Assembly (NCBI GenBank): GCA_015522695.1
Contig: WALT01000025.1
Coordinates: 1-64,000, forward strand
Direction: 5' to 3'
DNA from: Nitrososphaerota archaeon
GTDB lineage: Archaea; Thermoproteota; Nitrososphaeria; Conexivisphaerales; Conexivisphaeraceae
Length of the DNA: 64,000 nt
Shown: positions 1-64,000 of the stretch, piece after piece
How positions within the stretch are numbered: the first letter of the stretch is position 1
How the letters are laid out: each line of letters opens with the position of its first letter
Notes under the pieces: model-generated
What the model was told of the DNA's origin: nothing
Databases searched by the model: none
What the model saw: only the letters and a program-made list of their open reading frames with translations
Made by a program: the position numbers and the translations under genes

Positions 1-861
1 ATGGGCCTGGCTCCAGAAGGCCTGGAAGTCTGGCGGTATCATGTTCACGTGTAACAGCTCCACATGTCTGTCCTTCATCTCCTGGATTATCTTCGAGAAG
101 TCCCTCGTCCCGGGGGCTACCAGATATATCCCAGCGACCTTGTAGCCCCTCCTCATCGCCTCCTTCATCGTCAGCTCGTTGAATATCCTCCCATCCACGT
201 CGCTATTGCTCACACCTGCAACCACCATGTTGCTATTATCCCTGAAGTACAGATCCCAGAAGTCCACATAGGTCTTCGTGACCTCAAGGCTCGAGATGAA
301 GAAGTCGTATACCCAGTCATATGGACCGCTCTTGAGCCATGAGAGGATAGGCGCCTCGGAGACGACGGAGGGTATCCCATAGCGGTCCACCTGTTTGGAC
401 ACGGGATTGACCACTATCGGTACGTGTAAGGATACGAGGACGTCCACCTTCTCCTTGGTCGCCAGCCCAGCCGCGAGTTGGGCCGCTAGGTCTGGGTTGC
501 TCTGGGAATCCTTCATGAATATCTTGATCGGTATCCTCCTCCCATATTCCCTGATGAATATTCCTCCGTTCGAGTTGACGGCTGTCTCCATTTGTTTGAC
601 CACCCATGGATCACCTTCAGCGAAGCTCGCGAGGCCGCCGGTCAGCGGGGTCACGAAGCCTATCTTTATGTAGTCCGGCGATTGTCCGACGGAGTGCCAC
701 CACCAATAGCCAGCGATGGCCGCGATTATCACGATGGCCGCGATGAGGGCTGAGATGGGCTTTGCCGCCAACCCGGCATCCTTATCCGACCGGGGTATTT
801 CTTTGCTTCCCAGGATGTCGATGGGATCGGGGCACTGTCCACCTATAGGACTGCCAAGCAT
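1..861 (-). CDS. ABC transporter substrate-binding protein (LivK type), 3' part cut by window edge
   Basis: The minus strand is open from an ATG at 861 to the window edge, giving 287 codons without a stop; the C-terminus lies outside. Residues about 37-56 form one hydrophobic segment (ISALIAAIVIIAAIAGYWWW), so the protein is probably tethered to the membrane rather than secreted free. The rest reads as a type 1 periplasmic binding fold: IGFVTPLTGGLASFAEGDPW opens the first lobe, as in branched-chain amino acid or amide-binding proteins (LivK/HAAT). The family delivers small solutes to an ABC permease; the ligand cannot be told from sequence. An in-frame stop lies a few codons upstream of the ATG. 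An AT-rich stretch at about 927-951 could hold the promoter. No permease or ATPase gene is visible; these may lie beyond position 1. Confidence 0.85.
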   Translation of the reverse strand, partial: MLGSPIGGQCPDPIDILGSKEIPRSDKDAGLAAKPISALIAAIVIIAAIAGYWWWHSVGQSPDYIKIGFVTPLTGGLASFAEGDPWVVKQMETAVNSNGGIFIREYGRRIPIKIFMKDSQSNPDLAAQLAAGLATKEKVDVLVSLHVPIVVNPVSKQVDRYGIPSVVSEAPILSWLKSGPYDWVYDFFISSLEVTKTYVDFWDLYFRDNSNMVVAGVSNSDVDGRIFNELTMKEAMRRGYKVAGIYLVAPGTRDFSKIIQEMKDRHVELLHVNMIPPDFQAFWSQAH

Positions 862-1372
862 TTGCCATCATTATCGCTGTTGGCGCCCCATTCAGGCCCA
901 GTCCAGTGTAAAGCCCATCCGATTCTAATAATATAATTATAATTATAATATCGCTGATCCCCTGTAAACAGTATTCGAAATAAAACCTGGAGGTGCGATT
1001 TGGCGCTATCCATGCTGAAGCCGGGGGATCCTCGGTCGATTAATCACCGTTGGGATTCCGTTCCGGGCTGAGTCGAACAGGCCCTTACCCATTAGGTATA
1101 ACAGCCGGCCAACTTGCCCGAACCGGTTTCCGGCCTGGGACCCTATCCGGGGCTTCGGAAATCCCGATAGAATAAGGGCTGGTCGCTCGATTAGATGGAG
1201 AAGATGTGATTTAACGACGATCCACCTCACGATTAGAACACGGGCTTCCTCGCAGAGCTCATGTGATGGATCTTTTAAGTAATGTGAGCGATGTTCATGG
1301 ACAGAAACATCATCCGATTCAACTCATAAAAATCCTATGGATTTGGCGAAGCCAGAGGAAAAATTTGGAAAT
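862..1372. other. Intergenic region without a supported gene
   Basis: About 510 bases between the binding-protein start and the broken small gene. It holds an AT-rich promoter-like tract at 927-951. A 74-codon open frame on the minus strand (1006-1230) has no recognisable motif. I see no tRNA, C/D-box RNA or repeat here. Confidence 0.5.
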
Positions 1373-1621
1373 CTAGCCGCTCGATTTAACCCTTCTCTCA
1401 ACCTCCTCCGCCGTCACCTCGGATAGTATTTTAAGTAGAGCTGCGTACACACATAAACCAGCGATAACATAACCCACGATGGAGGCGATGACGGTTATAA
1501 ATGGACTCGTTGAAGCCACTGCCAAGCCTAAACCTATGAAGATCAACCCTACAGCTACTCATATTATGGACCAAAGTACTATGGCCACCGCACCTCTAAA
1601 TGCCCTCCTCCAAGAAGTCAT
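1373..1621 (-). pseudogene. Small two-helix membrane protein interrupted by an in-frame TGA
   Basis: From ATG 1621 the minus strand reads MTSWRRAFRGAVAIVLWSII, then TGA at 1561-1559. The same frame continues as VAVGLIFIGLGLAVAS and a second hydrophobic stretch (FITVIASIVGYVIAGLCVYA), ending at TAG 1373-1375 after an amphipathic tail (SEVTAEEVERRV). With the TGA read as Trp the product would be an 82-residue protein with two membrane segments. One G-to-A change in a TGG codon explains the break. TGA is the normal stop elsewhere in the window (feoB, elp3, nurA), so recoding is unlikely. A TATA-like CTTTAAAT at about 1652-1659 sits properly upstream. I do not recognise the family. It could be a recent pseudogene, a sequencing error, or a gene restarted after the stop. 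Confidence 0.5.
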
Positions 1622-1760
1622 CCAACTGAGATGGACGATGAACCGTGGACCATTTAAAGGTAGCTGCCGTCGATCTTACCCCAAGTCGGCATCGAGGATA
1701 TGGTTGACGATTATTTATTCGATGCCCTGGATGACGACAACTTTCTGGGAAAAATTAAAA

Positions 1761-1774
1761 TTAGGGTACCCTAA
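1761..1774. promoter_or_regulatory. Perfect 14-bp palindrome in the feoAB promoter (candidate iron-regulator operator)
   Basis: TTAGGGTACCCTAA is its own reverse complement. It starts directly after an AT-rich TATA-like tract (1751-1760) and ends 18 bases before the feoA ATG, so it would cover the region between TATA box and transcription start. The TTAGG...CCTAA half-sites resemble DtxR/MntR/IdeR-family boxes. No DtxR-type regulator gene is in the window, so the binding protein is inferred. Confidence 0.6.
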
Positions 1775-1792
1775 CTTTTATCGCGCGAGAAC

Positions 1793-2020
1793 ATGAAGCT
1801 GAGCGAGGCCAAGACCGGAGGAAAATACAAGGTGATCAGGGTTGGTGGGTTCGGACTGGTGAAACAGAGGATAGCGGAGATGGGGATACTTCCGGGCATC
1901 ATGGTTAAGGTCCTAGGGGCAGCTCCACTTCAGGATCCGATCGAGATAGAAGTCAGAGGGAACAACGTCAGCATAAGACGTGGTGAAGCTTCCTACGTCG
2001 AGATAGAGGAGGTGGACTAG
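1793..2020 (+). CDS. feoA: FeoA, ferrous iron transport accessory protein
   Basis: A 75-residue single SH3-like FeoA domain. MKLSEAKTGGKYKVIRVGG opens the barrel, the helix QRIAEMGILPG is the family hallmark, and the last strands read IEIEVRGNNVSIRRGEA. FeoA is a small cytosolic protein thought to act on the FeoB transporter. It is first in the operon, directly behind the palindromic operator candidate. feoB begins at the next base after its stop, with GAGGTGG as a good Shine-Dalgarno for feoB inside its 3' end. Length is normal for the family. Confidence 0.93.
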   Translation: MKLSEAKTGGKYKVIRVGGFGLVKQRIAEMGILPGIMVKVLGAAPLQDPIEIEVRGNNVSIRRGEASYVEIEEVD

Positions 2021-4057
2021 ATGGAGACGAAGGCCGTAGCGAAGCCCCTCATGATGGCGATGGCCGGCAATCCCAACGTCGGCAAGTCCGAGCTGTTCAA
2101 CGCCATAACTGCAGGACATGCATGGGTCGGAAACTGGCCCGGCGTCACGGTGGAGAAGAAGATGGGTCGAGCACGGATGGGCGACCTCGAAGTGGAGATC
2201 GTCGATCTCCCGGGGATCTACGGACTCACCGCATATAGTGTGGACGAACTCGTGGCGAGAGATCATATCGTGAAGGAGAAACCGGACGTGGTTATAGACG
2301 TCATCAACGCCACGAGCTTGGAGAGGAACCTATACCTAACGATATCGCTGTTGGAGATGGGTGCGAACGTCGTCGTGGCCCTCAACATGATCGATTTAGC
2401 GGAGAAAAAGGGTCTGAAGATAGATGCGCAACGTCTATCTTCCCTTCTGGGGATCCCGGTTGTTCCGACCGTCGCCATCGAGAGGAGGGGTGTGGAACAG
2501 CTCAGGAGGGCTGTCTTGGAGGCGGCTGAGAACCCGAGGAGGAATGTCGAGATAGTCGACTACGGTCGTGATATGGAGGAGGCCATAGCCAAGCTATCGT
2601 CGACCCTCGAAACCCTGGGATCGGTCGAGGGATATGAGCCGCGTTGGTTGGCGATAAAGCTCCTCGAGGGGGATCCTGAGGTCGAGAAGATCGTGGGGGA
2701 GGGCAGCGTGCTCGCGGAAGCGTCGGAGATGAGGAGGAGGCTGGAGGACAAGCTCGGCAGCCTCGAGGATTATATCATAGGGAAGAGATATGAGGCAGCT
2801 TCGAGGATCACCTCCCTCTCGGCCAGCCTGTTAGAGGCGGCCAAGGCGGGCGTAACGCTGACCGACATCTTCGACGAGGTCCTCACGCACAAGGTAATAG
2901 GGATACCAGCGGCTCTAGCCGTGCTGTACCTCATCTTCAGGATAGCGTTCGAGGTTTCAGCCCCCCTCGTCGACCTCATAGACGTGACGGTCAATGGATG
3001 GTTACACGATGCCACGCTCATGTTGGCCATCCCGACGTGGATCTCCTCACTCCTAGCTGATGGTATAATAGCTGGAGTCGGGGCCGTCCTCGTGTTCCTG
3101 CCGACGATATACTTCTTCTTCCTTGGCTTATCGTTCCTGGAGGACGTAGGGTACATGTCCAGGTTAGCGTTCTTGGTGGATAGGGCGATGCACCTCTTCA
3201 AGTTATCCGGTAAGTCGGTGATACCGCTGATAATAGGCTTCGGTTGCAACGTGCCGGCCGTGATGGCGGCCAGGGCCATCGAGGATGAGAACGATAGGAA
3301 GACCACGGCGCTCGTATCGCCGCTTGCCTCCTGTAGCGCGAGGTTACCGGTCTACTTGGTCATAGGAGGAGCACTCTTCGGTGTCTATGCTGGCGCAGCA
3401 GCTTTGAGCATGTACGTCATCGGGATAGTGCTGGCGCTGTTGATGGCTGTCTTCTTCAGGAAGGTCATGTTCAGAGGACCTAGCTCGGGGTTCATAATGG
3501 AACTGCCGCCCTACTTAAGGCCGAGGACCAGAAGTGTACTGTTCAAGGCGTGGGAGAGGACGGAGAAGTTCCTGAGAAAAGCTGGGACGATAATCTTCAG
3601 CGTGGCCGTGATCATCTGGCTTCTCAGTGTGACTGGGCCAGGGGGTTATCTGGGTCCGGAGGCCCTAGGGAGCCCTGCCCTACTGGAGGGCAGCTGGGTC
3701 GGCGCATTAGGCCACGCGGTGGAACCCGTATTCGCGCCGATGAACTGGGACTGGAGGGCTGCTGCAGCGCTAGTGTTCGGCTTCTTGGCCAAGGAGGTCG
3801 TCGTGGGCACGATGGGTGTGCTCTACGGTGGCGGCGGTGGGACATTGATGGCGAAGTTGGCGTCTGCGTTCACGCCGATAAGCGGATTCGCGTACATGCT
3901 CTTCGTCCTCGTCTATGTGCCATGTGTAGCAACAATAGGGGTGATTAAAAGTGAGTTGGGAGCCAAATACGCCGCTATCGCATTGGTATACGAGCTTGTG
4001 TTGGCGTACGTGGTCGCCCTGATGGCGATGGGAGCTGGGGCTTTACTGGGGGTGTGA
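2021..4057 (+). CDS. feoB: FeoB, GTP-dependent ferrous iron transporter
   Basis: This 678-residue protein imports Fe(II) across the cytoplasmic membrane. The N-terminal G domain carries the G1 loop GNPNVGKS (16-23), G3 DLPG (62-65) and G4 NMID (122-125). A linker of about 120 residues rich in acidic and basic positions leads to the membrane part from about residue 285, with the two Gate motifs, including a conserved cysteine in FGCNVPAVMAAR and another in LASCSARLPVY. Length fits FeoB without extra domains. It starts one base after feoA and overlaps the next membrane-protein gene by four bases, so the three are probably one transcript controlled at the palindrome upstream of feoA. Confidence 0.95.
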   Translation: METKAVAKPLMMAMAGNPNVGKSELFNAITAGHAWVGNWPGVTVEKKMGRARMGDLEVEIVDLPGIYGLTAYSVDELVARDHIVKEKPDVVIDVINATSLERNLYLTISLLEMGANVVVALNMIDLAEKKGLKIDAQRLSSLLGIPVVPTVAIERRGVEQLRRAVLEAAENPRRNVEIVDYGRDMEEAIAKLSSTLETLGSVEGYEPRWLAIKLLEGDPEVEKIVGEGSVLAEASEMRRRLEDKLGSLEDYIIGKRYEAASRITSLSASLLEAAKAGVTLTDIFDEVLTHKVIGIPAALAVLYLIFRIAFEVSAPLVDLIDVTVNGWLHDATLMLAIPTWISSLLADGIIAGVGAVLVFLPTIYFFFLGLSFLEDVGYMSRLAFLVDRAMHLFKLSGKSVIPLIIGFGCNVPAVMAARAIEDENDRKTTALVSPLASCSARLPVYLVIGGALFGVYAGAAALSMYVIGIVLALLMAVFFRKVMFRGPSSGFIMELPPYLRPRTRSVLFKAWERTEKFLRKAGTIIFSVAVIIWLLSVTGPGGYLGPEALGSPALLEGSWVGALGHAVEPVFAPMNWDWRAAAALVFGFLAKEVVVGTMGVLYGGGGGTLMAKLASAFTPISGFAYMLFVLVYVPCVATIGVIKSELGAKYAAIALVYELVLAYVVALMAMGAGALLGV

Positions 4058-4509
4058 TCGTGAGCTGGCTCAGGGTATTCTCCGCAACGTTGGGCTCGCT
4101 GTACTTCATCGTAGCGTTGCTATCTATATATAACTGGGCGTCCGAGACGTTGTCCATAGGTACTGGTCCAGTAATCTCGGAGTTCGCACCTGGAGATCTG
4201 GGAATGTTCATCATCTATCTGGCCGTGGGCCTTTCGCTGTTGGTGGCTGCGTTCAGTAAGCCTGATGAGATGAGGAGGGTGGCTTTCATGCTCGTGGGCA
4301 GCCTGTTGGGAACGGCTGCCCTCATCGTTCAGCTCCTCGTAGCGATAGCCGGTCTGGCGGACATGTACGTCCTAGCAATGGCCGGAGAAGAAGCTGAATT
4401 TTCCCTGGCCCTAGAGCTTGTCAGAGCGGAGGTCATCTTGGGGATACCGGCGTTGATAGCGCTGAAGTTCGCCTTCTCGAAGGCCAGGGCACTTGGCGTA
4501 AGATTCTAG
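4054..4509 (+). CDS. Four-helix membrane protein of unknown function in the feo operon
   Basis: A 151-residue protein with about four hydrophobic segments (near residues 5-27, 48-66, 75-105 and 125-143). The start is a GTG overlapping the feoB stop (GTGTGATCGTG); a second GTG six bases on is an alternative. I do not recognise a family. The four-base overlap with feoB indicates translational coupling, so a role in iron uptake or in stabilising FeoB is a reasonable guess from position alone. The next gene starts almost at once (4511). Confidence 0.75.
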   Translation: MIVSWLRVFSATLGSLYFIVALLSIYNWASETLSIGTGPVISEFAPGDLGMFIIYLAVGLSLLVAAFSKPDEMRRVAFMLVGSLLGTAALIVQLLVAIAGLADMYVLAMAGEEAEFSLALELVRAEVILGIPALIALKFAFSKARALGVRF

Positions 4510-4510
4510 A

Positions 4511-5293
4511 TTGGTCGGCTATAACCCGATAGACCTCGGCAGGAAAATAGAACCTTTGATTTCCAGATATTCAGGAGATTCTGTGGAGAGGAGATATTAT
4601 AGATTCAGAGGCGATAGATGGTATGGAGGGATAGCCTCAGCGGACGTCGTAGGATGCAACCTTCGCTGTAAGTTCTGTTGGAGTTGGAACAAGGGGAGCT
4701 TCCAGACGCTGACGGGCTTCTGGATCTCTCCGCGATCTGCAACGGCGAAGCTCAGAAGGATGGCCATGAAGAGAGGCTTTAGACAGGTCAGGCTCACCGG
4801 AGGAGAACCTCTGCTGGTTCCGAAGCACCTGGAGCAACTTCTGGGGGAACTACGATACTCTGGACTCGCCTTCATCCTCGAGACCAATGGGATACTCGCG
4901 GGCTACGACGAGACCATCGCGGATATTCTAGCCTCCAACGAGTTCGTGACATCGAGGGTCTCGATAAAGGGCGTCAGCCCGGAGGAATTCCATATGTTGA
5001 CTGCAGCTAGCCCGGAATTCTTTCGGCTTCAGATCAAGGCGATAGAGAACCTCGTCGACGCAGGCGCTGAGCCCGGTAGAAATGTATATCCGGCCTTGAT
5101 GCTCAGTTTCAGCAAGCCTGAGGGGATCAGAAGGCTCCTCGAGGAGCTTAAGAGGATAGACGATAGATTGGTGGAGTCGCTCGACCCCGAATACGTTATT
5201 CTATATCCACAAGTCAGGAGGCTCATGAAGAAATATGGACTCAAGCCCAGGATAGCCTATGAGCCCGGACGCCGCCCTCAATTCATGATATGA
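4511..5293 (+). CDS. Radical SAM protein
   Basis: A 260-residue protein with the radical SAM cluster CNLRCKFCW, where Cys49, Cys53 and Cys56 would hold a [4Fe-4S] cluster that cleaves S-adenosylmethionine. The GGEP motif (LTGGEPLL) and the later strands of the partial TIM barrel (ILETNG, SIKG) follow in the usual order. It looks like the small activase/MoaA-like group, but no substrate can be assigned. The start is TTG one base after the preceding stop TAG. Its place at the end of the feo cluster may reflect a need for iron, which is inference only. No accessory Fe-S cluster (SPASM) is visible. Confidence 0.85.
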   Translation: MVGYNPIDLGRKIEPLISRYSGDSVERRYYRFRGDRWYGGIASADVVGCNLRCKFCWSWNKGSFQTLTGFWISPRSATAKLRRMAMKRGFRQVRLTGGEPLLVPKHLEQLLGELRYSGLAFILETNGILAGYDETIADILASNEFVTSRVSIKGVSPEEFHMLTAASPEFFRLQIKAIENLVDAGAEPGRNVYPALMLSFSKPEGIRRLLEELKRIDDRLVESLDPEYVILYPQVRRLMKKYGLKPRIAYEPGRRPQFMI

Positions 5294-5519
5294 TCTCCTC
5301 ACCGGGGAGGGCTTGGAAGCGTTCGGCGTTGGGAAGATCTGCATCCTTTAAAATTGTAGTCCGTGAACGGGGATTATCTAGATGAAGAGGCTATAACGTC
5401 TTATCGACCGTGATCACGATGAACGATATGGATCGGGGTGTTTCATCCCGATCGCAGCAGGGGACGAGATCCACGTTGTGCGTTCCTCGTTTCTGAGTTC
5501 ATCCTCAACCGTTTAATCT

Positions 5520-5744
5520 TCAACCGAGTTTTAAAAATAGTTGGAGCCTGAGGTTTTCAAGCGCTATTATCTGTAGCATCCCCGTCAACTCCGGTTTCAT
5601 TTCTCCCTCATTCAGCTCTACATTTCCATATCGTATCAACCTGCAGCCCGAAAGAGTGAGAACCCTAAGTTTGTTGGGCGCAGTTATGATGGCTGTATGT
5701 CCCTTCATCACGACGTATATCTCCCCCATCAGAAACACATCCAA
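5520..5744 (-). CDS. Possible small protein downstream of the sugar nucleotidyltransferase
   Basis: A 74-codon minus-strand frame begins 16 bases after the stop of the nucleotidyltransferase gene. Codon choice is like real genes here (AGG, ATA, CTC), and the product alternates hydrophobic residues as a beta-rich domain would (GEIYVVMKGHTAIIT). An internal ATG gives a 69-residue alternative. No family is recognised. The position suggests it is co-transcribed with the upstream gene. The 226 bases before it (5294-5519) hold nothing I can name. Confidence 0.45.
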   Translation of the reverse strand: MDVFLMGEIYVVMKGHTAIITAPNKLRVLTLSGCRLIRYGNVELNEGEMKPELTGMLQIIALENLRLQLFLKLG

Positions 5745-5760
5745 TCGACTTCTTGTAGCC

Positions 5761-6474
5761 TCAATCTTCGTCCATACGGCTCTCGAACTCCTTCCTCACA
5801 TCATCGAGATCCTTCAGGGAATCTATCGACCTCCAATACACATCCTCCTCTTTATAATAATATAGAAGTCCTTCCTCGGCTAATATGGGGAAGATCACCC
5901 TTTCTACATCCCCTCGTTCATGTCGCTCGAAGTATTTCTTCAGCCCATTCGGGATAACGTAGATTCCGCCGTTAATATAATGGTCCAAGAGCGGTTTTTC
6001 GCGGAAGCCGGCTATTCTATCTTCCACCAGCTCCACTATACCGAATGGGCTCCTCAGCTTCACTATGAACATCAGAGCTCGTCCATCCAGTGAACGTGCC
6101 CTGTCGATCATCCTAGACAGGTTGACGTCTGTCACTATATCCCCGTTCATCACCACGACATCGCTGTCGGTGGTCATCAGGAGCTCCCTTATACCGTAGA
6201 CGGTCCCCATGGGTTTCTCTTCCTCGATATAACGTATCTCCATACCCTTCCATCTATCGCCGTACCTCCCTTCGATCTTCTCCTTCAGATGGCCGACCAT
6301 TAAATAGACGGTCCCGATTCCGGAGGATTTCATCATCTTCAGCTGTCTATCCAGAATCGTGCAGCCATCTTTGATCTCCATCAGGGGTTTTGGAACGGTA
6401 TCGGTCAACGGTCTGAGCCTCTTCGCATATCCACCGGCAAGTATTCCACCCACCATCTCCTGTACGTCGTGCAA
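5761..6474 (-). CDS. Sugar-phosphate nucleotidyltransferase (NDP-sugar pyrophosphorylase)
   Basis: A 237-residue protein, the size of a catalytic domain without the left-handed helix domain. The nucleotide loop GGILAGGYAKRLRPLTD (residues 8-24) and the metal-binding VVMNGDIV are the hallmarks of enzymes that join a sugar 1-phosphate to an NTP. Further motifs are REKPL and the sugar-contact segment YINGGIYVI. Mannose-1-phosphate guanylyltransferase or glucose-1-phosphate thymidylyl/uridylyltransferase activity is possible; sequence does not decide. An ATG at 6456 directly before VGGILAGG is a tidier start than 6474. It lies downstream of tRNA-Gln on the same strand. Confidence 0.85.
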   Translation of the reverse strand: MHDVQEMVGGILAGGYAKRLRPLTDTVPKPLMEIKDGCTILDRQLKMMKSSGIGTVYLMVGHLKEKIEGRYGDRWKGMEIRYIEEEKPMGTVYGIRELLMTTDSDVVVMNGDIVTDVNLSRMIDRARSLDGRALMFIVKLRSPFGIVELVEDRIAGFREKPLLDHYINGGIYVIPNGLKKYFERHERGDVERVIFPILAEEGLLYYYKEEDVYWRSIDSLKDLDDVRKEFESRMDED

Positions 6475-6533
6475 ACCCGTCCCACCTGCCTGGCCTGGCC
6501 TGGTTTAGATCTATCACTATGAAAAATAAGTTT

Positions 6534-6646
6534 TGGTAGCCCGGGGGAGATTCGAACTCCCGTTGCCAGGTTTCCCCTTGCGGCCTCCAGCCCTTGCCAG
6601 CTCGCGATCCAGAGCCTGGCATCCTTGGCCGCTAGACGACCGGGCT
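6534..6646 (-). tRNA. tRNA-Gln (anticodon CTG) with a 37-nt intron and encoded CCA
   Basis: On the minus strand the acceptor arms are AGCCCGG (6646-6640) and CCGGGCT, followed by discriminator A and an encoded CCA (6536-6534). The anticodon stem CCAGG/CCTGG encloses the loop CTCTGGA, giving anticodon CTG. The T arm is GGGAGTTCGAATCTCCC. Between loop position 37 and A38 lies an intron at about 6572-6608, the canonical archaeal site, to be cut as a bulge-helix-bulge by the splicing endonuclease. A TATA-like box (GGTAAATAAGG on the minus strand, about 6672-6682) sits some 30 bases upstream. In archaea this tRNA is charged with Glu and amidated by GatDE, whose genes are also in this window. Confidence 0.93.
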
Positions 6647-6757
6647 ACATGACACGAATGGATTTCGATCTCCTTATTTACCCTTTTCCTCCATTTCTAT
6701 TCCAACCCGCAAGGTTCATGCACACATCCGTCAGTTATACCGTTCCCCTGAACAGGA

Positions 6758-7738
6758 TTAGAGCTCCGAGAGGATGCGTTCCACGAGACTGTCGATTAGC
6801 TCCCAGCTCACACTGCCTATAGCGGCCTCCATCCCCCCTCCACCCATACCGCCAACCGCCGATGACGTGGACCTCATAAGTGAGCCGATATTATATTGCG
6901 AGCCTTTGGGACAGGCAAGCAACACGCGGGCGAGGTCATCATCCCTGCTGATAACGATTATACATGTATCTGTCGCCGTGGCAGTCTTCACAGCCTTATC
7001 TACAACGTCCTTGATGTTCAGGGCATCCGCCCTGATCATCCGAACTGGTTTTCCACTGGCAGCCTTAACTATGCTATAACCATCTATCACGCTTCTACCT
7101 AAAGAACGAACCTTGAGCTTGAGCTCATCGGCTTTGTCCACAAGTGCTCCAACAGTCTCGGATAGGGACTCGATCGATGTATTCAGCTTTCTGACGGATA
7201 TCCCCAGCTCTCTGAGGATAAGGGCCAGCCTTCTAACTGCATCCGGTCCAGCATGGAAGCTGAGCTCGTATCTGCCCCCCGAGAGGCTTGATAAATCATC
7301 CACGATTATTCCCCATGACTCGCGTGTGTTTTCAGCATGATCCCTTATACAGGCTGCCCAGTCGTAGCCCTCTACCTCCACAACTCTGACCGGGGGCTTT
7401 ATCCGCTCCTCATATGCCCTGAGCTCCGGGAACTCGGCCCGAGCCCCCTCGATATCCTCGAAAACATGGATCAGAACCCGACGACCTTCCATGATGACCA
7501 GGTTTGCTTCAACCAGGGCGTCGGCTATCACGGGCCAGGTCGGCTCCTCTCCCCTGACGATGATCTTGCCAGACCATCCGCCTTGCTGGACCAGCAGGGG
7601 ACGCACGTCTATGCGCTCGGTTAAGGCCTTCATGAATATGTGTTCCGCCGTGTGAGCAGCTGCCTCTGGACTGAGGACGGTCATGGCTTGAGTCGAGAAG
7701 GAGGGAGCTATTATCTGTTTTTTGTCGATCCATTCCAC
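6758..7738 (-). CDS. AlaX-like tRNA editing protein with DHHA1 domain
   Basis: About 326 residues from a GTG at 7738 (an ATG at 7801 would overlap glyS; an ATG at 7684 is another option). The zinc-binding editing motif is present: HTAEH (His29, His33) and CIRDH (Cys130, His134), the HxxxH...CxxxH pattern of the alanyl/threonyl-tRNA editing domain. The C-terminus has the glycine-rich end of a DHHA1 domain (SSAVGGMGGGGMEAAIG). There is no aminoacylation domain. Such free-standing proteins hydrolyse mischarged tRNA, typically Ser- or Gly-tRNA(Ala). It is divergent from glycyl-tRNA synthetase across about 35 bases, so the two probably share a promoter region. Confidence 0.8.
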   Translation of the reverse strand: MEWIDKKQIIAPSFSTQAMTVLSPEAAAHTAEHIFMKALTERIDVRPLLVQQGGWSGKIIVRGEEPTWPVIADALVEANLVIMEGRRVLIHVFEDIEGARAEFPELRAYEERIKPPVRVVEVEGYDWAACIRDHAENTRESWGIIVDDLSSLSGGRYELSFHAGPDAVRRLALILRELGISVRKLNTSIESLSETVGALVDKADELKLKVRSLGRSVIDGYSIVKAASGKPVRMIRADALNIKDVVDKAVKTATATDTCIIVISRDDDLARVLLACPKGSQYNIGSLMRSTSSAVGGMGGGGMEAAIGSVSWELIDSLVERILSEL

Positions 7739-7772
7739 CAAGTAACCTTTAAGAGAAGAGCGGTTATTTGCT

Positions 7773-9497
7773 GTGCTGAGCGGACATTTGGAAGCTAACA
7801 TCTACGAGAAGGTCGTGGAGCTAGCACGTAGGAGGGGCTTCTTCTGGACAGCTTATGAGATATATGGAGGGGTCGGCGGTTTTTACGCACTCGGGGACCT
7901 GGGCGTTAAGCTGCGTGATAGGATAGTCGAATTGTGGAAGCAGCTCTTCGTGAAGGGACATGGATTCCTGCTCGTCGACACGCCATCGATAGGTCCCCAC
8001 TCGGTGTTCAAGGCATCAGGCCATGTCGATAATTTTAAGGACCCCATGGCCGAGTGTGGGGTCTGCGGACGTAAGTATAGGGCTGATCATCTGCTTCGTG
8101 ATTCAGGTATACGTGTGAGTGAGGGTGCATCCACGGAGGAGATGGAGGGACTGCTCAACGGGAATGGGGTTAGGTGCCCTGAGTGCGGTTCCTCGAGATG
8201 GAGGGTCAGGATGTTCCCCACGATGTTCGAGACGAGGATCGGACCTTACTCCGAGAGCACGGGATTCCTTAGACCCGAGACGGCACAGGGGATGTTCGTG
8301 GAATTCAGGAGGATATATGAGACCGCTAGGGAGAGGATGCCGCTGGGCGTGGCCCAGATAGGCAGGGGATTCAGGAACGAGATATCACCGAGACAGACGA
8401 TGGTCAGGCTCAGGGAGTTCAATATGATGGAGCTGGAGGTCTTCACGAACCCGGAGGAGGGATGTCGATATCTAGCTGGCCTTGAGAACGAGGAATTGGC
8501 GTTGGTGACGGAGGATATGGCCAAGAGAGGTGAACATGCACCGCTCACGATCGGCGTGCACGATGCCCTCTCCCAGGGACTCATCAAAAATGAGTGGCTG
8601 GCTTACTTCATGGTCCTGTCGAAGAGGTTTCTGCGGCTGTTGGGGGTACATCACGACAAGCAGAGGTTCTGGGGCAAGCCCCCGGAGGAGAGGGCCCACT
8701 ACTCGCAACAAACCTTCGATCACGAGGTCCTGATCCCAGGACTGGGATGGGTGGAAGTCGCCGGCTTAGCATATAGGACGGATTACGATCTGAGGGCACA
8801 TAGCAAGGCCAGCGGCAAGGACCTTCACGTATCTATGCGGACCGCTGAACCGAAGACGGAGAAGATGATGCGTTGGAGGATAAAGGATATGATGGAACTC
8901 AAGGAGATCCTCGGGGATAAGCTCAAGGAGTTCATGGAACTGTTCGAGGAGCACAAGGACGACGAGAGGTTTCCCGAGCTTATCGGTTCGAGGCTCGGAA
9001 TAGACGTGGATGAGCTTCCCTTGGAGGCCGAGGAGAAGGTGGAGACCGTTCACGTCAAGAGGTTCTATCCCCACGTCATCGAACCCAGCTATGGGCTCGA
9101 AAGGCTCATGCTGGCGACGCTATCCTGGGCTTACGGGATCAGGGAAGGAAACCGTATCGTGTTATCCCTCCCACCATATGTGGCCCCCATCCAGGTGGCG
9201 GTGTTCCCCTTGATCACTAGGGATGGACTGCCCGAGAAGGCGAAGGAAGTTGTACGTAAGTTATCCGAGAGGTTCGACGTCCTATACGATGAGGGTGGAT
9301 CGATAGGGAGACGCTATGCCAGGGTGGACGAGATAGGGGTGCCGTATGCGGTGACGGTCGATCATCGAACTCTGGAAGATAACACCGTCACGTTGAGATC
9401 TAGGGATGATTGGAGCCAGATAAGGGTGGAGCTCGGGGAACTTGAGGATGAGCTCGAGGAACTACTCAGCCTACCCAACCTGGAGACAACCCGATGA
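7773..9497 (+). CDS. glyS: Glycyl-tRNA synthetase (alpha2, eukaryote/archaeal type)
   Basis: A 574-residue class II synthetase that attaches glycine to tRNA-Gly in the cytosol. The N-terminal signature GFFWTAYEIYGGVGGFYALG is near residue 22. A zinc-type insertion has CGVC (95-98) and CPEC (135-138). Motif 2 is FRNEISPRQ (200-208), and motif 3 lies in EPSYGLERLM. The C-terminal anticodon-binding domain starts near residue 470 (IQVAVFPL). Length is usual for archaea. The start is GTG at 7773; a TTG at 7788 is a possible alternative. Its 3' end overlaps the convergent DUF92 gene by 32 bases. Confidence 0.95.
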   Translation: MLSGHLEANIYEKVVELARRRGFFWTAYEIYGGVGGFYALGDLGVKLRDRIVELWKQLFVKGHGFLLVDTPSIGPHSVFKASGHVDNFKDPMAECGVCGRKYRADHLLRDSGIRVSEGASTEEMEGLLNGNGVRCPECGSSRWRVRMFPTMFETRIGPYSESTGFLRPETAQGMFVEFRRIYETARERMPLGVAQIGRGFRNEISPRQTMVRLREFNMMELEVFTNPEEGCRYLAGLENEELALVTEDMAKRGEHAPLTIGVHDALSQGLIKNEWLAYFMVLSKRFLRLLGVHHDKQRFWGKPPEERAHYSQQTFDHEVLIPGLGWVEVAGLAYRTDYDLRAHSKASGKDLHVSMRTAEPKTEKMMRWRIKDMMELKEILGDKLKEFMELFEEHKDDERFPELIGSRLGIDVDELPLEAEEKVETVHVKRFYPHVIEPSYGLERLMLATLSWAYGIREGNRIVLSLPPYVAPIQVAVFPLITRDGLPEKAKEVVRKLSERFDVLYDEGGSIGRRYARVDEIGVPYAVTVDHRTLEDNTVTLRSRDDWSQIRVELGELEDELEELLSLPNLETTR

Positions 9498-10281
9498 TCA
9501 ACGAGATGGCCAGAAATCCAGCCAGGAGATTGGACACGAAGTTGACCACATGATTGTTGATGAACCGGCAACCCGAGACCAATCGTGCATCACCTCCGCA
9601 ACTATCCTTCTCCTCCACGAGGCGCCCACCGGGATTACATATGTACTTCGCCTGTAGAACATCACCCATCAAGCTATCTATACAATCGCCTGCAAACCCG
9701 GAAACCACGGCGACGGAAACTAAGCGAGGATCCGATCTGATGACGTCCACGCCGGCGGCCAACAAGCCTATCGTGGCGGCCGCTATTACGCCGGACATCA
9801 ATCCGAGCGGTGTTATACCGCCGGAGAACCCCCTCTTCACGAGCTCGCCTGGCCTCGAGATCCTTCTAGGCAGCGCTCCCGAGAGCAGCCCCAACTCCGT
9901 GGAGAAGGTATCCGAGGCGGCCGAAGCTATGCTCGCCGTGTACGCTAGACTCCAAAGGTTCCTGGAGGAGATCATCAGAAGAACTGCGAAGACGAGCGGC
10001 GGGATGCCGTTCGCCATGACGTTCTTGAGGCCTCTATCCGCTTCATCCCTCGCCCGAACGGCGTTCTTCATCTTTCTGCCGGCACGTGTGGAGAGCGAGC
10101 CCAACAACATGAAGACTATCAATGGTATTAGCCACCTGATGCCACCTATGGCCAATATGGCAACCCCTATGACGACGCCGGCTATGGAGCCATGTAGGGT
10201 CAAATATTTCCTAGTCAGCGCCGCATAGAAGAGCAGCACTAGTACTATCAGTCCGACCGTCAGCTCATAGTATCCCAGCAT
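9466..10281 (-). CDS. DUF92 family membrane protein (TIGR00297; VTE6-like)
   Basis: A 271-residue integral membrane protein with about seven hydrophobic segments. The family signature is SAASDTFSTELG, followed by the glycine-rich GFSGGITPLGLMSG and the AGDCIDSLMGD segment. The plant member VTE6 is a phytyl-phosphate kinase, so an isoprenoid phosphate substrate is possible in archaea, but this is not shown. The stop lies inside the 3' end of the convergent glyS gene. The start ATG at 10281 lies 30 bases from the end of the upstream XRE regulator on the same strand. Confidence 0.85.
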   Translation of the reverse strand: MLGYYELTVGLIVLVLLFYAALTRKYLTLHGSIAGVVIGVAILAIGGIRWLIPLIVFMLLGSLSTRAGRKMKNAVRARDEADRGLKNVMANGIPPLVFAVLLMISSRNLWSLAYTASIASAASDTFSTELGLLSGALPRRISRPGELVKRGFSGGITPLGLMSGVIAAATIGLLAAGVDVIRSDPRLVSVAVVSGFAGDCIDSLMGDVLQAKYICNPGGRLVEEKDSCGGDARLVSGCRFINNHVVNFVSNLLAGFLAISLIIGLSPGWVG

Positions 10282-10311
10282 ACCCTTATGGACTGTAAAG
10301 ATTCAGCAGCG

Positions 10312-11031
10312 TTATAAGGATTTAAGCTTGGCCATCATCTCTTGGACGCTGATATCCTTGGCCAGCGCCAATACCACCCGTTCTCGCTTAGCCAGCTCGA
10401 CCGCCAACTCGTCTATATGCTCCGGGCCATGTATAACGACCATCCTCGGTTTCAACTGTGAAACCCTGACAGCAACCATGGGGCTTCTCCCCAGACCGAC
10501 TTTAGTGAACACGAGGACGCGCTCGGTCGTCGAGCCGAAGATCCTGTAGAACTCATATCCGGATAGAGCGTAGATGGCGCGGATGCTGTCAAGCACTGTG
10601 TAGCCGTAAAGCAGACGGTCCACATTATCTTGACCGGCTAGTATCTTCAGGGAGAGCGCCTCGACTATCTCACCCGATCTCCGGGGCTTTCCGAATTCGC
10701 CCATATCCAATATCGCGTCGACATCGCTGTGGACTATCTTGGAAGATATCAATAGCCCGGACTCCTGATCGAGCCTCATCAATGTGGACACGAACCTCTT
10801 TATGAATAATGCGCCTGGTGATTTTCTCCTCCCCCCTTCATAATCGCTCAATACTGATGGAGAGACCCCCATCTCTCGCGCAAGTCTAGCCTGGGAGATC
10901 CTCGCCTTCTCACGCCAGTACCGCATCAGCCTTCCGGGCTCTTTACTTAACACGAGCTCTCCGGAGAGCTTGATCGCCAGATCAGCGTACCTTGGATCTC
11001 GAAATCCTTCCCTTTCCTCATCGGTGATCAT
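10312..11031 (-). CDS. Archaeal XRE-family helix-turn-helix regulator (COG1709 type)
   Basis: A 239-residue DNA-binding protein. The HTH is at about residues 33-70: MRYWREKARISQARLAREMG then VSPSVLSDYEGGRR, the classic Cro/C1 pattern. The C-terminal 130 residues form an uncharacterised archaeal domain (IFGSTTERVLVFTK, PRMVVIHGPEHIDELA). It probably regulates transcription; target genes are unknown. A perfect 12-bp palindrome overlaps its TATA box (11054-11065), which suggests self-control. Confidence 0.85.
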   Translation of the reverse strand: MITDEEREGFRDPRYADLAIKLSGELVLSKEPGRLMRYWREKARISQARLAREMGVSPSVLSDYEGGRRKSPGALFIKRFVSTLMRLDQESGLLISSKIVHSDVDAILDMGEFGKPRRSGEIVEALSLKILAGQDNVDRLLYGYTVLDSIRAIYALSGYEFYRIFGSTTERVLVFTKVGLGRSPMVAVRVSQLKPRMVVIHGPEHIDELAVELAKRERVVLALAKDISVQEMMAKLKSL

Positions 11032-11053
11032 GGGCTTTAAACCATGAACGTTT

Positions 11054-11065
11054 TATACCGGTATA
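11054..11065. promoter_or_regulatory. 12-bp palindrome over the XRE regulator's TATA box
   Basis: TATACCGGTATA is perfectly self-complementary. On the minus strand the promoter reads CTTATATACCGGTATA, so the palindrome overlaps and follows the TATA element, ending 23 bases before the ATG at 11031. An operator for the XRE regulator itself is the simplest reading. Confidence 0.45.
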
Positions 11066-11085
11066 TAAGCTATTTGATCATGCGT

Positions 11086-12549
11086 CTATTGGTTGTTCGA
11101 CTTTAGACGAATACCCTGGAAGAACAACCTCGTTCGCCCCAGACTCTCAAACTCGGTGTCCTTCACGTTGACCACTACAGGCAGCCAGTTCGTCGCTTTG
11201 CCTATCACTAAACAGCTGCCTCGCCTAAGGGTTGGTATTACACCCTCCAGCGTTTCTGCATCTGTGGCTGAGAGACGCGAGATCAGATCTATATCCTTCT
11301 TATTCGTATAGCTGAACAGGAAGAAATTGTCGGCCTGCCTGTAGATCAGATCCTCTAACGCATCGGGTTGATTTGTTACGAAGATCGTGAAAGCGCCATA
11401 ATGTCTCATCCTGGTCACAAGGTCCTCCCAATAGGTCTCCCTGATATACATGTGGGCCTCCTCTGCGAGTATGAACATGGGAGGTATCGATCGAGAGTGT
11501 AAGAGCTCGAGCAGCTTCGATAACATCGCCTCGACCACTATCCTGCGAGCCACAGGACTTATCCCGGCGAGAAGTACGACCATGATCCCGCCCTCCTTGA
11601 GTTCAGCCACGGTATCCTCGAAGGAGAATCCTCCATCATCGGAGTCCATGATCATCCCGGTCGATGCCAGTGTATAGTACCTCGACAGCAGGGCCTCCCT
11701 TATCATCTCATTGGTCCGCCATCTGGTGATATAATCACCCAACGATGAAAAACTTAGATGGCCATATCCCTCCAGATAATTCCAGATCCTGATCAATTCC
11801 CTCAGGGAGACGCTCGGAAGCCCGAGTGCATTCCTGAACACGCTGGATATGACGCCCTTTCCCATATACCTTAGATCGAACTTCAACGTGGTGCCAGGCT
11901 CTAGCAGCACGATCTTTCTCGCCAGTCTGGAGGGCGAGCCATCTTTATTGCGCACCAGGCCGATGTATTCATTATTTATATCGAAAGCTAGCACGTAAGC
12001 GCCATTATCCGCCAATCCGTTGACCATGAGTTTAGCCAAGTGGGATTTCCCTGATCCCTTCTTGCCCAATATCAATGTCAACGATCCGTCGAGGGAGCTC
12101 ACCGGGATCTTCACAGAATACCCACCCGACGTCTCACCTATCCCTATCGAAGGCCCACGGTCCTCGAGCGCTGTCGATCCCAGTTCATCGCCCTCGACCT
12201 TTTCCACAACGCTGAGCGTCCTGCTCGGTATCCAATCTGTACTTAAATCTAGACCATCTGATGTTAACGTACCCCTGACCTTGGACCTCAACAGCTTCAC
12301 GTCCTTAACCCTTTGTGTGATCGACTCGTATCCTGGGTTCGAGCGCAGATCGATCACCTCTTCGAGGAGAAGGTCCCTGAGCAGATCCTCTTCTATCCCG
12401 GGCATATCGAAATATTCGACATCATAAACTTGAACGAGTAGAGAGGAGTTTAAGGAGCTGTCTGTTATCTTCAGGTAATCGCCCTTGGATACATCCGTCC
12501 TCTCCGTTATTATAGTTATTTCATCATTTCTTTTAGAGAGGATCCGCAG
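11086..12549 (-). CDS. herA: HerA-type DNA-translocating ATPase (apparent CTG start)
   Basis: HerA is a hexameric DNA translocase that works with NurA nuclease in end resection. The P-loop is GKKGSGKS (residues 162-169 counting from the CTG), the Walker B region is MFILAEEAHMY, and FVTNQPDAL is typical of HerA/FtsK. The first ATG (12405) would remove the N-terminal HAS barrel, which is clearly encoded upstream: VSKGDYLKITD and LLVQVYDVEYFDMPG. The frame stays open only back to the nurA stop (12558-12556) and has no ATG, GTG or TTG in that stretch. The best start is CTG at 12549, behind GGGGGTGA with a six-base spacer. From there the protein is 487 residues. It is co-transcribed with nurA. Confidence 0.85.
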   Translation of the reverse strand: MRILSKRNDEITIITERTDVSKGDYLKITDSSLNSSLLVQVYDVEYFDMPGIEEDLLRDLLLEEVIDLRSNPGYESITQRVKDVKLLRSKVRGTLTSDGLDLSTDWIPSRTLSVVEKVEGDELGSTALEDRGPSIGIGETSGGYSVKIPVSSLDGSLTLILGKKGSGKSHLAKLMVNGLADNGAYVLAFDINNEYIGLVRNKDGSPSRLARKIVLLEPGTTLKFDLRYMGKGVISSVFRNALGLPSVSLRELIRIWNYLEGYGHLSFSSLGDYITRWRTNEMIREALLSRYYTLASTGMIMDSDDGGFSFEDTVAELKEGGIMVVLLAGISPVARRIVVEAMLSKLLELLHSRSIPPMFILAEEAHMYIRETYWEDLVTRMRHYGAFTIFVTNQPDALEDLIYRQADNFFLFSYTNKKDIDLISRLSATDAETLEGVIPTLRRGSCLVIGKATNWLPVVVNVKDTEFESLGRTRLFFQGIRLKSNNQ

Positions 12550-12555
12550 CGACTT

Positions 12556-13449
12556 TCACCCCCTAACTTTAAGCACGCCGAGCAGCATCCTTCGCCTGTC
12601 GACACTCCTATCCAGGAACGCTCCGTGAACGCTGAGCATGGCCTTAGCTGCTGCCTCCTCGGATGTCGAGATCAATGATGCATAATGCGCTATCCTCAGG
12701 GTATCCGGATATCCCCTGAGGATAGTATCGCTCGATAGCAGAGATGACAATCCTTCTAGGTTCGTGGCATCTATCCTCAGCGGGACGCCGCCATAACTCA
12801 ACCTGGCGGCAACCGTGTGATAACATTCCGTGCTCCCCATGATCGAGTATGTCGGTTTATTCGGCATGGCCCAAGGATCAGACGGCACGAACTTCGTCGT
12901 CTTCGAGATGCCGAGCACGGTTATGTCGTGACCTGCAGCGACGACGCAATCCATACCGGCGAATCCGTTGAGCGAGCCGTCCACGAGCAACAGCGTATGC
13001 TTCGTAAGTTCGGCCTCATATATCGTGTCGCGGATGACCGAGCTTTCGAGATGTTCACGGAGGCTTCTGGTCGCCACTTGATGGTCTTCATCCTCACGTC
13101 GCTCTATCCCCAGTATATAGGGACCTAGTCTTATTATGCTCGGCGGGGAACTCTTACCGTCCCTTGTGATCAGACCTAAGCTGGCGATGAGAAACCACTT
13201 CCTTTCCGAATATGCCATCGGGATCGCGCTCGAATCGACAGCTATCACCCTCGCTTCACTTCCAGGGTTTATATCCTTGAACACCTGGAGGCGTGGATGA
13301 TTACTGTATGCGGGTTCGCTGTTATCATCATCGATGACGACGAGCCTTCTGCCGTCGACGTCCGATAGGGAGAGTTCCGTGATCTTGTTGAGGTTATTGA
13401 TCAGTTTCAGCGTTACCGGAAGGTTTAATTTCTGGTTCAACTTGAACAA
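12556..13449 (-). CDS. nurA: NurA 5'-3' nuclease
   Basis: A 297-residue NurA-domain protein, the nuclease partner of HerA in processing DNA double-strand breaks. The first catalytic aspartate lies in VIAVDSSAIP, the second in LLLVDGSL, and a C-terminal RIDATNL region contributes as in other NurA proteins. Start ATG 13449 is preceded by TATA-like TTTATT at about 13472-13480, so the mRNA is probably leaderless. The first codons lie inside a 13-bp palindrome that has a near copy 47 bp away in the divergent gene. herA follows after its TGA stop in the same frame. Confidence 0.85.
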   Translation of the reverse strand: MFKLNQKLNLPVTLKLINNLNKITELSLSDVDGRRLVVIDDDNSEPAYSNHPRLQVFKDINPGSEARVIAVDSSAIPMAYSERKWFLIASLGLITRDGKSSPPSIIRLGPYILGIERREDEDHQVATRSLREHLESSVIRDTIYEAELTKHTLLLVDGSLNGFAGMDCVVAAGHDITVLGISKTTKFVPSDPWAMPNKPTYSIMGSTECYHTVAARLSYGGVPLRIDATNLEGLSSLLSSDTILRGYPDTLRIAHYASLISTSEEAAAKAMLSVHGAFLDRSVDRRRMLLGVLKVRG

Positions 13450-13494
13450 CAGTAGGTATGAATGAGCGGGTAATAAATGTTGCTCAAGTTGAAC
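13435..13494. promoter_or_regulatory. Twin palindromes spanning the nurA / winged-helix divergent promoter
   Basis: GTTCAACTTGAACAAC at 13435-13450 is repeated in inverted orientation at 13479-13494 (GTTGCTCAAGTTGAAC) with one mismatch. Each arm contains a 13-bp palindrome GTTCAA-C-TTGAAC (the right one imperfect). The arms lie on either side of the two start codons (nurA 13449 minus, 13458 plus), beside the two TATA-like boxes (about 13424-13431 plus; 13472-13480 minus). This is a plausible paired operator for a dimeric regulator, perhaps the winged-helix product itself. Confidence 0.5.
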
Positions 13495-13892
13495 AACTTG
13501 TAAAGGCTCCCCCCGGCGATAGGATCAAGATAAAGCTCAGGAAGGGGAATATCGAGGTCGAAATCGAAAGCCCTATTGATAGGGTCGCTGAGGTCGTGGC
13601 CAAGGTCGCGGAGGGACTCGCCGTAACGAGTGGAGCCGGGACGGCCAATCGTGTGCAACAGAGGAGGCCCGGGGCAATCACCTGTAGAGGGTTGATAGGG
13701 GATCTCTGGAGGGATGGATGGTTCTCACAACCCAGGGGTCTTTCGGAGGTCGTGGAGGAGCTTTCGAGAAGGGGCTATAACTATAACTCTACGGCGGTAT
13801 CACACAGCCTTGCTGATCTAGTGCGCGGAGGATTATTGACAAGGGTGGGGACTCCTAGGACGTATAGATATGTACAGAAAAGGCCTCCATGA
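13458..13892 (+). CDS. Small winged-helix protein, divergent from nurA (paralog 1)
   Basis: A 144-residue protein. An N-terminal beta/alpha segment (KIKLRKGNIEVEIESPIDRVAE) is joined by a variable linker to a C-terminal winged helix from about residue 77 (SQPRGLSEVVEELSRRGYNY, then TAVSHSLADLVRGGLL). The same layout recurs in the protein at 14380-14856, where WGRKPRKLMEVKETLDSYGI and KQSVAVALMRL align with it. No named family is recognised. It lies eight bases from nurA in opposite orientation and may regulate the nurA-herA operon through the flanking palindromes; this is inferred from position. Confidence 0.7.
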   Translation: MNERVINVAQVEQLVKAPPGDRIKIKLRKGNIEVEIESPIDRVAEVVAKVAEGLAVTSGAGTANRVQQRRPGAITCRGLIGDLWRDGWFSQPRGLSEVVEELSRRGYNYNSTAVSHSLADLVRGGLLTRVGTPRTYRYVQKRPP

Positions 13893-13895
13893 CCC

Positions 13896-14405
13896 TCATA
13901 TCCTCTTACGATTTAACACCTGTGAGAGCCAATTTATCCCCTGCGTCGTTATCCTGTACATCGTCGTCCTGTTCTCCTGTTTCCGTTCCACATTGTTCGA
14001 TTTGACGAGCTCGCTTAACCTGGAACTTATCGACTTGGGGTTCAATGCCGTGGCCTGTTCTATCTCCTGTAGGGCCATATGATCCCTGTCCGCCTTACCG
14101 AGCTCATAAGCTACACGCATCGCTACCAATTGTAGGGCTATCACCTGCTTATCGCTGAGTTTAACGCCCGGGGGTATTACACGAGGTCCTTCCGGGGTTA
14201 TCTTTATGAAGTTCCCGAAGAGCTCAGCGAGATCTCTGAGGGTATAGCTCAGATGTAACTTCCTCGCGAGCTCCATCTCGGGTAATATTCCCACCAGAAA
14301 GCTGTTGAGCGCATGCAGTACCTCGCCCGTGTCCTTACCCGAGAAATCCGCAACTATGCCATCGTATTCTACATGTACTTTAAGCCCTGGCATCACCCGT
14401 ATCAT
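13896..14405 (-). CDS. Winged-helix protein, related to its neighbours (paralog 2)
   Basis: A 169-residue protein. The N-terminus (LKVHVEYDGIVADFSGKDTG) is a short beta-hairpin and helix similar in layout to the two neighbours. The middle contains LSYTLRDLAELFGNF, and the C-terminus is an HTH (ALQEIEQATALNPKSISSRL, SELVKSNNVERK) ending in a wing (TTMYRITTQGINWL). It overlaps the upstream gene by 26 bases and converges on paralog 1 with a three-base gap. An ATG at 14393 is an alternative start. Probably DNA-binding; function unknown. Confidence 0.65.
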   Translation of the reverse strand: MIRVMPGLKVHVEYDGIVADFSGKDTGEVLHALNSFLVGILPEMELARKLHLSYTLRDLAELFGNFIKITPEGPRVIPPGVKLSDKQVIALQLVAMRVAYELGKADRDHMALQEIEQATALNPKSISSRLSELVKSNNVERKQENRTTMYRITTQGINWLSQVLNRKRI

Positions 14406-14856
14406 CCCCGTTAGCTACTAACTCGGAGCCCGCAACGTATACGTATTCCCCCTCCATCTTAAACCTCCTGAGCTTACTGTACTTCGCCAGCCTCATGAGT
14501 GCCACGGCCACGCTCTGCTTAGGATGTATGATACCATATGAATCCAACGTCTCCTTTACCTCCATCAGTTTACGTGGCTTCCTACCCCATTGCGTCGAGA
14601 ACATCTTAACCAGTATCGATGGCAAAGAATCCTCTTTGTCTATTTTTATATCCGGTATCTCGACCGAGGGATATCGTCGATCGACTTCAGCCGGTTGCCT
14701 CTCCATCCCTCGTCCTTGTACGATCGGCTGGTTCGTCAAACCGTTTAGAAGTCGAGATGCTGCATCAATAACTTCATCGATAGAGTTCATGTCTGGAGCT
14801 TCTATCTCGATTTCCGCTTGTGGAGTTCTGACGTGTATCCTGTAGCTCCTCTCCAA
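14380..14856 (-). CDS. Winged-helix protein with N-terminal beta/alpha domain (paralog 3)
   Basis: A 158-residue protein. Residues 1-40 (SYRIHVRTPQAEIEIEAPDM and IDEVIDAASRLL) form the small N-terminal domain shared with paralog 1. A charged linker follows, then a winged helix from about residue 80 (SILVKMFSTQWGRKPRKLME). It is the first gene of the two-gene minus unit 14856-13896. No family is recognised, and the role is probably DNA or RNA binding. The gatE stop region is 51 bases upstream. Confidence 0.65.
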   Translation of the reverse strand: MERSYRIHVRTPQAEIEIEAPDMNSIDEVIDAASRLLNGLTNQPIVQGRGMERQPAEVDRRYPSVEIPDIKIDKEDSLPSILVKMFSTQWGRKPRKLMEVKETLDSYGIIHPKQSVAVALMRLAKYSKLRRFKMEGEYVYVAGSELVANGDDTGDARA

Positions 14857-14907
14857 TGAAAATACACCATTTACACATTAGCGTTATTTCGCCTGAAAAA
14901 GTTTTCC

Positions 14908-16833
14908 CTATGTTTTCGCCAATCTTCTCTCGAGTGCTTCTCTGAGTAGCTCACTGACCTTACCGCCATCCACCTTACCTCTAACTTTGGACATGACCTC
15001 ACCCATCAGGGGACCGAAGGCCTTTTCCCCGCGCTCCCGTATGAGGGTTGAGTTAGCATCGAGCACTTCCCCTATGATATCGACCAACATATCATCGGAA
15101 ACCGTCCTGAGCCCCAGCACATCCATGGCCTCGTCCACAGTTTTCGCCCGATCCCCAGCGATGGCCTCCAGCACATCCGATATGGCCTCCTTGGCTATCT
15201 CATCTGATGATATCTTCTCGAACAGGGATTTCAGATGGATCTCCGTGATCTTGCCGACGTCAAGGCCCTCCCTTCTGATGCTAGTTATCGCCTCCGTCAG
15301 TGTGGCTGCCACCACCGATGGTTTAACGCTATACCTCGATATTATATCCTCGAAGAGCGTGTACATCTCTGAGTCCAATATCTCCTCCGCAAGCTTTCTG
15401 CTAAGGCCATATCTCCCAGCAAGCCCCTTCACTTGCTCATCCCATGTAGGCGGGATGATGGCTTCCGCCCTCCTCATCATCTCCTCGGTTATCTCCATCG
15501 ATGGTATATCGGTCTCTGGGTACATCCTGGCCGCGCCGGGCCTTGGCCTGAGATACCTGGTCTTGCCATCCGATGTTGGAGCCCTCGTTTCAGAGGGAGG
15601 TCCATCCACGATCTCCCTCAACTTCGAGGCTATCGCTTCCAGGGTCCTGGAAGCGATAGCCTCGTTCCCCACGACTATCACGAAGCCATCGAGGTCGCTA
15701 GCCCCGAGGCGAGCCCTTATCTCGCCGACCATGCTCTCCTCAATCCCATATCCAGGCAACTCATCTGAATGTATCACACCTCCAAGTCCGAACAACTTGG
15801 CGATGGTGGCCAAGTCCCTCCCGATACGGACGTCAGGATAGGGCTCATCGCCCAGCAGACCATCGTATCCACGCGCCAGGATGGCTAGAGCTACATCGCT
15901 CGAGGATAAAACACGTCTTATGAAGCCCTTGGATATCTTTGAAAGTACATCAGTTACATCGATCGGGCCTTCGACCGCCCTTTCACGACTGATGCCCCTT
16001 CCCTTCAACTCCTCCGATACTGTCCTCATCCAATGGAGGCGCTTTCCCTCATAATCCACTATCTTGGCGATCAGTGGAAGCTCCTGAACGCCTTTAACCT
16101 CTATTATGCCACTGCCCTCTATGGAGATGTTGAGATCCTGTCTGACCGTCCCTATACCTCTAGCCACGAGTCCGGTGGACTTCAACGATCTACCCAGCGA
16201 CGCTGCCACTTCAACCACCTCCTGAGGCGACCTATGAACCTCCACGGGTTCCAGGGAAACCTCTATCAGAGGGATCCCCAGTCTATCCAGACAATACTTC
16301 TTAACGCGACCCTCACTTCCCATTATCCTGGCTGCATCCTCTTCCAATGTAACCGTTTGGACGCCGACCGTTCTATCGCCCACCTTGAGCTGCCCTCCTA
16401 TACCGATCAACATCGTGCGCTGAAATCCCGTCGTATTAGAGCCATCTATCACCATCTTCCTCATGACGTGCACCTCATCCACTACGTTCGAACCTAACAT
16501 GCGGGCGATCGATATCGCCGCCTTCAGGGCATCCTCGTTCACGTCATGAGGGGGTTCCTCGTCGGCTTCCACCAGACAGCTGCTGCTCTCTCCATAAAGA
16601 TATTTTATCTCGAAGCCCTTCACAGCTTCAAACCTCGCCGCTGGATCCATCTCGCCGAGCTCGCTCTCGGAAGGCCTGAGTAAGCGTGTGAAGTGAGAAG
16701 GGCCCTCTTCACGCACCGGCATACAGCTGCAGAACAGCTTACCGCCGACGTTCAGCTGTCTATGGAGTTCTATCCCTACCCTGAGCTTCAGGCTCCTGTA
16801 GTCAATCCTTCCCTCATGTCCGGCCGTGCTCAT
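14908..16833 (-). CDS. gatE: Glutamyl-tRNA(Gln) amidotransferase subunit E
   Basis: A 641-residue GatB-like kinase subunit specific to archaea. With GatD it converts Glu-tRNA(Gln) to Gln-tRNA(Gln). The GatB/E cradle signature is near the N-terminus (LRVGIELHRQLNVGGKLFCSC), then TGFQRTMLIGIGG and RQDLNISI. An AspRS-like insertion of about 110 residues, distinctive for GatE rather than GatB, precedes the GatB C-terminal domain and the YqeY-like tail (GEKAFGPLMGEVMSKVRGKV). Length matches the family. It overlaps gatD by 20 bases on the same strand. Confidence 0.95.
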   Translation of the reverse strand: MSTAGHEGRIDYRSLKLRVGIELHRQLNVGGKLFCSCMPVREEGPSHFTRLLRPSESELGEMDPAARFEAVKGFEIKYLYGESSSCLVEADEEPPHDVNEDALKAAISIARMLGSNVVDEVHVMRKMVIDGSNTTGFQRTMLIGIGGQLKVGDRTVGVQTVTLEEDAARIMGSEGRVKKYCLDRLGIPLIEVSLEPVEVHRSPQEVVEVAASLGRSLKSTGLVARGIGTVRQDLNISIEGSGIIEVKGVQELPLIAKIVDYEGKRLHWMRTVSEELKGRGISRERAVEGPIDVTDVLSKISKGFIRRVLSSSDVALAILARGYDGLLGDEPYPDVRIGRDLATIAKLFGLGGVIHSDELPGYGIEESMVGEIRARLGASDLDGFVIVVGNEAIASRTLEAIASKLREIVDGPPSETRAPTSDGKTRYLRPRPGAARMYPETDIPSMEITEEMMRRAEAIIPPTWDEQVKGLAGRYGLSRKLAEEILDSEMYTLFEDIISRYSVKPSVVAATLTEAITSIRREGLDVGKITEIHLKSLFEKISSDEIAKEAISDVLEAIAGDRAKTVDEAMDVLGLRTVSDDMLVDIIGEVLDANSTLIRERGEKAFGPLMGEVMSKVRGKVDGGKVSELLREALERRLAKT

Positions 16834-18151
16834 AGCTTATCAGGCTCCTTCCGGAGACCTCCCCCCTCATATTCATGGGCATCAACTTGACCATATCCTC
16901 GAATGTTGCCCCCTGTCCAAGGAGCCACATTGCCTTGACGACGGCGACCTCTGGAAGGATATCCTCCAGGGGGATGACGCCCATCCTCAGAAGGTCACGG
17001 CCGGTATCGTATACCGTCATCCTGACCCTACCCCAGAGGCACTGGGATGTCATGCCTATGAAGACCCCCTTATCTATCGCGCTCCCTATGCTCTCATGCA
17101 GGGGCTTGCCGACGTGTCCGAGCCCTGTACCCTCCAGGATTATGGCCCTATATCCAATCTCCACGAGGTGATCTATTATCTCACCGCTCATACCTGGAAA
17201 ATATTTAACCAGAAACGCTCTCTCATCGAAGTTCGACTTGACTGAGAAGTCTTGATGGCCATCCCTGCGCGGTGGCAGCTCCAAGTTCTTTATAATCCTC
17301 AAACCCTTCAGATGGACGAGAGCTGCAGGTCTCGAGTTCACCGATTGAAACGCATCCCTCCTGCTCGTGTGGTTTTTCCTGACCTTCACCCCGCTATGCA
17401 CGGCGATGACGTCGTCCGATAGTCCTTTGTGCATCGCGATGTATACTCCACTGAAGTCGGCCATCGCCGCCACGGTGACAGCGCCCAGGAGGTTAGTCGC
17501 CGCATCAGAAGAGGGTCTATCGGATGATCTCTGAGCCCCGACCAGGACCACCGGGACGGGCAAGTTCTCAAGTGCGAAGGACAGCGCCGCTGACGTATAG
17601 TGCATAGTGTCCGTACCATGGGCTATCACTATCCCCCTATAACCATCCTTCACCGCCCTCCCCACCCTCTTGGCCATCTCATCCCACCGACTTGGAGTCA
17701 TGTTCTCGCTCAGGATATTGAAAAGGACCTCAGTGTCCAGCTTTGCTATATCACCCAACTCAGGCACCGATGAATACAACTCGCTCGGCGTGAGGACGGA
17801 CGTCACAGCTCCTGTCCTGTAGTCTATCCTGCTTGCTATCGTACCGCCAGTCCCCAATATCAGCACCTCACCACCCGATTTAAATGAGGCCTCGCTGGGC
17901 TTGCTCGGTTCAAATGTCCCCCTCTTTTCCACAGTCACGCCCTCTATCCTCGAAACCAGTATCCCGATGTTGTAACCGTTCCCAAGCTTTATCGTGATAT
18001 GTCTATCGTCCGCATATCCATATCTGGGCATGAGCGTACCTCTTATCTCTAGACCTCCCTTCAACTTCAGCAGTAGATGATCACCTATCGATGCTTTGAC
18101 GGACTCCAACAACCGTCTCGATGGTCCTCTATATCCTGTGATCGCCCGCAA
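16814..18151 (-). CDS. gatD: Glutamyl-tRNA(Gln) amidotransferase subunit D
   Basis: A 445-residue L-asparaginase-like subunit that releases ammonia from glutamine or asparagine for the GatE kinase. An N-terminal SH3-like domain (about residues 15-75, ASIGDHLLLKLKGGLEIRG) precedes the asparaginase fold. The two catalytic motifs are GTGGTIAS (100-107) and HGTDTM (178-183); KVRKNHTSRRDAF is also typical. It starts the gatD-gatE unit. About 100 bases upstream lies a dead TnpB fragment on the same strand. Confidence 0.95.
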   Translation of the reverse strand: MRAITGYRGPSRRLLESVKASIGDHLLLKLKGGLEIRGTLMPRYGYADDRHITIKLGNGYNIGILVSRIEGVTVEKRGTFEPSKPSEASFKSGGEVLILGTGGTIASRIDYRTGAVTSVLTPSELYSSVPELGDIAKLDTEVLFNILSENMTPSRWDEMAKRVGRAVKDGYRGIVIAHGTDTMHYTSAALSFALENLPVPVVLVGAQRSSDRPSSDAATNLLGAVTVAAMADFSGVYIAMHKGLSDDVIAVHSGVKVRKNHTSRRDAFQSVNSRPAALVHLKGLRIIKNLELPPRRDGHQDFSVKSNFDERAFLVKYFPGMSGEIIDHLVEIGYRAIILEGTGLGHVGKPLHESIGSAIDKGVFIGMTSQCLWGRVRMTVYDTGRDLLRMGVIPLEDILPEVAVVKAMWLLGQGATFEDMVKLMPMNMRGEVSGRSLISYEHGRT

Positions 18152-18194
18152 CTCCGACGATCGTAATAGTCCCAGGTTGAGTTATAAAGCTACA

Positions 18195-18252
18195 GTGAAC
18201 TACCTCCAGCTTTCGCGGTTGGCTTCCAGCGTTCAGGGTGGGCTTTGCGCCT
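18195..18252 (-). repeat. Probable right end of an IS200/IS605-family element
   Basis: Directly after the TnpB stop, the minus strand holds a small bulged hairpin CCGC-GAAA-GC(T)GG (18218-18206) followed by GAGGTAGTTCAC. Imperfect subterminal hairpins followed by a conserved tail are usual for the right end of these elements and overlap the guide-RNA region of TnpB. No left end was found. Confidence 0.4.
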
Positions 18253-18717
18253 TCAGCCGGTTCGGGGCTCACGGCTCCCCCATCCCATAGAGCTCATCAT
18301 CCTATGGGCTATATTTACACAGGTGTTCAGATCCCTGTCGTATCCCATTCCACAGTTTGGGCATTTGTAGATCCTCCCTTCCACCCGGGCAACATGCCCG
18401 CAAACGTGGCACCCCTTGCTGGTGTTTCTGGTCTCATTCCCCGTCAGATACCTAACTTCTACTCCTTCGAGGTTGGCCTTATATTCTATATATGTTTGGA
18501 GCTTCCTGAAGGATAGCGAGTGGAAACGCTCGTTGAGCTTCTTGGACTTTCTGAAGTTTCTCCGTATTCCGTTTAGGTTCTCCATCACTATCACTGGTTT
18601 AGGGAACTGTTTAACGTATTGAACCATCCGGTTCGCTATTATATGGAGTTGCTGATCGACTTTGTGTTTCTCCTTAACCTTTCCAACGATTTCTGAAGGG
18701 AGGGTCTTCTTGCGGAG
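18253..18717 (-). pseudogene. TnpB (IS200/IS605 OrfB) C-terminal fragment
   Basis: The frame is open for about 154 codons from just after a TAG at 18720-18718, with the first ATG at 18627. It matches only the C-terminal third of TnpB (usually about 400 residues): KVDQQLHIIANRMVQY, the RuvC-II glutamate in VIVMENLNGIRRNF, the zinc ribbon CHVCG...CPNCG and the RuvC-III aspartate in YDRDLNTCVNIAHR. The first RuvC aspartate and the whole N-terminal half are missing, so no RNA-guided nuclease activity is expected. No tnpA is nearby. It is a relic of transposition between gatD and elp3. Confidence 0.85.
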
Positions 18718-18831
18718 CTACAATAAAAATGGACCCCTGAAGCTAGATCGTGAAGGGAAGGGAGTGAACATGTTGAAACGATGGAGAAGACGTTTTTATA
18801 AAACGCCTCGAGCCAACGATGAACATCGAGG

Positions 18832-20463
18832 ATGAGGGAAGGAAGGACCGTCGCTGAAGAGGGAGGAGGAACATGGGAAAGGGCCCTAGCTGAGATCGTT
18901 GGAAAGCTGAAGAGGGAGGGGATGACGAGGGATGATGTTAACGGGATCAAGCTCGAGGTAGCCAGAAGGTACTCCCTGCCCAGAGTTCCCTCAAACGATG
19001 AGTTGCTTCGAGTGGCCCAGGATGAGCGATTGAGGAGGATGCTCATGAGAAGGCCGTCGAGGATATTATCAGGGATCGCCGTGGTCACCGTGGCGGCTAA
19101 ACCATACAGATGTCCAACCCAAGCCCATTGTATATACTGCCCCGGCGGCATCAGATATGGCACCCCACAATCTTATACCCCAGAATCGCCATCGGTGATC
19201 CATGCCTCGCGGTATTCCTATGACCCGAGGAAGCAGGTTGAGTCCCATCTAGCGGCCTTCGAGAGGAGGGGCTATCCGACTAGTAAGGTCGAGGTGGTGA
19301 TCGTGGGGGGCACATTTCTGTACTATCCACAGGACTATCGGGAAGAATTCATCCGGGGGATATTTGAAGGGCTTAACGGTCGCGAGCACTCAAGCCTCGA
19401 GGAGGCCCATTCCACAAATGAGATATCCATGCATAGATGCGTGGGATTGACGGTGGAGACGAGGCCTGATTTCTGTAGGGAGGAACACGTCGATCGGATG
19501 CTCAGCTATGGAACGACGAGGGTCGAGATCGGAGCACAGATACTCGATGATGATGTGCTCAGATTGGTCAAAAGGGGACATACCGTGGATGACGTCGTGG
19601 AAGCCATCAGGATAGCCAAGGATGCAGGATTGAAGGTCGGGATCCATATGATGCCATGTCTGCCGGGCAGCGATCGAGAGAAGGATCTGAAATCGTTCTG
19701 GAAATTGTTCAATGATGAGCGATTTAAGCCGGATATGCTTAAGATCTATCCGACCCTCGTGATGAAGACCGCACCGCTTTACCGGTTATACCTTAAGGGT
19801 AGATACGATCCCTGCACGACCGATGAGGTCGTCGATCTCATAATCGATGTGAAGCGCATGGTGCCTCCATGGCTCAGGATCATGAGGATACAAAGGGAGA
19901 TACCACCTAGGGCTATCGTAGCAGGCCCCAACATGGGCAGCCTGAGACAACTTGTACAGGAGGAACTCAAGAGGAGAGGACTTAGGTGTAGGTGTATAAG
20001 GTGTAGAGAGGTCGGTAGGAACCGTATAGAGCCGACTAAGATCGGCCAGTTCAAGCTCACGAGGAGGATGTATCATGCATCGGAAGGTCGCGAATACTTC
20101 CTTTCATTCGAGGATGATGAAGAGAGACTAGCTGCATTTCTCAGGCTTAGAGTGCCATCGGTGAAGGCTCACAGGTCGGAGATCAAGGAGAGGCCTGCTG
20201 CCATAGTGAGGGAGCTCAGGGTCTACGGTATGACGGTAGATGTCGGAGATCGGGACGTGAACGGATGGCAACACAGAGGGCTTGGACGCAGACTCATGGT
20301 CGAGGCTGAGAGGATAGCCCGCGAGGAACTTGGGATGGACAAGTTAGTCGTGATAAGCGCCGTCGGTACGAGGGGGTATTATAGAAAGCTAGGATATGAA
20401 AGGGATGGTCCATATATGTCCAAGATGCTCGATCGTTATGCTCGTGTGGACGACCGTCCATGA
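18832..20463 (+). CDS. elp3: Elp3, tRNA uridine-34 carboxymethyl/acetyltransferase
   Basis: A 543-residue enzyme that modifies the wobble uridine of tRNA. The radical SAM domain has CPTQAHCIYCPGG (Cys94, Cys100, Cys103). The C-terminal GNAT acetyltransferase domain from about residue 400 has the acetyl-CoA loop QHRGLGRRLMVEAERIA and the tail GYYRKLGYERDGPYM. Archaeal Elp3 acts alone, without Elp1/2. TTTTTATAAAA at about 18793-18803 is a strong TATA box, about 30 bases before the ATG. Confidence 0.95.
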   Translation: MREGRTVAEEGGGTWERALAEIVGKLKREGMTRDDVNGIKLEVARRYSLPRVPSNDELLRVAQDERLRRMLMRRPSRILSGIAVVTVAAKPYRCPTQAHCIYCPGGIRYGTPQSYTPESPSVIHASRYSYDPRKQVESHLAAFERRGYPTSKVEVVIVGGTFLYYPQDYREEFIRGIFEGLNGREHSSLEEAHSTNEISMHRCVGLTVETRPDFCREEHVDRMLSYGTTRVEIGAQILDDDVLRLVKRGHTVDDVVEAIRIAKDAGLKVGIHMMPCLPGSDREKDLKSFWKLFNDERFKPDMLKIYPTLVMKTAPLYRLYLKGRYDPCTTDEVVDLIIDVKRMVPPWLRIMRIQREIPPRAIVAGPNMGSLRQLVQEELKRRGLRCRCIRCREVGRNRIEPTKIGQFKLTRRMYHASEGREYFLSFEDDEERLAAFLRLRVPSVKAHRSEIKERPAAIVRELRVYGMTVDVGDRDVNGWQHRGLGRRLMVEAERIAREELGMDKLVVISAVGTRGYYRKLGYERDGPYMSKMLDRYARVDDRP

Positions 20464-20514
20464 AAGCACCATGACGATGACGGGTTAGCACGGTCGAGGA
20501 CGATAATCCTCCCT

Positions 20515-21048
20515 TCAGGGGATGTAAGCGCGGCTGGACAGGAACGGTATCAGAGCCATCTTCAACGCCTCCACCGTAAGCTCCCTTCTTGTGACCAGCC
20601 CCCTTGAGAATAACCCCACGGCTCCCTCCCTTTCGCCGAGCCCCTTTACACCATAGGCCTCATCCATCGCCATCTCCATCTCCACATGTTCCCCAAATAT
20701 TATGTCGACAACCGCGTTCGGTAGCTGGTATGCTGGCCCGAAACCATGCGACATCATGCCACTACCGGGTTCCAACACAGATGCACACGTGAAGACAAAC
20801 CAATCGTCACCCACTTGTTCAAGCCCCGACTCTATACCGATGCAGAAATCCGCGTTCTCGACTTGCTCACATGCAGATCTAGCCCTTAACTTGCTATCCT
20901 CCACTATCTCCTCGAAACCCACCGGCTGTACAGCTAGGTCCCTTGGTGGAGGGACGCGTACGACCTCTACACCATCGTAGATATCCGAAAAAACTGCCAT
21001 GGTAGCTTCGACCTTCACGGGATTCAGGGAGGCGATTGCTATGAGCAT
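20515..21048 (-). CDS. Inosine/xanthosine triphosphatase (YjjX/DUF84 family)
   Basis: A house-cleaning NTP phosphatase of about 177 residues that removes ITP or XTP. The opening IAIASLNPVKVEAT is the family N-terminus. The motif IGIESGLEQVGDDWFVFTCA, the helix EEIVEDSKLRARSAC and the end GAVGLFSRGLVTRRELT are all typical. I prefer the ATG at 21048 (MLIAIASLNP) to 21063. The gene is divergent from the threonine-synthase-like gene and convergent with elp3. Confidence 0.88.
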   Translation of the reverse strand: MLIAIASLNPVKVEATMAVFSDIYDGVEVVRVPPPRDLAVQPVGFEEIVEDSKLRARSACEQVENADFCIGIESGLEQVGDDWFVFTCASVLEPGSGMMSHGFGPAYQLPNAVVDIIFGEHVEMEMAMDEAYGVKGLGEREGAVGLFSRGLVTRRELTVEALKMALIPFLSSRAYIP

Positions 21049-21211
21049 CTCCAGTCCTAGCATCAGGAAGGATAAAACAAAAATCTGCCTTCATATCCTA
21101 GTATACATAAGCGTGGACGAGCGATCGGATGAAGTCGATCAAGGGACCCTGGTACTAAGACGCCAGATAAATAGGGTCACCAAGCATCTCGGGTTACCGC
21201 GCTTCCTTTGC

Positions 21212-22564
21212 ATGTTCTGTGGCAGGATCGTTGAAGGTCAACTGACGACTCTTCTATGCCCCAAGTGTAAGGCTCCATTCGTCTTCAGCATGGAGGAGAA
21301 GATACGGAATTTCGACAGGGACAAGCTTCATCGCAGGGGAGTTTGGAGATATATACAATTGCTGGCGCTACCGGACGAGCTTGCCGAGAATCCTGTGAGC
21401 CTGGGGGAGGGTGATACCCCTTTGTTGAAGGCTCACAGGCTGGGTAGCGAGCTAAACCTGAGCGATGTTTTCATTAAAAACGAGACCATGAATCCGACCG
21501 GATCCTACATCGATAGAAGCTCGACGTTGCTCATGACAGCCGTCGTTAGGTCCGGATATAGCGATGTGATAGCTATCGGTGGAGGAAACCTCGTCGCCAG
21601 CCTCTCCGCATATGCGGCGAGGGCGGGGCTTCCCCTGACAGCGTTGACGCCGAGCAGAGACCCGGAAAAGATAGCGCAGGCGACGATCTATGGCGCAAGG
21701 GCCTCCGTCGAGGCTAGCTGGTACACCGCCAACTGGAAGGCAGTGATGGGTGTGAAAAACGAGGACGACTTTCTGGTGATACCGGTGGATCCGATGATGA
21801 CCGAAGGTAAGAAGACGACGGTGCTCGAAGTAGTTGAACAGCTCGGGTGGGAGCCACCGGACTTCATGGCGTTACCTGCCGCCGATGGTGCACACGCGTT
21901 GATGACGATAAAGGGGCTCATGGATCTGAACATGGCAGGTTTGATAAAATCCAAGAGGAGTACCAAGCTTATCGTCGCGTATGCGGGGGAAATGGCCAGG
22001 GAGGAGATACACGAACTCGGAACGGCCTTCACAGAATACTTCGATGGAATCAGAAGCAATATCGAGAGCATAGATGCTGCGACGTTCGTCGAGGTTTCCA
22101 TCAACGAGGCCACCAGGGCAGCCCTTGATGTAGCCAAGACGGAGGGCGTGCTCGTGGAACCCGCCGCAGCGATACCGGTTGCGGCTGTGGAGAGGATGCG
22201 AGAGATGGGAGAAATCGACAGGGGGGATCGCATCGTCATCGTCGTTACCGGATCGGGCTTGAAGCGTGTGCTCAATATGGCTGGGAAGATCCCATATCCC
22301 ACCACCGTGGAGGAGAAGGAGATCGGTTCCACGAAGCGTGCGATACTCGAGGAACTGTCTAAGGGAACGGTACATGGATATGGATTGTGGAGACTTTTGA
22401 GGGAAAGGGGGATCAGGGTGACGCTTGCAGCCGTCTATGAACACTTGGCCGACTTGGAGAAGGAGGGCCTCACGATAAGGGTTAATGAGACGTTCACGGG
22501 CGGAAGAAGACGCGTCTACTATGCCCTATCCGATAGGGGTTATTCTAGGCTTCATTCACGGTGA
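21212..22564 (+). CDS. Threonine-synthase-fold protein lacking the PLP lysine, fused to a winged helix
   Basis: A 450-residue protein from ATG 21212, which fits the TATA box GATAAATA about 40 bases before it; the frame is open further upstream but overlaps the divergent gene. A Cys4 cluster (CGR...CPKC) is at the N-terminus, then a threonine-synthase-like fold-type II PLP domain. In that family the lysine sits in GS(F/Y)KxRG; here it reads NPTGSYIDRS with Ile100 in its place. The GGGN loop and the changed phosphate loop (PAADGAHAL) also differ from active enzymes. Residues 371-450 form a PadR-like winged helix (GTVHGYGLWRLLRERGIRVT, AAVYEHLADLEKEGL). It is probably a metabolite-sensing regulator, not an enzyme; this is inferred from motifs. 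Confidence 0.8.
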   Translation: MFCGRIVEGQLTTLLCPKCKAPFVFSMEEKIRNFDRDKLHRRGVWRYIQLLALPDELAENPVSLGEGDTPLLKAHRLGSELNLSDVFIKNETMNPTGSYIDRSSTLLMTAVVRSGYSDVIAIGGGNLVASLSAYAARAGLPLTALTPSRDPEKIAQATIYGARASVEASWYTANWKAVMGVKNEDDFLVIPVDPMMTEGKKTTVLEVVEQLGWEPPDFMALPAADGAHALMTIKGLMDLNMAGLIKSKRSTKLIVAYAGEMAREEIHELGTAFTEYFDGIRSNIESIDAATFVEVSINEATRAALDVAKTEGVLVEPAAAIPVAAVERMREMGEIDRGDRIVIVVTGSGLKRVLNMAGKIPYPTTVEEKEIGSTKRAILEELSKGTVHGYGLWRLLRERGIRVTLAAVYEHLADLEKEGLTIRVNETFTGGRRRVYYALSDRGYSRLHSR

Positions 22565-22569
22565 ATGGA

Positions 22570-22743
22570 CTATCTGCTAGGAAGGAACCATATCTGACCT
22601 GGTTTTCTACCGAGCACATGCCGTTTCTTATACTTATTCCTGATGCTGACCTTGGGCACTGAATACTTCCTCGGCCTTGCGGGTATCTTCGGCGTCTGGC
22701 TTCTCACCTTTCCTGCCTTCGTCACACTTCCATGTGTCGGCAT
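22570..22743 (-). CDS. rps30e: Ribosomal protein S30e
   Basis: A 57-residue protein: MPTHGSVTKAGKVRSQTPKI is the S30e start almost letter for letter, followed by basic PARPRKYSVPKV and NKYKKRHVLGRK. It is a small-subunit protein found in TACK archaea and eukaryotes. ATG at 22743-22741, TAG at 22572-22570. A TTTAAA-type TATA element (GTTTAAATAGACC on the minus strand) lies about 28 bases upstream. It is divergent from nop5 and converges on the threonine-synthase-like gene with a five-base gap. Confidence 0.95.
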   Translation of the reverse strand: MPTHGSVTKAGKVRSQTPKIPARPRKYSVPKVSIRNKYKKRHVLGRKPGQIWFLPSR

Positions 22744-22838
22744 AGCCCGATATCGCCGGATGGTCTATTTAAACGTTGACGCCGTTGTATAGCGGCTAGT
22801 TAGATTAATATCTTTGCTGCCAGCAGATTACAATAGAT

Positions 22839-24029
22839 ATGAGGATTGGGCTCTATGTTACCGAGGCTGGGCTCGTGCTGGCCGATGACGAAGGGAACAT
22901 CATACAGGCGATCAAATATGAGGATGATGCGTATCAGAAGTTCAGACTGGTCTCCACGGGTAATAGAATAGGCGAACTAGATGATATCCTGAGGAAGGCG
23001 GCAGAACTCAAGATCGACGAGATAACGACCCACGTCCCGGGAATAGACACGATCGCGGAGTCCATGGGCATAAGGGCTGATGTTATCGAGGGCCCGAGCA
23101 CGGATGAGAGGATGGAATTGATGGTGAAGACTGGGTTCGTCATGGATGAAAGGGGGGCTGTGGAGCTCATCAGGGAATTCGCGATCAAGACGAGTGAAGA
23201 GAAGATCAGGGAGGCTGCAGCGAGGCTAGACCTGCATATAATACAGATTATCTCGGCGATAGATGAGTTGGACAGAGTTGTGAACCTGCTGGCTGCCAGA
23301 GTTAGGGAATGGTACGGGTTGCATTTTCCGGAACTCGATGGCATAGTTCAAGATCCGCGTATATACGTCAGGGTGGTGTCCGTGCTCGGCAGAAGGGAGA
23401 ACTTGACGACCGATAACCTCATGAAGCTTTCTGTACCTCAGGAAAGGGCGGAGGCCATAGATGAAGCTAGAAAGAACTCGAAGGGTGCTGATATCAGGGA
23501 GGAGGAGCTCTCCTTATTGCAGGCATCAGCAACCCAGGCCTACAATAGCTATCAGCTAAGGCTCAGGCTGACTTCACAATTGGAAGAGCTCATGAACAGG
23601 GTTGCGCCGAACATAACGAACCTGGTCGGTGCCACGATCGGCGCCAGGCTCATCGCTAAAGCTGGAGGGTTGGATGGATTGACAAGGCTACCCGCCAGCA
23701 CTATACAGGTGCTGGGAGCTGAGAAGGCGTTGTTCAGGGCGTTGAGGAAAGGGGGTAAACCGCCCAAGCATGGGATAATATTCCAGCATCCGATTATCCA
23801 TGGATCTCCGCGATGGCAGAGGGGAAAGATAGCTAGGACGCTGGCTGCCAAGCTGGCGATAGCTAGTAGGCTTGACTATTATTCTGGCGTCCTGGATCCA
23901 TCTTTTGCTGAGAAGATGGAGAAACGCATCAAGGAGATCAAGGAGAAGTACGCCGAACCGCCAATAAAGCCTAAGAAGAAACCGAAGGCCAGGAGGAAGG
24001 GTAGGAGACATGGTAAAGGTAAAACATGA
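22839..24029 (+). CDS. nop5: Nop5 (Nop56/58), C/D-box sRNP core protein
   Basis: A 396-residue scaffold protein of the C/D box RNP that guides rRNA and tRNA 2'-O-methylation. The Nop N-terminal domain binds fibrillarin. The Nop domain is marked by MNRVAPNITNLVGATIGARL and GGLDGLTRLPASTIQVLGAEKALFRAL, followed by KHGIIFQHPIIHGSP. The tail is very basic (KPKKKPKARRKGRRHGKGK), as usual. The fibrillarin gene overlaps its end by 20 bases. Confidence 0.95.
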   Translation: MRIGLYVTEAGLVLADDEGNIIQAIKYEDDAYQKFRLVSTGNRIGELDDILRKAAELKIDEITTHVPGIDTIAESMGIRADVIEGPSTDERMELMVKTGFVMDERGAVELIREFAIKTSEEKIREAAARLDLHIIQIISAIDELDRVVNLLAARVREWYGLHFPELDGIVQDPRIYVRVVSVLGRRENLTTDNLMKLSVPQERAEAIDEARKNSKGADIREEELSLLQASATQAYNSYQLRLRLTSQLEELMNRVAPNITNLVGATIGARLIAKAGGLDGLTRLPASTIQVLGAEKALFRALRKGGKPPKHGIIFQHPIIHGSPRWQRGKIARTLAAKLAIASRLDYYSGVLDPSFAEKMEKRIKEIKEKYAEPPIKPKKKPKARRKGRRHGKGKT

Positions 24030-24702
24030 TCCGGAGAGACAGGGGCTCTACTGGATAGAGCTGGACGGGAAGAAACTGCCGGCAACTCGAAGTCTGGCCC
24101 CTGACGTGTCCGTTTACGGAGAGCAGATAGTAAAAATCGATGACATCGAGTACAGGGTCTGGGATCCCTACAGGAGCAAGCTCGCTGCAGCGATATTAAA
24201 GGGTCTAGATAGATTTCCCTTAAAGCCGGGCTACAGAGTATTATATCTGGGGGCTTCCACCGGGACCACTGTTAGCCATGTGTCGGATATCGTCGGTGAT
24301 GACGGCATGGTCTTCGCCATCGAGGTTTCCTGCAGGGTGGCGAGGGAGCTCCTCGAAAGGGTAGCGAAGCATCGAAGGAACGTCATACCGGTAGTTGAGG
24401 ATGCGAGGAGACCCGATAATTACGGATTCGTATTCGGCAAGGTCGATCTCGAGTACTGCGACATAGCACAACCGGACCAGACGGAGATAGCTATAGCCAA
24501 CGCCAAGAAATATGTAAAGAGAGACGGCGATCTGCTTCTGGTCGTGAAGTCGAGGAGCATAGATGTGGTAAGGGCCCCTGAAGAGGTCATCAGGGGGGAG
24601 GCTAACAGGCTTTCCGATTCCGGATTCGAGGTTCTCCAGATAGTGGACCTGGAGCCCTATGATAGAGATCATGCGATGATACATGCAAGGTTGCCACCAT
24701 GA
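24010..24702 (+). CDS. flpA: Fibrillarin, sRNA-guided 2'-O-methyltransferase
   Basis: A 230-residue methyltransferase that carries out 2'-O-methylation in the C/D RNP with Nop5 and L7Ae. The N-terminal barrel (GLYWIELDGKKLPATRSL, VYGEQIV) is followed by the SAM site VLYLGASTGTTVSHVSD and FAIEVSCRVARELL, then the catalytic region DLEYCDIAQPDQTEIAI and LLLVVKSRSIDV. Start ATG lies inside the nop5 end after GGAAGGGTAGGAG. The nop5-fibrillarin pair is conserved in archaea. Confidence 0.95.
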   Translation: MVKVKHDPERQGLYWIELDGKKLPATRSLAPDVSVYGEQIVKIDDIEYRVWDPYRSKLAAAILKGLDRFPLKPGYRVLYLGASTGTTVSHVSDIVGDDGMVFAIEVSCRVARELLERVAKHRRNVIPVVEDARRPDNYGFVFGKVDLEYCDIAQPDQTEIAIANAKKYVKRDGDLLLVVKSRSIDVVRAPEEVIRGEANRLSDSGFEVLQIVDLEPYDRDHAMIHARLPP

Positions 24703-24837
24703 TCGGTGAGGGAGTTTCAGCGCTCGAGATTCCTCATTGAAAGACGACTTATCTCCCTGGCTCATGGAGCAAATCGAGCCTGTCGAGGGAACGTTTGGAC
24801 CTCATCTGGAGGGAAGGGGACATCGTCCTGGTAGCTG

Positions 24838-24999
24838 ATGTTGGAGATAACATGCGAGCTCCTTTTCCACAAAAATGACCTCCCGGACTATCTCAGACCG
24901 ATCGCCGCTTGTGAGGCTTTAGGACCAGAGAAAGCCGGATACCGTCGTGGATACCACTTCCAGGATGCCCGATATCATCTGGCCTTAGTCCACCTTTAA
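24838..24999 (+). CDS. Possible 53-codon open frame, unrecognised
   Basis: In the 312 bases between fibrillarin and radA, one plus-strand frame runs ATG-TAA for 53 codons with a protein-like composition (ELLFHKNDLPDYLRP, YRRGYHFQDARYHLAL). An overlapping frame just before it reads LIWREGDIVLVADVGDN, so this could be a decayed gene with a frameshift. No family is recognised and no clear promoter is seen. Treat as tentative. Confidence 0.25.
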   Translation: MLEITCELLFHKNDLPDYLRPIAACEALGPEKAGYRRGYHFQDARYHLALVHL

Positions 25000-25014
25000 G
25001 GGATCGACGACGAA

Positions 25015-26088
25015 CTAGCGTCTTCTATGCGTTTCCTCAGGATCGTCGATGCCCTTCTCGTTTATGAGAAAAACGGTCTCCATCTCGGGGAGATAGGGAC
25101 TATCTACCATCCTGGCGATCCTGTTCTTTCCCGCCTTCCTGAGGTATATCCTATATGTGACGGTATGTGCCACGACATGACCTCCAGTGGCCCTCGTTGG
25201 ATCCCCGAAGTAGAAGTCGGGTGCAGCCATGACCTGATTTGTTATCACGACGGCGACGTTATATGTCTCGGCTAGCCTCAGGAGCTGGTGCATGAGCATG
25301 TTCAGCCTTTGCTGCCTCTCAGCTAAAGTACCCCTCCCCAAGTATTCAGCCCTATAATGTGCAACTGCAGAGTCCAAGACGACGAGCTTATATCCTCCGG
25401 TTCCGAGGTAATCGCCCAATTCCCTGATGATCAGCTCCTGATGGGCGCTGTTATAGGCTCTAGCGACCACTATATTGTCCAACACGCTCGTGGGATCCAA
25501 TCCCCTGTCGTCCGCTATCTCAGCTATCCTCTCAGGCCTGAACGTGTTCTCCGTATCTATATATATCGCTCCGGCTTCAAGCCCCTCCTTCTCCTTCGGC
25601 AATTGCACGGTGACGGCCAGTGTATGACATATCTGTGTCTTTCCGGAGCCGAACTCACCATAGAACTCAGTTATCGCCCCCGTCTCGATTCCTCCACCAA
25701 GAAGTCTATCGAGGTTCTTAGATCCAACTGTTATCCTAGCTATCTTGTTTCTGATCTCGAGCAGCTGACGGGCCGTCATGAAATCCTTCGGCAGTAAACC
25801 CAGCTCTATGAGCCTGTTTCTAGCCTTGTTTATAAGCTCGGATGCCTTGCCCGTATCCCCGCCGAACACATCAGATACCTCACCGGTACCACGGCTAGCC
25901 AGGTCGAGTACGGTCTTTATACCGGTCTCGATGAGCTTCTGTTTCGTCGCTGGGCCCACACCAGGAAGGCTAGCCAGGTCGAGCTCCTTCAGATATTCCC
26001 CCCTGTTCTCCTTCCCCTCTGTATGCAACGCTGAATCCCAAGGACCTCGTCGGTCGACCGAGGCTTTTATAGGTGACGGATAAGCCAT
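25015..26088 (-). CDS. radA: RadA recombinase
   Basis: A 357-residue archaeal RecA/Rad51 recombinase that forms filaments on single-stranded DNA and drives strand exchange. An N-terminal helix-hairpin-helix domain ([20 protein letters not shown]) precedes the ATPase core with Walker A GEFGSGKT (144-151), Walker [20 protein letters not shown] and the L2 region [21 protein letters not shown]. No intein interrupts it. The start is uncertain: a TATA-like CCTATAAA at about 26066-26073 would fit the TTG at 26028 better than the ATG at 26088, unless it serves the divergent plus-strand gene. Confidence 0.95.
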
Positions 26089-26091
26089 CTC

Positions 26092-27300
26092 ATGACCATA
26101 AACTTGGAGGTCCTCCTCGTTCTCTCAACCCATGAGGACATTTCGAGGGATCTAGTTAAAGGATTTAGCGGGATCGGCTGTGACGTCAAGTTCACGAGGG
26201 GGAGGGTGATACTGGGCTCGTGCCGGGGGAATTCCATGGAAGCGGCTAGAAAGATATCTTGGTACCCAGGGGTGGACCTTGTCGGTTATGGCGTGCTGGT
26301 ATCATTGGGTGGAAAGGACCTCGGCGCGGTCGCCAAGGAACTGGTTGCACACATGAATACCGGGATGACGCCCGGAGATAAGGTATCCGTGTACGTCGAG
26401 CAGCTGGAGGGATCCGATGTGATGGAGGCAGATCTCCGCATGGCCGTAATGGCGGAGATCGTATCCCGACACGATGTGATTGTGGATGACGAGAAGCCGG
26501 ATAAGTTGTTCACGTTGCTGATCTTACGCGATTCTGTGTTGATATCATTTGGCTACATCAGAGGAGTGGGTGGATTACCGGTGGGCATGCTAGGAGATGC
26601 CGTCGTGCTCTATTCCGGAAATCGTGGCAGCGTGAGTACCCTCATCGCAGCTGCTGCATCTGGATATAGACCGCTGCCGTTGTTCGTGGAGATCGGTAAA
26701 CGTACACCGCCGACACTCATCAGAAAGGCGGTCATGAGCGCAACGACGGTACTGACAAACCTCGGCCTCGGCTGTGGGGAGATGCTCGTGACATATCTCC
26801 CCGATGGTGTGGTCAGGTCCATCGAGGCCCTCCCTAGATGGATGAGGGCATGGGGTTTCCACAGGCTTCTGGCTTGCATGGCCGCTGAGCTTGCCGATAG
26901 AAGGGGAGCCAAGGCCGTTTTCACCGGGGTAAGTGTAGAACCTGGATATCTTTCCCTTCTCGATGCATACATCGCTTCTCAAGCGGTGAGGGGGATTCCA
27001 TTCATATTCCCCGTATTAACCGGCACCATACTATTTCCCCAGGATGAGGAGCTGGAGAGGGTCCTCGATATGGGAGATGAGTGGAGGTATATCGAACCAT
27101 CTCAGGAATGGAGCTCTGCGAGACTCGTTGAGGCTGAAAGGATTTGGAGGGCCAGCGGCTTAGATGATCGTGTCGGGTCGCTCGTCGAGAGAGCCATGTA
27201 CAGGATAAAGGTCGACAAATCGCCTGTCGCGGCATATAGAGCTTTGGACGGTTATGCGTCGCAAAGGGAGAAACTAGAGAAGGCCTTCGAGGACGCCTAA
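26092..27300 (+). CDS. ThiI-like THUMP-domain protein with degenerate PP-loop
   Basis: A 402-residue protein. The N-terminal 165 residues look like the NFLD/THUMP RNA-binding part of ThiI, ending in the family junction GVGGLPVG. The next segment should hold the ATP-binding SGGxDS loop of 4-thiouridine synthases, but reads [15 protein letters not shown], so canonical adenylation residues are missing. The remaining half follows the alpha/beta layout ([34 protein letters not shown]). It may bind tRNA without being an active sulfurtransferase, or the motif may have diverged. It is divergent from radA across three bases and convergent with the glycosyltransferase gene. Confidence 0.65.
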
Positions 27301-28434
27301 TGTGCTTTCAATAGGGCTGAGTCCCCTGGCTAGTTGTGATATCCTCCTCGCGTTCCTGTGGATCCTTTCATCTTTATATACACTGGATACGGCGTCGGCT
27401 ATCCGTCTGCCGCTGATCATATCGGATCTCCTTATCGTCATCGCAAAACCGAGCCTCTCGGCCTTCATCGCATTGCTCTCTTGCTCTCCATGAAAGGGTA
27501 TCGGCAGGAGGATGGAGGGCTTGCCCATGAACGCGAGCTTGCTCAGCGTCACGTGGCCGGATCTAGCTACCACGACATCTGCATGCTCGATCAGTTCATC
27601 GAGACACTCACACCACTCGTAGAGAAGCACATAGTCGGATATCCTGATGGGGGAGGTGCTACCGCTGGCGATTCCGGACGAAATCACCGAGGTCCAGCCC
27701 ATCGATTCCAATATCTTGGCTGCGATGATGACCTTCTTTATGATGAGGGCCTTAGTCTCCTCCGGTCCACTTATCGTGAACACGGCCAGCTTCCTTCCCC
27801 TCGGTATTGTGGGGAGATTTCGACATCGCGAGAAGCTGACGATGAAGCCCACGAAGACTAGTTTATTCTTCACAGGGAGCACGAGTTTGACCTGTTCCTC
27901 GGCTAGCGTGTAGGGAGGAGGGAGATCCGGTATGATTATCTTCTCCGCGGCCGACCATAGAAGCCCGAGGACCTGTGCCGGCAGCGATTGGACGACCTCC
28001 CTCACTGGACCGTCGACATGGGGCATGAGCAGCCGAACCTGATTTATCATCAGGATCCCTGGGATTCCATGACGCCACCCAACGAGCAAAGGTGTGAGTC
28101 TGGAATCCGACAGCAGAACGCTGGGTTTAAGCGATCTGACGATCGTCTCCTCGAGCCTCAGCTGAAGATATAGGGATGCGAATGCCTCTGGAAACCTCTT
28201 CAAGGTCCTCTTGAACAACATCCTCCCTTCAGAGCCCCATGTGACGTCTATCCCGAGGGTCTCCATACAGTCGATCCCCCTCGATCTCAAATACCTCAGG
28301 CCTTGACCCCAGCTGCTCGCCACAACGTGAAACCCCTCCCTCTTCGCCGCATCCAACACTAAGTACGTTCTATACGCGTGGCCTAGTCCTGTACCGAAAA
28401 CGGGGGCGTAGAGACTTAAGCTTTCAGACCTCAA
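27274..28434 (-). CDS. Glycosyltransferase-like protein (GT-B / MurG-like, COG1819 type)
   Basis: A 386-residue protein with a two-domain GT-B layout. The N-terminal glycine motif FGTGLGHAYRTYLVLDAA resembles the donor loop of MurG and UDP-glycosyltransferases. The C-terminal half has DVVVARSGHVTLSKLAFMGKPSILLPIPFHGEQ followed by the nucleotide-sugar motif QESNAMKAERLGFA, both typical of this group. Donor and acceptor are unknown. It heads toward, and overlaps by 27 bases, the THUMP gene. It overlaps AMMECR1 by 11 bases on the same strand. Confidence 0.75.
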   Translation of the reverse strand: MRSESLSLYAPVFGTGLGHAYRTYLVLDAAKREGFHVVASSWGQGLRYLRSRGIDCMETLGIDVTWGSEGRMLFKRTLKRFPEAFASLYLQLRLEETIVRSLKPSVLLSDSRLTPLLVGWRHGIPGILMINQVRLLMPHVDGPVREVVQSLPAQVLGLLWSAAEKIIIPDLPPPYTLAEEQVKLVLPVKNKLVFVGFIVSFSRCRNLPTIPRGRKLAVFTISGPEETKALIIKKVIIAAKILESMGWTSVISSGIASGSTSPIRISDYVLLYEWCECLDELIEHADVVVARSGHVTLSKLAFMGKPSILLPIPFHGEQESNAMKAERLGFAMTIRRSDMISGRRIADAVSSVYKDERIHRNARRISQLARGLSPIESTLGVLEGLL

Positions 28435-29038
28435 GTTCTCTTCTTATTATCCCTCCCCTCGGCTTTTCCTCCTCGAAGACCACGGCTTGGAACGTCGATA
28501 TTTTAGGTTTCGAGGTCAGCCAGCAATCCGGCTGGGCTCCGGCCTTCATACACGCATATGAGAGGTACTCGTCCACATTCCATCCCTCCTCCACGGGTAC
28601 TTGAGGTAGGAGAAGGCCGGATCCCATGGTCCATGTCACCATGACACCGTCCCTGCCCACCTTTACCTTATCCCTGAGCTCCAGTGGTTTTCCATACACA
28701 ACCTCTCTAGGTTCTGTAAGCACGCTTACCTCGACCGTGATCGTCCCGACGGATGAAGCTGGAAGTGGAGGGAAGCGGGGATCATTGACGGCTGCATCGA
28801 CAGCTGAGTCGATGACAGCTTTGACCAGGGGTTGAACTGGATATGGTCTGCCGATGCAGCCCCTCAGGTCCCCATCGGGATATCCCCTAAGTGTGACGAA
28901 GGCACCTCTGTTGAGCCTGAGTCTATCGGGGGTATCTAGGGGTGGACCGATACTGTTGCCTGAAGATAAGTACTCCTCGATCGCCCTCCTGGCCAGCCTA
29001 ACTAGGAATCGACCTTCTTCAAGCGTGTACAACTCCAT
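28424..29038 (-). CDS. AMMECR1-domain protein
   Basis: A protein of about 204 residues from ATG 29038 (MELYTLEEGRFLVRLARRAI), which overlaps the end of the Mut7-C gene by 20 bases. The AMMECR1 hallmark LRGCIGRPYPVQPLVKAV is intact, followed by FPPLPASSVGTITVEVSVL, VTWTMGSGLLLPQVPVEEGW and CWL. The family is universal in archaea and eukaryotes. Its biochemical function is not firmly known, though it often neighbours MEMO and radical SAM genes. Confidence 0.92.
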   Translation of the reverse strand: MELYTLEEGRFLVRLARRAIEEYLSSGNSIGPPLDTPDRLRLNRGAFVTLRGYPDGDLRGCIGRPYPVQPLVKAVIDSAVDAAVNDPRFPPLPASSVGTITVEVSVLTEPREVVYGKPLELRDKVKVGRDGVMVTWTMGSGLLLPQVPVEEGWNVDEYLSYACMKAGAQPDCWLTSKPKISTFQAVVFEEEKPRGGIIRRELEV

Positions 29039-29540
29039 CGTCCTCTTCCTCCAACAGCGCGTTAAGTTTTCTCTCCAACTTCTTAATATTTCCCCATTGC
29101 CTACCGACCCAATAGATGCGGCCACACTCGAGACATACGTAGAACTCATCCACGGAGTCCAGGACCTTCCTCGGGACCCTACCTCTCACCAATTCCTTAT
29201 CTTTAATCACGGTGACCGGGGTATTACAGTGGGGACATCTTGCGGTTGTGGGATCTATGTTCACGTATTTTACACCTAGACCTCTGAGGATATATGCTAA
29301 TGACAGGTCGTCTGAGCTTTCGACGAATAGCGCCTTCACACCCCTTCTAGATGCATCCTCATATAATCGTACATCCCCGGTTATCAATATCCTTCCCGAT
29401 GAATCGGCGAGTTCTAGAAGCCTTCGGTCATCTACACCGCCTACATAGAGCGTATCATAGCCCAGTAGCCTGAGTTTTCTAGCTAGACTTCCCAACATTC
29501 CATCGACTATCAGCCTATGCTTAGAGCGGTTGTGGTCCAC
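29019..29540 (-). CDS. Mut7-C RNAse-domain protein with zinc ribbon
   Basis: A 173-residue PIN-like nuclease of the Mut7-C family. LIVDGMLGSLARKLRLLGYDT is the diagnostic N-terminus with the first acidic residue, and RILITGDVRLYEDASRRG carries the second. The C-terminal zinc ribbon has CPHC and CLECGRIYWVG about 40 residues apart. Probably a ribonuclease; substrate unknown. It overlaps the CBS gene upstream by 20 bases. Confidence 0.9.
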   Translation of the reverse strand: MDHNRSKHRLIVDGMLGSLARKLRLLGYDTLYVGGVDDRRLLELADSSGRILITGDVRLYEDASRRGVKALFVESSDDLSLAYILRGLGVKYVNIDPTTARCPHCNTPVTVIKDKELVRGRVPRKVLDSVDEFYVCLECGRIYWVGRQWGNIKKLERKLNALLEEEDDGVVHA

Positions 29541-30108
29541 GCTTCCCTAATTCAGCCCTGCATTCCTCACAAAGAAACTTTCCGTCGACCTCGACCAGAT
29601 AATCTGACCATTGACCACACATGTCGCAGTAGCCGGAGACGTACTTCCTCCTCCTAACGATTTCGCCGCTCAATATCCTCGCCTTCTCAGACAGCACATC
29701 GAGGACTTCGGGAACCACGTTCAATACGTCGGACATCGACACTATCCCTGTCACACGTCCCTTACGGGTGACCACAAGCCTCTTTATTCCCTTCTTCCTC
29801 ATCACCCTGACAGCCTGTGTTATCTCAGATTCGGCATCTATCGTCTCGACCGGGCTGCTCATGACCTCTCTGGCACGGACCTCACTCGGCCGCTTGTTCA
29901 CAGCCACGACCTTCTGTATTACGTCGCCATCGGTTACGATCCCGGCGACTTCCCCGTGTTCATCTATTATGACTACGCTGCCGACCTCGTATGCCCTCAT
30001 CTTGCTCGCTAGGTCTGCGATGGTCTCATCGGGAGGCGACGAGATTATGGGGTTATTCATTATATCTCTGACCCTTATCCTCACAGTTATTATCGGATCG
30101 CCGGACAT
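29521..30108 (-). CDS. Tandem CBS-domain protein with C-terminal zinc ribbon
   Basis: A 195-residue protein with two CBS motifs (VRDIMNNPIISSPPDETIAD...GIVTDGDVIQKVV and VMSSPVETIDAESEITQAVR...GIVSMSDVLNV), which usually bind adenosine nucleotides. A C-terminal zinc-binding segment follows (CDMCGQWSDY...CEECRAELG). It may sense energy state and pass it to a partner through the zinc ribbon. It is the first gene of the chain CBS, Mut7-C, AMMECR1, glycosyltransferase, all overlapping. The start ATG is preceded by the NFACT gene end 40 bases away. Confidence 0.88.
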   Translation of the reverse strand: MSGDPIITVRIRVRDIMNNPIISSPPDETIADLASKMRAYEVGSVVIIDEHGEVAGIVTDGDVIQKVVAVNKRPSEVRAREVMSSPVETIDAESEITQAVRVMRKKGIKRLVVTRKGRVTGIVSMSDVLNVVPEVLDVLSEKARILSGEIVRRRKYVSGYCDMCGQWSDYLVEVDGKFLCEECRAELGKRGPQPL

Positions 30109-30148
30109 TATTATCTCCTGGCCTCCTGCCGAGCGCTCCTTAGCCCTT

Positions 30149-32092
30149 CTATGTTCTTAAGCGTTTACCCTTTGCCAGCCCCACGATCCTGCTCGAACCC
30201 GGCGGCAGGAGCCTTTGGATGTTGTCCAAGTTAAGTTCCCCTCCCATCTCCTCGAGCACGTCCTGCGGCGCGTGATCCTTTAAAACCCTAAGTGACTTCT
30301 TCGCCATGTCGGAAGGTTTCAAATATCCAGGCTCTATCATGATATAGACGAGCCCGTGCTCATGGATCGCCGTAGAGGGACCTGAGCACAGTTTGTACGA
30401 ATCCTCAGATGGATCCAATATTATGCCCACCGCCAGTTGTAGTCGAAGGCCCTTGATGTATGTGCGCTCCCCATAGATCATGAAGCTGCCCCTCGGGAGA
30501 TATTCGCCACTAGGTGCCCTAGTGCTCACCTGCTCCGGATACACGTAATATGCGTCGGCTGCAAATAGACCTTCCCTCCAGGCACGGCTGAAACTGACGA
30601 CCGCTTGTGCCACTTCGATCACATCCCTTTCATCGTGCGATTTTCTGCCGCCCTTAAGTAAAAAGAAAGGAGATCCAGCTATCTCAGCATGAAAGACTAT
30701 GTCGCTGGGATCTGCATAACGCCTGATCAGTGCGGAGTTGCTCGATGCCTCCCTACCACCTACTGCAAGGATACCGGCGCTTGTGTAGAACCAGCGATAT
30801 CTTTCATACCACTTTTTGTACGATCCCTTGATCTTCGATCCTTCCAAGGTCTTGGCGGCGACGTCGAGCTTCTCCTTGAGTTCTACCAGCCGCCCTTCAG
30901 CACGATCGCGCTTCTCCTTGATGGACTTGGCGGCGACGTCGAGCCTTTTCGCCAGATCAAATACCTTCGAAGCGATCCTGAATCTATTATCCAGTCTTAT
31001 CACCTCGTTACCTATATGGATACGGTCGCCGGCGACGATCATATCGGTGTACATCTTCGCCAGATCCTGCAGGACGCTGGCCACCTCCACCTCTCCCCTC
31101 ATAAGTCTCGATGCAATATCCCTGGTCTCGATGGCCTTCCTCCTGTATTCCTCCATCAGTTCAGAATATCTTTCGATCCCTTGCTCGATCCTCCTCATCT
31201 CCTCGATCGAGCTGGACAACTTAGAACCCAAGGCCAACCTCCCGAGCTCCTCACCGAAGGCAGAATCCAAAGCCTCGGAGGGACTGCTAAATTCCCTTTG
31301 GCTAAAGCCGATATCCTCCAAGCTTCTAAGTCTGATGGAGCTTACTTCGACCGATCGTCCACCGCTATCATAGTACAGGTAAAGGCCGCTGCCGGCTAAA
31401 AGCTCATTCGCGAGCCTCTTGAGCTCCTGTGAAAGGAAGATGACGTCCTCCTCATGAAGGGATTTCGCCTCAACGCCCTTGCTTATACCCACCCTCCATA
31501 GAAGCTCCTCCAGGTACTTCCTTGGAGCAAGGAAGCTCATGCCGAGCGCCTTCTCCACCGGTTTATCGGTCCCCAGGGCATCCCTGATCTCATCGGACGA
31601 TGCATCGAGAAGGCTTTTCCTCCCGATCTCCGGCTGTACATATCGGATACCAGCCCTGACCTGACGCCTATCTCCAACGATCTCGTGTAGGGCAGTTAGG
31701 ATAATCCCTTCTCGATCGGTGACTATGACATTACCATGTCCGAAAAACTCCATGTACATGTTCCTCCTGCTCGACGGAGTTGAAAGCGTGAACATCACTA
31801 TCCGCTCCTGAGGCAAAGCGCTGGAGGATTCTATTTTGAACCTGTTCAAGTACTTCCTTAGTAGTCTAGTACCTTCATCCATATCGGCGAGCTTTGGGGC
31901 CTCCGTTGTAATCCATGCAGCCCTCCTCACGTGGATCAGGAGCAGTTTATCATGGGCCTCCGGCTTCCTGAGCCTAAGGACATATGCACCCTTCCCTACG
32001 GGGTAAACATTATTAATATAATAACCTCGAAGCTTCGCATCGAACTCCATGCCTAAAGGTCTGAATTCGAACCAAGTAAGGTCCAAGACCAT
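30149..32092 (-). CDS. Rqc2/NEMF-type NFACT protein
   Basis: A 647-residue homolog of eukaryotic NEMF/Rqc2 and bacterial RqcH, which bind stalled large ribosomal subunits and recruit tRNA for C-terminal tailing. The NFACT-N part begins with LRGYYINNVYPVGKGAYVLRL. Helix-hairpin-helix and coiled-coil regions span about residues 230-440. The NFACT-R domain is KWYERYRWFYTSAGILAVGGREASSN...DIVFHAEIAGSPFFLLK. TATA-like TATTTAATC on the minus strand (about 32122-32130) supports the start at 32092, although this overlaps the divergent membrane-protein gene by 44 bases. Confidence 0.9.
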   Translation of the reverse strand: MVLDLTWFEFRPLGMEFDAKLRGYYINNVYPVGKGAYVLRLRKPEAHDKLLLIHVRRAAWITTEAPKLADMDEGTRLLRKYLNRFKIESSSALPQERIVMFTLSTPSSRRNMYMEFFGHGNVIVTDREGIILTALHEIVGDRRQVRAGIRYVQPEIGRKSLLDASSDEIRDALGTDKPVEKALGMSFLAPRKYLEELLWRVGISKGVEAKSLHEEDVIFLSQELKRLANELLAGSGLYLYYDSGGRSVEVSSIRLRSLEDIGFSQREFSSPSEALDSAFGEELGRLALGSKLSSSIEEMRRIEQGIERYSELMEEYRRKAIETRDIASRLMRGEVEVASVLQDLAKMYTDMIVAGDRIHIGNEVIRLDNRFRIASKVFDLAKRLDVAAKSIKEKRDRAEGRLVELKEKLDVAAKTLEGSKIKGSYKKWYERYRWFYTSAGILAVGGREASSNSALIRRYADPSDIVFHAEIAGSPFFLLKGGRKSHDERDVIEVAQAVVSFSRAWREGLFAADAYYVYPEQVSTRAPSGEYLPRGSFMIYGERTYIKGLRLQLAVGIILDPSEDSYKLCSGPSTAIHEHGLVYIMIEPGYLKPSDMAKKSLRVLKDHAPQDVLEEMGGELNLDNIQRLLPPGSSRIVGLAKGKRLRT

Positions 32093-32378
32093 CGAGGCTA
32101 GGGATGTCGAGGGGAGATTAAATATTGTCTACTGGATCCGCATAACTGCAGGGATAATAGCTGGCATAGCCTCTGGACTTTATCACTGGGCCCTGCCTCA
32201 GCCGATGGGTAGCATAGCGATCGTGATATTGGTATATATACTGACGATACCGGTGGCGATCACGTTGTTCGGCAACGTTCGAACGCCCAAGAAGATGTAC
32301 TCTCATGGTATAGGAGGTTATGTTATATGGTGGTTCGTCGCCTATTCCATATACCTCTCGATGATAATCAGAGCTTAA
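32049..32378 (+). CDS. Small EMC6-like membrane protein
   Basis: A 109-residue protein. A 30-residue hydrophilic N-terminus is followed by three hydrophobic segments (ITAGIIAGIASGLYHWAL, GSIAIVILVYILTIPVAITL, GGYVIWWFVAYSIYLSMII). Size, the charged loop before the last helix (TPKKMYSHGIGGY) and topology resemble archaeal homologs of EMC6, a subunit of the ER membrane protein complex; I hold this as likely, not certain. The only in-frame start is ATG 32049, inside the 5' end of the divergent NFACT gene. It converges on the RadB-like gene with a one-base gap. Confidence 0.6.
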   Translation: MPKGLNSNQVRSKTIEARDVEGRLNIVYWIRITAGIIAGIASGLYHWALPQPMGSIAIVILVYILTIPVAITLFGNVRTPKKMYSHGIGGYVIWWFVAYSIYLSMIIRA

Positions 32379-32379
32379 C

Positions 32380-33030
32380 TTAGATGTCTTCCACACCTCT
32401 CGATGTTATCCTGAAATGGACCTCCACATCGTGTATGGATGCTGAATACACGCCCTGGGCCTTTCTCCTGAGTTTCACGAAACAGTCCAGATAAGGCCAA
32501 CTATAATCATAGCCAGCCGGCTTCTCCATACCGGTCCCTGGATCATATCTGACGGGATATGCAGCCATCGCAGGGAGGCCATGAACTGTAGAGGTCTGGG
32601 ATACGACCATGAGCAGATGCGACAAGGCGGCTGGGCTATCGTACCATAGGAGTACGTTCACCGGGTTATCGAGAAGCAAAAGATAGTCCCGATCGACCGT
32701 CGTCCTTTGAAGAAGCTCGATGAAGCTCTGGGTGGAATCCCTGTCGCTGATCCTGGTGATCAATATCCTATCGAGAACCTGGTCCTCATCTAAACCGCGA
32801 TATCGATATCTAGCTATCTCAGCCAACCGTTCTGCAGGTGGAGTTCCACCGAAGTCTGCTAATATGACCCTGCCACAAGATCGGGAATAGAGCACTGCAG
32901 CCGTATATAGCAGCTGTGATTTACCACTTCCAGCTGGGCCATAAAAACCGATAAAAAGAGGAGGAGATGGTTTGAGAACTCCATCCAGTTTCCCGATTCC
33001 AAAGGAGATCCTGTGGCAGCCCTTCAACAT
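32380..33030 (-). CDS. RadB/KaiC-like RecA-fold ATPase
   Basis: A 216-residue ATPase core without the N-terminal HhH domain of RadA. Walker A is GPAGSGKS (about residues 31-38, FIGFYGPAGSGKSQLLYTAA) and Walker B is YLLLLDNPVNVLLWYD. It resembles archaeal Rad51 paralogs (RadB, aRadC), which modulate RadA rather than exchange strands themselves. The exact subgroup is unclear. The final residues FRITSRGVEDI match the strand order of the fold. The ATG start at 33030 has no strong promoter signal upstream. Confidence 0.78.
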   Translation of the reverse strand: MLKGCHRISFGIGKLDGVLKPSPPLFIGFYGPAGSGKSQLLYTAAVLYSRSCGRVILADFGGTPPAERLAEIARYRYRGLDEDQVLDRILITRISDRDSTQSFIELLQRTTVDRDYLLLLDNPVNVLLWYDSPAALSHLLMVVSQTSTVHGLPAMAAYPVRYDPGTGMEKPAGYDYSWPYLDCFVKLRRKAQGVYSASIHDVEVHFRITSRGVEDI

Positions 33031-33462
33031 AGTTATACGGGACGAGAAGGTTAATAATAGCTTCCAAGGATCACCTCCATCGGCGAACGCCCCATGGAGC
33101 CCGCCCGTAACCCAGACGTCGAGCTATTGGGATCTCGATATCCGAGGATCGGGGTAGCCGTCGTTTAAGCACGATTCCACCTTCGAACGAGGCCATCGCC
33201 CTACATCGGATTTGAGAGGGAAAGATCGTTATAGGACCCATATGGCGATGTTGCGAGATCTTGGCCCGGTTAGAAATGGGAAGATGGAGGGCAAAATCCA
33301 TCGGAGGAAAGATCAGACCAATCCGATCGGATACGCTATATGGAAGAGCCGAGGACCCTTGAACCGAGATGTGTTGAGACGGATCATCGGAGGTTTTCAA
33401 ACCAGCTACCATCGCGATATGACAGTATTTATATGGGGGCTGTGACCAGAGAAAGGAGGGTT
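33031..33462. other. Intergenic region, no supported gene apart from the LSm promoter
   Basis: About 430 bases. A TATA-like ATTTATATGG (33427-33436) lies about 25-30 bases before the LSm start. Open frames on both strands here use CGA/CGG/CGT arginine codons unlike the window's AGG habit, and match no family I know. No tRNA or snoRNA pattern was found. Confidence 0.5.
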
Positions 33463-33723
33463 TTGACACAAAATGCGGCGTACACAGGCAAGAGACCGTT
33501 GGTAGCACTCCAAAAGGTGATGAACAAGGAGGTCAAGATAAAATTGAAGAACACGCTCGAATACAAAGGCGTTCTTCTGAACGTGGATTCCTATATGAAT
33601 GTGTTTCTCGATGAAGCATTCGAATATAGGGAGGATGGAAATATATCCGAGAAATTAGGGAGGATAGTCATCAGAGGTAATAACATACTTTACGTCATCC
33701 TCGGTGAAGAGCTCGTGGTTTAG
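33463..33723 (+). CDS. LSm/Sm-like archaeal protein
   Basis: An 86-residue Sm-fold protein that assembles into ring-shaped RNA chaperones. Sm1 is PLVALQKVMNKEVKIKLKNTLEYKGVLLNVDSYMNVFLDEA split over two strands, and Sm2 is LGRIVIRGNNILYVIL; the RNA-binding RGNN loop is intact. I chose the TTG at 33463 because GGAGG lies three bases upstream and the frame before it has no family similarity. It ends with a four-base overlap with the convergent rio2 gene. Confidence 0.93.
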   Translation: MTQNAAYTGKRPLVALQKVMNKEVKIKLKNTLEYKGVLLNVDSYMNVFLDEAFEYREDGNISEKLGRIVIRGNNILYVILGEELVV

Positions 33724-34616
33724 ATGAAGTTCGTGAGACCGGTGACGTATCTAAACGCCCATTCCATGGATATGTCGACCTTGAACCGTTTGCTGAAAAA
33801 CCTCAATACGTTATACACATCACGTCTTAGAAGGTCGGAAGCATTGACGTGTGAGGCCGGCACCGCTTGTGGCCAATCTATTATATGAACGGTCCTCCAT
33901 TTGAAGTCCTCGATCTCCACCAATATGTTGAACTCGCTCAGATCGGCGTTAACTAAACCGCCCTTCGTGTAACAATCTCTAACGCCACTCAGGATCTCCA
34001 GCAGCAACCCGCGAGGATCGGAGACATCCCTGATATATCTCAACAAAATCCCTGAAACCTTACTCATGACTATCACGTGTAAACTACGCATCATGGGGGT
34101 GGGAACGGGTAGTCCCTTGCCTGACAGCATCGTCAAGTTCGCATACTCCCTGGCTGCAGATCTCATGCTCGCCACCAACCACTCATGGACATCCCTCGAC
34201 AGGTATCCCCTCTTTCTCTTGATATCCCGAAAGCTTATCCTGCCGATCCTGAAGGCTTTAACGGCGACAGGTTCGCCATTTGACGTACCCTCATATACAT
34301 CGGATTCCTTGCCAAGGGCTAACGGGAGGCCTACTCCATCGAGCGCCCCTCTAGATCTAAGCCTGTGGAGCGCCAGTGCATCCAGACCAGAATAAACTAT
34401 ACGATAGCCACGGGGATCCTTTACGATCAGGTTCAGACCCTCGAGCTTTCCAAGGGAGAATTCTATCTTCTTCGGGGGGAGACCGCTGTGCTCATCTATC
34501 AAGTCGATCGGGATATAGCGACGGTTGGGCAAGAGCTCGACGAGCGATGACAGCACGGCATAGTCGTCTGGATTCAGCAGACCTGTAAACTCGGCGGCTT
34601 CACGGAGCGTGCTCAT
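33720..34616 (-). CDS. rio2: RIO2-type atypical protein kinase
   Basis: A 298-residue kinase/ATPase involved in small-subunit maturation. An N-terminal winged helix (about residues 1-85) is the RIO2 signature. The nucleotide loop is LGKESDVYEGTSNGEPVAVKAF, the RIO flexible loop includes KRKRGYLSRDVHEWL, and the metal-binding strand is IIDWPQAV. The catalytic loop reads NADLSEFN, with Asn where most RIO kinases have His; the Asp is kept. pyrG lies one base upstream on the same strand. Confidence 0.9.
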   Translation of the reverse strand: MSTLREAAEFTGLLNPDDYAVLSSLVELLPNRRYIPIDLIDEHSGLPPKKIEFSLGKLEGLNLIVKDPRGYRIVYSGLDALALHRLRSRGALDGVGLPLALGKESDVYEGTSNGEPVAVKAFRIGRISFRDIKRKRGYLSRDVHEWLVASMRSAAREYANLTMLSGKGLPVPTPMMRSLHVIVMSKVSGILLRYIRDVSDPRGLLLEILSGVRDCYTKGGLVNADLSEFNILVEIEDFKWRTVHIIDWPQAVPASHVNASDLLRRDVYNVLRFFSKRFKVDISMEWAFRYVTGLTNFI

Positions 34617-34617
34617 C

Positions 34618-36255
34618 CTATGTACTGGTAGCCCTTATCGCGGACCTCTCGGTCTTACTCCTGATGTAGGAGGCGTTGAGAAAGCTCAAAAAGACGGGCT
34701 CGGGTGCCCATGGCCTACTTGAGAACTCCGGGTGATATTGGGTCGCCATATAGAAGGGATGATCGGGTAACTCCAGTATCTCAGCCCTAAGTCCATTATC
34801 GCTGTACGCCGAAAAAACCAGCCCGGCCTTCTCTAAAATCGGTATGTACATCGGGTTGACCTCGTATCTATGTCTATGTCTTCTGAATATCCTCGTCGAA
34901 CCATATATCCTGAAGGCCATCGTGTCCGGTTTTATGGCGATCTCGTGACTGCCCAGCCTCATCGTGCCCCCCAGTTCGCTCATCTCCCGTTGCTCGGGCA
35001 GCAACGTTATGACCGGATGTTTCGTCTGAGGATCTATCTCGGCAGAGCTGGCATCCCTCAATCCAGCGACATCGCGGGCATAGGAGACGACAGCCAACTG
35101 GAATCCAAAACATAGGCCCAGGAAGGGTATGCTATTCCTTCTAGTGTAATCGGCGGCCGCCATCTTGCCCTCACTTCCCCTCGGACCGAAACCTCCGGGT
35201 ATCACAACGCCATCATAGTCCTTCAGAACATTGAGCTTGGACATATCCCTCTCGATGCCCTCCGAATCTATCCAGTTTATATCGACCTTCACATTTAAAG
35301 CTGCGGCAGCGTGATAAAGTGCATGGTTAACGCTGACATAGCTATCCGCCAACTTCGTGTACTTGCCTATCATCGCTATCCTGACGACCGGTTCCCTCAC
35401 CTTGAACCTGGAGACCAAGGACCGCCAGCTCGAGGAGCTCGGTTTCAGTTTATCGAGGTCGAGATAGTCGGAGATCACCTCGAGTATCCCTTGTTGCTCC
35501 AAAACCAGGGGCACCCCATAAACCGTTTCCAGATCCGGGTTCGAGAAAACTGCCCTCGGTTCAACATTGGCATATAGGGCGATCTTCCTCTTAGCATCCC
35601 TTGGCATTCCGCTTTTACTCCTCACGATCACGATGTCAGGTTGTATCCCTATCCTCCTGAGCTCCTGAACGCTGTGTTGTGTCGGCTTCGTTTTGAATTC
35701 ACCCACGACCGGGAGCACAGGTCCCCATGTGACGTGGACGAACAGCGTATTCCCCCTACCCTCTTCTAGCCTCATCTGTCTGAAGGCCTCGAGATAGGAC
35801 AGACCTTCGATGTCACCGACTGTGCCGCCACACTCGACGACCAAGATGTCGACATCGTCCTTATTCGCTATCCCCCTGATCTGGACCTTGATCTCGTCCG
35901 TAACATGGGGGATTATCTGGACACACTCCCCGAGATAGTCACCTCTCCGTTCAGCCTCGATAACTGCCTTAAACACCTGGCCGGTGGTGACGTTATGGTA
36001 TCTGGTCAGGTTGATCCCTAGAAACCTCTCGTAGGTTCCGATATCCATGTCACACTCCCCTCCATCCTCCGTGACGTAAACCTCACCATGGACTAATGGA
36101 TTCATCGTCCCGGCATCGACATTGAGATAGGGATCTATTTTCATCGAGGAGACCTTGAGTCCGGACATCTGGAGCAGCTTTGCTATAGAAGCCGTCACGG
36201 CACCTTTCCCTAATCCGGACATGACGCCTCCAGTGACGAAGATGTACTTCCGCAT
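34618..36255 (-). CDS. pyrG: CTP synthase
   Basis: About 545 residues from ATG 36255 ([18 protein letters not shown]), preceded by GGAGGT; an upstream ATG at 36273 is possible. The enzyme makes CTP from UTP, ATP and glutamine. The synthetase domain has [18 protein letters not shown] and [12 protein letters not shown]. The C-terminal glutaminase domain has the oxyanion/nucleophile motif [14 protein letters not shown] and the catalytic His-Glu in [10 protein letters not shown]. Length is normal. AAAAATAAGG about 40 bases upstream is a probable TATA box. Confidence 0.97.
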
Positions 36256-36457
36256 CCGACCTCCGTCTGGCATATAGAAGCTAGGGCTGACCCCTTATTT
36301 TTCCTTTCGCCATCGGAGATGGTCGCTAGCTCGATGGTGATCGGACATTTGATCACCCCATGGAAGCGAATGGATGAACAAGCATTGTATCGGATGGAGA
36401 TCATGAGGGAACGTAAGGATAATCTTTAAATCGTGTGCATCACGCAGCGGGGTTACT

Positions 36458-36844
36458 GTGAAGAAGCCCTACGAGAACCTCGAGAAGAGGAAAGCCACGG
36501 GAGGCAGGAGGAGATCCTACAGAGGCAGGAGAAAATATGAGAAAGATGGATACCCGGGAGAGCCGATAATCGGACCCCATAAGACGGATTTCAGGAGGAG
36601 CAGAGGCGGCAGCTATAAGATCATCTTAAGGAGTGATGAGTACGCAAACATCACCGACCCCATGACCAAGGAGGCTAGGAAGGTCAGAATATTGAGGGTG
36701 ATCAGAAACAGGGCGGATAGGGACTACGAAAGGAGGGGCGTTTTGACCAGAGGGGCGATAATCGAGACCGAGGCTGGCAGGGCTGTGATAACCTCTAGGC
36801 CATCTCGAGATGGCGTGGTGAACGCCGTTTTGCTGGGAAGATGA
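36458..36844 (+). CDS. rps8e: Ribosomal protein S8e
   Basis: A 128-residue small-subunit protein of archaea and eukaryotes. The basic opening KRKATGGRRRSYRGRRKYEKD, GSYKIILRSDEYANI and the end RGAIIETEAGRAVITSRPSRDGVVNAVLLG are family features. Start is GTG 36458 behind GGGGTTACT; TATA-like TCTTTAAATC lies about 30 bases upstream. It heads the plus-strand set rps8e-srp19-gar1-tfb-tfeB-ftsJ. Confidence 0.95.
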   Translation: MKKPYENLEKRKATGGRRRSYRGRRKYEKDGYPGEPIIGPHKTDFRRSRGGSYKIILRSDEYANITDPMTKEARKVRILRVIRNRADRDYERRGVLTRGAIIETEAGRAVITSRPSRDGVVNAVLLGR

Positions 36845-36878
36845 GCATGGTCTCCAGGAATTGAAGAAAAGGGGCAGC

Positions 36879-37199
36879 ATGATCATCTGGATCGATTATT
36901 TCGATTCCAGTATAGGCAGACGACAGGGTAGGAGGGTGCCGCTCAGCATCGCCACTCACGCCCCGAGGTTGGAGGAGGTCGTCAAGGCGGCCGAAGCTAT
37001 CGGTTTAAAGGTAGAGGAGGTCGTCGTAGCTTCACATCCTAAGAGACACAGGTCGAGAACAGGATACGTGCGGGTTTCCAAGGTGCCCAACGAGGGCAAG
37101 ATGGCTGCCCTTCACGAGTTGGCAAAAGCTTTAACGAGGCTCAGGTCTTTAAAGGGTCAAGCCGTTGGCAAACCTAAGGAGCGTAGGTTACATAGTTAG
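36879..37199 (+). CDS. srp19: Signal recognition particle 19 kDa protein
   Basis: A 106-residue protein that binds SRP RNA and helps SRP54 assemble on it. MIIWIDYFDSSIGRRQGRRVP is the usual N-terminus, followed by KHPR-like SHPKRHRSRTGYV and LAKALTRLR. I chose ATG 36879 over the TTG at 36861 for this reason. It overlaps gar1 by 35 bases. Confidence 0.92.
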   Translation: MIIWIDYFDSSIGRRQGRRVPLSIATHAPRLEEVVKAAEAIGLKVEEVVVASHPKRHRSRTGYVRVSKVPNEGKMAALHELAKALTRLRSLKGQAVGKPKERRLHS

Positions 37200-37416
37200 G
37201 CAGGCTAAAAGCGGGAGAATTATAGTTAAGCTCCAGGTCGAGGTTAAGGAGGGGACAACATTATACGATAGAGGAGGGCGAAAGATAGGTCTTGTGAGGG
37301 AAGTTTTCGGGCCCGTTAGTGCTCCATATGCATCCCTCGAGCCCAGGACCGACAGGGTTGGGGGGATCATAGATAATCCCATCTATATCAAAAAACCCTC
37401 GAAGAGAGGCGACTAG
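37165..37416 (+). CDS. gar1: Gar1, H/ACA RNP protein
   Basis: An 83-residue Gar1 core domain, the H/ACA RNP subunit that binds Cbf5 and aids pseudouridylation. The beta-barrel reads SVGYIVRQAKSGRIIVKLQ, ILYDRGGRKIGLVREVFGPV-like TLYDRGGRKIGLVREVFG and PYASLEP. Start is TTG 37165 inside srp19. It ends three bases before tfb, so the three genes are co-expressed. Confidence 0.92.
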   Translation: MANLRSVGYIVRQAKSGRIIVKLQVEVKEGTTLYDRGGRKIGLVREVFGPVSAPYASLEPRTDRVGGIIDNPIYIKKPSKRGD

Positions 37417-37419
37417 AAT

Positions 37420-38334
37420 TTGCTCTGCCCGAAGTGCGGGGAACCTCTTTTGTTCGACCCAGAAACAGGGGAGTATGTGTGTAGAAATGGACATGTCATA
37501 GTCGAGCACGTCGTGGATAAGAGGAGGGAGTGGAAGGCTGGTGATAGGGAAGAGCTCCTCAGGAGGAGTCGTGTAGGAGCCCCGATAAGGTTCTCAGATC
37601 CAAACCCTTTGAGCACGCTGATAGGGGTGAGAAGGGGAGGAGGACGTTCTCTGGAGAGGCTTAGGAGGGTTCAGAGAAGGGTTTCCATGGATGCGAAGGC
37701 GAAGAGGAAGACGACCGTCGTGGAGCTGATGAAGGAGGCGGCGTCTAAACTCAATCTACCGCCGATGATAATAGAGGAAGCCTCCCGCATGTACTCTAAG
37801 ATAGAGAGGGAGGATGGTAGCATAGCTAGAGGTAGAAGGCTGGCGCCGCTAGCGCTGGCCCTGCTCTATTATGCCAGTAAAACGCTGAGCGTCAGCAGAA
37901 GCCTTGACGACTTCATATATGCTGGAAGTATGTGGGGGGTCGGTAAAGGCACACTTAAGAAAGCTGTGCGCAACTATTACATGCTGCTCAGGGAGAGGCA
38001 TGTGAATAATGCCGAAAGCTCGACCACGACGAAGAAAAGTGTACTGAGCTACATAAGCAGGATCGCCAGTAAGCTCGGTGTAAGCCCAAGGGCGGAGAGG
38101 TTGGCGAAGGAGCTGGCTGCACAGATAAACTATGCTTCTCTTGCCGGGAGAAATCCGAGAGGATTGGCTGCTGCCATATTAAGTGTGACATGTAATATAC
38201 TGAACGAGAATATCAGACAAGTCGAGCTCTCGAAGGCATCGGGCGTCAGTACCGTGACTATCAGGAAGAGAAAACGCGAGATATTCGAGAGCTATACCAT
38301 CGAGGTTATACCTGAACCACGAAAGGGTTTATAG
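37420..38334 (+). CDS. tfb: Transcription initiation factor TFB
   Basis: A 304-residue TFIIB homolog that bridges TBP-DNA and RNA polymerase. The N-terminal zinc ribbon has CPKCGE and CRNGH (CxxC...CxxH). The B-reader/linker includes GAPIRFSDPNPLSTLIG. Two cyclin repeats follow (about 105-200 and 205-300); the second ends in the BRE-binding HTH SKASGVSTVTIRKRKREI. Start is TTG directly after gar1. Coupled to gar1 and srp19. Confidence 0.95.
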   Translation: MLCPKCGEPLLFDPETGEYVCRNGHVIVEHVVDKRREWKAGDREELLRRSRVGAPIRFSDPNPLSTLIGVRRGGGRSLERLRRVQRRVSMDAKAKRKTTVVELMKEAASKLNLPPMIIEEASRMYSKIEREDGSIARGRRLAPLALALLYYASKTLSVSRSLDDFIYAGSMWGVGKGTLKKAVRNYYMLLRERHVNNAESSTTTKKSVLSYISRIASKLGVSPRAERLAKELAAQINYASLAGRNPRGLAAAILSVTCNILNENIRQVELSKASGVSTVTIRKRKREIFESYTIEVIPEPRKGL

Positions 38335-38359
38335 AACACTGAAGGAGTGAACTCTCCAC

Positions 38360-38728
38360 GTGCCTTCAGAGAACGAAGAGGATCTCATAAGCAGGGTCTA
38401 TAAGTTGATCCTCGGTAAAGGGGAAAGGGGAATACTACAGAGCGAGCTATGGAAAAAGCTCAACTTGACGAGCAGGGATGGATCGAGGATAGCGACGAAG
38501 CTCGAGAGAAGACGGCTCATAATGAGGGAGAAGGTCCTGCAAAACGGCAGGTGGACCTATAGATTGATACCCCTGGTCGTGCCTGTAGATACAAGCAGCG
38601 TGGAAGGGCTCCCATGTCTCAAATGCTCCTACGAATCTAGATGTGAACCTGGAGGCTCCATATCACCGGAAAAATGTCAGCCCCTCGAGAGATGGGTGCT
38701 GGAGAACTATAGAAAGGCAGAGGGTTGA
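38360..38728 (+). CDS. TFE-beta (RPC34/RPC39-like) transcription factor subunit
   Basis: A 122-residue protein. The winged helix (ERGILQSELWKKLNLTSRDG, SRIATKLERRRLIMREKV) is followed by a four-cysteine segment CLKCSYESRC...EKC, which in the archaeal RPC34-like/TFE-beta family holds a [4Fe-4S] cluster. TFE-beta pairs with TFE-alpha to help melt promoter DNA. Start is GTG 38360. It lies directly downstream of tfb, and the FtsJ gene starts one base after its stop. Confidence 0.8.
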   Translation: MPSENEEDLISRVYKLILGKGERGILQSELWKKLNLTSRDGSRIATKLERRRLIMREKVLQNGRWTYRLIPLVVPVDTSSVEGLPCLKCSYESRCEPGGSISPEKCQPLERWVLENYRKAEG

Positions 38729-38729
38729 G

Positions 38730-39353
38730 ATGAAACCGAGGGAGGCCAGGAGGGATTACTATTGGAGGCTCGCCAAGGAGAGGGGATATCGTAGCAGAGC
38801 CGCGTTCAAGCTGATCGACATCCAGCGCAGATTTGGTATAGTGAGGAGAGGGGACAAGGTGCTCGATCTCGGATGTTACCCGGGAGGATGGTTGCAGGTG
38901 ATCGCTAAGCTCATCGGTAGGAATGGGCTCGCCATCGGGGTCGATCTGAGGCCTGTAGATCCCACGTTACCCGACAACGTCAAGGCGATCGTCTCCGACG
39001 TGAGCGACCAGACGCTCGCTGAGAGGTTGAGGAGCATATCTCCCTTCGGCTATGACGTCGTGTTAAGCGATCTCTCGCCCAACATCAGCGGTATATGGGA
39101 GCTCGATCACTACAGACAGATAAGCCTCTCGAGGGAGGCGTTCAGATTGGCTAAACTGTTGTTGAAGGATGGCGGAAATGCTGTCTTCAAATTGTTCCAT
39201 GGTGGGGAGATGAAGGACTTCCTGGATGAACTCAAATCCGCCTTTAGGTATGTGTTCGTCTATAAACCCAAGGCAAGCAGGTCCAGGAGCAGCGAGACGT
39301 ACGTCGTCTGTATGGGATTTAACAGCGAGAAGCGTGGCGGACGAGGTCGATGA
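38730..39353 (+). CDS. FtsJ/RlmE-type RNA ribose 2'-O-methyltransferase
   Basis: About 207 residues from ATG 38730. RSRAAFKLIDIQRRFGIVRRG is the RlmE/FtsJ opening. VLDLGCYPGGWLQVI is the SAM site and SDLSPNISGIWELDH carries the catalytic aspartate; the K-D-K-E set appears complete (K in AAFK, D in SDLSP, K in VFKLF, E in SRSSETYVV). The substrate may be 23S rRNA or tRNA. It converges on trm1 with a 35-base overlap. Confidence 0.9.
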   Translation: MKPREARRDYYWRLAKERGYRSRAAFKLIDIQRRFGIVRRGDKVLDLGCYPGGWLQVIAKLIGRNGLAIGVDLRPVDPTLPDNVKAIVSDVSDQTLAERLRSISPFGYDVVLSDLSPNISGIWELDHYRQISLSREAFRLAKLLLKDGGNAVFKLFHGGEMKDFLDELKSAFRYVFVYKPKASRSRSSETYVVCMGFNSEKRGGRGR

Positions 39354-40482
39354 CGATGTGTGGAGGAGCATCGGTCTTGATGCCGATGCTGTCAAAGCTT
39401 GTCCTTGAAGCCCTGTAGCCTGTCGCCAGCAGTTCCTCGACGATTCTATCGGGTGGCGGGACACACGAATTTATCGTATCAGCTATCCTATCGAGGGAAT
39501 AGTAATACGGTGGGAGCTCGATCTCCCTGATGGCCCGTGAGAGGAGCCGAGCATGACTTGTCCATCCTCTTCTTTCGGCCCCAGCGAGCATGGCCCTAGA
39601 TAGATCGACGTCGAAGAGCTCGCCGAGCCATAGAGGTCCGAGGACCACCGCTTTACCGCCACATGATGGGCAACGGACGGGATCCCCAAGGTGGAAGAAC
39701 CCTCTATAAAGGCACTTGGGACAATAGATCAGGTAACCAAGTTTGCTGAGGCTTTCATCCGCAAGCCTCGTGGAGATCATCGTTCGAGCGTAGATCCTGA
39801 TATATTGTGAGGAGATATGTGCGAAAAGCGGTTTCACAGATCTCCTCTGAGCCGCAGCCCTCCGTACGAGCATGGAGAACAAGGCGCGGACCGCCACCTC
39901 GTTTGAGAAATCGGTGAAACGGAGGCTGCAGAAGTATTTCCTGCGTCCTGACGCCGATGATCGTCCGGTGAGGGCTGAGGTATCGGTTGCGGTGAGGGCG
40001 ATCACTCCACCATTTCTCAATGCGGAGAGCGCCGCGTCGACGAATGGTACAGGCGAACCGAATGGATCCACATCTATAACATCGTACCTCAGCCCACTTC
40101 TGGGGCTTCTATACAATAGAACCCTGGCCTCCTCGCTGCTCACGGAGCATTTGGCTGAGATCCCGTTCAATTCACAAGCCCGTCCAGCCAGACTTGCAGC
40201 CGTTGGATTTGCATCGTTGAGGAATAGCTCATCGACCGCTATCGTCTCGACGGTAACCCTGATACCCCGTGCGCCCACCCCTGCAAGCAGATCGAGCAGC
40301 CTCAAGCCATGTTTGGTGTAGAGCGCGTTGAGCGATTCATAGAACAACACCGCGATGTCCCTTGTAGGTTTGGCTAGAGGATTGTAGAAAGCTGGAAGTC
40401 TTGGAGGAACTCCTTTGGTCATGAGGCTTTCCTCTGGAACTAGCAGCAAGCTCTCGACCTCCCTGTGCTTCACGATGGCCAT
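39319..40482 (-). CDS. trm1: tRNA (guanine-26 N2,N2) dimethyltransferase Trm1
   Basis: A 387-residue enzyme that dimethylates G26 of tRNA. FYNPLAKPTRDIAVLFYE is the Trm1 opening. The SAM site is LLDLLAGVGARGIRVTVE, the NPPY-like motif is DVDPFGSPVPFVDAAL, and LTATDTSALTG is highly specific. A C-terminal zinc motif has CPKC...CPSCG. ATG 40482 fits a TATA box (TAATTAAG, about 40508-40514), making the mRNA leaderless; TTG 40503 is the longer alternative. Confidence 0.93.
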   Translation of the reverse strand: MAIVKHREVESLLLVPEESLMTKGVPPRLPAFYNPLAKPTRDIAVLFYESLNALYTKHGLRLLDLLAGVGARGIRVTVETIAVDELFLNDANPTAASLAGRACELNGISAKCSVSSEEARVLLYRSPRSGLRYDVIDVDPFGSPVPFVDAALSALRNGGVIALTATDTSALTGRSSASGRRKYFCSLRFTDFSNEVAVRALFSMLVRRAAAQRRSVKPLFAHISSQYIRIYARTMISTRLADESLSKLGYLIYCPKCLYRGFFHLGDPVRCPSCGGKAVVLGPLWLGELFDVDLSRAMLAGAERRGWTSHARLLSRAIREIELPPYYYSLDRIADTINSCVPPPDRIVEELLATGYRASRTSFDSIGIKTDAPPHIVIDLVRHASRC

Positions 40483-40538
40483 GGGACCGTACAAGATAGC
40501 CAACCCTTAATTACCTATCTGGATTACCTTAAGAATCG

Positions 40539-41099
40539 TTGGATAAGGGCACGAGGATAATCACCCTCACGGGTAGGCCAGGGGTGGGCAAGACCACGGT
40601 GGCCATCGCTGCGGCCAAGCTTCTCCAGAGAGAGGGCCTCCTCGTCGATGGTTTTTACTCACGTGAGATCAGGGAAAGAGGTGTGAGGAGGGGATTTGAG
40701 ATCGTAGACTTCGTCACGGGGGAGCGCGTCGTTCTAGCTGACATCGGGATCGATGGTCCAAGGATAGGGAAATATAGGGTCAACATGAAGGGGGTTGAGG
40801 GCTTCGTGCCGAGGATAGTCGACAGAGCTAAAGGGGCTCAAGTGATATTGTGTGATGAAATCGGGCCTATGGAGCTTCTCAGCCCTAATTTTAAGAGGAG
40901 TATGTCGACGCTGCTTTCGATGAGGGATAAGAAACTGATAGCCGTTGTGCACAGATCCATGAAGGATCCCGTGATGAAGGCGTTCGCCAGACATCCAGAG
41001 GGACTTCTAATCGAGGTGACTGAGGATAACAGAGATGTGCTCCCCGTCGAGATAGTGAAGATCCTATCCGGGTCCGGGAAGGGGATCGTTGATTGTTGA
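40539..41099 (+). CDS. THEP1-type nucleoside triphosphatase
   Basis: A 186-residue P-loop NTPase of the THEP1/DUF265 family. Walker A is GRPGVGKT (12-19), then GFYSREIRERGVRRGFEIVD, and Walker B is VILCDEIGPMELLSPNF. Related proteins hydrolyse ATP and GTP in vitro; the cellular role is unknown. Start is TTG 40539. rnhB overlaps its end by seven bases. Confidence 0.9.
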   Translation: MDKGTRIITLTGRPGVGKTTVAIAAAKLLQREGLLVDGFYSREIRERGVRRGFEIVDFVTGERVVLADIGIDGPRIGKYRVNMKGVEGFVPRIVDRAKGAQVILCDEIGPMELLSPNFKRSMSTLLSMRDKKLIAVVHRSMKDPVMKAFARHPEGLLIEVTEDNRDVLPVEIVKILSGSGKGIVDC

Positions 41100-41734
41100 T
41101 CGGCGGTGTCGATGAAGCCGGGAGGGGGAGTCTACTCGGTCCCATGGCATTGGCGATCGTGGTCTTGGATCCTAGAAGACAGAGGGAGCTATTACGCATC
41201 GGTGTAAGGGACTCCAAGAAACTATCAGATGCCAACAGAAGGAGACTGGCGCCGAGGATCGTAGAGATGACGACATACGCCAGCGTCCTGTTGGCACCAC
41301 ATTGGTCTATAGACTTGTTCCTGAGGTGGACCGGGGAGGACGTCAGCCTGAATAAGCTCGAGCTAGCCCTAATCGCAAAACTCGTTTCGATTCATTGTCC
41401 CGACGTACTGTTCGTGGACTCACCGGATCCGAAGCCCCGCAGGTTCTCAGATACCCTATCCGATCTCGTATCGACAACCGGTTGCAAGTCCAGGATAATG
41501 GCCAGTAATGGTGCAGATACCAGGATCCCTGTCGTGGCAGCTGCCAGCATATTGGCTAAGGTCGCCAGGGACGACGAGATAGAACGATATTCTGAAGCCT
41601 ATGGTGGTGTGGGCTCCGGTTATCCGCACGATCCCAGAACGATATCGTTCGTAGAGCGTTGGGAGAGGGCCTTCAGGGAACCACCCTTCTTCACCCGATT
41701 GGGTTGGCGTACGATCAGGAGAAGACGGAAGTGA
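41093..41734 (+). CDS. rnhB: Ribonuclease HII
   Basis: A 213-residue enzyme that cuts RNA in RNA/DNA hybrids. The catalytic motifs are GVDEAGRGSLLGP (Asp7, Glu8), LFVDSPDP (third acid) and the later DDEIERYSEAYGG (fourth acid). The conserved helix RDSKKLSDANRRRLAP and tail GSGYPHDPRT are present. Start is TTG 41093 within the THEP1 gene. Confidence 0.95.
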   Translation: MLIGGVDEAGRGSLLGPMALAIVVLDPRRQRELLRIGVRDSKKLSDANRRRLAPRIVEMTTYASVLLAPHWSIDLFLRWTGEDVSLNKLELALIAKLVSIHCPDVLFVDSPDPKPRRFSDTLSDLVSTTGCKSRIMASNGADTRIPVVAAASILAKVARDDEIERYSEAYGGVGSGYPHDPRTISFVERWERAFREPPFFTRLGWRTIRRRRK

Positions 41735-41877
41735 ACGCGGAGACCATCACGATCGGTTTCTGTAGAGCCCCTAGTGTAGATATCATCATGAATATGAAGA
41801 GGTCATCCCCCATCCCCTGAACTGTTATATCAATCCTTGACGGTTGCAGGACGGATTTTGAAGGCGATATTATGGCT

Positions 41878-41907
41878 TCTATCTCTATCTCTATCTCTAT
41901 CTCTATC
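41878..41907. repeat. Five tandem copies of TCTATC
   Basis: A perfect hexamer microsatellite, 30 bases long, in the 294-base gap between rnhB and the 42029-42715 gene. The rest of the gap holds no gene I can support. The minus-strand frame through it gives an Arg-Asp repeat typical of a shadow frame. Confidence 0.85.
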
Positions 41908-42028
41908 TTCGTGTTCACGATGGAAGAAGCACGGTGATATCATTAGCTCATCTCCCTTCATCCCGGCATTTTTCTCACATGATGATGGTAACCGGCACGA
42001 CAAGAGGTCATAGAACGAGTCCATCGAG

Positions 42029-42715
42029 CTAACCGGGTAACAGGAGCCCTTCCGGTTTCTTGAGTTTGGCCAGCTTGGCGTATACGTAGCCGGGCTCCTC
42101 CACCCGCATCGTATACTCCATTTTGCCGACGACGTTGGGATCCACCTTTATGAAGCTTGCAGGGGGCTCATCGCTGATATGGTAGAGGAAGAGCACCGAC
42201 TTATCGTCTTCAGAGGCCCTCACGAAGCTGCCGAGCACGCCAGGATTTTCCTTCGCTGGAACGTATAATATCGGTGCAGGGGACTCATCGAGCACAAGTC
42301 TATAGAGACCCATCTTAATCAGGCTCTGCACGTCCTCAACCTCTATCAGCGTTAACGTGATCTTATCCCTCGCAGTAGGGCTTTCGGCGAACACGCCCTT
42401 CGGTATGTTCTTCAACTTTATTATCGGAGAGCATACGGCGGGTAACTTCTCGGCCCTCTCGGAATAATATTCGAATTCTGTCCCTCCATTCAGCTTATAG
42501 CACAAATATTCACCCAAACTACTACCATCTTCCCTATAATAGAAAAACACGATGTGGCCCTCTATCCACTCAGCTGTGACGCCGACCATATATCCACCGC
42601 CCGATCTGATTGCGAACACAGGTTTTGGTATCTTCTCCAGTGCGCAAGCGAGCCTAGCGACGTCGGAGAGCGATCCTAGCTCGAAGGGTAGTATCTTAAA
42701 TGTAGACGAGGTCAC
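42029..42715 (-). CDS. Conserved-looking hypothetical protein, unrecognised
   Basis: A 228-residue soluble protein with mixed alpha/beta composition and no signal peptide or membrane segment. Segments such as VFAIRSGGGYMVGVTAEWIEGHIVFFYY and GKMEYTMRVEEPGYVYAKLAKL look like beta-sheets. No catalytic motif or metal site stands out. Codon use matches neighbours. It is divergent from the DUF72 gene across 48 bases and likely shares that promoter region. Confidence 0.7.
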   Translation of the reverse strand: MTSSTFKILPFELGSLSDVARLACALEKIPKPVFAIRSGGGYMVGVTAEWIEGHIVFFYYREDGSSLGEYLCYKLNGGTEFEYYSERAEKLPAVCSPIIKLKNIPKGVFAESPTARDKITLTLIEVEDVQSLIKMGLYRLVLDESPAPILYVPAKENPGVLGSFVRASEDDKSVLFLYHISDEPPASFIKVDPNVVGKMEYTMRVEEPGYVYAKLAKLKKPEGLLLPG

Positions 42716-42763
42716 TTCCGTGGACCATACGCAAACGAAAAATTAAGGTTTATCATAGGTCCT

Positions 42764-43771
42764 ATGGAATTGACATCGATACTCGTAGGGTGTTGTGGGA
42801 AAGCAGGGCTGAGCCTGAACGAGTATTCCAAGGTTTTGAAGCTGATGGAGATCCAGGATACGTTCTACAGGATAGTGCGGGAGGAGACGTTAAGGAAGTG
42901 GAGGAAAACAGTGGGTGGAGGGTTCGAGCTCACGATGAAGGCGTTTCAAGGTCTGACACACCCATATTCGAGCCCGACGTGGAGGAGGGCAGGTAAGATA
43001 CCGTTTTCAGCAGACAAAAACGGTTTTGGTCTGCTTAAGAACTCGAGGGAGGTAGCTGAGTCCTGGAAGGCCACGGTAAGGGAGGCTGAGGCCGTGGAGG
43101 CGAGCTATATAATCGTTCAGCTTCCACCTTCCTTCAGGGCCACAGAGAGCAACGCGAAGAGGATAGCTGAGTTCTTCTCGGGCGTCGATAAACCTGTCCC
43201 GGTCGGCGTCGAAGTCAGAGGTCGTGGCTGGCTAGAGATGACCGATGTCCTCGGGGACTCCATGGAGGAGGCACATATCACCCATGTCGTGGATCCTCTG
43301 GTGTCGACGCCCATCCATGTCGATGGTCCAGCGTATTTCAGGCTGCATGGAAAGCTTCCCGGCTATGACTACCAGTACACGACTGATGAGTTGAAACGCT
43401 TAGCGGAAGGAGCGGGTAAAAATGATAGAGCCTATGTTCTGTTCAATAATCTGGCGATGCTCGAGGATGCCCTCAGGTTCAAGGGGATAACCTCCGGACG
43501 GGAGATCAGGTTGCCCGGAATTAAGAGCAGGGCAAGGGAGATATTCTCCAAGGTTGGACGACCGATAGATGTCTTGAGGATCTCGAGGAGATATGGTTTC
43601 CTGAGGGTCGGTGTGGATGGTGAGCCCACGATTGCAGAGCTTATAAACGCGGTTGGTGGGAGGGATATCCTGACCGACTGGAAGGAACTTGTAGAGTACA
43701 TGGAAAGGGGGGCAGCTGCCCTCGGAACGTTCAGCGACCGAACCTCCTGTTCCTCCTCTGATAGGTCCTGA
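42764..43771 (+). CDS. DUF72 family protein
   Basis: A 335-residue protein. The DUF72 TIM-barrel-like domain spans about residues 5-240: VGCCGKAGLSLNEY, the EIQDTFYRI strand, FELTMKAFQGLTHP, FLQLPPSF-like IIVQLPPSFRA and the end YFRLHGK...YVLFNNLAMLEDALRF. About 80 further residues form a C-terminal extension not seen in the shortest members. Function is unproven. Its 3' end overlaps convergent uppS by 41 bases. Confidence 0.85.
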   Translation: MELTSILVGCCGKAGLSLNEYSKVLKLMEIQDTFYRIVREETLRKWRKTVGGGFELTMKAFQGLTHPYSSPTWRRAGKIPFSADKNGFGLLKNSREVAESWKATVREAEAVEASYIIVQLPPSFRATESNAKRIAEFFSGVDKPVPVGVEVRGRGWLEMTDVLGDSMEEAHITHVVDPLVSTPIHVDGPAYFRLHGKLPGYDYQYTTDELKRLAEGAGKNDRAYVLFNNLAMLEDALRFKGITSGREIRLPGIKSRAREIFSKVGRPIDVLRISRRYGFLRVGVDGEPTIAELINAVGGRDILTDWKELVEYMERGAAALGTFSDRTSCSSSDRS

Positions 43772-44543
43772 TAGCCCTTAAAAGGTCTATATATCGGAAC
43801 TCGGGCCAGTATACATCGAGGAACACGAGCTCGCTATATGCAGATTGCCATATCAAGAATCCGCTGAGTCGAACCTCCCCGGAAGTCCTTATTATGAGGT
43901 CAGGATCCGGATTAGGCAGCTGCCCTGTATACATGAGCTTGGACAGGAAATAATCATCTATCTCTCCAAGGCTCACCTCGCCCTTCTGGACAAGTTCAGC
44001 CGCCTTTCTAGCCGCTCGAACGATCTCGTATCTTCCACCATACGCCACCGCCACGTTGAGGTGACGCTTGTCGTAGCCGTGGGTCACATTTTCTAGCTCC
44101 TTCAACGCAGAACGTACATCGGCGGGAAGAAGTTCCCACTCCCCGATGATCCTGATATGTACCTTGTTTTCATGTACAAGGGGATCGCTCTTGAGACTTC
44201 TAGCCTTCTCGATTATCAAATTATATATATTCTCCAACTCCTCGATGGGTCTTTCCCGGATATTATCTATGGAGAGTACATACACCGTCATGACCTTAAC
44301 GCCGAGCTTCAGCAGCCACCTTAATACCTCCTCGAGTTTATCTGCACCATACTTATGGCCGAGCCATCTGGGGATCCTCTTCTCCTCTGCCCACCTCCTG
44401 TTACCGTCGAGTATCAACCCCACATGAGAAGGTATCTCCCTCTCGATGACGGCCTTCTCCAGGGCCAATTCATATAATCTATAGATTCCAAAGTAGCCGG
44501 CTAGGGTGATCGCTACCCTGTATAGTTCTCTAGCTGCCCCCAT
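43731..44543 (-). CDS. uppS: Cis-prenyltransferase (undecaprenyl/polyprenyl diphosphate synthase)
   Basis: A 270-residue enzyme making the long-chain cis-polyprenyl diphosphate that becomes the lipid carrier for glycan assembly. HVGLILDGNRRWA carries the catalytic Asp46. YVLSIDNIRERP, NVAVAYGGRYEIVRA and DLIIRTSGEVRLSGFLIWQSAYSEL are the other four conserved regions. It overlaps DUF373 by 14 bases, a pairing common in archaea. Confidence 0.95.
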   Translation of the reverse strand: MGAARELYRVAITLAGYFGIYRLYELALEKAVIEREIPSHVGLILDGNRRWAEEKRIPRWLGHKYGADKLEEVLRWLLKLGVKVMTVYVLSIDNIRERPIEELENIYNLIIEKARSLKSDPLVHENKVHIRIIGEWELLPADVRSALKELENVTHGYDKRHLNVAVAYGGRYEIVRAARKAAELVQKGEVSLGEIDDYFLSKLMYTGQLPNPDPDLIIRTSGEVRLSGFLIWQSAYSELVFLDVYWPEFRYIDLLRAIRTYQRRNRRFGR

Positions 44544-45633
44544 GCTTCTCCCTCTTGGACGTCTTGACCAACCTGTATATCGAATACGTGGCGAGCGTTA
44601 CTATCGCCAAGCCGACGAATACCGCCGTCAATATGATCGATATCGACCTCGAGGGGTCTTTCATGAACAACGCCAGCTCTAAAAGGGGATAGTAGAGCAG
44701 TGATGCTGTGATCAAGCTGGCCAGATACCTGGCGGCTTTAAAGCTCCTCCTTATAGCATAATAGGTCGCCAGTACCCCGAGATTGAGCTCTATCGCCAAC
44801 CATAGGTAGGGGAGTAGCATCTCAACTGCAGCGCCGACGAGATATTGTTCGTAACCGACGTTCGGGGGGATCATCGGGGGCTTGATCGTCGCCACCAGAC
44901 CATTCACGTAGACGAGCCCAGCTAGGACTATGATGGATGAAGCGATCAATGTGAACAATTTCAGATGGAATACCGTGGATCTCCTCGCCTTTGAGAGGAA
45001 TTCGTCTATCCCAAACCCTCTGTATATCATGGCAGCACCGAGTATGATTATTATCGCCTGCCATGCCAATGCCTGAAGGCCGAATAACGATAGCAGACCT
45101 AATGATAGCAAGACGAGCCCGGGCACCCCGAGCGCATATTTTGAGTGTCTAGGATCGTAGACGGCCGCCTTTAAATAGCGCACCAGGACTTCATAGCTCT
45201 CTTCTATCGAACCGCTATGACGTATGACGATCCTCTCGACGCTGAGTATCGAGGTGAGCTGCTGGACGATCGGGATCACCCTCTCATCCTCCGCACCATC
45301 GGACACCAGTACAACCCCCTCTGGCCTGATGCTCCTGACGATCTCGGATACCTGGTTACGTATCCTCCTATCGGCCTCGAAGGAGTCCGTGTGGTGCCCG
45401 GAGATCACGGCGACCTCAACATCATATCCTTTACTCCTTAACGTATCAGCGGTCTTTACAGCGGCGAATATGCTGTTGGCGTCAGCCTCCTCTGGATCTA
45501 CGAGGGCGAGCTTCACGCCGGCCTCGAGGCTGGCTCTCCTCCCTAGAATGGGGGTCTTAACGTTCGCCTTGAACCCTAGATCATCGTCTCTATCCACACA
45601 TAATACCAATATCCTCCCCTTGCCCTCCACCAT
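44530..45633 (-). CDS. DUF373 family membrane protein
   Basis: A 367-residue protein. A cytosolic N-terminal domain of about 150 residues begins with ILVLCVDRDDDLG, includes DPEEADANSIFAA and VEVAVISGH, and ends near SVERIVIRHSGS. Six or so membrane segments follow (for example LGVPGLVLLSLGLLSLFGL). The function is unknown, but linkage to cis-prenyltransferase hints at a role in polyprenyl lipid or surface glycan metabolism. Confidence 0.88.
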   Translation of the reverse strand: MVEGKGRILVLCVDRDDDLGFKANVKTPILGRRASLEAGVKLALVDPEEADANSIFAAVKTADTLRSKGYDVEVAVISGHHTDSFEADRRIRNQVSEIVRSIRPEGVVLVSDGAEDERVIPIVQQLTSILSVERIVIRHSGSIEESYEVLVRYLKAAVYDPRHSKYALGVPGLVLLSLGLLSLFGLQALAWQAIIIILGAAMIYRGFGIDEFLSKARRSTVFHLKLFTLIASSIIVLAGLVYVNGLVATIKPPMIPPNVGYEQYLVGAAVEMLLPYLWLAIELNLGVLATYYAIRRSFKAARYLASLITASLLYYPLLELALFMKDPSRSISIILTAVFVGLAIVTLATYSIYRLVKTSKREKHGGS

Positions 45634-45693
45634 CTTACGATTGCCTACTATCTTTTAGACATGGAGATATGATAAATTCTTCGGAAAATTGTT

Positions 45694-46515
45694 CTATGTC
45701 CCGTCGGGAGAGTACAGGACCTTCAGGTCATCCCATGACAGCGGCTCATTATGCTTCAGTCTCTCGAGAGCTCTCTCCCTTTTCTCGGCAAGTATCCTCT
45801 CCTCCTCCTTCCTCCTCTTATCCTCATGTTCCTCACGGACCTGTAGACGTCTCGCCCTGATATCCGCCTCCACTCGAACCAGCCTGTCCTCGAGTTCTCT
45901 GATGTCGTCCTTTAATCCTCGCATCTCCTCGATCAGTTGCTTCTTCGCCCCCAGCAATTTTCTGATGTGTTCCCTTCTAACGGCCAGCTCATCATATACT
46001 GAGTCGAGCTCGGATTTGACTTCATAATACTTATTCCCGAGCGTCTTGACACGACGAGTGAGGATCTCCATCTCCGATTTAACGCGATAGGCCTTCTTCC
46101 AGGATGCAAGCTCCCTGGAGAGCCTCGTGAGGCTCCCCATCACCTTTTTTTCATCTATCTCGGTACCGGGCTTCGTCTGCAGTTCCCACTCCAACTTCGC
46201 GATATCATCCTCGAGCTCGGCAGCCCTTTCCGGCCCCATGGACATCTGCAGCGAGCGTGATATCCTCCTGAGCTCGGCGAGCCTTTCACGGATCTCCTTT
46301 AGCTTCGATGAAGTTCTAGATCTCTCCTCCTTAAGCCCCGCGGCGTGTTCCTTGAGGACGTTATATCTATCGTTTTCATCATCCAGCCTCTCTCTGATCT
46401 CCGCCAGTTCGAGCCTTAACGCCTCCATCTTCTCCTTGAGTTTTTCTATCTGCCTCCTCAGGGCAGCTTTCTCCTTGGAGAGCTGCTTAATCTCTTCCTC
46501 TAGTCCATAGCTCAT
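45694..46515 (-). CDS. Coiled-coil protein (COG1340-like)
   Basis: A 273-residue protein that is almost entirely heptad coiled coil from residue 5 to about 250, rich in Glu, Lys and Arg (EEEIKQLSKEKAALRRQIEK onwards). A short C-terminal motif HNEPLSWDDLKVLYSPDG is typical of this archaeal family, found beside other coiled-coil and translation genes. Function unknown. It is last in the BCAA operon, overlapping leuB by 29 bases. Confidence 0.8.
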   Translation of the reverse strand: MSYGLEEEIKQLSKEKAALRRQIEKLKEKMEALRLELAEIRERLDDENDRYNVLKEHAAGLKEERSRTSSKLKEIRERLAELRRISRSLQMSMGPERAAELEDDIAKLEWELQTKPGTEIDEKKVMGSLTRLSRELASWKKAYRVKSEMEILTRRVKTLGNKYYEVKSELDSVYDELAVRREHIRKLLGAKKQLIEEMRGLKDDIRELEDRLVRVEADIRARRLQVREEHEDKRRKEEERILAEKRERALERLKHNEPLSWDDLKVLYSPDGT

Positions 46516-47524
46516 CGATTATCGCCTCCAATTCCTTAGAGATCTGGCTGGTTCTATGATGACCTCCCAGGTCAGGCGTCTTCACCCCCCTCTCAAGCGC
46601 GATGACCGCCGATTTTTCCACGAGCATGGATGCCTTCGAAAGCCTTTCGTCGTTTTTCCCATCCCCCAGCCAGTCGAGCATCATCGCAGCCGAGAGAACG
46701 GTCGCATAGGGATTTGCGATGTCCCTTCCAGCGATATCCGGCGCAGATCCATGGACTGGTTCGAAGAGACCCCTCTCGTCACCGATGTTCGCGGCCGGAG
46801 CGACGCCAAGTCCGCCGACGACCTGGGCAAGCTCATCGGACAATATATCACCATACAGGTTCGACGTCAGGATGACATCGAAGCTCTCCGGGTTTCTGAC
46901 GATGGCCATCGCAGCCGCATCGACGTACATATCCCTGTAGGCTACATCGGGGTGGTTGCTTGAGGACCTGTGTGCACATCTAGCGAACAATCCATCGGTT
47001 ACAGGTAGGACATTCCCCTTATGAACTATGGTCACATGTTTCCTTCTCCTCTCGGCCAAGTTGAACGCGAACTCTGCTATCCTCATGGATGCTACCTCCG
47101 TTACCACCTTCAACGCTATGGCCGCTCCGGGGAGCTCGAACTCGTAACCTTTGTATAAGTCCTCGGTGTTCTCTCTGACTATTACCACATCCACGTTTGA
47201 AGCCAACGCCTTCACGCCAGGCATGGTCTTCGCGGGCCTGAGGTTAACGTAGAGATCATACACCTGTCTCAGGCGGACTATCACATCCTTTGCCGTCTCA
47301 CCCACCGGACCCTTCAGCGTCGCATCGGCGGTACCCACGGCCTCGAGGGTCTCCCTCGGAAGAGCTTCCCCCAACTCCTCCAGAGCACGGTCACCAGCTG
47401 GATACCTCTCGAATTCCAGTGTAACCCCTGTCAACTCGGTCGCTTTGGTCACGACGCTGACAGCGACGGGGATTATCTCCGGGCCTATCCCATCGCCCTC
47501 CAGGACTGCTATCTTATACATCAT
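46487..47524 (-). CDS. leuB: 3-isopropylmalate dehydrogenase
   Basis: A 345-residue NAD-dependent decarboxylating dehydrogenase of the leucine pathway; it may also act on 3-methylmalate in the citramalate route. The opening IAVLEGDGIGPEIIPVAV, substrate arginines in VRLRQVYDLYVNLRPAKT and VIVRENTEDLYKG, the NLYGDILSDELAQVVGGLG metal site and the cofactor region PVHGSAPDIAGRDIANP are all present. It overlaps leuA by 11 bases. Confidence 0.93.
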   Translation of the reverse strand: MMYKIAVLEGDGIGPEIIPVAVSVVTKATELTGVTLEFERYPAGDRALEELGEALPRETLEAVGTADATLKGPVGETAKDVIVRLRQVYDLYVNLRPAKTMPGVKALASNVDVVIVRENTEDLYKGYEFELPGAAIALKVVTEVASMRIAEFAFNLAERRRKHVTIVHKGNVLPVTDGLFARCAHRSSSNHPDVAYRDMYVDAAAMAIVRNPESFDVILTSNLYGDILSDELAQVVGGLGVAPAANIGDERGLFEPVHGSAPDIAGRDIANPYATVLSAAMMLDWLGDGKNDERLSKASMLVEKSAVIALERGVKTPDLGGHHRTSQISKELEAIIDELWTRGRD

Positions 47525-49073
47525 CCATCATCCTCATATTCGCTTTAATGGCCTTCTTGAGCAACAGCTTGTTCATACCATCTATCAAAGCCTCGACGCT
47601 GGCAACTACTATATCTGGACCCGTGGCCCTAGCCGATGCCATATTACCCATGCTATCCTGAACCTTTATTATCACCTCCCCGAGTGCATCCGACCCTCCA
47701 GTTATAGCTTCAAGCCTATATTCGGATAGACGGGCATCCACGAGCTCGCTTGTCACCTGCTGAATCGCCTTTATGGCAGCGTCGACAGGACCGACGCCTA
47801 TGCTGGATGTTTTGCCCTCCTTATCGTCGATGATCATCGTAATCGAGGCCGTCGGGTTCACGTTTTTGCCTGTGACGACGATGAAGTCCTTCAGACGGAC
47901 TCGTGCCTCCTCCGTAGGTATCCTCCCCGTAACACTCCTAGCTATGGCCAATAGATCGGCATCAGTCACCTTCTTCCCCATGTCCCCGAGTTTCTTCACC
48001 TCATGTAGGATGACCTTAAGCTGTTCCCTGGTGACTGTGATCCCATATTCCTTAAGCATGGCCTCGACCCCATGTGTACCAGCATGTTTCCCAGCAACGA
48101 GCCACCGCTGACGGCCGACGGTCTCCGGCGTCATGGGCTCGTATGTGGAGGGCATCTCTATCACGCCGTGGACATGTATGCCTGATTCATGGCTGAATGC
48201 GTTCTCTCCAACGATCGCCTTATTGGGTTGGGGATAAAGCCCGGTGAGTTTAGCCACAAGCCTGGAGGTCTCGTATACGAATTCGCTCCTAATCCTGAAC
48301 CTCTTACCGTAGAGGATCCTGAGGGCCATCACCACCTCCTCGAGGGCCGCATTTCCAGCCCTCTCACCGATCCCGTTTATCGTCCCATGGAACTGATTGG
48401 CCCCAGCTAGCACCGATGCTATGCTGTTAGCGACCGCTAGGCCGAAGTCGTTATGGCAATGCACGCTGATGAGTTTCCCAGGGGCGGCCTTACGGGTCAG
48501 CTCGACGAGCTCCTTCATCCTTTCGGGCGTCGCCACCCCCACGGTATCCGGTATATCGATCACGTCCACGTCGGCCTTTGCAACCTCCGTGAAGACCTCT
48601 CGCAGGAACGAGGGGTCGGTCCTCGTGGCATCCTCGGCTGAGAACTCCACCTCGACGCCATGAGACTTCAGATATTCTACCGCCTCGACGGCCTTCATCA
48701 GAGCTTCTTCCCTATCGATCTTCAACTTATACTTCAGATGGATATCCGAGGTGGCTATGAAGACGTGAACTCTATCGACACCAATTGATAGTGCCGTATC
48801 CATATCCTTCCTGTTTGTCCTGGCGAGCACGGCGACCCTCGCGTTGGGCTTCAGCGAGACTATCCCCTTGACGCCTTCCAGCTCACCCCCGCTAACCACA
48901 GGAAACCCCGCTTCTATCACATCGACCCCTAGTTTGTCGAGCTGCCTCGCGATCTCAACTTTCTCATCCACGGTCAGCGAAACTCCGGGTGTTTGCTCAC
49001 CATCCCTAAGTGTGGTGTCGAAGACGTATACCGTACCATCGTCTATCGTTAGACGTCCCAAGCCTTTCCTCAC
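47514..49073 (-). CDS. leuA: 2-isopropylmalate synthase
   Basis: A 519-residue enzyme condensing acetyl-CoA with 2-oxoisovalerate, the committed step to leucine. DTTLRDGEQTPGVSLT starts the TIM barrel, VIEAGFPVVSGGELEG distinguishes it from the citramalate enzyme at 54185, and the metal histidines are in VHCHNDFGLAVANS. The C-terminal regulatory domain from about residue 390 could bind leucine. Its ATG shares a base with the ilvC stop. Confidence 0.9.
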   Translation of the reverse strand: MRKGLGRLTIDDGTVYVFDTTLRDGEQTPGVSLTVDEKVEIARQLDKLGVDVIEAGFPVVSGGELEGVKGIVSLKPNARVAVLARTNRKDMDTALSIGVDRVHVFIATSDIHLKYKLKIDREEALMKAVEAVEYLKSHGVEVEFSAEDATRTDPSFLREVFTEVAKADVDVIDIPDTVGVATPERMKELVELTRKAAPGKLISVHCHNDFGLAVANSIASVLAGANQFHGTINGIGERAGNAALEEVVMALRILYGKRFRIRSEFVYETSRLVAKLTGLYPQPNKAIVGENAFSHESGIHVHGVIEMPSTYEPMTPETVGRQRWLVAGKHAGTHGVEAMLKEYGITVTREQLKVILHEVKKLGDMGKKVTDADLLAIARSVTGRIPTEEARVRLKDFIVVTGKNVNPTASITMIIDDKEGKTSSIGVGPVDAAIKAIQQVTSELVDARLSEYRLEAITGGSDALGEVIIKVQDSMGNMASARATGPDIVVASVEALIDGMNKLLLKKAIKANMRMMDDV

Positions 49074-50068
49074 TATTGGACACCCGCTCGCATGAGCCTC
49101 CTCATCTGCTCCCCTATCCTCTCTATCTCATGGTCTTCCATCTCATCGACGAGCTCCTTCATCCTCCTTCTGCTGGCCTCCATGTTCCCAGTCCACTCCT
49201 CGGCGAACTTCCCGGATCTTATCTCCTCAAGTATCTCCTTCATCTCCTTTCGAACGCCTTCATCGATGACCCTGGGTCCACGGGTGAGCCCACCATATCT
49301 CGCGGTCTCGGATACGGATTCGAGCATATTTGTGAGCCCTCCGTGATATATCAGGTCGACTATCAGTTTCAGCTCGTTGAGCACCTCGAAGTATGCCACC
49401 TCAGGCTGATAGCCTGCCTCGACTAGCGTCTCAAAACCGGAGAGTATTAAATATGTGATACCGCCCACGAGGACCGTCTGCTCACCGAACAGATCGGTTT
49501 CAACTTCCTCCTTGAAGCTCGTCTTCATGACGCCGGCCCTCGTCGAACCTATCGCCTTCGCATATGCCAATGCGAGATCCATGGCCCTCCCGGTGTAGTC
49601 CTGCTCTACAGCTACAAGCGAGGGAACACCCCGTCCGGCGACGAACTCCTCACGCACCCTGGGACCAGGGCCCTTCGGCGCGACCATGAAAACGTCCACC
49701 TCCTCAGGTGGTTTTATCAATCCATAGTGCACACAGAAAGCGTGGGAAAAGCCGAGGGCGTCACCTTCCTCGAGTGTAGGTCTGATATCCTTCCTGTAGA
49801 CTTCCGGTTGCCATAGATCTGGTATCAACATCTGTATGACATCTGCCCTTTTAGCTGCCTCCCCTATCTCGAGGGGCTCGAAACCATCCTCCTTCGCCCT
49901 CCTCCACGAGGGACCATTGGGCCTAACCCCCACGATCACGCTCACGCCAGCATCCCGTAGGTTGAGCGCCTGAGCCCTTCCCTGGCTCCCATAACCTATG
50001 ACCGCTACAAGTCTATCCTCAATGGGGTCTATCCTGACGTCCTCATCATAGAACACCTTGGTCAACAA
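49073..50068 (-). CDS. ilvC: Ketol-acid reductoisomerase
   Basis: A 331-residue class I enzyme that isomerises and reduces acetolactate or acetohydroxybutyrate. The NAD(P)H loop is [19 protein letters not shown]. The C-terminal knotted domain has [34 protein letters not shown] and [12 protein letters not shown]. It sits one base after ilvH and abuts leuA. Confidence 0.96.
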
Positions 50069-50069
50069 A

Positions 50070-50552
50070 TCACCTCCTACATATCGCTACCACACCGGTT
50101 CTAACAACCTCCTCAAGAACTTTTTCTTCGTCGAGCCTCTCCACAAGTTCATCTACATCTTCAGGCTCGCCGACTAATTGGACCACGAGGTTATCGCCCT
50201 CATACAACACCTGTGCACGGCCATCATCGAACAGCTCTGATAACAACTCGATCCCCTCCCTCTCGATCTTGACGAGGGCCAACTCCCTTTTCACGGTATC
50301 CTCTGGGCGTAACCTATCAACGCTGAGTACGTCCACGGTCCTCCTGAGTATCCTGGCGAAATCATCTGCCATCTGCTCGTCGCCGTACATCATGACGGTC
50401 ATCCTGGAGGTGTCCTTCCTCTCAGTGATCCCAACTGCTATGCTCTCTATATTGAAGTGTCTCCTTCTGAATTGGCTCGCCACCCTGAACAATACCCCTG
50501 GCTTATTCTCGACGAGGAGCGAATACATTATGGATCTTTTCTCTCCGCTCAC
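50070..50552 (-). CDS. ilvH: Acetolactate synthase small (regulatory) subunit
   Basis: A 160-residue ACT-domain protein that binds valine and regulates IlvB. The ACT domain is [32 protein letters not shown]; a second small domain follows from about residue 80 ([11 protein letters not shown]). The end overlaps ilvC's start by one-base spacing, and its ATG overlaps the ilvB stop by four bases, as expected for a 1:1 complex. Confidence 0.95.
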
Positions 50553-52258
50553 ACACCTGCACCCTCTGCGCTCAAAAGGATGTCTTTAAGGGTCTTGCCC
50601 GGACCTACAAACGGATATACGTCTTCCTCTGGATGTATGGGGACGTCTATGACCGTGGTGACGTCATCCTTCAAGGACTCGGTGAAGGCCCTCTTGAATT
50701 CGTCCAACGTATACACCCTAACCCCTTCTGCACCGAAGGACTCGGCTAACTTCACGAAATCCGGTATGGAGCTGAATAGGACGGCGGAGTAGCGCCTGTT
50801 ATAGAATAATCGCTGCCATTGTGCTACCATCCCGAGGGATGAATTGTTCAATATCACGACGATCACTGGAAGCCCTTCCTCGACGCTCGTCGCTAGAGAG
50901 TTCATCGTCATCAGGAAGCTGCCATCCCCCGCTATATCCACTACGGGGACGTCAGGTCGAGCCGCCTTTGCACCTATAGCGGCTGGAAATCCGAATCCCA
51001 TTGTCCCGAGGCCACCGCTGGTTATGAAAGTCCTCGGCTTAAGCACCTTGAAGTAGAGCTCAGCCCACATCTGGTTCTGACCTACCTCCGTCGTAACGAT
51101 GGAGTCAGGTGGTAGTAGTTCCCTCATGATCTTGAGCATGTGGGGCGGGGAGAACTTGGACTTGACGCCGACTATCTTATCATGCCATTCTTCCCTCAAC
51201 TCCTTCACCCTTTTCAACCAACTCCCCCATTTACCGCGCCTCGTCCTCTCGTGGAGGATATCGATCATGAGCTTGAGGCTTGTCCTAAGATCTCCTATTA
51301 CGCCATGGTATGCCGTCACGTTCTTACCTATCTCAGTGGGATCGACATCGAAATGCACTATCTTTGCATCGACCGCGAAACCGCTAACCTCCATCGTCGT
51401 CCTATCTGAAAACCTCACCCCGATTGCCAATATGAGATCAGTCTCGTTGATGAGCTTATTCGCCTGTACTGTGCCATGCATACCGACAGGTCCTAATGCC
51501 AGAGGATGGTTCTCCGGTATTGCACCCTTGCCCATAAGCGTGGTGGCGACCGGGATGTTCATCGATTCGGCAAATCGTAACAACAGATCATAGGCACCTC
51601 CCTTTATCACGCCGCCACCGGCGAGTATTATCGGCCTATTCGACTCTAAGAGCAAGTCCACAGCCTTCGCGACCGCAGCCGGGTCGGGCGGCACATACCG
51701 TCTGTAACCTCTTATGGTGACGGAGTCGGGAAACGGGATCTCCTCCTCTCCCGTCTGGACGTCCTTCGGCATGTCTATGTGGATGGGCGATGTTCTACCT
51801 GTAGAGGCCAAATAGAATGCAGCCTTCACGGTCCAGGGAACCTCGGATGGTCGCAATGGCTGGAATGAATACTTCGTTATGTGTGTGTAGATACCTGTTG
51901 AGTCTATCTCCTGGAAGGCGTCCCTCGCCATCATGTATGTGGGTACCTGCCCCGTTATCGCTACCATGGGTGTGGAGTCCATATATGCTGTGGCTACGCC
52001 CGTGGCCATGTTCGTAGCGCCAGGACCGGATGTAGCCATGCATACACCGACGCGTCCAGATGCACGTGCATAGCCATCAGCCATGTGTGCAGCCGACTGC
52101 TCATGTCTAGCCAGGATATGTCTGATGCCGGTGTTCAACAGCTCATCGTAGATGGACATTATCGAACCACCTGGGATGCCGAATATCACATCGACGTCTT
52201 CACCCTCGAGGGCCTTCACGAACGCTTTCGCGCCAGACATGACGACCAATTTTCTCAC
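50549..52258 (-). CDS. ilvB: Acetolactate synthase large subunit
   Basis: A 569-residue ThDP enzyme making acetolactate and acetohydroxybutyrate. GEDVDVIFGIPGG carries the start of the Pyr domain, the catalytic glutamate is in RHEQSAAHMADGYAR, the FAD region is GPVGMHGTVQANKLI, and the ThDP loop is DIAGDGSFLMTMNSLATSVEEGLPVIVVILNN. GTG 52258 is the start taken; an ATG at 52240 is also possible. Its mRNA appears to begin near 52395, so a leader of about 137 bases, with a small peptide and hairpin, precedes it. Confidence 0.95.
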   Translation of the reverse strand: MRKLVVMSGAKAFVKALEGEDVDVIFGIPGGSIMSIYDELLNTGIRHILARHEQSAAHMADGYARASGRVGVCMATSGPGATNMATGVATAYMDSTPMVAITGQVPTYMMARDAFQEIDSTGIYTHITKYSFQPLRPSEVPWTVKAAFYLASTGRTSPIHIDMPKDVQTGEEEIPFPDSVTIRGYRRYVPPDPAAVAKAVDLLLESNRPIILAGGGVIKGGAYDLLLRFAESMNIPVATTLMGKGAIPENHPLALGPVGMHGTVQANKLINETDLILAIGVRFSDRTTMEVSGFAVDAKIVHFDVDPTEIGKNVTAYHGVIGDLRTSLKLMIDILHERTRRGKWGSWLKRVKELREEWHDKIVGVKSKFSPPHMLKIMRELLPPDSIVTTEVGQNQMWAELYFKVLKPRTFITSGGLGTMGFGFPAAIGAKAARPDVPVVDIAGDGSFLMTMNSLATSVEEGLPVIVVILNNSSLGMVAQWQRLFYNRRYSAVLFSSIPDFVKLAESFGAEGVRVYTLDEFKRAFTESLKDDVTTVIDVPIHPEEDVYPFVGPGKTLKDILLSAEGAGV

Positions 52259-52274
52259 CCATCTTCTTCCAGAG

Positions 52275-52304
52275 GCCGGACATTCAGGTGAAACGATGCC
52301 CGGC
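52275..52304 (-). promoter_or_regulatory. 9-bp hairpin between the leader peptide and ilvB
   Basis: On the minus strand GCCGGGCAT (52304-52296) pairs with ATGTCCGGC (52283-52275), nine pairs with one G-T wobble, around a 12-base loop CGTTTCACCTGA. It begins at the base after the leader peptide's stop codon and ends 16 bases before the ilvB GTG. No T-run follows, so it is not a standard terminator. The loop's TCACC is complementary to GGTGA both at the ilvB start and within the end of the leader peptide, so alternative pairings are possible. Confidence 0.65.
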
Positions 52305-52385
52305 TTAACCTAGAATCACCAGGAGCACGATGGACACAGCTAGCGAGACGCCAGCGAGGGGTCGAGAAGCCATCGCGCTTATCAT
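52305..52385 (-). CDS. Candidate branched-chain leader peptide of the ilvB operon
   Basis: A 26-codon frame from ATG 52385-52383 to TAA 52307-52305. Twelve residues are Ile, Val or Leu, and ten of the thirteen from 13 to 25 are (…GVSLAVSIVLLVILG). A TATA-like box (TATATTTATTA on the minus strand, about 52415-52425) would start the ilvB transcript near 52395, ten bases before this ATG, so the peptide is the first frame of the ilvBHC-leuAB mRNA. Composition and place match bacterial ilv leader peptides, whose translation senses charged tRNA. A small membrane peptide is the alternative. Confidence 0.55.
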   Translation of the reverse strand: MISAMASRPLAGVSLAVSIVLLVILG

Positions 52386-52477
52386 CCTGCCGCCCAGGTT
52401 TTGGAGTGGGCGGTAATAAATATATCGTGGAGGGATGACCAATCCTTAATAATCGAGAAACCCTCCGACTGGCGGCG
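52386..52477. promoter_or_regulatory. Divergent promoter region ilvB / ilvD
   Basis: Two AT-rich boxes lie back to back: about 52415-52425 read leftward for the ilvB operon, and TTAATAATC at about 52445-52453 read rightward for ilvD, whose TTG at 52478 would then be almost leaderless. No clear palindrome for a shared regulator was found. Confidence 0.5.
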
Positions 52478-54139
52478 TTGAGAAGCGATACCATTAAGAA
52501 GGGGATCGAAAGGGCTCCTCATCGCTCCCTGTTACGGGCAGCGGGTTTGAAAGATCGGGACTTCACGAGACCATTCGTAGGGATAGCCAACAGCTATTCA
52601 GAGATCGTGCCTGGGCATATACATCTAAGAAAGCTCGTCGAGAGCGTGAAGGCCGGTGTAAGGGAAGCTGGAGGGGTGCCCTTCGAGTTCAACACGATAG
52701 CGATCGATGACGGGATAGCCATGGGCCATCATGGGATGAGGTATTCCCTTCCATCGAGGGAGATAATAGCCGATTCCGTTGAGGCCGTCGTGAACGCGCA
52801 TCAGTTTGACGGCGTGGTCCTATTGACGAACTGTGACAAGATAACCCCTGGGATGTTGATGGCGGCAGCTAGGCTCGATCTACCCACGATAGTCGTCACC
52901 GGTGGTCCCATGGCTGCTGGATTCTGGCATGGCAAAAAGGTTGGTCTGATAGACGTATTCGAGGCGGTCGGTCGATACAAAGCAGGAATGATCGATAAGA
53001 AAGGGCTTGATGGGATAGAAAGGGTAGCGTGTCCAGGGGCTGGCTCCTGTAGCGGACTCTTCACGGCCAACAGTATGGCGATATTGGCGGAGGCTGCTGG
53101 GTTGTCACTCCCCTATACGGCGACGAGCCTGGCACTCAGCGAGGAGAAGGAGGAGATAGCAAGGAAAGCCGGTGGGAGGATAGTTGAGCTCATAAAAAAA
53201 CAGCTCACCTTCACATACTTCTTCAACGAAAAGAGCGTGGAGAACGCCATAGATGTGGACATGGCGCTTGGCGGCTCGACGAATACCCTCTTGCACCTCT
53301 TAGCGATAGCGAATGAGGCTGGAGTTCCACTCACGTTGGATAAGTTCGATGAAGCGAGCAGGAGGATACCCCACATAGCTCCCGTGTACCCGGGAGGACC
53401 GTATATGATGGAGGACCTGCACGAAGCTGGAGGAGTCCCTGCTATCATGAGGGCCATAGCTAGATACCTGAATTTGGATGAACCCACGGTCTCCGGCAAG
53501 CGTATAGGGGAGATAATAGAGGAAGCGATCGTGAGGAATCATGATATCATCAGGGATCCATCCACGCCTGTACATAGAGAGGGAGGTATAGCTGTCCTCA
53601 GGGGGACGCTGGCTCCAAGTGGCGCCGTCGTTAAAACGGCAGCTATACAGAGCGAGAACCTCGTGTTTAGAGGGCCGGCGAGGGTTTTCGACTCGGAAGA
53701 GGAGGCGTATAGGGCCATAATGGAGGGAAGTATAGAAAGGGGAGATGTTGTGATAATAAGATACGAAGGCCCTAAAGGCGGTCCTGGGATGAGGGAGATG
53801 CTCTCCCCGACTTCTGCCATAGTAGGGATGGGGTTGTCGAAGGATGTTGCCCTGATAACGGACGGCAGATTTTCCGGAGGGACGCGTGGACCCTGCATCG
53901 GCCATGTGGCTCCAGAGGCTGCCGTTGGCGGACCCATAGCGTTCGTCAGGGACGGAGATGAGATATCGATCGATATCCCATCGAGAAGACTTGACGTACT
54001 CATATCCGATGGAGAATTGGAGGAAAGGAAGACGGGTTGGAGGAAACCTGAACCGAAGGTAAGGGGCATGTTGTATAGATATGCCATGTTGGTCGGGCAA
54101 GCCGATGAAGGTTGTATTCTACAGGGACGCAAGGGATGA
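52478..54139 (+). CDS. ilvD: Dihydroxy-acid dehydratase
   Basis: A 553-residue Fe-S enzyme that dehydrates the dihydroxy acids of the valine/isoleucine pathway. Cluster cysteines are in [12 protein letters not shown] and [17 protein letters not shown], with the third near the N-terminus in other members replaced here by [15 protein letters not shown] (no Cys), the [2Fe-2S]/[4Fe-4S] type being undecided. [29 protein letters not shown] and [18 protein letters not shown] are typical. Start is TTG 52478. It is divergent from ilvB and followed by cimA after 45 bases. Confidence 0.95.
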
Positions 54140-54184
54140 AACGCTAACCTTTATTTCCGCCCTCAGGCCCTATGGGCTGTTCAG

Positions 54185-55780
54185 ATGCTGGATGTCGAGA
54201 TCTTAGACACAACGTTGAGGGATGGGGCCCAAGCGAGCGGCGTCTCATTCACATTACAGGATAAACTGGATATAACGGAAAGGCTTGACGAGCTCGGGAT
54301 ACCGTTCATCGAGGGCGGCTGGCCTTCATCAAACCCTAAGGACCTCGAGTACTTTAGGCGTGTTAGAGATCTCCCCCTGGAGAACGCGGAGATAGTGGTT
54401 TTCGGATCTACACGCCGTAAGGGCATGGGATCTGGGAAAGATCCCAACTTGAACTCGTTGGTGGAGGCGGATGTGAAGACCGCCGTGATCTTCGGCAAAT
54501 CGTGGATCCTGCACACGAGGGACGTCCTGCGTATAACCCCAGAGGATAATCTAGACCTGATAGCTACGTCTATCGAATATCTACGGGAACATGGCATGAG
54601 GGTATTTTTCGACGCTGAACACTACTTCGATGGCTACAAGGATAGCCGGGAATACGCGATCAGCGTGTTGAAGACGGCTATGGATGCAGGGGCTGAGAGG
54701 CTCATCCTGGCCGATACTAATGGAGGGATGCTCGTACATGATGTGCAGGAGATAGTCAGGAAGACCAGGAAGGAGATGGGAGGGATCATCGGGATACATG
54801 CGCATAACGATTCGGGGATGGCCGTGGCGAATACGATAACGGCGGTCGTCGAAGGCGCCGCCCACGTCCAGGGGACGATAAACGGCATAGGTGAAAGATG
54901 TGGGAACGCCGACCTCATCCAGGTGCTCCCAGCCTTACAACTGAAGTTGGGATTGAGGGCTTTAAAGTCCAAGAAGCCCCCTGAGGAACAGTTGAAGGAG
55001 CTGACGGCGCTCTCAAGATACGTCTACAAGTTGCTCAACATGACTGAGAATCCCTATCAACCGTATGTTGGAAGCAGGGCATTCGCACATAAAGGTGGTG
55101 TGCACGTCGACGCCGTGCTGAAGGTATCCAGAGCATATGAGCACATAAACCCGGAGCTCGTCGGCAACAGAAGGAGGTTGTTGGTGAGCGAGCTGGCCGG
55201 TAGAGCGGCCGTGCTTAATCAGGCGCTCAGGCTGGGCTTAAAGCTCGAGAAACAAAGTGAAGCAGTGACGAAGACCTTGGAGGAGGTGAAGAACCTGGAA
55301 GCACAGAGCTATTCCCTAGAGGACTCAGATGCTACCGTTCACCTGATACTGCTGAAGAACATGGGTGTAGAGAATAGATATTTCGACGTCGTCTACTGGA
55401 GCGTCAACGTGACGAGGGAGGAGGAAGGGGGAATAGAATCCGTGGGGGATGTCATAGTCAAGGCCGGCCATCATGTGAGACATGGAAGGGGAAGGGGGGT
55501 GGGACCTGTACATGCGCTCGACAGTGCGCTCAGAAACGTCATGAGCAAGTTGATCCCCGGGCTGGCGAAAATAACCTTGGTCAACTATAAGGTGAGCGTC
55601 GTCGATAGCGTGGAGGGCACAGCATCGAAGGTTCGTGTCTACATCGAGTTCTCGGACGGTGAAAACAAGTGGTCCACGACGTCGCTGTCGCGTAACATCC
55701 TTGAAGCAAGTATAAACGCCCTTGTAGATGGGTACAACTACAGACTCCTGATGGGTCGCCTGGACAGAAAACTATACTAG
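54185..55780 (+). CDS. cimA: (R)-citramalate synthase
   Basis: A 531-residue member of the isopropylmalate synthase family. ILDTTLRDGAQASGVSFTLQDKL and FIEGGWPSSNPKDLEYFRRV mark the CimA branch, with FFDAEHYFDGYKDS and IGIHAHNDSGMAVANTITAVVEGA. The C-terminal domain from about residue 400 resembles the LeuA regulatory domain. It would condense pyruvate with acetyl-CoA, opening the threonine-independent route to isoleucine. A TATA-like CCTTTATTT precedes it by about 35 bases. LeuCD would be needed and are not in this window. Confidence 0.88.
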   Translation: MLDVEILDTTLRDGAQASGVSFTLQDKLDITERLDELGIPFIEGGWPSSNPKDLEYFRRVRDLPLENAEIVVFGSTRRKGMGSGKDPNLNSLVEADVKTAVIFGKSWILHTRDVLRITPEDNLDLIATSIEYLREHGMRVFFDAEHYFDGYKDSREYAISVLKTAMDAGAERLILADTNGGMLVHDVQEIVRKTRKEMGGIIGIHAHNDSGMAVANTITAVVEGAAHVQGTINGIGERCGNADLIQVLPALQLKLGLRALKSKKPPEEQLKELTALSRYVYKLLNMTENPYQPYVGSRAFAHKGGVHVDAVLKVSRAYEHINPELVGNRRRLLVSELAGRAAVLNQALRLGLKLEKQSEAVTKTLEEVKNLEAQSYSLEDSDATVHLILLKNMGVENRYFDVVYWSVNVTREEEGGIESVGDVIVKAGHHVRHGRGRGVGPVHALDSALRNVMSKLIPGLAKITLVNYKVSVVDSVEGTASKVRVYIEFSDGENKWSTTSLSRNILEASINALVDGYNYRLLMGRLDRKLY

Positions 55781-55809
55781 TAGCTCTAGCACAACTAGAC
55801 TAGAAAGCA

Positions 55810-56388
55810 TTGCCGAGGACGCTTGAGGATGTCTGCAGACGGTTGAGCGACGAGCACTGCCTATTGAGCGTCTATACGTTATTGAAGATATTCTCCTCGG
55901 GAGGTATCGGTAGGAAAAAGCTCGCGGAGACCCTTGGGGTGGGGGAGGCAACAGCTAGGACGGTCCTGATGAAGTTGAAGGTGGACGGTTTAGTGAGGTC
56001 CGATAGGAGCGGCACGATCCTGACCATGAGAGGAAGGGAGGCAGCTGAAGGTATAGCGGCCAGCGTATTTCCAGCACAGGTGATACTGGACGAGGTCTAT
56101 GGCAGGTATACGATCGGTTTTATCGTTAGAGGGGCGACATCGAAGCTCGGGACGGGCATCAAGGAGAGGGATGAAGCGATCAGAGGAGGGGCAGATGGAG
56201 CTCTGATACTCCTATACACGGATGGAAGGACGGTATTCCCGGGTTTACGGGAGGAGTATAGAGGTATACGGAATATACTACCACAGCCCAAGGAGGGAGA
56301 TTGTCTGATCATAGCATGGGCTTCAAGCCTCCGTGGAGCGCTGTTGGGCGCCCTCCGTTCGAGTTTCTCCTTGGCCTGCGGCGAGTGA
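55810..56388 (+). CDS. HTH plus DUF4443-domain protein
   Basis: A 192-residue protein. The winged helix (about 20-78) reads LKIFSSGGIGRKKLAETLGVG, EATARTVLMKLKVDGLVRSD. The remaining 110 residues (YTIGFIVRGATSKLGTGIKERDEAIRGGADGALIL) match the archaeal DUF4443 domain, proposed to bind a ligand. Probably a transcription regulator; its place behind cimA makes amino-acid control plausible, without proof. Start is TTG 55810. Several CTAG tetranucleotides lie in the 30 bases before it. Confidence 0.75.
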   Translation: MPRTLEDVCRRLSDEHCLLSVYTLLKIFSSGGIGRKKLAETLGVGEATARTVLMKLKVDGLVRSDRSGTILTMRGREAAEGIAASVFPAQVILDEVYGRYTIGFIVRGATSKLGTGIKERDEAIRGGADGALILLYTDGRTVFPGLREEYRGIRNILPQPKEGDCLIIAWASSLRGALLGALRSSFSLACGE

Positions 56389-56389
56389 C

Positions 56390-56413
56390 CCACCTCACAG
56401 TTAAGCGAGGTGG
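56390..56413. other. 7-bp perfect hairpin after the DUF4443 gene
   Basis: CCACCTC (56390-56396) and GAGGTGG (56407-56413) enclose a ten-base loop, starting two bases after the stop codon. There is no T-run after it. It may stabilise the 3' end of the ilvD-cimA transcript. Confidence 0.4.
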
Positions 56414-56594
56414 ACATGTATCGTCTGCAGGAGGATGGTTTCTGAGCGGATAGACGTCGGTGACCGCCTGCAAACCCCGAGCGGGCCTTTACAGTTGTCC
56501 CTGAAAGCTGCCATGGGCCTCTGATGATTGAGTGAAGGAAGGAGGGAATATCAGCGGGATCCCATAACGGTTATAGGCTCCCTGAGGACGAGTC

Positions 56595-57041
56595 ATGCGC
56601 GTTCCCTTGTCCGGTGAAAACCCCAGGAGAAGGAGAAAGAATAGACTATCAGTCGAGAAGGGAAAGGAATTGGAGGATTTCGTCGAGAGGATGGCGATGG
56701 AGAGCGGATGGCGCGTGGAGAAGAGGAAAAGATATGGCGATAGGATATTGGACCTAGTTATATCCAAGGGAGGTACGATCTTCATCGTGCAATGTAAGAA
56801 TACGAGCAAGGCAACCCCATCCGATGTATCACAGACCAGGAAGGATTATGAGTCCTTCATAGAATGGTTGCTCGAGGAAAAGCTCGGATATAGGGTCGTG
56901 CCTGTGCTTGTAAGTCGATCCTTCAGTGAGAAGGCGAAGAACAGGGCTAGGAACTATGGGGTGCTATTTTACGAAATGGATGAAGTTAACGGCTTATTCG
57001 GTAGAAGGTGGGTTAAACGGGCTTCTCCTCGCCGCCGGTGA
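56595..57041 (+). CDS. PD-(D/E)XK nuclease-fold protein
   Basis: A 148-residue protein with a basic N-terminus (RRRRKNRLSVEKG) and a restriction-endonuclease-like core: ELEDFVERMAMESGWRVEKRKRYGDRILDLVI supplies the Asp, and TIFIVQCKNTS the (E/Q)xK motif with Gln in the acidic position. Similar folds are found in Hjc, Mrr and archaeal DUF nucleases. DNA or RNA cleavage is possible but not certain. It overlaps the convergent GPN GTPase by 29 bases. Confidence 0.65.
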   Translation: MRVPLSGENPRRRRKNRLSVEKGKELEDFVERMAMESGWRVEKRKRYGDRILDLVISKGGTIFIVQCKNTSKATPSDVSQTRKDYESFIEWLLEEKLGYRVVPVLVSRSFSEKAKNRARNYGVLFYEMDEVNGLFGRRWVKRASPRRR

Positions 57042-57771
57042 GCACGTTGGACATCGCGGATGAGAGCGTTACGAATCCAGCCCTGGTCTTGGCGGATATC
57101 GGTATAGGATGCTCGAGCAACTTCCTACTTCTCATGAACCTGAAAAGTCCAGAATACATCAGGTAGTTCTCGCCATCTAAAAACTTCGTGAGGGTTTTCT
57201 CCAGTAGAGATGGTTTAGAGGACCAACCTAGGATCTTCTGTACATCGCTTTCTATGAGGTCGGATTTGTTGAGAAGAGGGATGAAGGGAAGCCTGAACTT
57301 GAGCCTGACGGAGGATGCCAAAAGGCTCACCGACAGGAAGTTTATCGGATCGGAAACCAGCCATCCATCGAAGATGAACAGGATCGCCTTTTCTGTTCCG
57401 GGAAAATGATCAGCGATATACGCTCCGCTCGGCCTGTAGACGAACAGCTCCATTTGACCCGGTGTATCGATGATGATGTAGTCTGGAGAATATTCCTCTA
57501 TCTCCTTCACAATGCTCGCTAGCCTCGTCGCCAGCAGGTCCACCGCAAGAACCAGCGCTCCATTGGGACCGAGTTGATACCTCTCCATCAAATCGTATAC
57601 GTTGATCACAGTTCTGACGTCGACGTCTGGATCGTAAGGGAGATCGCCGACCCCAGGATCCATATTAACGGCTATAGCGTTCCACCCGTTTCCCAAGAGC
57701 CATTCCTTCAGGGCACCGGTCAAAAGGCTCTTACCTGATCCTGCAGTTCCCAGGATGAAAACGGCGTTCAT
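57013..57771 (-). CDS. GPN-loop GTPase
   Basis: A 252-residue dimeric GTPase of the GPN family, whose eukaryotic members help assemble RNA polymerase II. G1 is GTAGSGKS (8-15), the DPGVGDLPYDPDVDVR switch and QLGPNGALVLAVDLLA with the diagnostic Gly-Pro-Asn follow, then IIDTPGQMELF (G3) and LNKSDLI (G4). It is followed upstream by a zinc-ribbon gene on the same strand (20 bases). Confidence 0.92.
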   Translation of the reverse strand: MNAVFILGTAGSGKSLLTGALKEWLLGNGWNAIAVNMDPGVGDLPYDPDVDVRTVINVYDLMERYQLGPNGALVLAVDLLATRLASIVKEIEEYSPDYIIIDTPGQMELFVYRPSGAYIADHFPGTEKAILFIFDGWLVSDPINFLSVSLLASSVRLKFRLPFIPLLNKSDLIESDVQKILGWSSKPSLLEKTLTKFLDGENYLMYSGLFRFMRSRKLLEHPIPISAKTRAGFVTLSSAMSNVLTGGEEKPV

Positions 57772-57790
57772 GGTAAATGCAAGCCGTGCC

Positions 57791-58003
57791 CTATTTCTTC
57801 TTGCTGGAGGTCCACCACTCTAAATACTCGGAATATCTAGCCTTCCTTTCATCCCTTCCCTTCATCGATCCCCTCTTCTTGGCACGAAGTACATAGAGCT
57901 GTTCTTTGCTAACGTACAATCCACATGATGTACAAGTATAATGTCTAGTCTGAGGATCATAAACGAGGCGGCCGCCGCACTCAGGGCACGTAAGATCGGG
58001 CAT
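57791..58003 (-). CDS. Small TFIIB-type zinc-ribbon protein
   Basis: A 70-residue protein from ATG 58003 (MPDLTCPECGGRL). CPECG and CTSCG, 17 residues apart, form a zinc ribbon like that of TFB, and the remainder is basic (LRAKKRGSMKGRDERKARY). The longer frame from 58051 adds a hydrophobic stretch that is probably untranslated. It is located between the GPN GTPase and a divergent gene; a nucleic-acid-binding role is likely. Confidence 0.75.
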   Translation of the reverse strand: MPDLTCPECGGRLVYDPQTRHYTCTSCGLYVSKEQLYVLRAKKRGSMKGRDERKARYSEYLEWWTSSKKK

Positions 58004-58060
58004 CCATATCAGCCCAATACAAGGGAGTAATAAATACTTAGCCTTCATCAATAGGGGAGT

Positions 58061-58840
58061 GTGCGGGACCTCGTCATAGTGTACGGATCGACCGTCAGCA
58101 TGTTGGCAGGTAAGCTTGCAGAAGTCCTACGTGCTAGGCTCTATAAGGCCGATCGGTTGCGTGATGTACGGCGGGAGATCGAGGGGATGGAAGTCCTTGT
58201 CCTTTACTCCTTGATAGAGCCGCTCAGGGAGCACTTGACCACGTTGGCCGAGGCCGCGGTCGTGGCAGCATCCAGTTCTAAGAGGATGGTATTCGCAATA
58301 CCGTACATAGCGGCCGGCAGAAGGGATGCACGTTTTCGGCTGGTTGCCGCGACGCTGGATTCCTTGGAGGCTGATCATCTGATAATGGTCGATCCCATCG
58401 TACACGGGCTGACAGACTTCAGGACCCCCGTTGTAGGCCTCTCAGCGTATCCAGCCATAGCACGATGGTTCAGGAAGTCGTCGAGACGGATGCGTGAACT
58501 TGCGGTCATCGTGACGCCGCGTCTATCCAATAGAGGCGAAGCATATGCGGAGCTCTTAAACGCAGAGCTTCTGGTCCTAGGGGAAAGCGACTTGAAGGAC
58601 GGGATTGAGCGGGCCAAAGGGCGCGGTTATACCGTGGTGTTGTTGTGGGATCAAGCCAGATCATGTGAGGAGTTAGACGAGCTTGGGTCGTTTGGCGCCG
58701 ACTACATGGCGCTGCCTCACGTGGCGTGTCAGCGAAAGATAGGTGGGAAGACGAGGATAATAGGATCCGACACCATAGATAACCCCTATGCTAGGGTCAC
58801 GGTGGCCGATATACTTGGCAATACCATTATAGCGGTTTAA
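58061..58840 (+). CDS. PRPP-synthetase-like protein without the usual catalytic motifs
   Basis: A 259-residue protein built like ribose-phosphate pyrophosphokinase: LVIVYGSTVSMLAGKLAEVL at the N-terminus, VFAIPYIAAGRRDARFR where the family has the YARQDR ATP loop, then IMVDPIVHGLTDFRTPVVGLSAYPAIA where the family has the DLHS motif and PVDNL. Key residues are altered and the PRPP loop (DDIIDTG-like) reads ARVTVADILG. It may be a regulatory paralog, as PRPP synthetase-associated proteins are. Start is GTG 58061; the tRNA methyltransferase gene follows after nine bases. Confidence 0.6.
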   Translation: MRDLVIVYGSTVSMLAGKLAEVLRARLYKADRLRDVRREIEGMEVLVLYSLIEPLREHLTTLAEAAVVAASSSKRMVFAIPYIAAGRRDARFRLVAATLDSLEADHLIMVDPIVHGLTDFRTPVVGLSAYPAIARWFRKSSRRMRELAVIVTPRLSNRGEAYAELLNAELLVLGESDLKDGIERAKGRGYTVVLLWDQARSCEELDELGSFGADYMALPHVACQRKIGGKTRIIGSDTIDNPYARVTVADILGNTIIAV

Positions 58841-58849
58841 CGTTCTAGC

Positions 58850-59851
58850 GTGATCATGCTCCTTTGGCTGAAACTCAGCGGTGATGCGCCACGAATAGGG
58901 CTCTCGGAGGCTAGAGCATTGTGTGAGGCACGTTCAAACGCATCCTCGACGGTTGAATATGATCCACCTGTAGCGATCATCGAGTGCGGCAACTCGCCTC
59001 CAGACCTGACGATATTGGGCGGCTTCATTAAGGAATCCGGTAGGTTATTATGGCGTGGACCCCTTGGCTCGCTCCATAGATGGAGGACGATGGCCATCGA
59101 GAAGGCTTTGGAGGTCGGGAGGGAAACTATCAAGGTCGACGCTGAAGGGTTCGGCTATGAGGTGAACATCGAGATGATGCGGGAATTGGGGGAGATCGCT
59201 GCGAGGATGGGATTCGATATCGACGTGAAGGAGCCGGATCTTCTACTGAAGGTGTACAGACATGGCGAGATGATCTATCTAGCACTGGGCAGACCTCCAC
59301 CGAAAAACAAGTGGGCCTCCAGAGATCTAAGCCTGAGGCCGTTTAAGCACCCGGCGATGCTTAAGCCTAAACTCGCTCGAGCGCTGGTGAACCTCTCTAG
59401 GCCCAGAAAATCTTGCAGACTTCTCGATCCCTTCTCCGGTACAGGGAGCATACTCATCGAGGCATCAGCAGTAGGTTGTACACCGATAGGGGTGGAGATA
59501 AAACATGCCCTGCCACGAGGATCCCTACAGAACTTGAGATGGGCTCATGTGGCGGGTGATGTGATAAGAGGGGATGCGAGGCAAATCCCCCTTAGAAGGA
59601 TCGACTCGATAGCCACCGACATGCCATATGGGCGGATGAGCGGCGTGGTCGGCGAGAGCACCGATTCTTCGCTCAATAGGCTTGTCGAGGAGATGCCCGA
59701 CATCTTGACGGACGGGTACGCTGCCATCATGGTCAGGGAAAGGACCGTGGAACATGAGTGCGATGAAGCCAAGATAGTGGAGAAGCACTATTACAGGGAG
59801 CACGATGCGCTCACTAGGAAGATATTGGTCTATCGGGTGAGAGAGAACTGA
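58850..59851 (+). CDS. tRNA (guanine-10 N2) dimethyltransferase
   Basis: A 333-residue Trm11/Trm-G10 homolog. The N-terminal THUMP-containing part ends near residue 150 (YLALGRPPPKNKWASRDLSLRPFKHPAMLKP), then the methyltransferase with LLDPFSGTGSILIEASAVG and the catalytic DMPYGR (the family's DPPYG). It dimethylates G10 of tRNA. Its stop TGA is embedded in CTGA, where the last three bases before A may be the CTG start of rnz. An in-gene GGTGA 7 bases earlier would be the rnz ribosome-binding site. Confidence 0.9.
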   Translation: MIMLLWLKLSGDAPRIGLSEARALCEARSNASSTVEYDPPVAIIECGNSPPDLTILGGFIKESGRLLWRGPLGSLHRWRTMAIEKALEVGRETIKVDAEGFGYEVNIEMMRELGEIAARMGFDIDVKEPDLLLKVYRHGEMIYLALGRPPPKNKWASRDLSLRPFKHPAMLKPKLARALVNLSRPRKSCRLLDPFSGTGSILIEASAVGCTPIGVEIKHALPRGSLQNLRWAHVAGDVIRGDARQIPLRRIDSIATDMPYGRMSGVVGESTDSSLNRLVEEMPDILTDGYAAIMVRERTVEHECDEAKIVEKHYYREHDALTRKILVYRVREN

Positions 59852-60801
59852 CCGGAGTTTTAGCTGAGATACTGTTTCTGGGGACGGCCTCTGCCTCCCC
59901 AGCCCGGGATCGGAGGCTACCAGCGCTGATAGTTCGCTTGGACGATTCGTTCTTTCTATTCGATTGCGGAGAAGGCACACAGTATAGCCTGTTTAAATTG
60001 CAGCCCAAGATAGTCAATAAGAGGCTATGCTTGGCCGTCTCCCACATGCATGGAGATCACGTTCTCGGCATCCCGGGCCTGCTCCTAAGCTTGGGGCTCT
60101 CCAGCAGGACTCGCGAGCTCATGGTGCTTGGTCCACGAGGTATAAGGGGATTCGTGAGGGATGTGCTCAGGTACATAGGGGCGATGACCCCCTATGCCAT
60201 CCTCTTCCACGAGGTGAGGGACGGATCTGAAGGTGAGTTTTGTGGCGTGAAGGTGAGGGTCGCCCTGGGCAGACATACGGCTACCAATTACGCATATAGG
60301 CTAGATGGTAGGGAGAAGCCAGGAAGATTTCATCCCGAGAGGGCGATGGCGCTCGGCGTGCCAAGAGGTCCACTTTGGAAAAGGCTCCAGAATGGATTCC
60401 CAGTGACGGTCGATGACAAGATCGTCGAACCTAAGGAAGTAGTCGAACCGTCGACCAGGGGAGCTAGTATAGGATATTCTGGAGATACGAGGCCGAGCAG
60501 GAAGCTCGTCGATCTATTCAGGAACGTCGATGTGCTGATCTCCGAGGCGACATACCTCGATGAAGATAGGGGAAGGGCACTGGAGAACCTCCACTCCACA
60601 GCATCGGAGGCAGCCCGACTAGCTGCTGAAGCGGGTGCCAGACATTTGATATTAACACATTTCAGCAGCAGGTATAAGGATCCACTCGTCCTCCTCGAGG
60701 AAGCTAGGAGGATCTTCCCCAGGGTATACCTGGCGAGGGAAGGTAGAAGGTTCCTGCTAACTCCTGAAGATCTCCTTTCTAGGGACGAGCCATTCTATTA
60801 G
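59848..60801 (+). CDS. rnz: RNase Z (tRNA 3' endonuclease), apparent CTG start
   Basis: RNase Z trims the 3' trailer of tRNA precursors. The zinc motif HMHGDH (His66, His68, Asp70, His71 counting from CTG), FDCGEGTQYSLFKL, SIGYSGDTRPS and LTHFSSRY are diagnostic. The first conventional start (TTG 59938) would delete the first strand, yet upstream codons clearly encode it: LAEILFLGTASAS and LPALIVRL. That stretch has no ATG, GTG or TTG back to a TAG. CTG at 59848 overlaps the upstream TGA (CTGA) behind GGTGA with a seven-base spacer, giving 317 residues. Confidence 0.85.
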   Translation: MTGVLAEILFLGTASASPARDRRLPALIVRLDDSFFLFDCGEGTQYSLFKLQPKIVNKRLCLAVSHMHGDHVLGIPGLLLSLGLSSRTRELMVLGPRGIRGFVRDVLRYIGAMTPYAILFHEVRDGSEGEFCGVKVRVALGRHTATNYAYRLDGREKPGRFHPERAMALGVPRGPLWKRLQNGFPVTVDDKIVEPKEVVEPSTRGASIGYSGDTRPSRKLVDLFRNVDVLISEATYLDEDRGRALENLHSTASEAARLAAEAGARHLILTHFSSRYKDPLVLLEEARRIFPRVYLAREGRRFLLTPEDLLSRDEPFY

Positions 60802-61179
60802 CCCATTGATGTCGTTGGACTCCAGCTCGAGTCTTATCGGGCCAAGGGGTGATTCCTCTTCGGTTTCGGCGAATACCATGAGACCGATATAGGCAGCCTG
60901 CCTGTTGATGTAAACATAAGAACGGTTATCCCGCCTGGCCCTCAGGAGGAGCCTCCTCAGTACAGCCATAGTCCTCCTCGACCTTATCTGTTCATACACC
61001 ACCGCTAGAGCATCGAGGCCCTCAGCCTGCGCCCAGACATATCCGCCCTCCACGATCACATCGTCGGAGTACCTCTCGCCCAATATGTTCACCAGTGCCT
61101 TGACGAGCTTAGCTGGGTCCTCGCTAGGGTTGAGCTTAGCCTCTAGCTTTACCCGCACCTGAAGGGGCTTTTTCTTCAA
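60757..61179 (-). CDS. UPF0201 / COG1325 family protein (predicted exosome-linked RNA-binding)
   Basis: A 140-residue protein: LQVRVKLEAKLNPSEDPAKL and ILGERYSDDVIVEGG open the family, with DNRSYVYINRQAAYIGLMVF and LGPIRLELES at the end. COG1325 members have been suggested to work with the archaeal exosome. It overlaps the kinase-like gene upstream by 44 bases, and fused versions of these two families occur in other archaea. Its 3' end overlaps convergent rnz. Confidence 0.85.
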   Translation of the reverse strand: MKKKPLQVRVKLEAKLNPSEDPAKLVKALVNILGERYSDDVIVEGGYVWAQAEGLDALAVVYEQIRSRRTMAVLRRLLLRARRDNRSYVYINRQAAYIGLMVFAETEEESPLGPIRLELESNDINGLIEWLVPRKEIFRS

Positions 61180-61729
61180 GATCCCTCACCCATTCCCCGA
61201 CGATCCTCTCAACCTCCTCGCCGAGTTCCTCTAAACTCAGCTTTTCGTTCACAAGCATACCGTCAGCAAGGGCTATGACGTCCCCCACCCTTAACGATAA
61301 CTCGATTTCATCCCTTTCCTCGAAGGATCGCCAATCACGTGGATCGTCGCTTCGTCCTCTGGACACCAGATAGAAATATCTTCTTCGGGGTGAGGCATGG
61401 ACTGCCAAGACCTTAACGGTGCCGAGCTCCCTGAAGAACGACACCTCTTCAGGGGAGCGCACGCCATCGATGATGACGACGCTACTCCTGGAAGATTCTA
61501 TCCTCGGTTTTGAGAGCATCGCTACAGCCGCTGGTCCGGATTCCTCCCTCACCTCCTTGACGACCCTAAACTGACTTCCCCTGGTGAGCGGGTAACCTCG
61601 ACGTCTAACCTCCTCACGTATGACGTCGCCCATCGATACGACCTCAAGCCCGAACCTCGTCATGTGGATCGCGGCCGTCGTTTTTCCAGCGCCCGGCATC
61701 CCTGTTATACATATGAGGAACTTTCTCAT
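61136..61729 (-). CDS. UPF0200 family P-loop kinase-like protein
   Basis: A 197-residue protein related to dephospho-CoA and adenylate kinases. Walker A is GMPGAGKT (9-16), then VVSMGDVIREEVRRRGYPLT and VIIDGVRSPEEVSFFRE. The lid has SRGRSDDPRDWRSFEERDEIE. The substrate is unknown. It is coupled to the UPF0201 gene and divergent from thpR. Confidence 0.88.
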   Translation of the reverse strand: MRKFLICITGMPGAGKTTAAIHMTRFGLEVVSMGDVIREEVRRRGYPLTRGSQFRVVKEVREESGPAAVAMLSKPRIESSRSSVVIIDGVRSPEEVSFFRELGTVKVLAVHASPRRRYFYLVSRGRSDDPRDWRSFEERDEIELSLRVGDVIALADGMLVNEKLSLEELGEEVERIVGEWVRDLEEKAPSGAGKARG

Positions 61730-61792
61730 GGTCTAATGTGGGACATATGGAGGAGAGTTTTAAAGTTAGGCCTTCACCGTATGTGCATCGAA

Positions 61793-62371
61793 GTGAGGAT
61801 CAGGTGCTTTATCGCGGTCGATATCCCATTGAACGGCGAGGCATTGACGAAGTACAACATGCTCACTAGTTCGATCTCTTCGGCCGGCGCCGTGGTAAGG
61901 ACGGTCGAGCCGGAAAACCTGCACGTGACGCTGAAGTTTCTGGGCGAGGTCGAAGAGGGAGAGGTCGTGGAGATCGTGGAAGCCCTGAAGGATGTGAAAC
62001 GGGGGGCGTTTACGGTCGAGCTTAACGGTATAGGAGGCTTCCCCTCGAACAGGAACCCCAGGATCGTGTGGATAGGCATCCATGAAGGATACACGGAACT
62101 GCGCGCTTTACACGATGAAGTGGAAGGGGTACTTATACGGCGTTTCCCTCGAGAAGGACGTGAGTTCAAAGCTCATCTCACGATCGCTAGGATCAGGAGA
62201 GGAGGCCGAGCCTTAGCGCCACTTCTGGAGAGGTTCGCGGGTGAGGATTTCGGCACGATCCACATCAGAGAATTTAAGCTGAAGCGGAGTGAGCTGACAC
62301 CGCGAGGTCCCATATACACCGATATAGAGGTGTACCCACTTGAAGATAGAGGAGATCCTGGAGAGGGCTAG
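61793..62371 (+). CDS. thpR: RNA 2',3'-cyclic phosphodiesterase ThpR
   Basis: About 192 residues from GTG 61793 (RIRCFIAVDIP), which lies about 30 bases after a TATA-like GTTTTAAAG; an ATG at 61781 is also possible. The two HxT motifs of the 2H family are LHVTLKFLGE and KAHLTIARI, placed symmetrically. The enzyme opens cyclic ends left by tRNA splicing or forms 2'-5' links. It overlaps the CCA gene by 32 bases, a neighbourhood known in several archaea. Confidence 0.92.
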   Translation: MRIRCFIAVDIPLNGEALTKYNMLTSSISSAGAVVRTVEPENLHVTLKFLGEVEEGEVVEIVEALKDVKRGAFTVELNGIGGFPSNRNPRIVWIGIHEGYTELRALHDEVEGVLIRRFPREGREFKAHLTIARIRRGGRALAPLLERFAGEDFGTIHIREFKLKRSELTPRGPIYTDIEVYPLEDRGDPGEG

Positions 62372-63695
62372 GGAGGAGCTCAGACCCGGGGAGGAAGAAA
62401 GGGAGAGGCTGGGAAGGGTAGCGAAGGGGATCATGGAGAAGGTGGAGGAGATCATGGAGAGGAAAGGCCTCGAAGGGGAGGCCAGGTTAGGAGGATCATA
62501 CGCACACGGTACATGGTTGTCAGGTCAAGCAGATGTGGACGTATTCATATTGCTCGAACCCGGGGTCAGCCTCGATGAGGAGGGAGTAGGGATAGCATTG
62601 GACTCAGCTAGAGGTTCAAGGGTCGAGATCAGGTATGCTGAGCATCCGTATGTGAGGACGGAGGTTGATGACGTCAGGGTCGAGCTCGTCCCATGTTATA
62701 ATGTTAGGCAGGGAGCATGGATCAGCGCTGCCGATAGATCGCCCTATCACACCGAATATCTATTGAAAAGGCTCGATGATGAAATCAGGGATGAGATAAG
62801 GTTGGCGAAGGCCTTCATGACCTCCATAGGGGTTTATGGAGCGGAGATAAAGGTCCGTGGTTTCAGTGGGTATCTCATCGAGATACTCGTACTAGCCTAT
62901 GGAGGCTTCCATGAACTCCTGGATGAAGTGATAACGTGGAGGAAGGGGGAGATAATATCACCAGAACCTCTCAACGTCGATGTGGGGAGATTTCATAAGG
63001 GAGCTCCATTGATAGTTCCTGATCCTGTAGATCAGAGGAGAAACATAGCCGCTGCGGTCTCCAATGAGAGTTTAGGGACGTTCATTTTAGCCGCCGAACG
63101 ATTTCTGAGAGATCCGAGCATGGCGTTCTTCAGGGGCCGCCCACAGCCACTGACCAGCGTTAATGCTTCCCATCTAGCTGAGAACATCGTGGTCGTAGTA
63201 TTCGAAAAGCCGGATAAGCCCGGAGATATCCTGTGGGGAGAGGTATGGAAGACGGCGAAGGGATTCGCTGCATATCTCAACAGGAGAGGATTTAGGGTTC
63301 TGAGATACACGGCCACCGAGGATTCCTATACTATATCTATAGCGTTCTTGATGGAGACCACGAGATGTTGCAGGTTGAAGACGAGGAAAGGACCCAGCGT
63401 TTTCATGAGGGACGCCAGGAATAAATTCGTGGAAGCTAGGGTCAGGGAGGGAAACAACGTCGTCTGGGTAGGTGAAGATGGACGTCTCTATTCCCTGTCA
63501 CCAAGGTTGGAGACCACGGCGGGGGAGGCGTTGTTGGAAGCGCTGAAGATGCCCGTCGAGGTCGCGGGAGCCGCCAAGGGATTGGTGGACACACTAAAGA
63601 GGACCTCGAGGGTTTTCTGTGGATGGGAGACGGTTGGCGGGGGCTATAAATCGATGTGGCTCAGCGTTCTGGGGGTATCGACGGGACACGCCTAG
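62340..63695 (+). CDS. cca: Archaeal CCA-adding tRNA nucleotidyltransferase
   Basis: A 451-residue class I nucleotidyltransferase that adds or repairs the 3' CCA of tRNA. GGSYAHGTWLSGQADVDVFI (51-70) is the catalytic motif with Asp65 and Asp67; the third carboxylate lies in VRVELVPCYNV. The archaeal C-terminal domains follow, with VRGFSGYLIEILVLAYGGF and PLTSVNASHLAENIVVVVFEKP. Start is TTG 62340 inside thpR. The last codons form one arm of an 8-bp hairpin with the start of the next gene. Confidence 0.95.
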   Translation: MKIEEILERAREELRPGEEERERLGRVAKGIMEKVEEIMERKGLEGEARLGGSYAHGTWLSGQADVDVFILLEPGVSLDEEGVGIALDSARGSRVEIRYAEHPYVRTEVDDVRVELVPCYNVRQGAWISAADRSPYHTEYLLKRLDDEIRDEIRLAKAFMTSIGVYGAEIKVRGFSGYLIEILVLAYGGFHELLDEVITWRKGEIISPEPLNVDVGRFHKGAPLIVPDPVDQRRNIAAAVSNESLGTFILAAERFLRDPSMAFFRGRPQPLTSVNASHLAENIVVVVFEKPDKPGDILWGEVWKTAKGFAAYLNRRGFRVLRYTATEDSYTISIAFLMETTRCCRLKTRKGPSVFMRDARNKFVEARVREGNNVVWVGEDGRLYSLSPRLETTAGEALLEALKMPVEVAGAAKGLVDTLKRTSRVFCGWETVGGGYKSMWLSVLGVSTGHA

Positions 63696-63703
63696 CGTGT
63701 CCC
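63683..63703. promoter_or_regulatory. 8-bp perfect hairpin across the cca stop and next start
   Basis: GGGACACG (63683-63690) pairs with CGTGTCCC (63696-63703) around CCTAG. It spans the cca stop codon and ends two bases before the downstream ATG; the alternative GTG start (63697) would be inside the stem. It could hold the downstream gene's translation low unless ribosomes read cca, or it could be a transcript-end structure. Confidence 0.5.
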
Positions 63704-63705
63704 CC

Positions 63706-64000
63706 ATGGAGCTAGCCTCTGAGCATCCAGAGCTATTGGCCTATCCAACCGGTGACCTCGATCTGGCGTTTAAGAGGGCGAAGGTCCTCGTCGATATGGG
63801 CATTGAGGAGGTAATACTCATCGGAGGGAAAACCTTGGGTAAGGTCAAGGTTCTAGGTAAGGGGAAATCCTCGATCGTCGTCGCGTGTAAAACGAAAGGG
63901 AAGATCCTAGCTGCGAAGATCAGGAGGATGGACTCTCCCAGATCGAGTTTGAAGCGGGAGGCCGAGGCGCTGATCTCGGTCAACGAGATAGGAGTGGGTC
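63706..64000 (+). CDS. Archaeal Ser/Thr protein kinase-like protein (COG2112 type), partial
   Basis: The first 98 codons of a protein cut by the window edge. VLGKGKSSIVVACKTKGKILAAKIRR is a kinase glycine loop with the ATP-binding lysine in AAKIRR. RRMDSPRSSLKREAEALISVNEIGVG is typical of the short archaeal kinases of COG2112. The catalytic loop lies outside. Start ATG 63706, or GTG 63697 two codons earlier. Confidence 0.75.
   Translation, partial: MELASEHPELLAYPTGDLDLAFKRAKVLVDMGIEEVILIGGKTLGKVKVLGKGKSSIVVACKTKGKILAAKIRRMDSPRSSLKREAEALISVNEIGVG

What the first reader, a model, noticed from the sequence alone, without database searches (positions are those of the whole stretch)
21212..22564. 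Threonine-synthase fold without its PLP lysine, fused to a winged helix
The signature GS(F/Y)K has become GSYI (Ile100), the asparagine loop and phosphate loop are altered, and an 80-residue PadR-like winged helix is attached at the C-terminus. This looks like a retired enzyme domain reused as a ligand sensor on a transcription factor. An N-terminal Cys4 site adds a possible metal input. It lies by rps30e and nop5, with no threonine genes.
Basis: partly seen in the sequence, partly recalled or inferred. Interest (0 to 1): 0.65.

Follow-up and report, generated by a model that had tools for sequence, protein, structure and literature searches.

The report
Archaeal regulator built from threonine synthase
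This gene belongs to a widespread archaeal family in which a threonine-synthase enzyme lost its key lysine and gained a DNA-binding tail, and the family's conserved neighbours and operator suggest it switches vitamin B6 genes on or off, a job for which the one survey we found says the known bacterial regulator type is absent from Archaea.

Summary
The window ORF (21113 or 21212 to 22564, +) is a zinc-ribbon, threonine-synthase fold and PadR-like winged helix, with Ile at the PLP-lysine. It is not a one-off. Among 119 deduplicated homologs with this architecture (Thermoproteota, Asgard and others) only 7 have Lys at that site; all 30 stand-alone threonine synthases do. The fusion is one clade on the enzyme domain alone.

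74 of 119 fusion genes lie within three genes of pdxST (PLP synthase, 9 loci) or an ECF vitamin-transporter S component (65 loci); 0 of 19 independent stand-alone threonine synthases do. Only 10 of 57 fusion-bearing genomes have pdxS. The window's own genome has a second Lys-less fusion as third gene of a pdxS-pdxT operon. The non-Arg clade shares a palindrome, ATATATAAGtttaAgCCTATATATaGg, upstream of the fusion gene, often inside the divergent pdxS or ecfS promoter; it was recovered out of sample in 19 of 24 loci.

Best reading: an archaeal vitamin-B6-responsive transcription factor, a fold-type-II counterpart of bacterial PdxR. Ligand and DNA binding are inferred. The window copy is divergent, has no B6 neighbour and no matching operator, so its own targets are open.

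The parts
21113..22564 (+). Lys-less threonine-synthase/winged-helix fusion; GTG 21113 is the only in-frame ATG/GTG/TTG start near the ribbon that keeps all four ribbon Cys; ATG 21212 is the alternative
   Evidence: ORF and translation; Pfam/NCBIfam; homolog alignment
21209..21268 (+). N-terminal zinc ribbon, Cys33/36/49/52
   Evidence: Cys conserved in fusion homologs and in stand-alone TS
21320..22282 (+). threonine-synthase (fold-type II) domain
   Evidence: PF00291; AF2 model and Foldseek top hits 2zsj, 6cgq, 2d1f
21509..21511 (+). ATC, Ile at the PLP Schiff-base lysine position (NPTGSYIDR)
22322..22561 (+). C-terminal PadR-like winged helix
   Evidence: PF03551 37.6 bits; PDB chains 6abq_B/6abt_B; AF2 pLDDT about 82-98 over most of it
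21096..21112 (+). TCCTAGTATACATAAGC just upstream of GTG 21113; resembles a half of the family operator but fails the PWM test (empirical p 0.64); the only such sequence in the genome within 3 mismatches
   Evidence: suggestive only
20515..21063 (-). divergent neighbour, DUF84/ITPase-like by eye; no known B6 link
   Evidence: ORF; family name from memory, not tested
22839..24029 (+). downstream Nop5-type gene (PF01798), housekeeping context

Best explanation
The protein is a divergent member of an ancient archaeal transcription-factor family. A threonine synthase acquired a C-terminal PadR-like winged helix and lost its Schiff-base lysine, so it can no longer catalyse the PLP reaction in the usual way. 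The family most likely senses vitamin B6 status: PLP or a PLP-amino-acid adduct would bind the old active site reversibly, because no lysine traps it. Binding would change how the winged-helix dimer sits on a palindromic operator that overlaps the promoters of its own gene and of pdxST (synthesis) or an ECF S component (uptake). Shown here: fold, fusion, lysine loss, single clade, neighbourhood, operator. Inferred: ligand, DNA binding, repression, direction of the response. For the window copy itself (no B6 neighbour, no recognisable operator) this role is about 50% likely; it may act in trans or on other genes.
For: (1) 112 of 119 fusions lack Lys, 30 of 30 stand-alone TS keep it. (2) One clade on the TS domain with the Lys column removed, SH-aLRT 94. 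(3) 74 of 119 fusions within three genes of pdxS (9) or ecfS (65), against 0 of 19 independent stand-alone TS; Fisher p 8.5e-8, phylogeny not corrected. (4) Own genome: operon pdxS-pdxT-fusion at C33 (L130:7942-10735), the third gene Lys-less (NPTRSYADR) and folding as TS plus winged helix. (5) pdxS in only 10 of 57 fusion genomes, against 189 of 398 in the phylum sample: salvage lifestyle. (6) The ECF S component's best PDB match is 4hzu_S = HmpT (E 3.8e-9), reported to carry pyridoxamine (PMC4860826); HmpT Glu41 aligns with the conserved Glu. (7) Palindromic operator (self-complement correlation 0.92) found out of sample in 19 of 24 loci (21 of 26 before removing two duplicate genomes) above all but at most 1 of 578 controls, absent from Arg-type and Lys-bearing genes. 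(8) PdxR works around the pdxST/pdxR intergenic region in a similar layout, and MocR factors are reported absent from Archaea (PMC5320631).
Against: No ligand or DNA binding shown. The ECF S family PF07155 covers several vitamins and HmpT His84 is a Lys here. 45 of 119 fusions have neither neighbour, the window copy among them, and its upstream region scores -4.5 (p 0.64). The Arg-type clade has no detected operator. Seven members have Lys at the site. An AIRS/HypE-like gene next to ecfS in Bathyarchaeota is unexplained.
Confidence: 0.68

Rival explanations
1. Threonine-pathway regulator: the dead TS domain senses threonine or O-phosphohomoserine and controls thr genes.
For: Sensor domain derives from threonine synthase; in one Bathyarchaeota group (f21 and named relatives) the fusion is next to, mostly divergent from, a Lys-bearing thrC.
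Against: That arrangement is confined to one group and there the fusion mostly still has ecfS on its other side; elsewhere the conserved neighbours are pdxST or ecfS. The window genome's own thrC lies elsewhere, on C2.
Confidence: 0.12
2. Regulator of another vitamin, for example the thiamine precursor HMP, with the ECF S component as an HMP transporter.
For: HmpT was first assigned to HMP; in Bathyarchaeota an AIRS/ThiL/HypE-like gene follows ecfS.
Against: Adjacency to pdxST in 9 loci of at least 5 families; the sensor is a PLP-binding fold; the AIRS-like gene matches HypE better than ThiL.
Confidence: 0.08
3. Still an enzyme: an unusual Lys-independent lyase, or a moonlighting enzyme with a DNA-binding tail.
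For: Seven members have Lys; NCBIfam calls the family threonine synthase; Asn of the Asn loop and the TGxGLK motif are kept.
Against: All 12 proteins above the NF004170 cut-off have Arg; the site varies freely among R, L, I, V, T, M, F, A, S; many genomes with a fusion, the window's own included, also hold a separate threonine synthase match.
Confidence: 0.06
4. The window copy is a drifted paralog that no longer regulates B6; the pdxST-operon copy took over. (Not exclusive of the family-level explanation.)
For: Long branch (1.96), degenerate phosphate loop AADGAH, no B6 neighbours, no operator match; second fusion in the pdxST operon.
Against: Intact long ORF, ribbon and winged helix kept, confident fold. 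The pdxST-operon copy is even more diverged (branch 2.54).
Confidence: 0.3

Closest known systems
MocR/PdxR transcription factors (PMC5320631)
   Same: Winged helix joined to a PLP-enzyme fold; adjacent to pdxST; operator in the shared intergenic region; B6 uptake and synthesis as targets
   Different: MocR uses a fold-type I aminotransferase domain with an N-terminal GntR winged helix and is reported absent from Archaea; here a fold-type II domain without the Lys, a C-terminal PadR-like winged helix and an N-terminal zinc ribbon
NF004170 / PRK05638 'threonine synthase' (NCBIfam)
   Same: Same overall architecture; the 442-position model covers the window protein from ribbon to winged helix (185.6 bits)
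   Different: Cut-off 421 not reached; the family itself lacks the catalytic Lys (Arg), so the enzyme name looks wrong
Stand-alone archaeal threonine synthase (ThrC)
   Same: Zinc ribbon plus TS fold, about 30-39% identity
   Different: ThrC keeps GS(F/Y)K and has no winged helix
PadR-family regulators
   Same: Winged-helix domain above the Pfam cut-off
   Different: Sensor is a dead enzyme at the N-terminal side, not the usual PadR C-terminal domain

Membership tests
MocR/PdxR | fold-type I aminotransferase sensor domain | tested here: not met
   PF00291, fold-type II threonine-synthase structures
MocR/PdxR | N-terminal GntR winged helix | tested here: not met
   winged helix is C-terminal and PadR-like
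MocR/PdxR | genomic link to B6 genes with a shared operator | tested here: met
   met for the family; not for the window copy itself
MocR/PdxR | binds PLP | not testable with these tools
   needs protein
Threonine synthase (ThrC, NF004170) | Schiff-base lysine | tested here: not met
   Ile133
Threonine synthase (ThrC, NF004170) | curated family score 421 | tested here: not met
   185.6 bits
PALP fold-type II superfamily | PF00291 above cut-off and matching fold | tested here: met
   151 bits against 35; Foldseek E 1.5e-20 to 2zsj
PadR winged helix | PF03551 above cut-off | tested here: met
   37.6 bits against 27
TS-winged-helix clade described here | groups with other fusions on the TS domain alone | tested here: met
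   one clade, SH-aLRT 94; window beside L215/L223/L206/L228/L233, support 81, but on a long branch

The most novel reading that the evidence does not exclude
A vitamin-B6 sensor class of Archaea, including Asgard archaea: a fold-type II enzyme that gave up its Schiff-base lysine so that PLP binds reversibly and reports B6 status to a fused winged helix, controlling pdxST and an archaeal ECF B6 importer. It would be convergent with bacterial PdxR.
Probability: 0.5. Interest if true: 0.85.

Novelty: new variant of a known kind. Interest (0 to 1): 0.76.

Why it matters
Bacterial PLP-sensing regulators are MocR proteins, reported absent from Archaea (PMC5320631), and B6 transporters are described as unidentified in most species (PMC9997740). 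This family offers a candidate archaeal B6 regulator, its operator and a candidate archaeal B6 importer, all testable. It would also correct a public annotation: NCBIfam NF004170 labels Lys-less proteins 'threonine synthase', which would mislead pathway reconstructions in Bathyarchaeia and other Thermoproteota. It is also a clear case of an enzyme retired into a sensor, with the loss of the catalytic residue traceable on a tree.

Tried and rejected
Single-protein scan of genome contigs found nothing; an alignment query worked. A 'simple mutation' was rejected. 'Cys4 as a special metal input' was rejected: the ribbon is shared with stand-alone archaeal TS. The first operator pattern had the wrong spacing and was redone; with 3 mismatches that pattern is not specific (controls similar), so only sites with 0-1 mismatch are used. 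Among the matches listed, those lie mostly at the fusion gene; exceptions include a site upstream of an HMG-CoA-synthase-like gene (G041:C12), one in an AT-rich stretch (G041:C51, not followed up) and one inside a reading frame (G030:C41), all unexplained. No operator found for Arg-type members nor in the own genome. Literature searches found no description of the architecture (open-access library only).

Full report
Observation. The ORF ending at 22564 on the + strand is intact. Pfam finds PALP (151 bits, residues 95-380 of the 483-aa reading from GTG 21113) and PadR (37.6 bits, 411-481). The lysine motif of threonine synthase, NPTGS(F/Y)KDR, reads NPTGSYIDR; the phosphate loop VGNAGN reads AADGAH; the Asn of the Asn loop and the TGxGLK motif are kept. 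AlphaFold with 50 homologs gives pLDDT 85.1, and the best PDB matches are threonine synthases (2zsj, 6cgq, 2d1f). GTG 21113 keeps it.

Not a one-off. In the 60 nearest genomes every full-length fusion fetched has a non-Lys residue (I, F, L, V) and every stand-alone TS fetched has Lys. Across a phylum sample and named genomes I collected 119 deduplicated fusions: R 50, L 21, I 17, V 7, K 7, T 6, M 5, F 3, A 2, S 1; and 30 stand-alone TS, all K. The NCBIfam model NF004170 'threonine synthase' is this architecture, and the 12 proteins above its cut-off all carry Arg. The named holders include Thorarchaeota, Lokiarchaeota, Hermodarchaeum, Njordarchaeota, Bathyarchaeota, Methanosuratincola, Geothermarchaeum rappei and Nitrososphaerales MAGs. 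From contig lengths, G193 and G099 may be Staphylothermus species (memory, not checked).

Tree. On the TS domain only, with the Lys column removed, fusions form one clade (SH-aLRT 94) with an Arg-type side and a hydrophobic side. The Lys-bearing fusions are nested within the Arg-type side. The window protein is a long branch on the hydrophobic side, next to Thaumarchaeota/Nitrososphaerales MAG proteins (support 81). The tree is a quick search and long branches make its exact place unsure.

Neighbourhood. In the hydrophobic side the fusion is divergent from pdxS-pdxT in L074, L075, L078, L182, L189, L198 and L200, and directly upstream of pdxS in L190; in 65 loci an ECF S component (PF07155) is within three genes, sometimes with EcfA and EcfT. 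In total 74 of 119 fusions have such a neighbour, against 0 of 19 stand-alone TS that do not share a locus with a fusion (Fisher p 8.5e-8, not corrected for shared ancestry). Some loci were fetched because they hold pdxS, which adds L182, L189 and L190 to the pdxS count; the others were found through the fusion itself. Only 10 of 57 fusion-bearing genomes have pdxS, against 189 of 398 in the phylum sample, as expected if many depend on uptake; relatedness and incompleteness of these genomes are not corrected for. The ECF S component's best solved relative is HmpT of 4HZU, which has been reported to carry pyridoxamine (PMC4860826).

The window's own genome. A second Lys-less fusion (NPTRSYADR, 24% identical to the window protein) is the third gene of a pdxS-pdxT operon on contig C33 (L130:7942-10735); it folds as TS plus winged helix. 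The genome also has an ecfS-ecfA-ecfT-like cluster on C15 and a Lys-bearing thrC on C2. The window copy sits alone among housekeeping genes.

Operator. Upstream of hydrophobic-type fusions lies an inverted repeat, ATATATAAGtttaAgCCTATATATaGg (correlation with its own reverse complement 0.92). In leave-one-out tests 15 loci of the first set scored above nearly all of 1254 control upstreams. A matrix trained on 14 of these sites was then applied to loci fetched later: 21 of 26 hydrophobic-type fusions scored above all but at most one of 578 controls. Two of the 21 are second records of training genomes, leaving 19 of 24. Arg-type fusions and Lys-bearing TS do not have it. In the divergent loci the element lies in the shared intergenic region, so one bound dimer could cover both promoters (inference). 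The window gene does not match (p 0.64).

Interpretation. The most economical account is a B6-responsive regulator: a PLP-binding fold that no longer traps PLP, fused to a DNA-binding domain, placed next to B6 synthesis or presumed uptake genes, with its own palindromic operator. It works like PdxR but is not a member of that family: the sensor is fold type II, not fold type I, and the winged helix is at the other end. What is shown is architecture, residue loss, clade, neighbourhood and operator. What is inferred is the ligand, DNA binding, repression, and that the window copy shares the family's role.

Limits. Sampling is not phylogenetically corrected and some genomes may occur in both collections (identical proteins were removed). 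PF07155 does not fix the vitamin. No binding data exist. The literature library holds open-access papers only, so prior description elsewhere cannot be excluded.

Noticed in passing
L130:7942-10735 (G000:C33): pdxS-pdxT-Lys-less TS/winged-helix operon in the window's own genome; the third gene is barely recognisable by Pfam (PALP 70 bits, no PadR hit).
   Followed up: yes
NCBIfam NF004170 members, e.g. L039-L050: Public 'threonine synthase' equivalog family whose members above the cut-off in our sample all have Arg instead of the catalytic Lys: probable misannotation.
   Followed up: yes
L123, L128, L225, L231, L236, L241, L244, L246, L248: Bathyarchaeota fusions with Lys in the motif (NPTNSFKDR; some are the same genome in two collections); nested in the Arg-type clade, so Lys may have been regained.
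   Followed up: partly
L097:10321-11334 and other Bathyarchaeota loci: AIRS/HypE-like gene conserved directly after ecfS; role unknown.
   Followed up: partly
L109:6515-8127: Membrane protein and EamA-like permease (names by eye) share the operator with the fusion gene divergently: candidate alternative B6 transporters.
   Followed up: no
L318:4650-4675 (G041:C12): Second perfect operator copy in one genome, upstream of an HMG-CoA-synthase-like gene.
   Followed up: partly
ECF S proteins, e.g. L089:9020-9778: The position of HmpT His84 is a nearly invariant Lys (26 of 27) in the archaeal S components.
   Followed up: no
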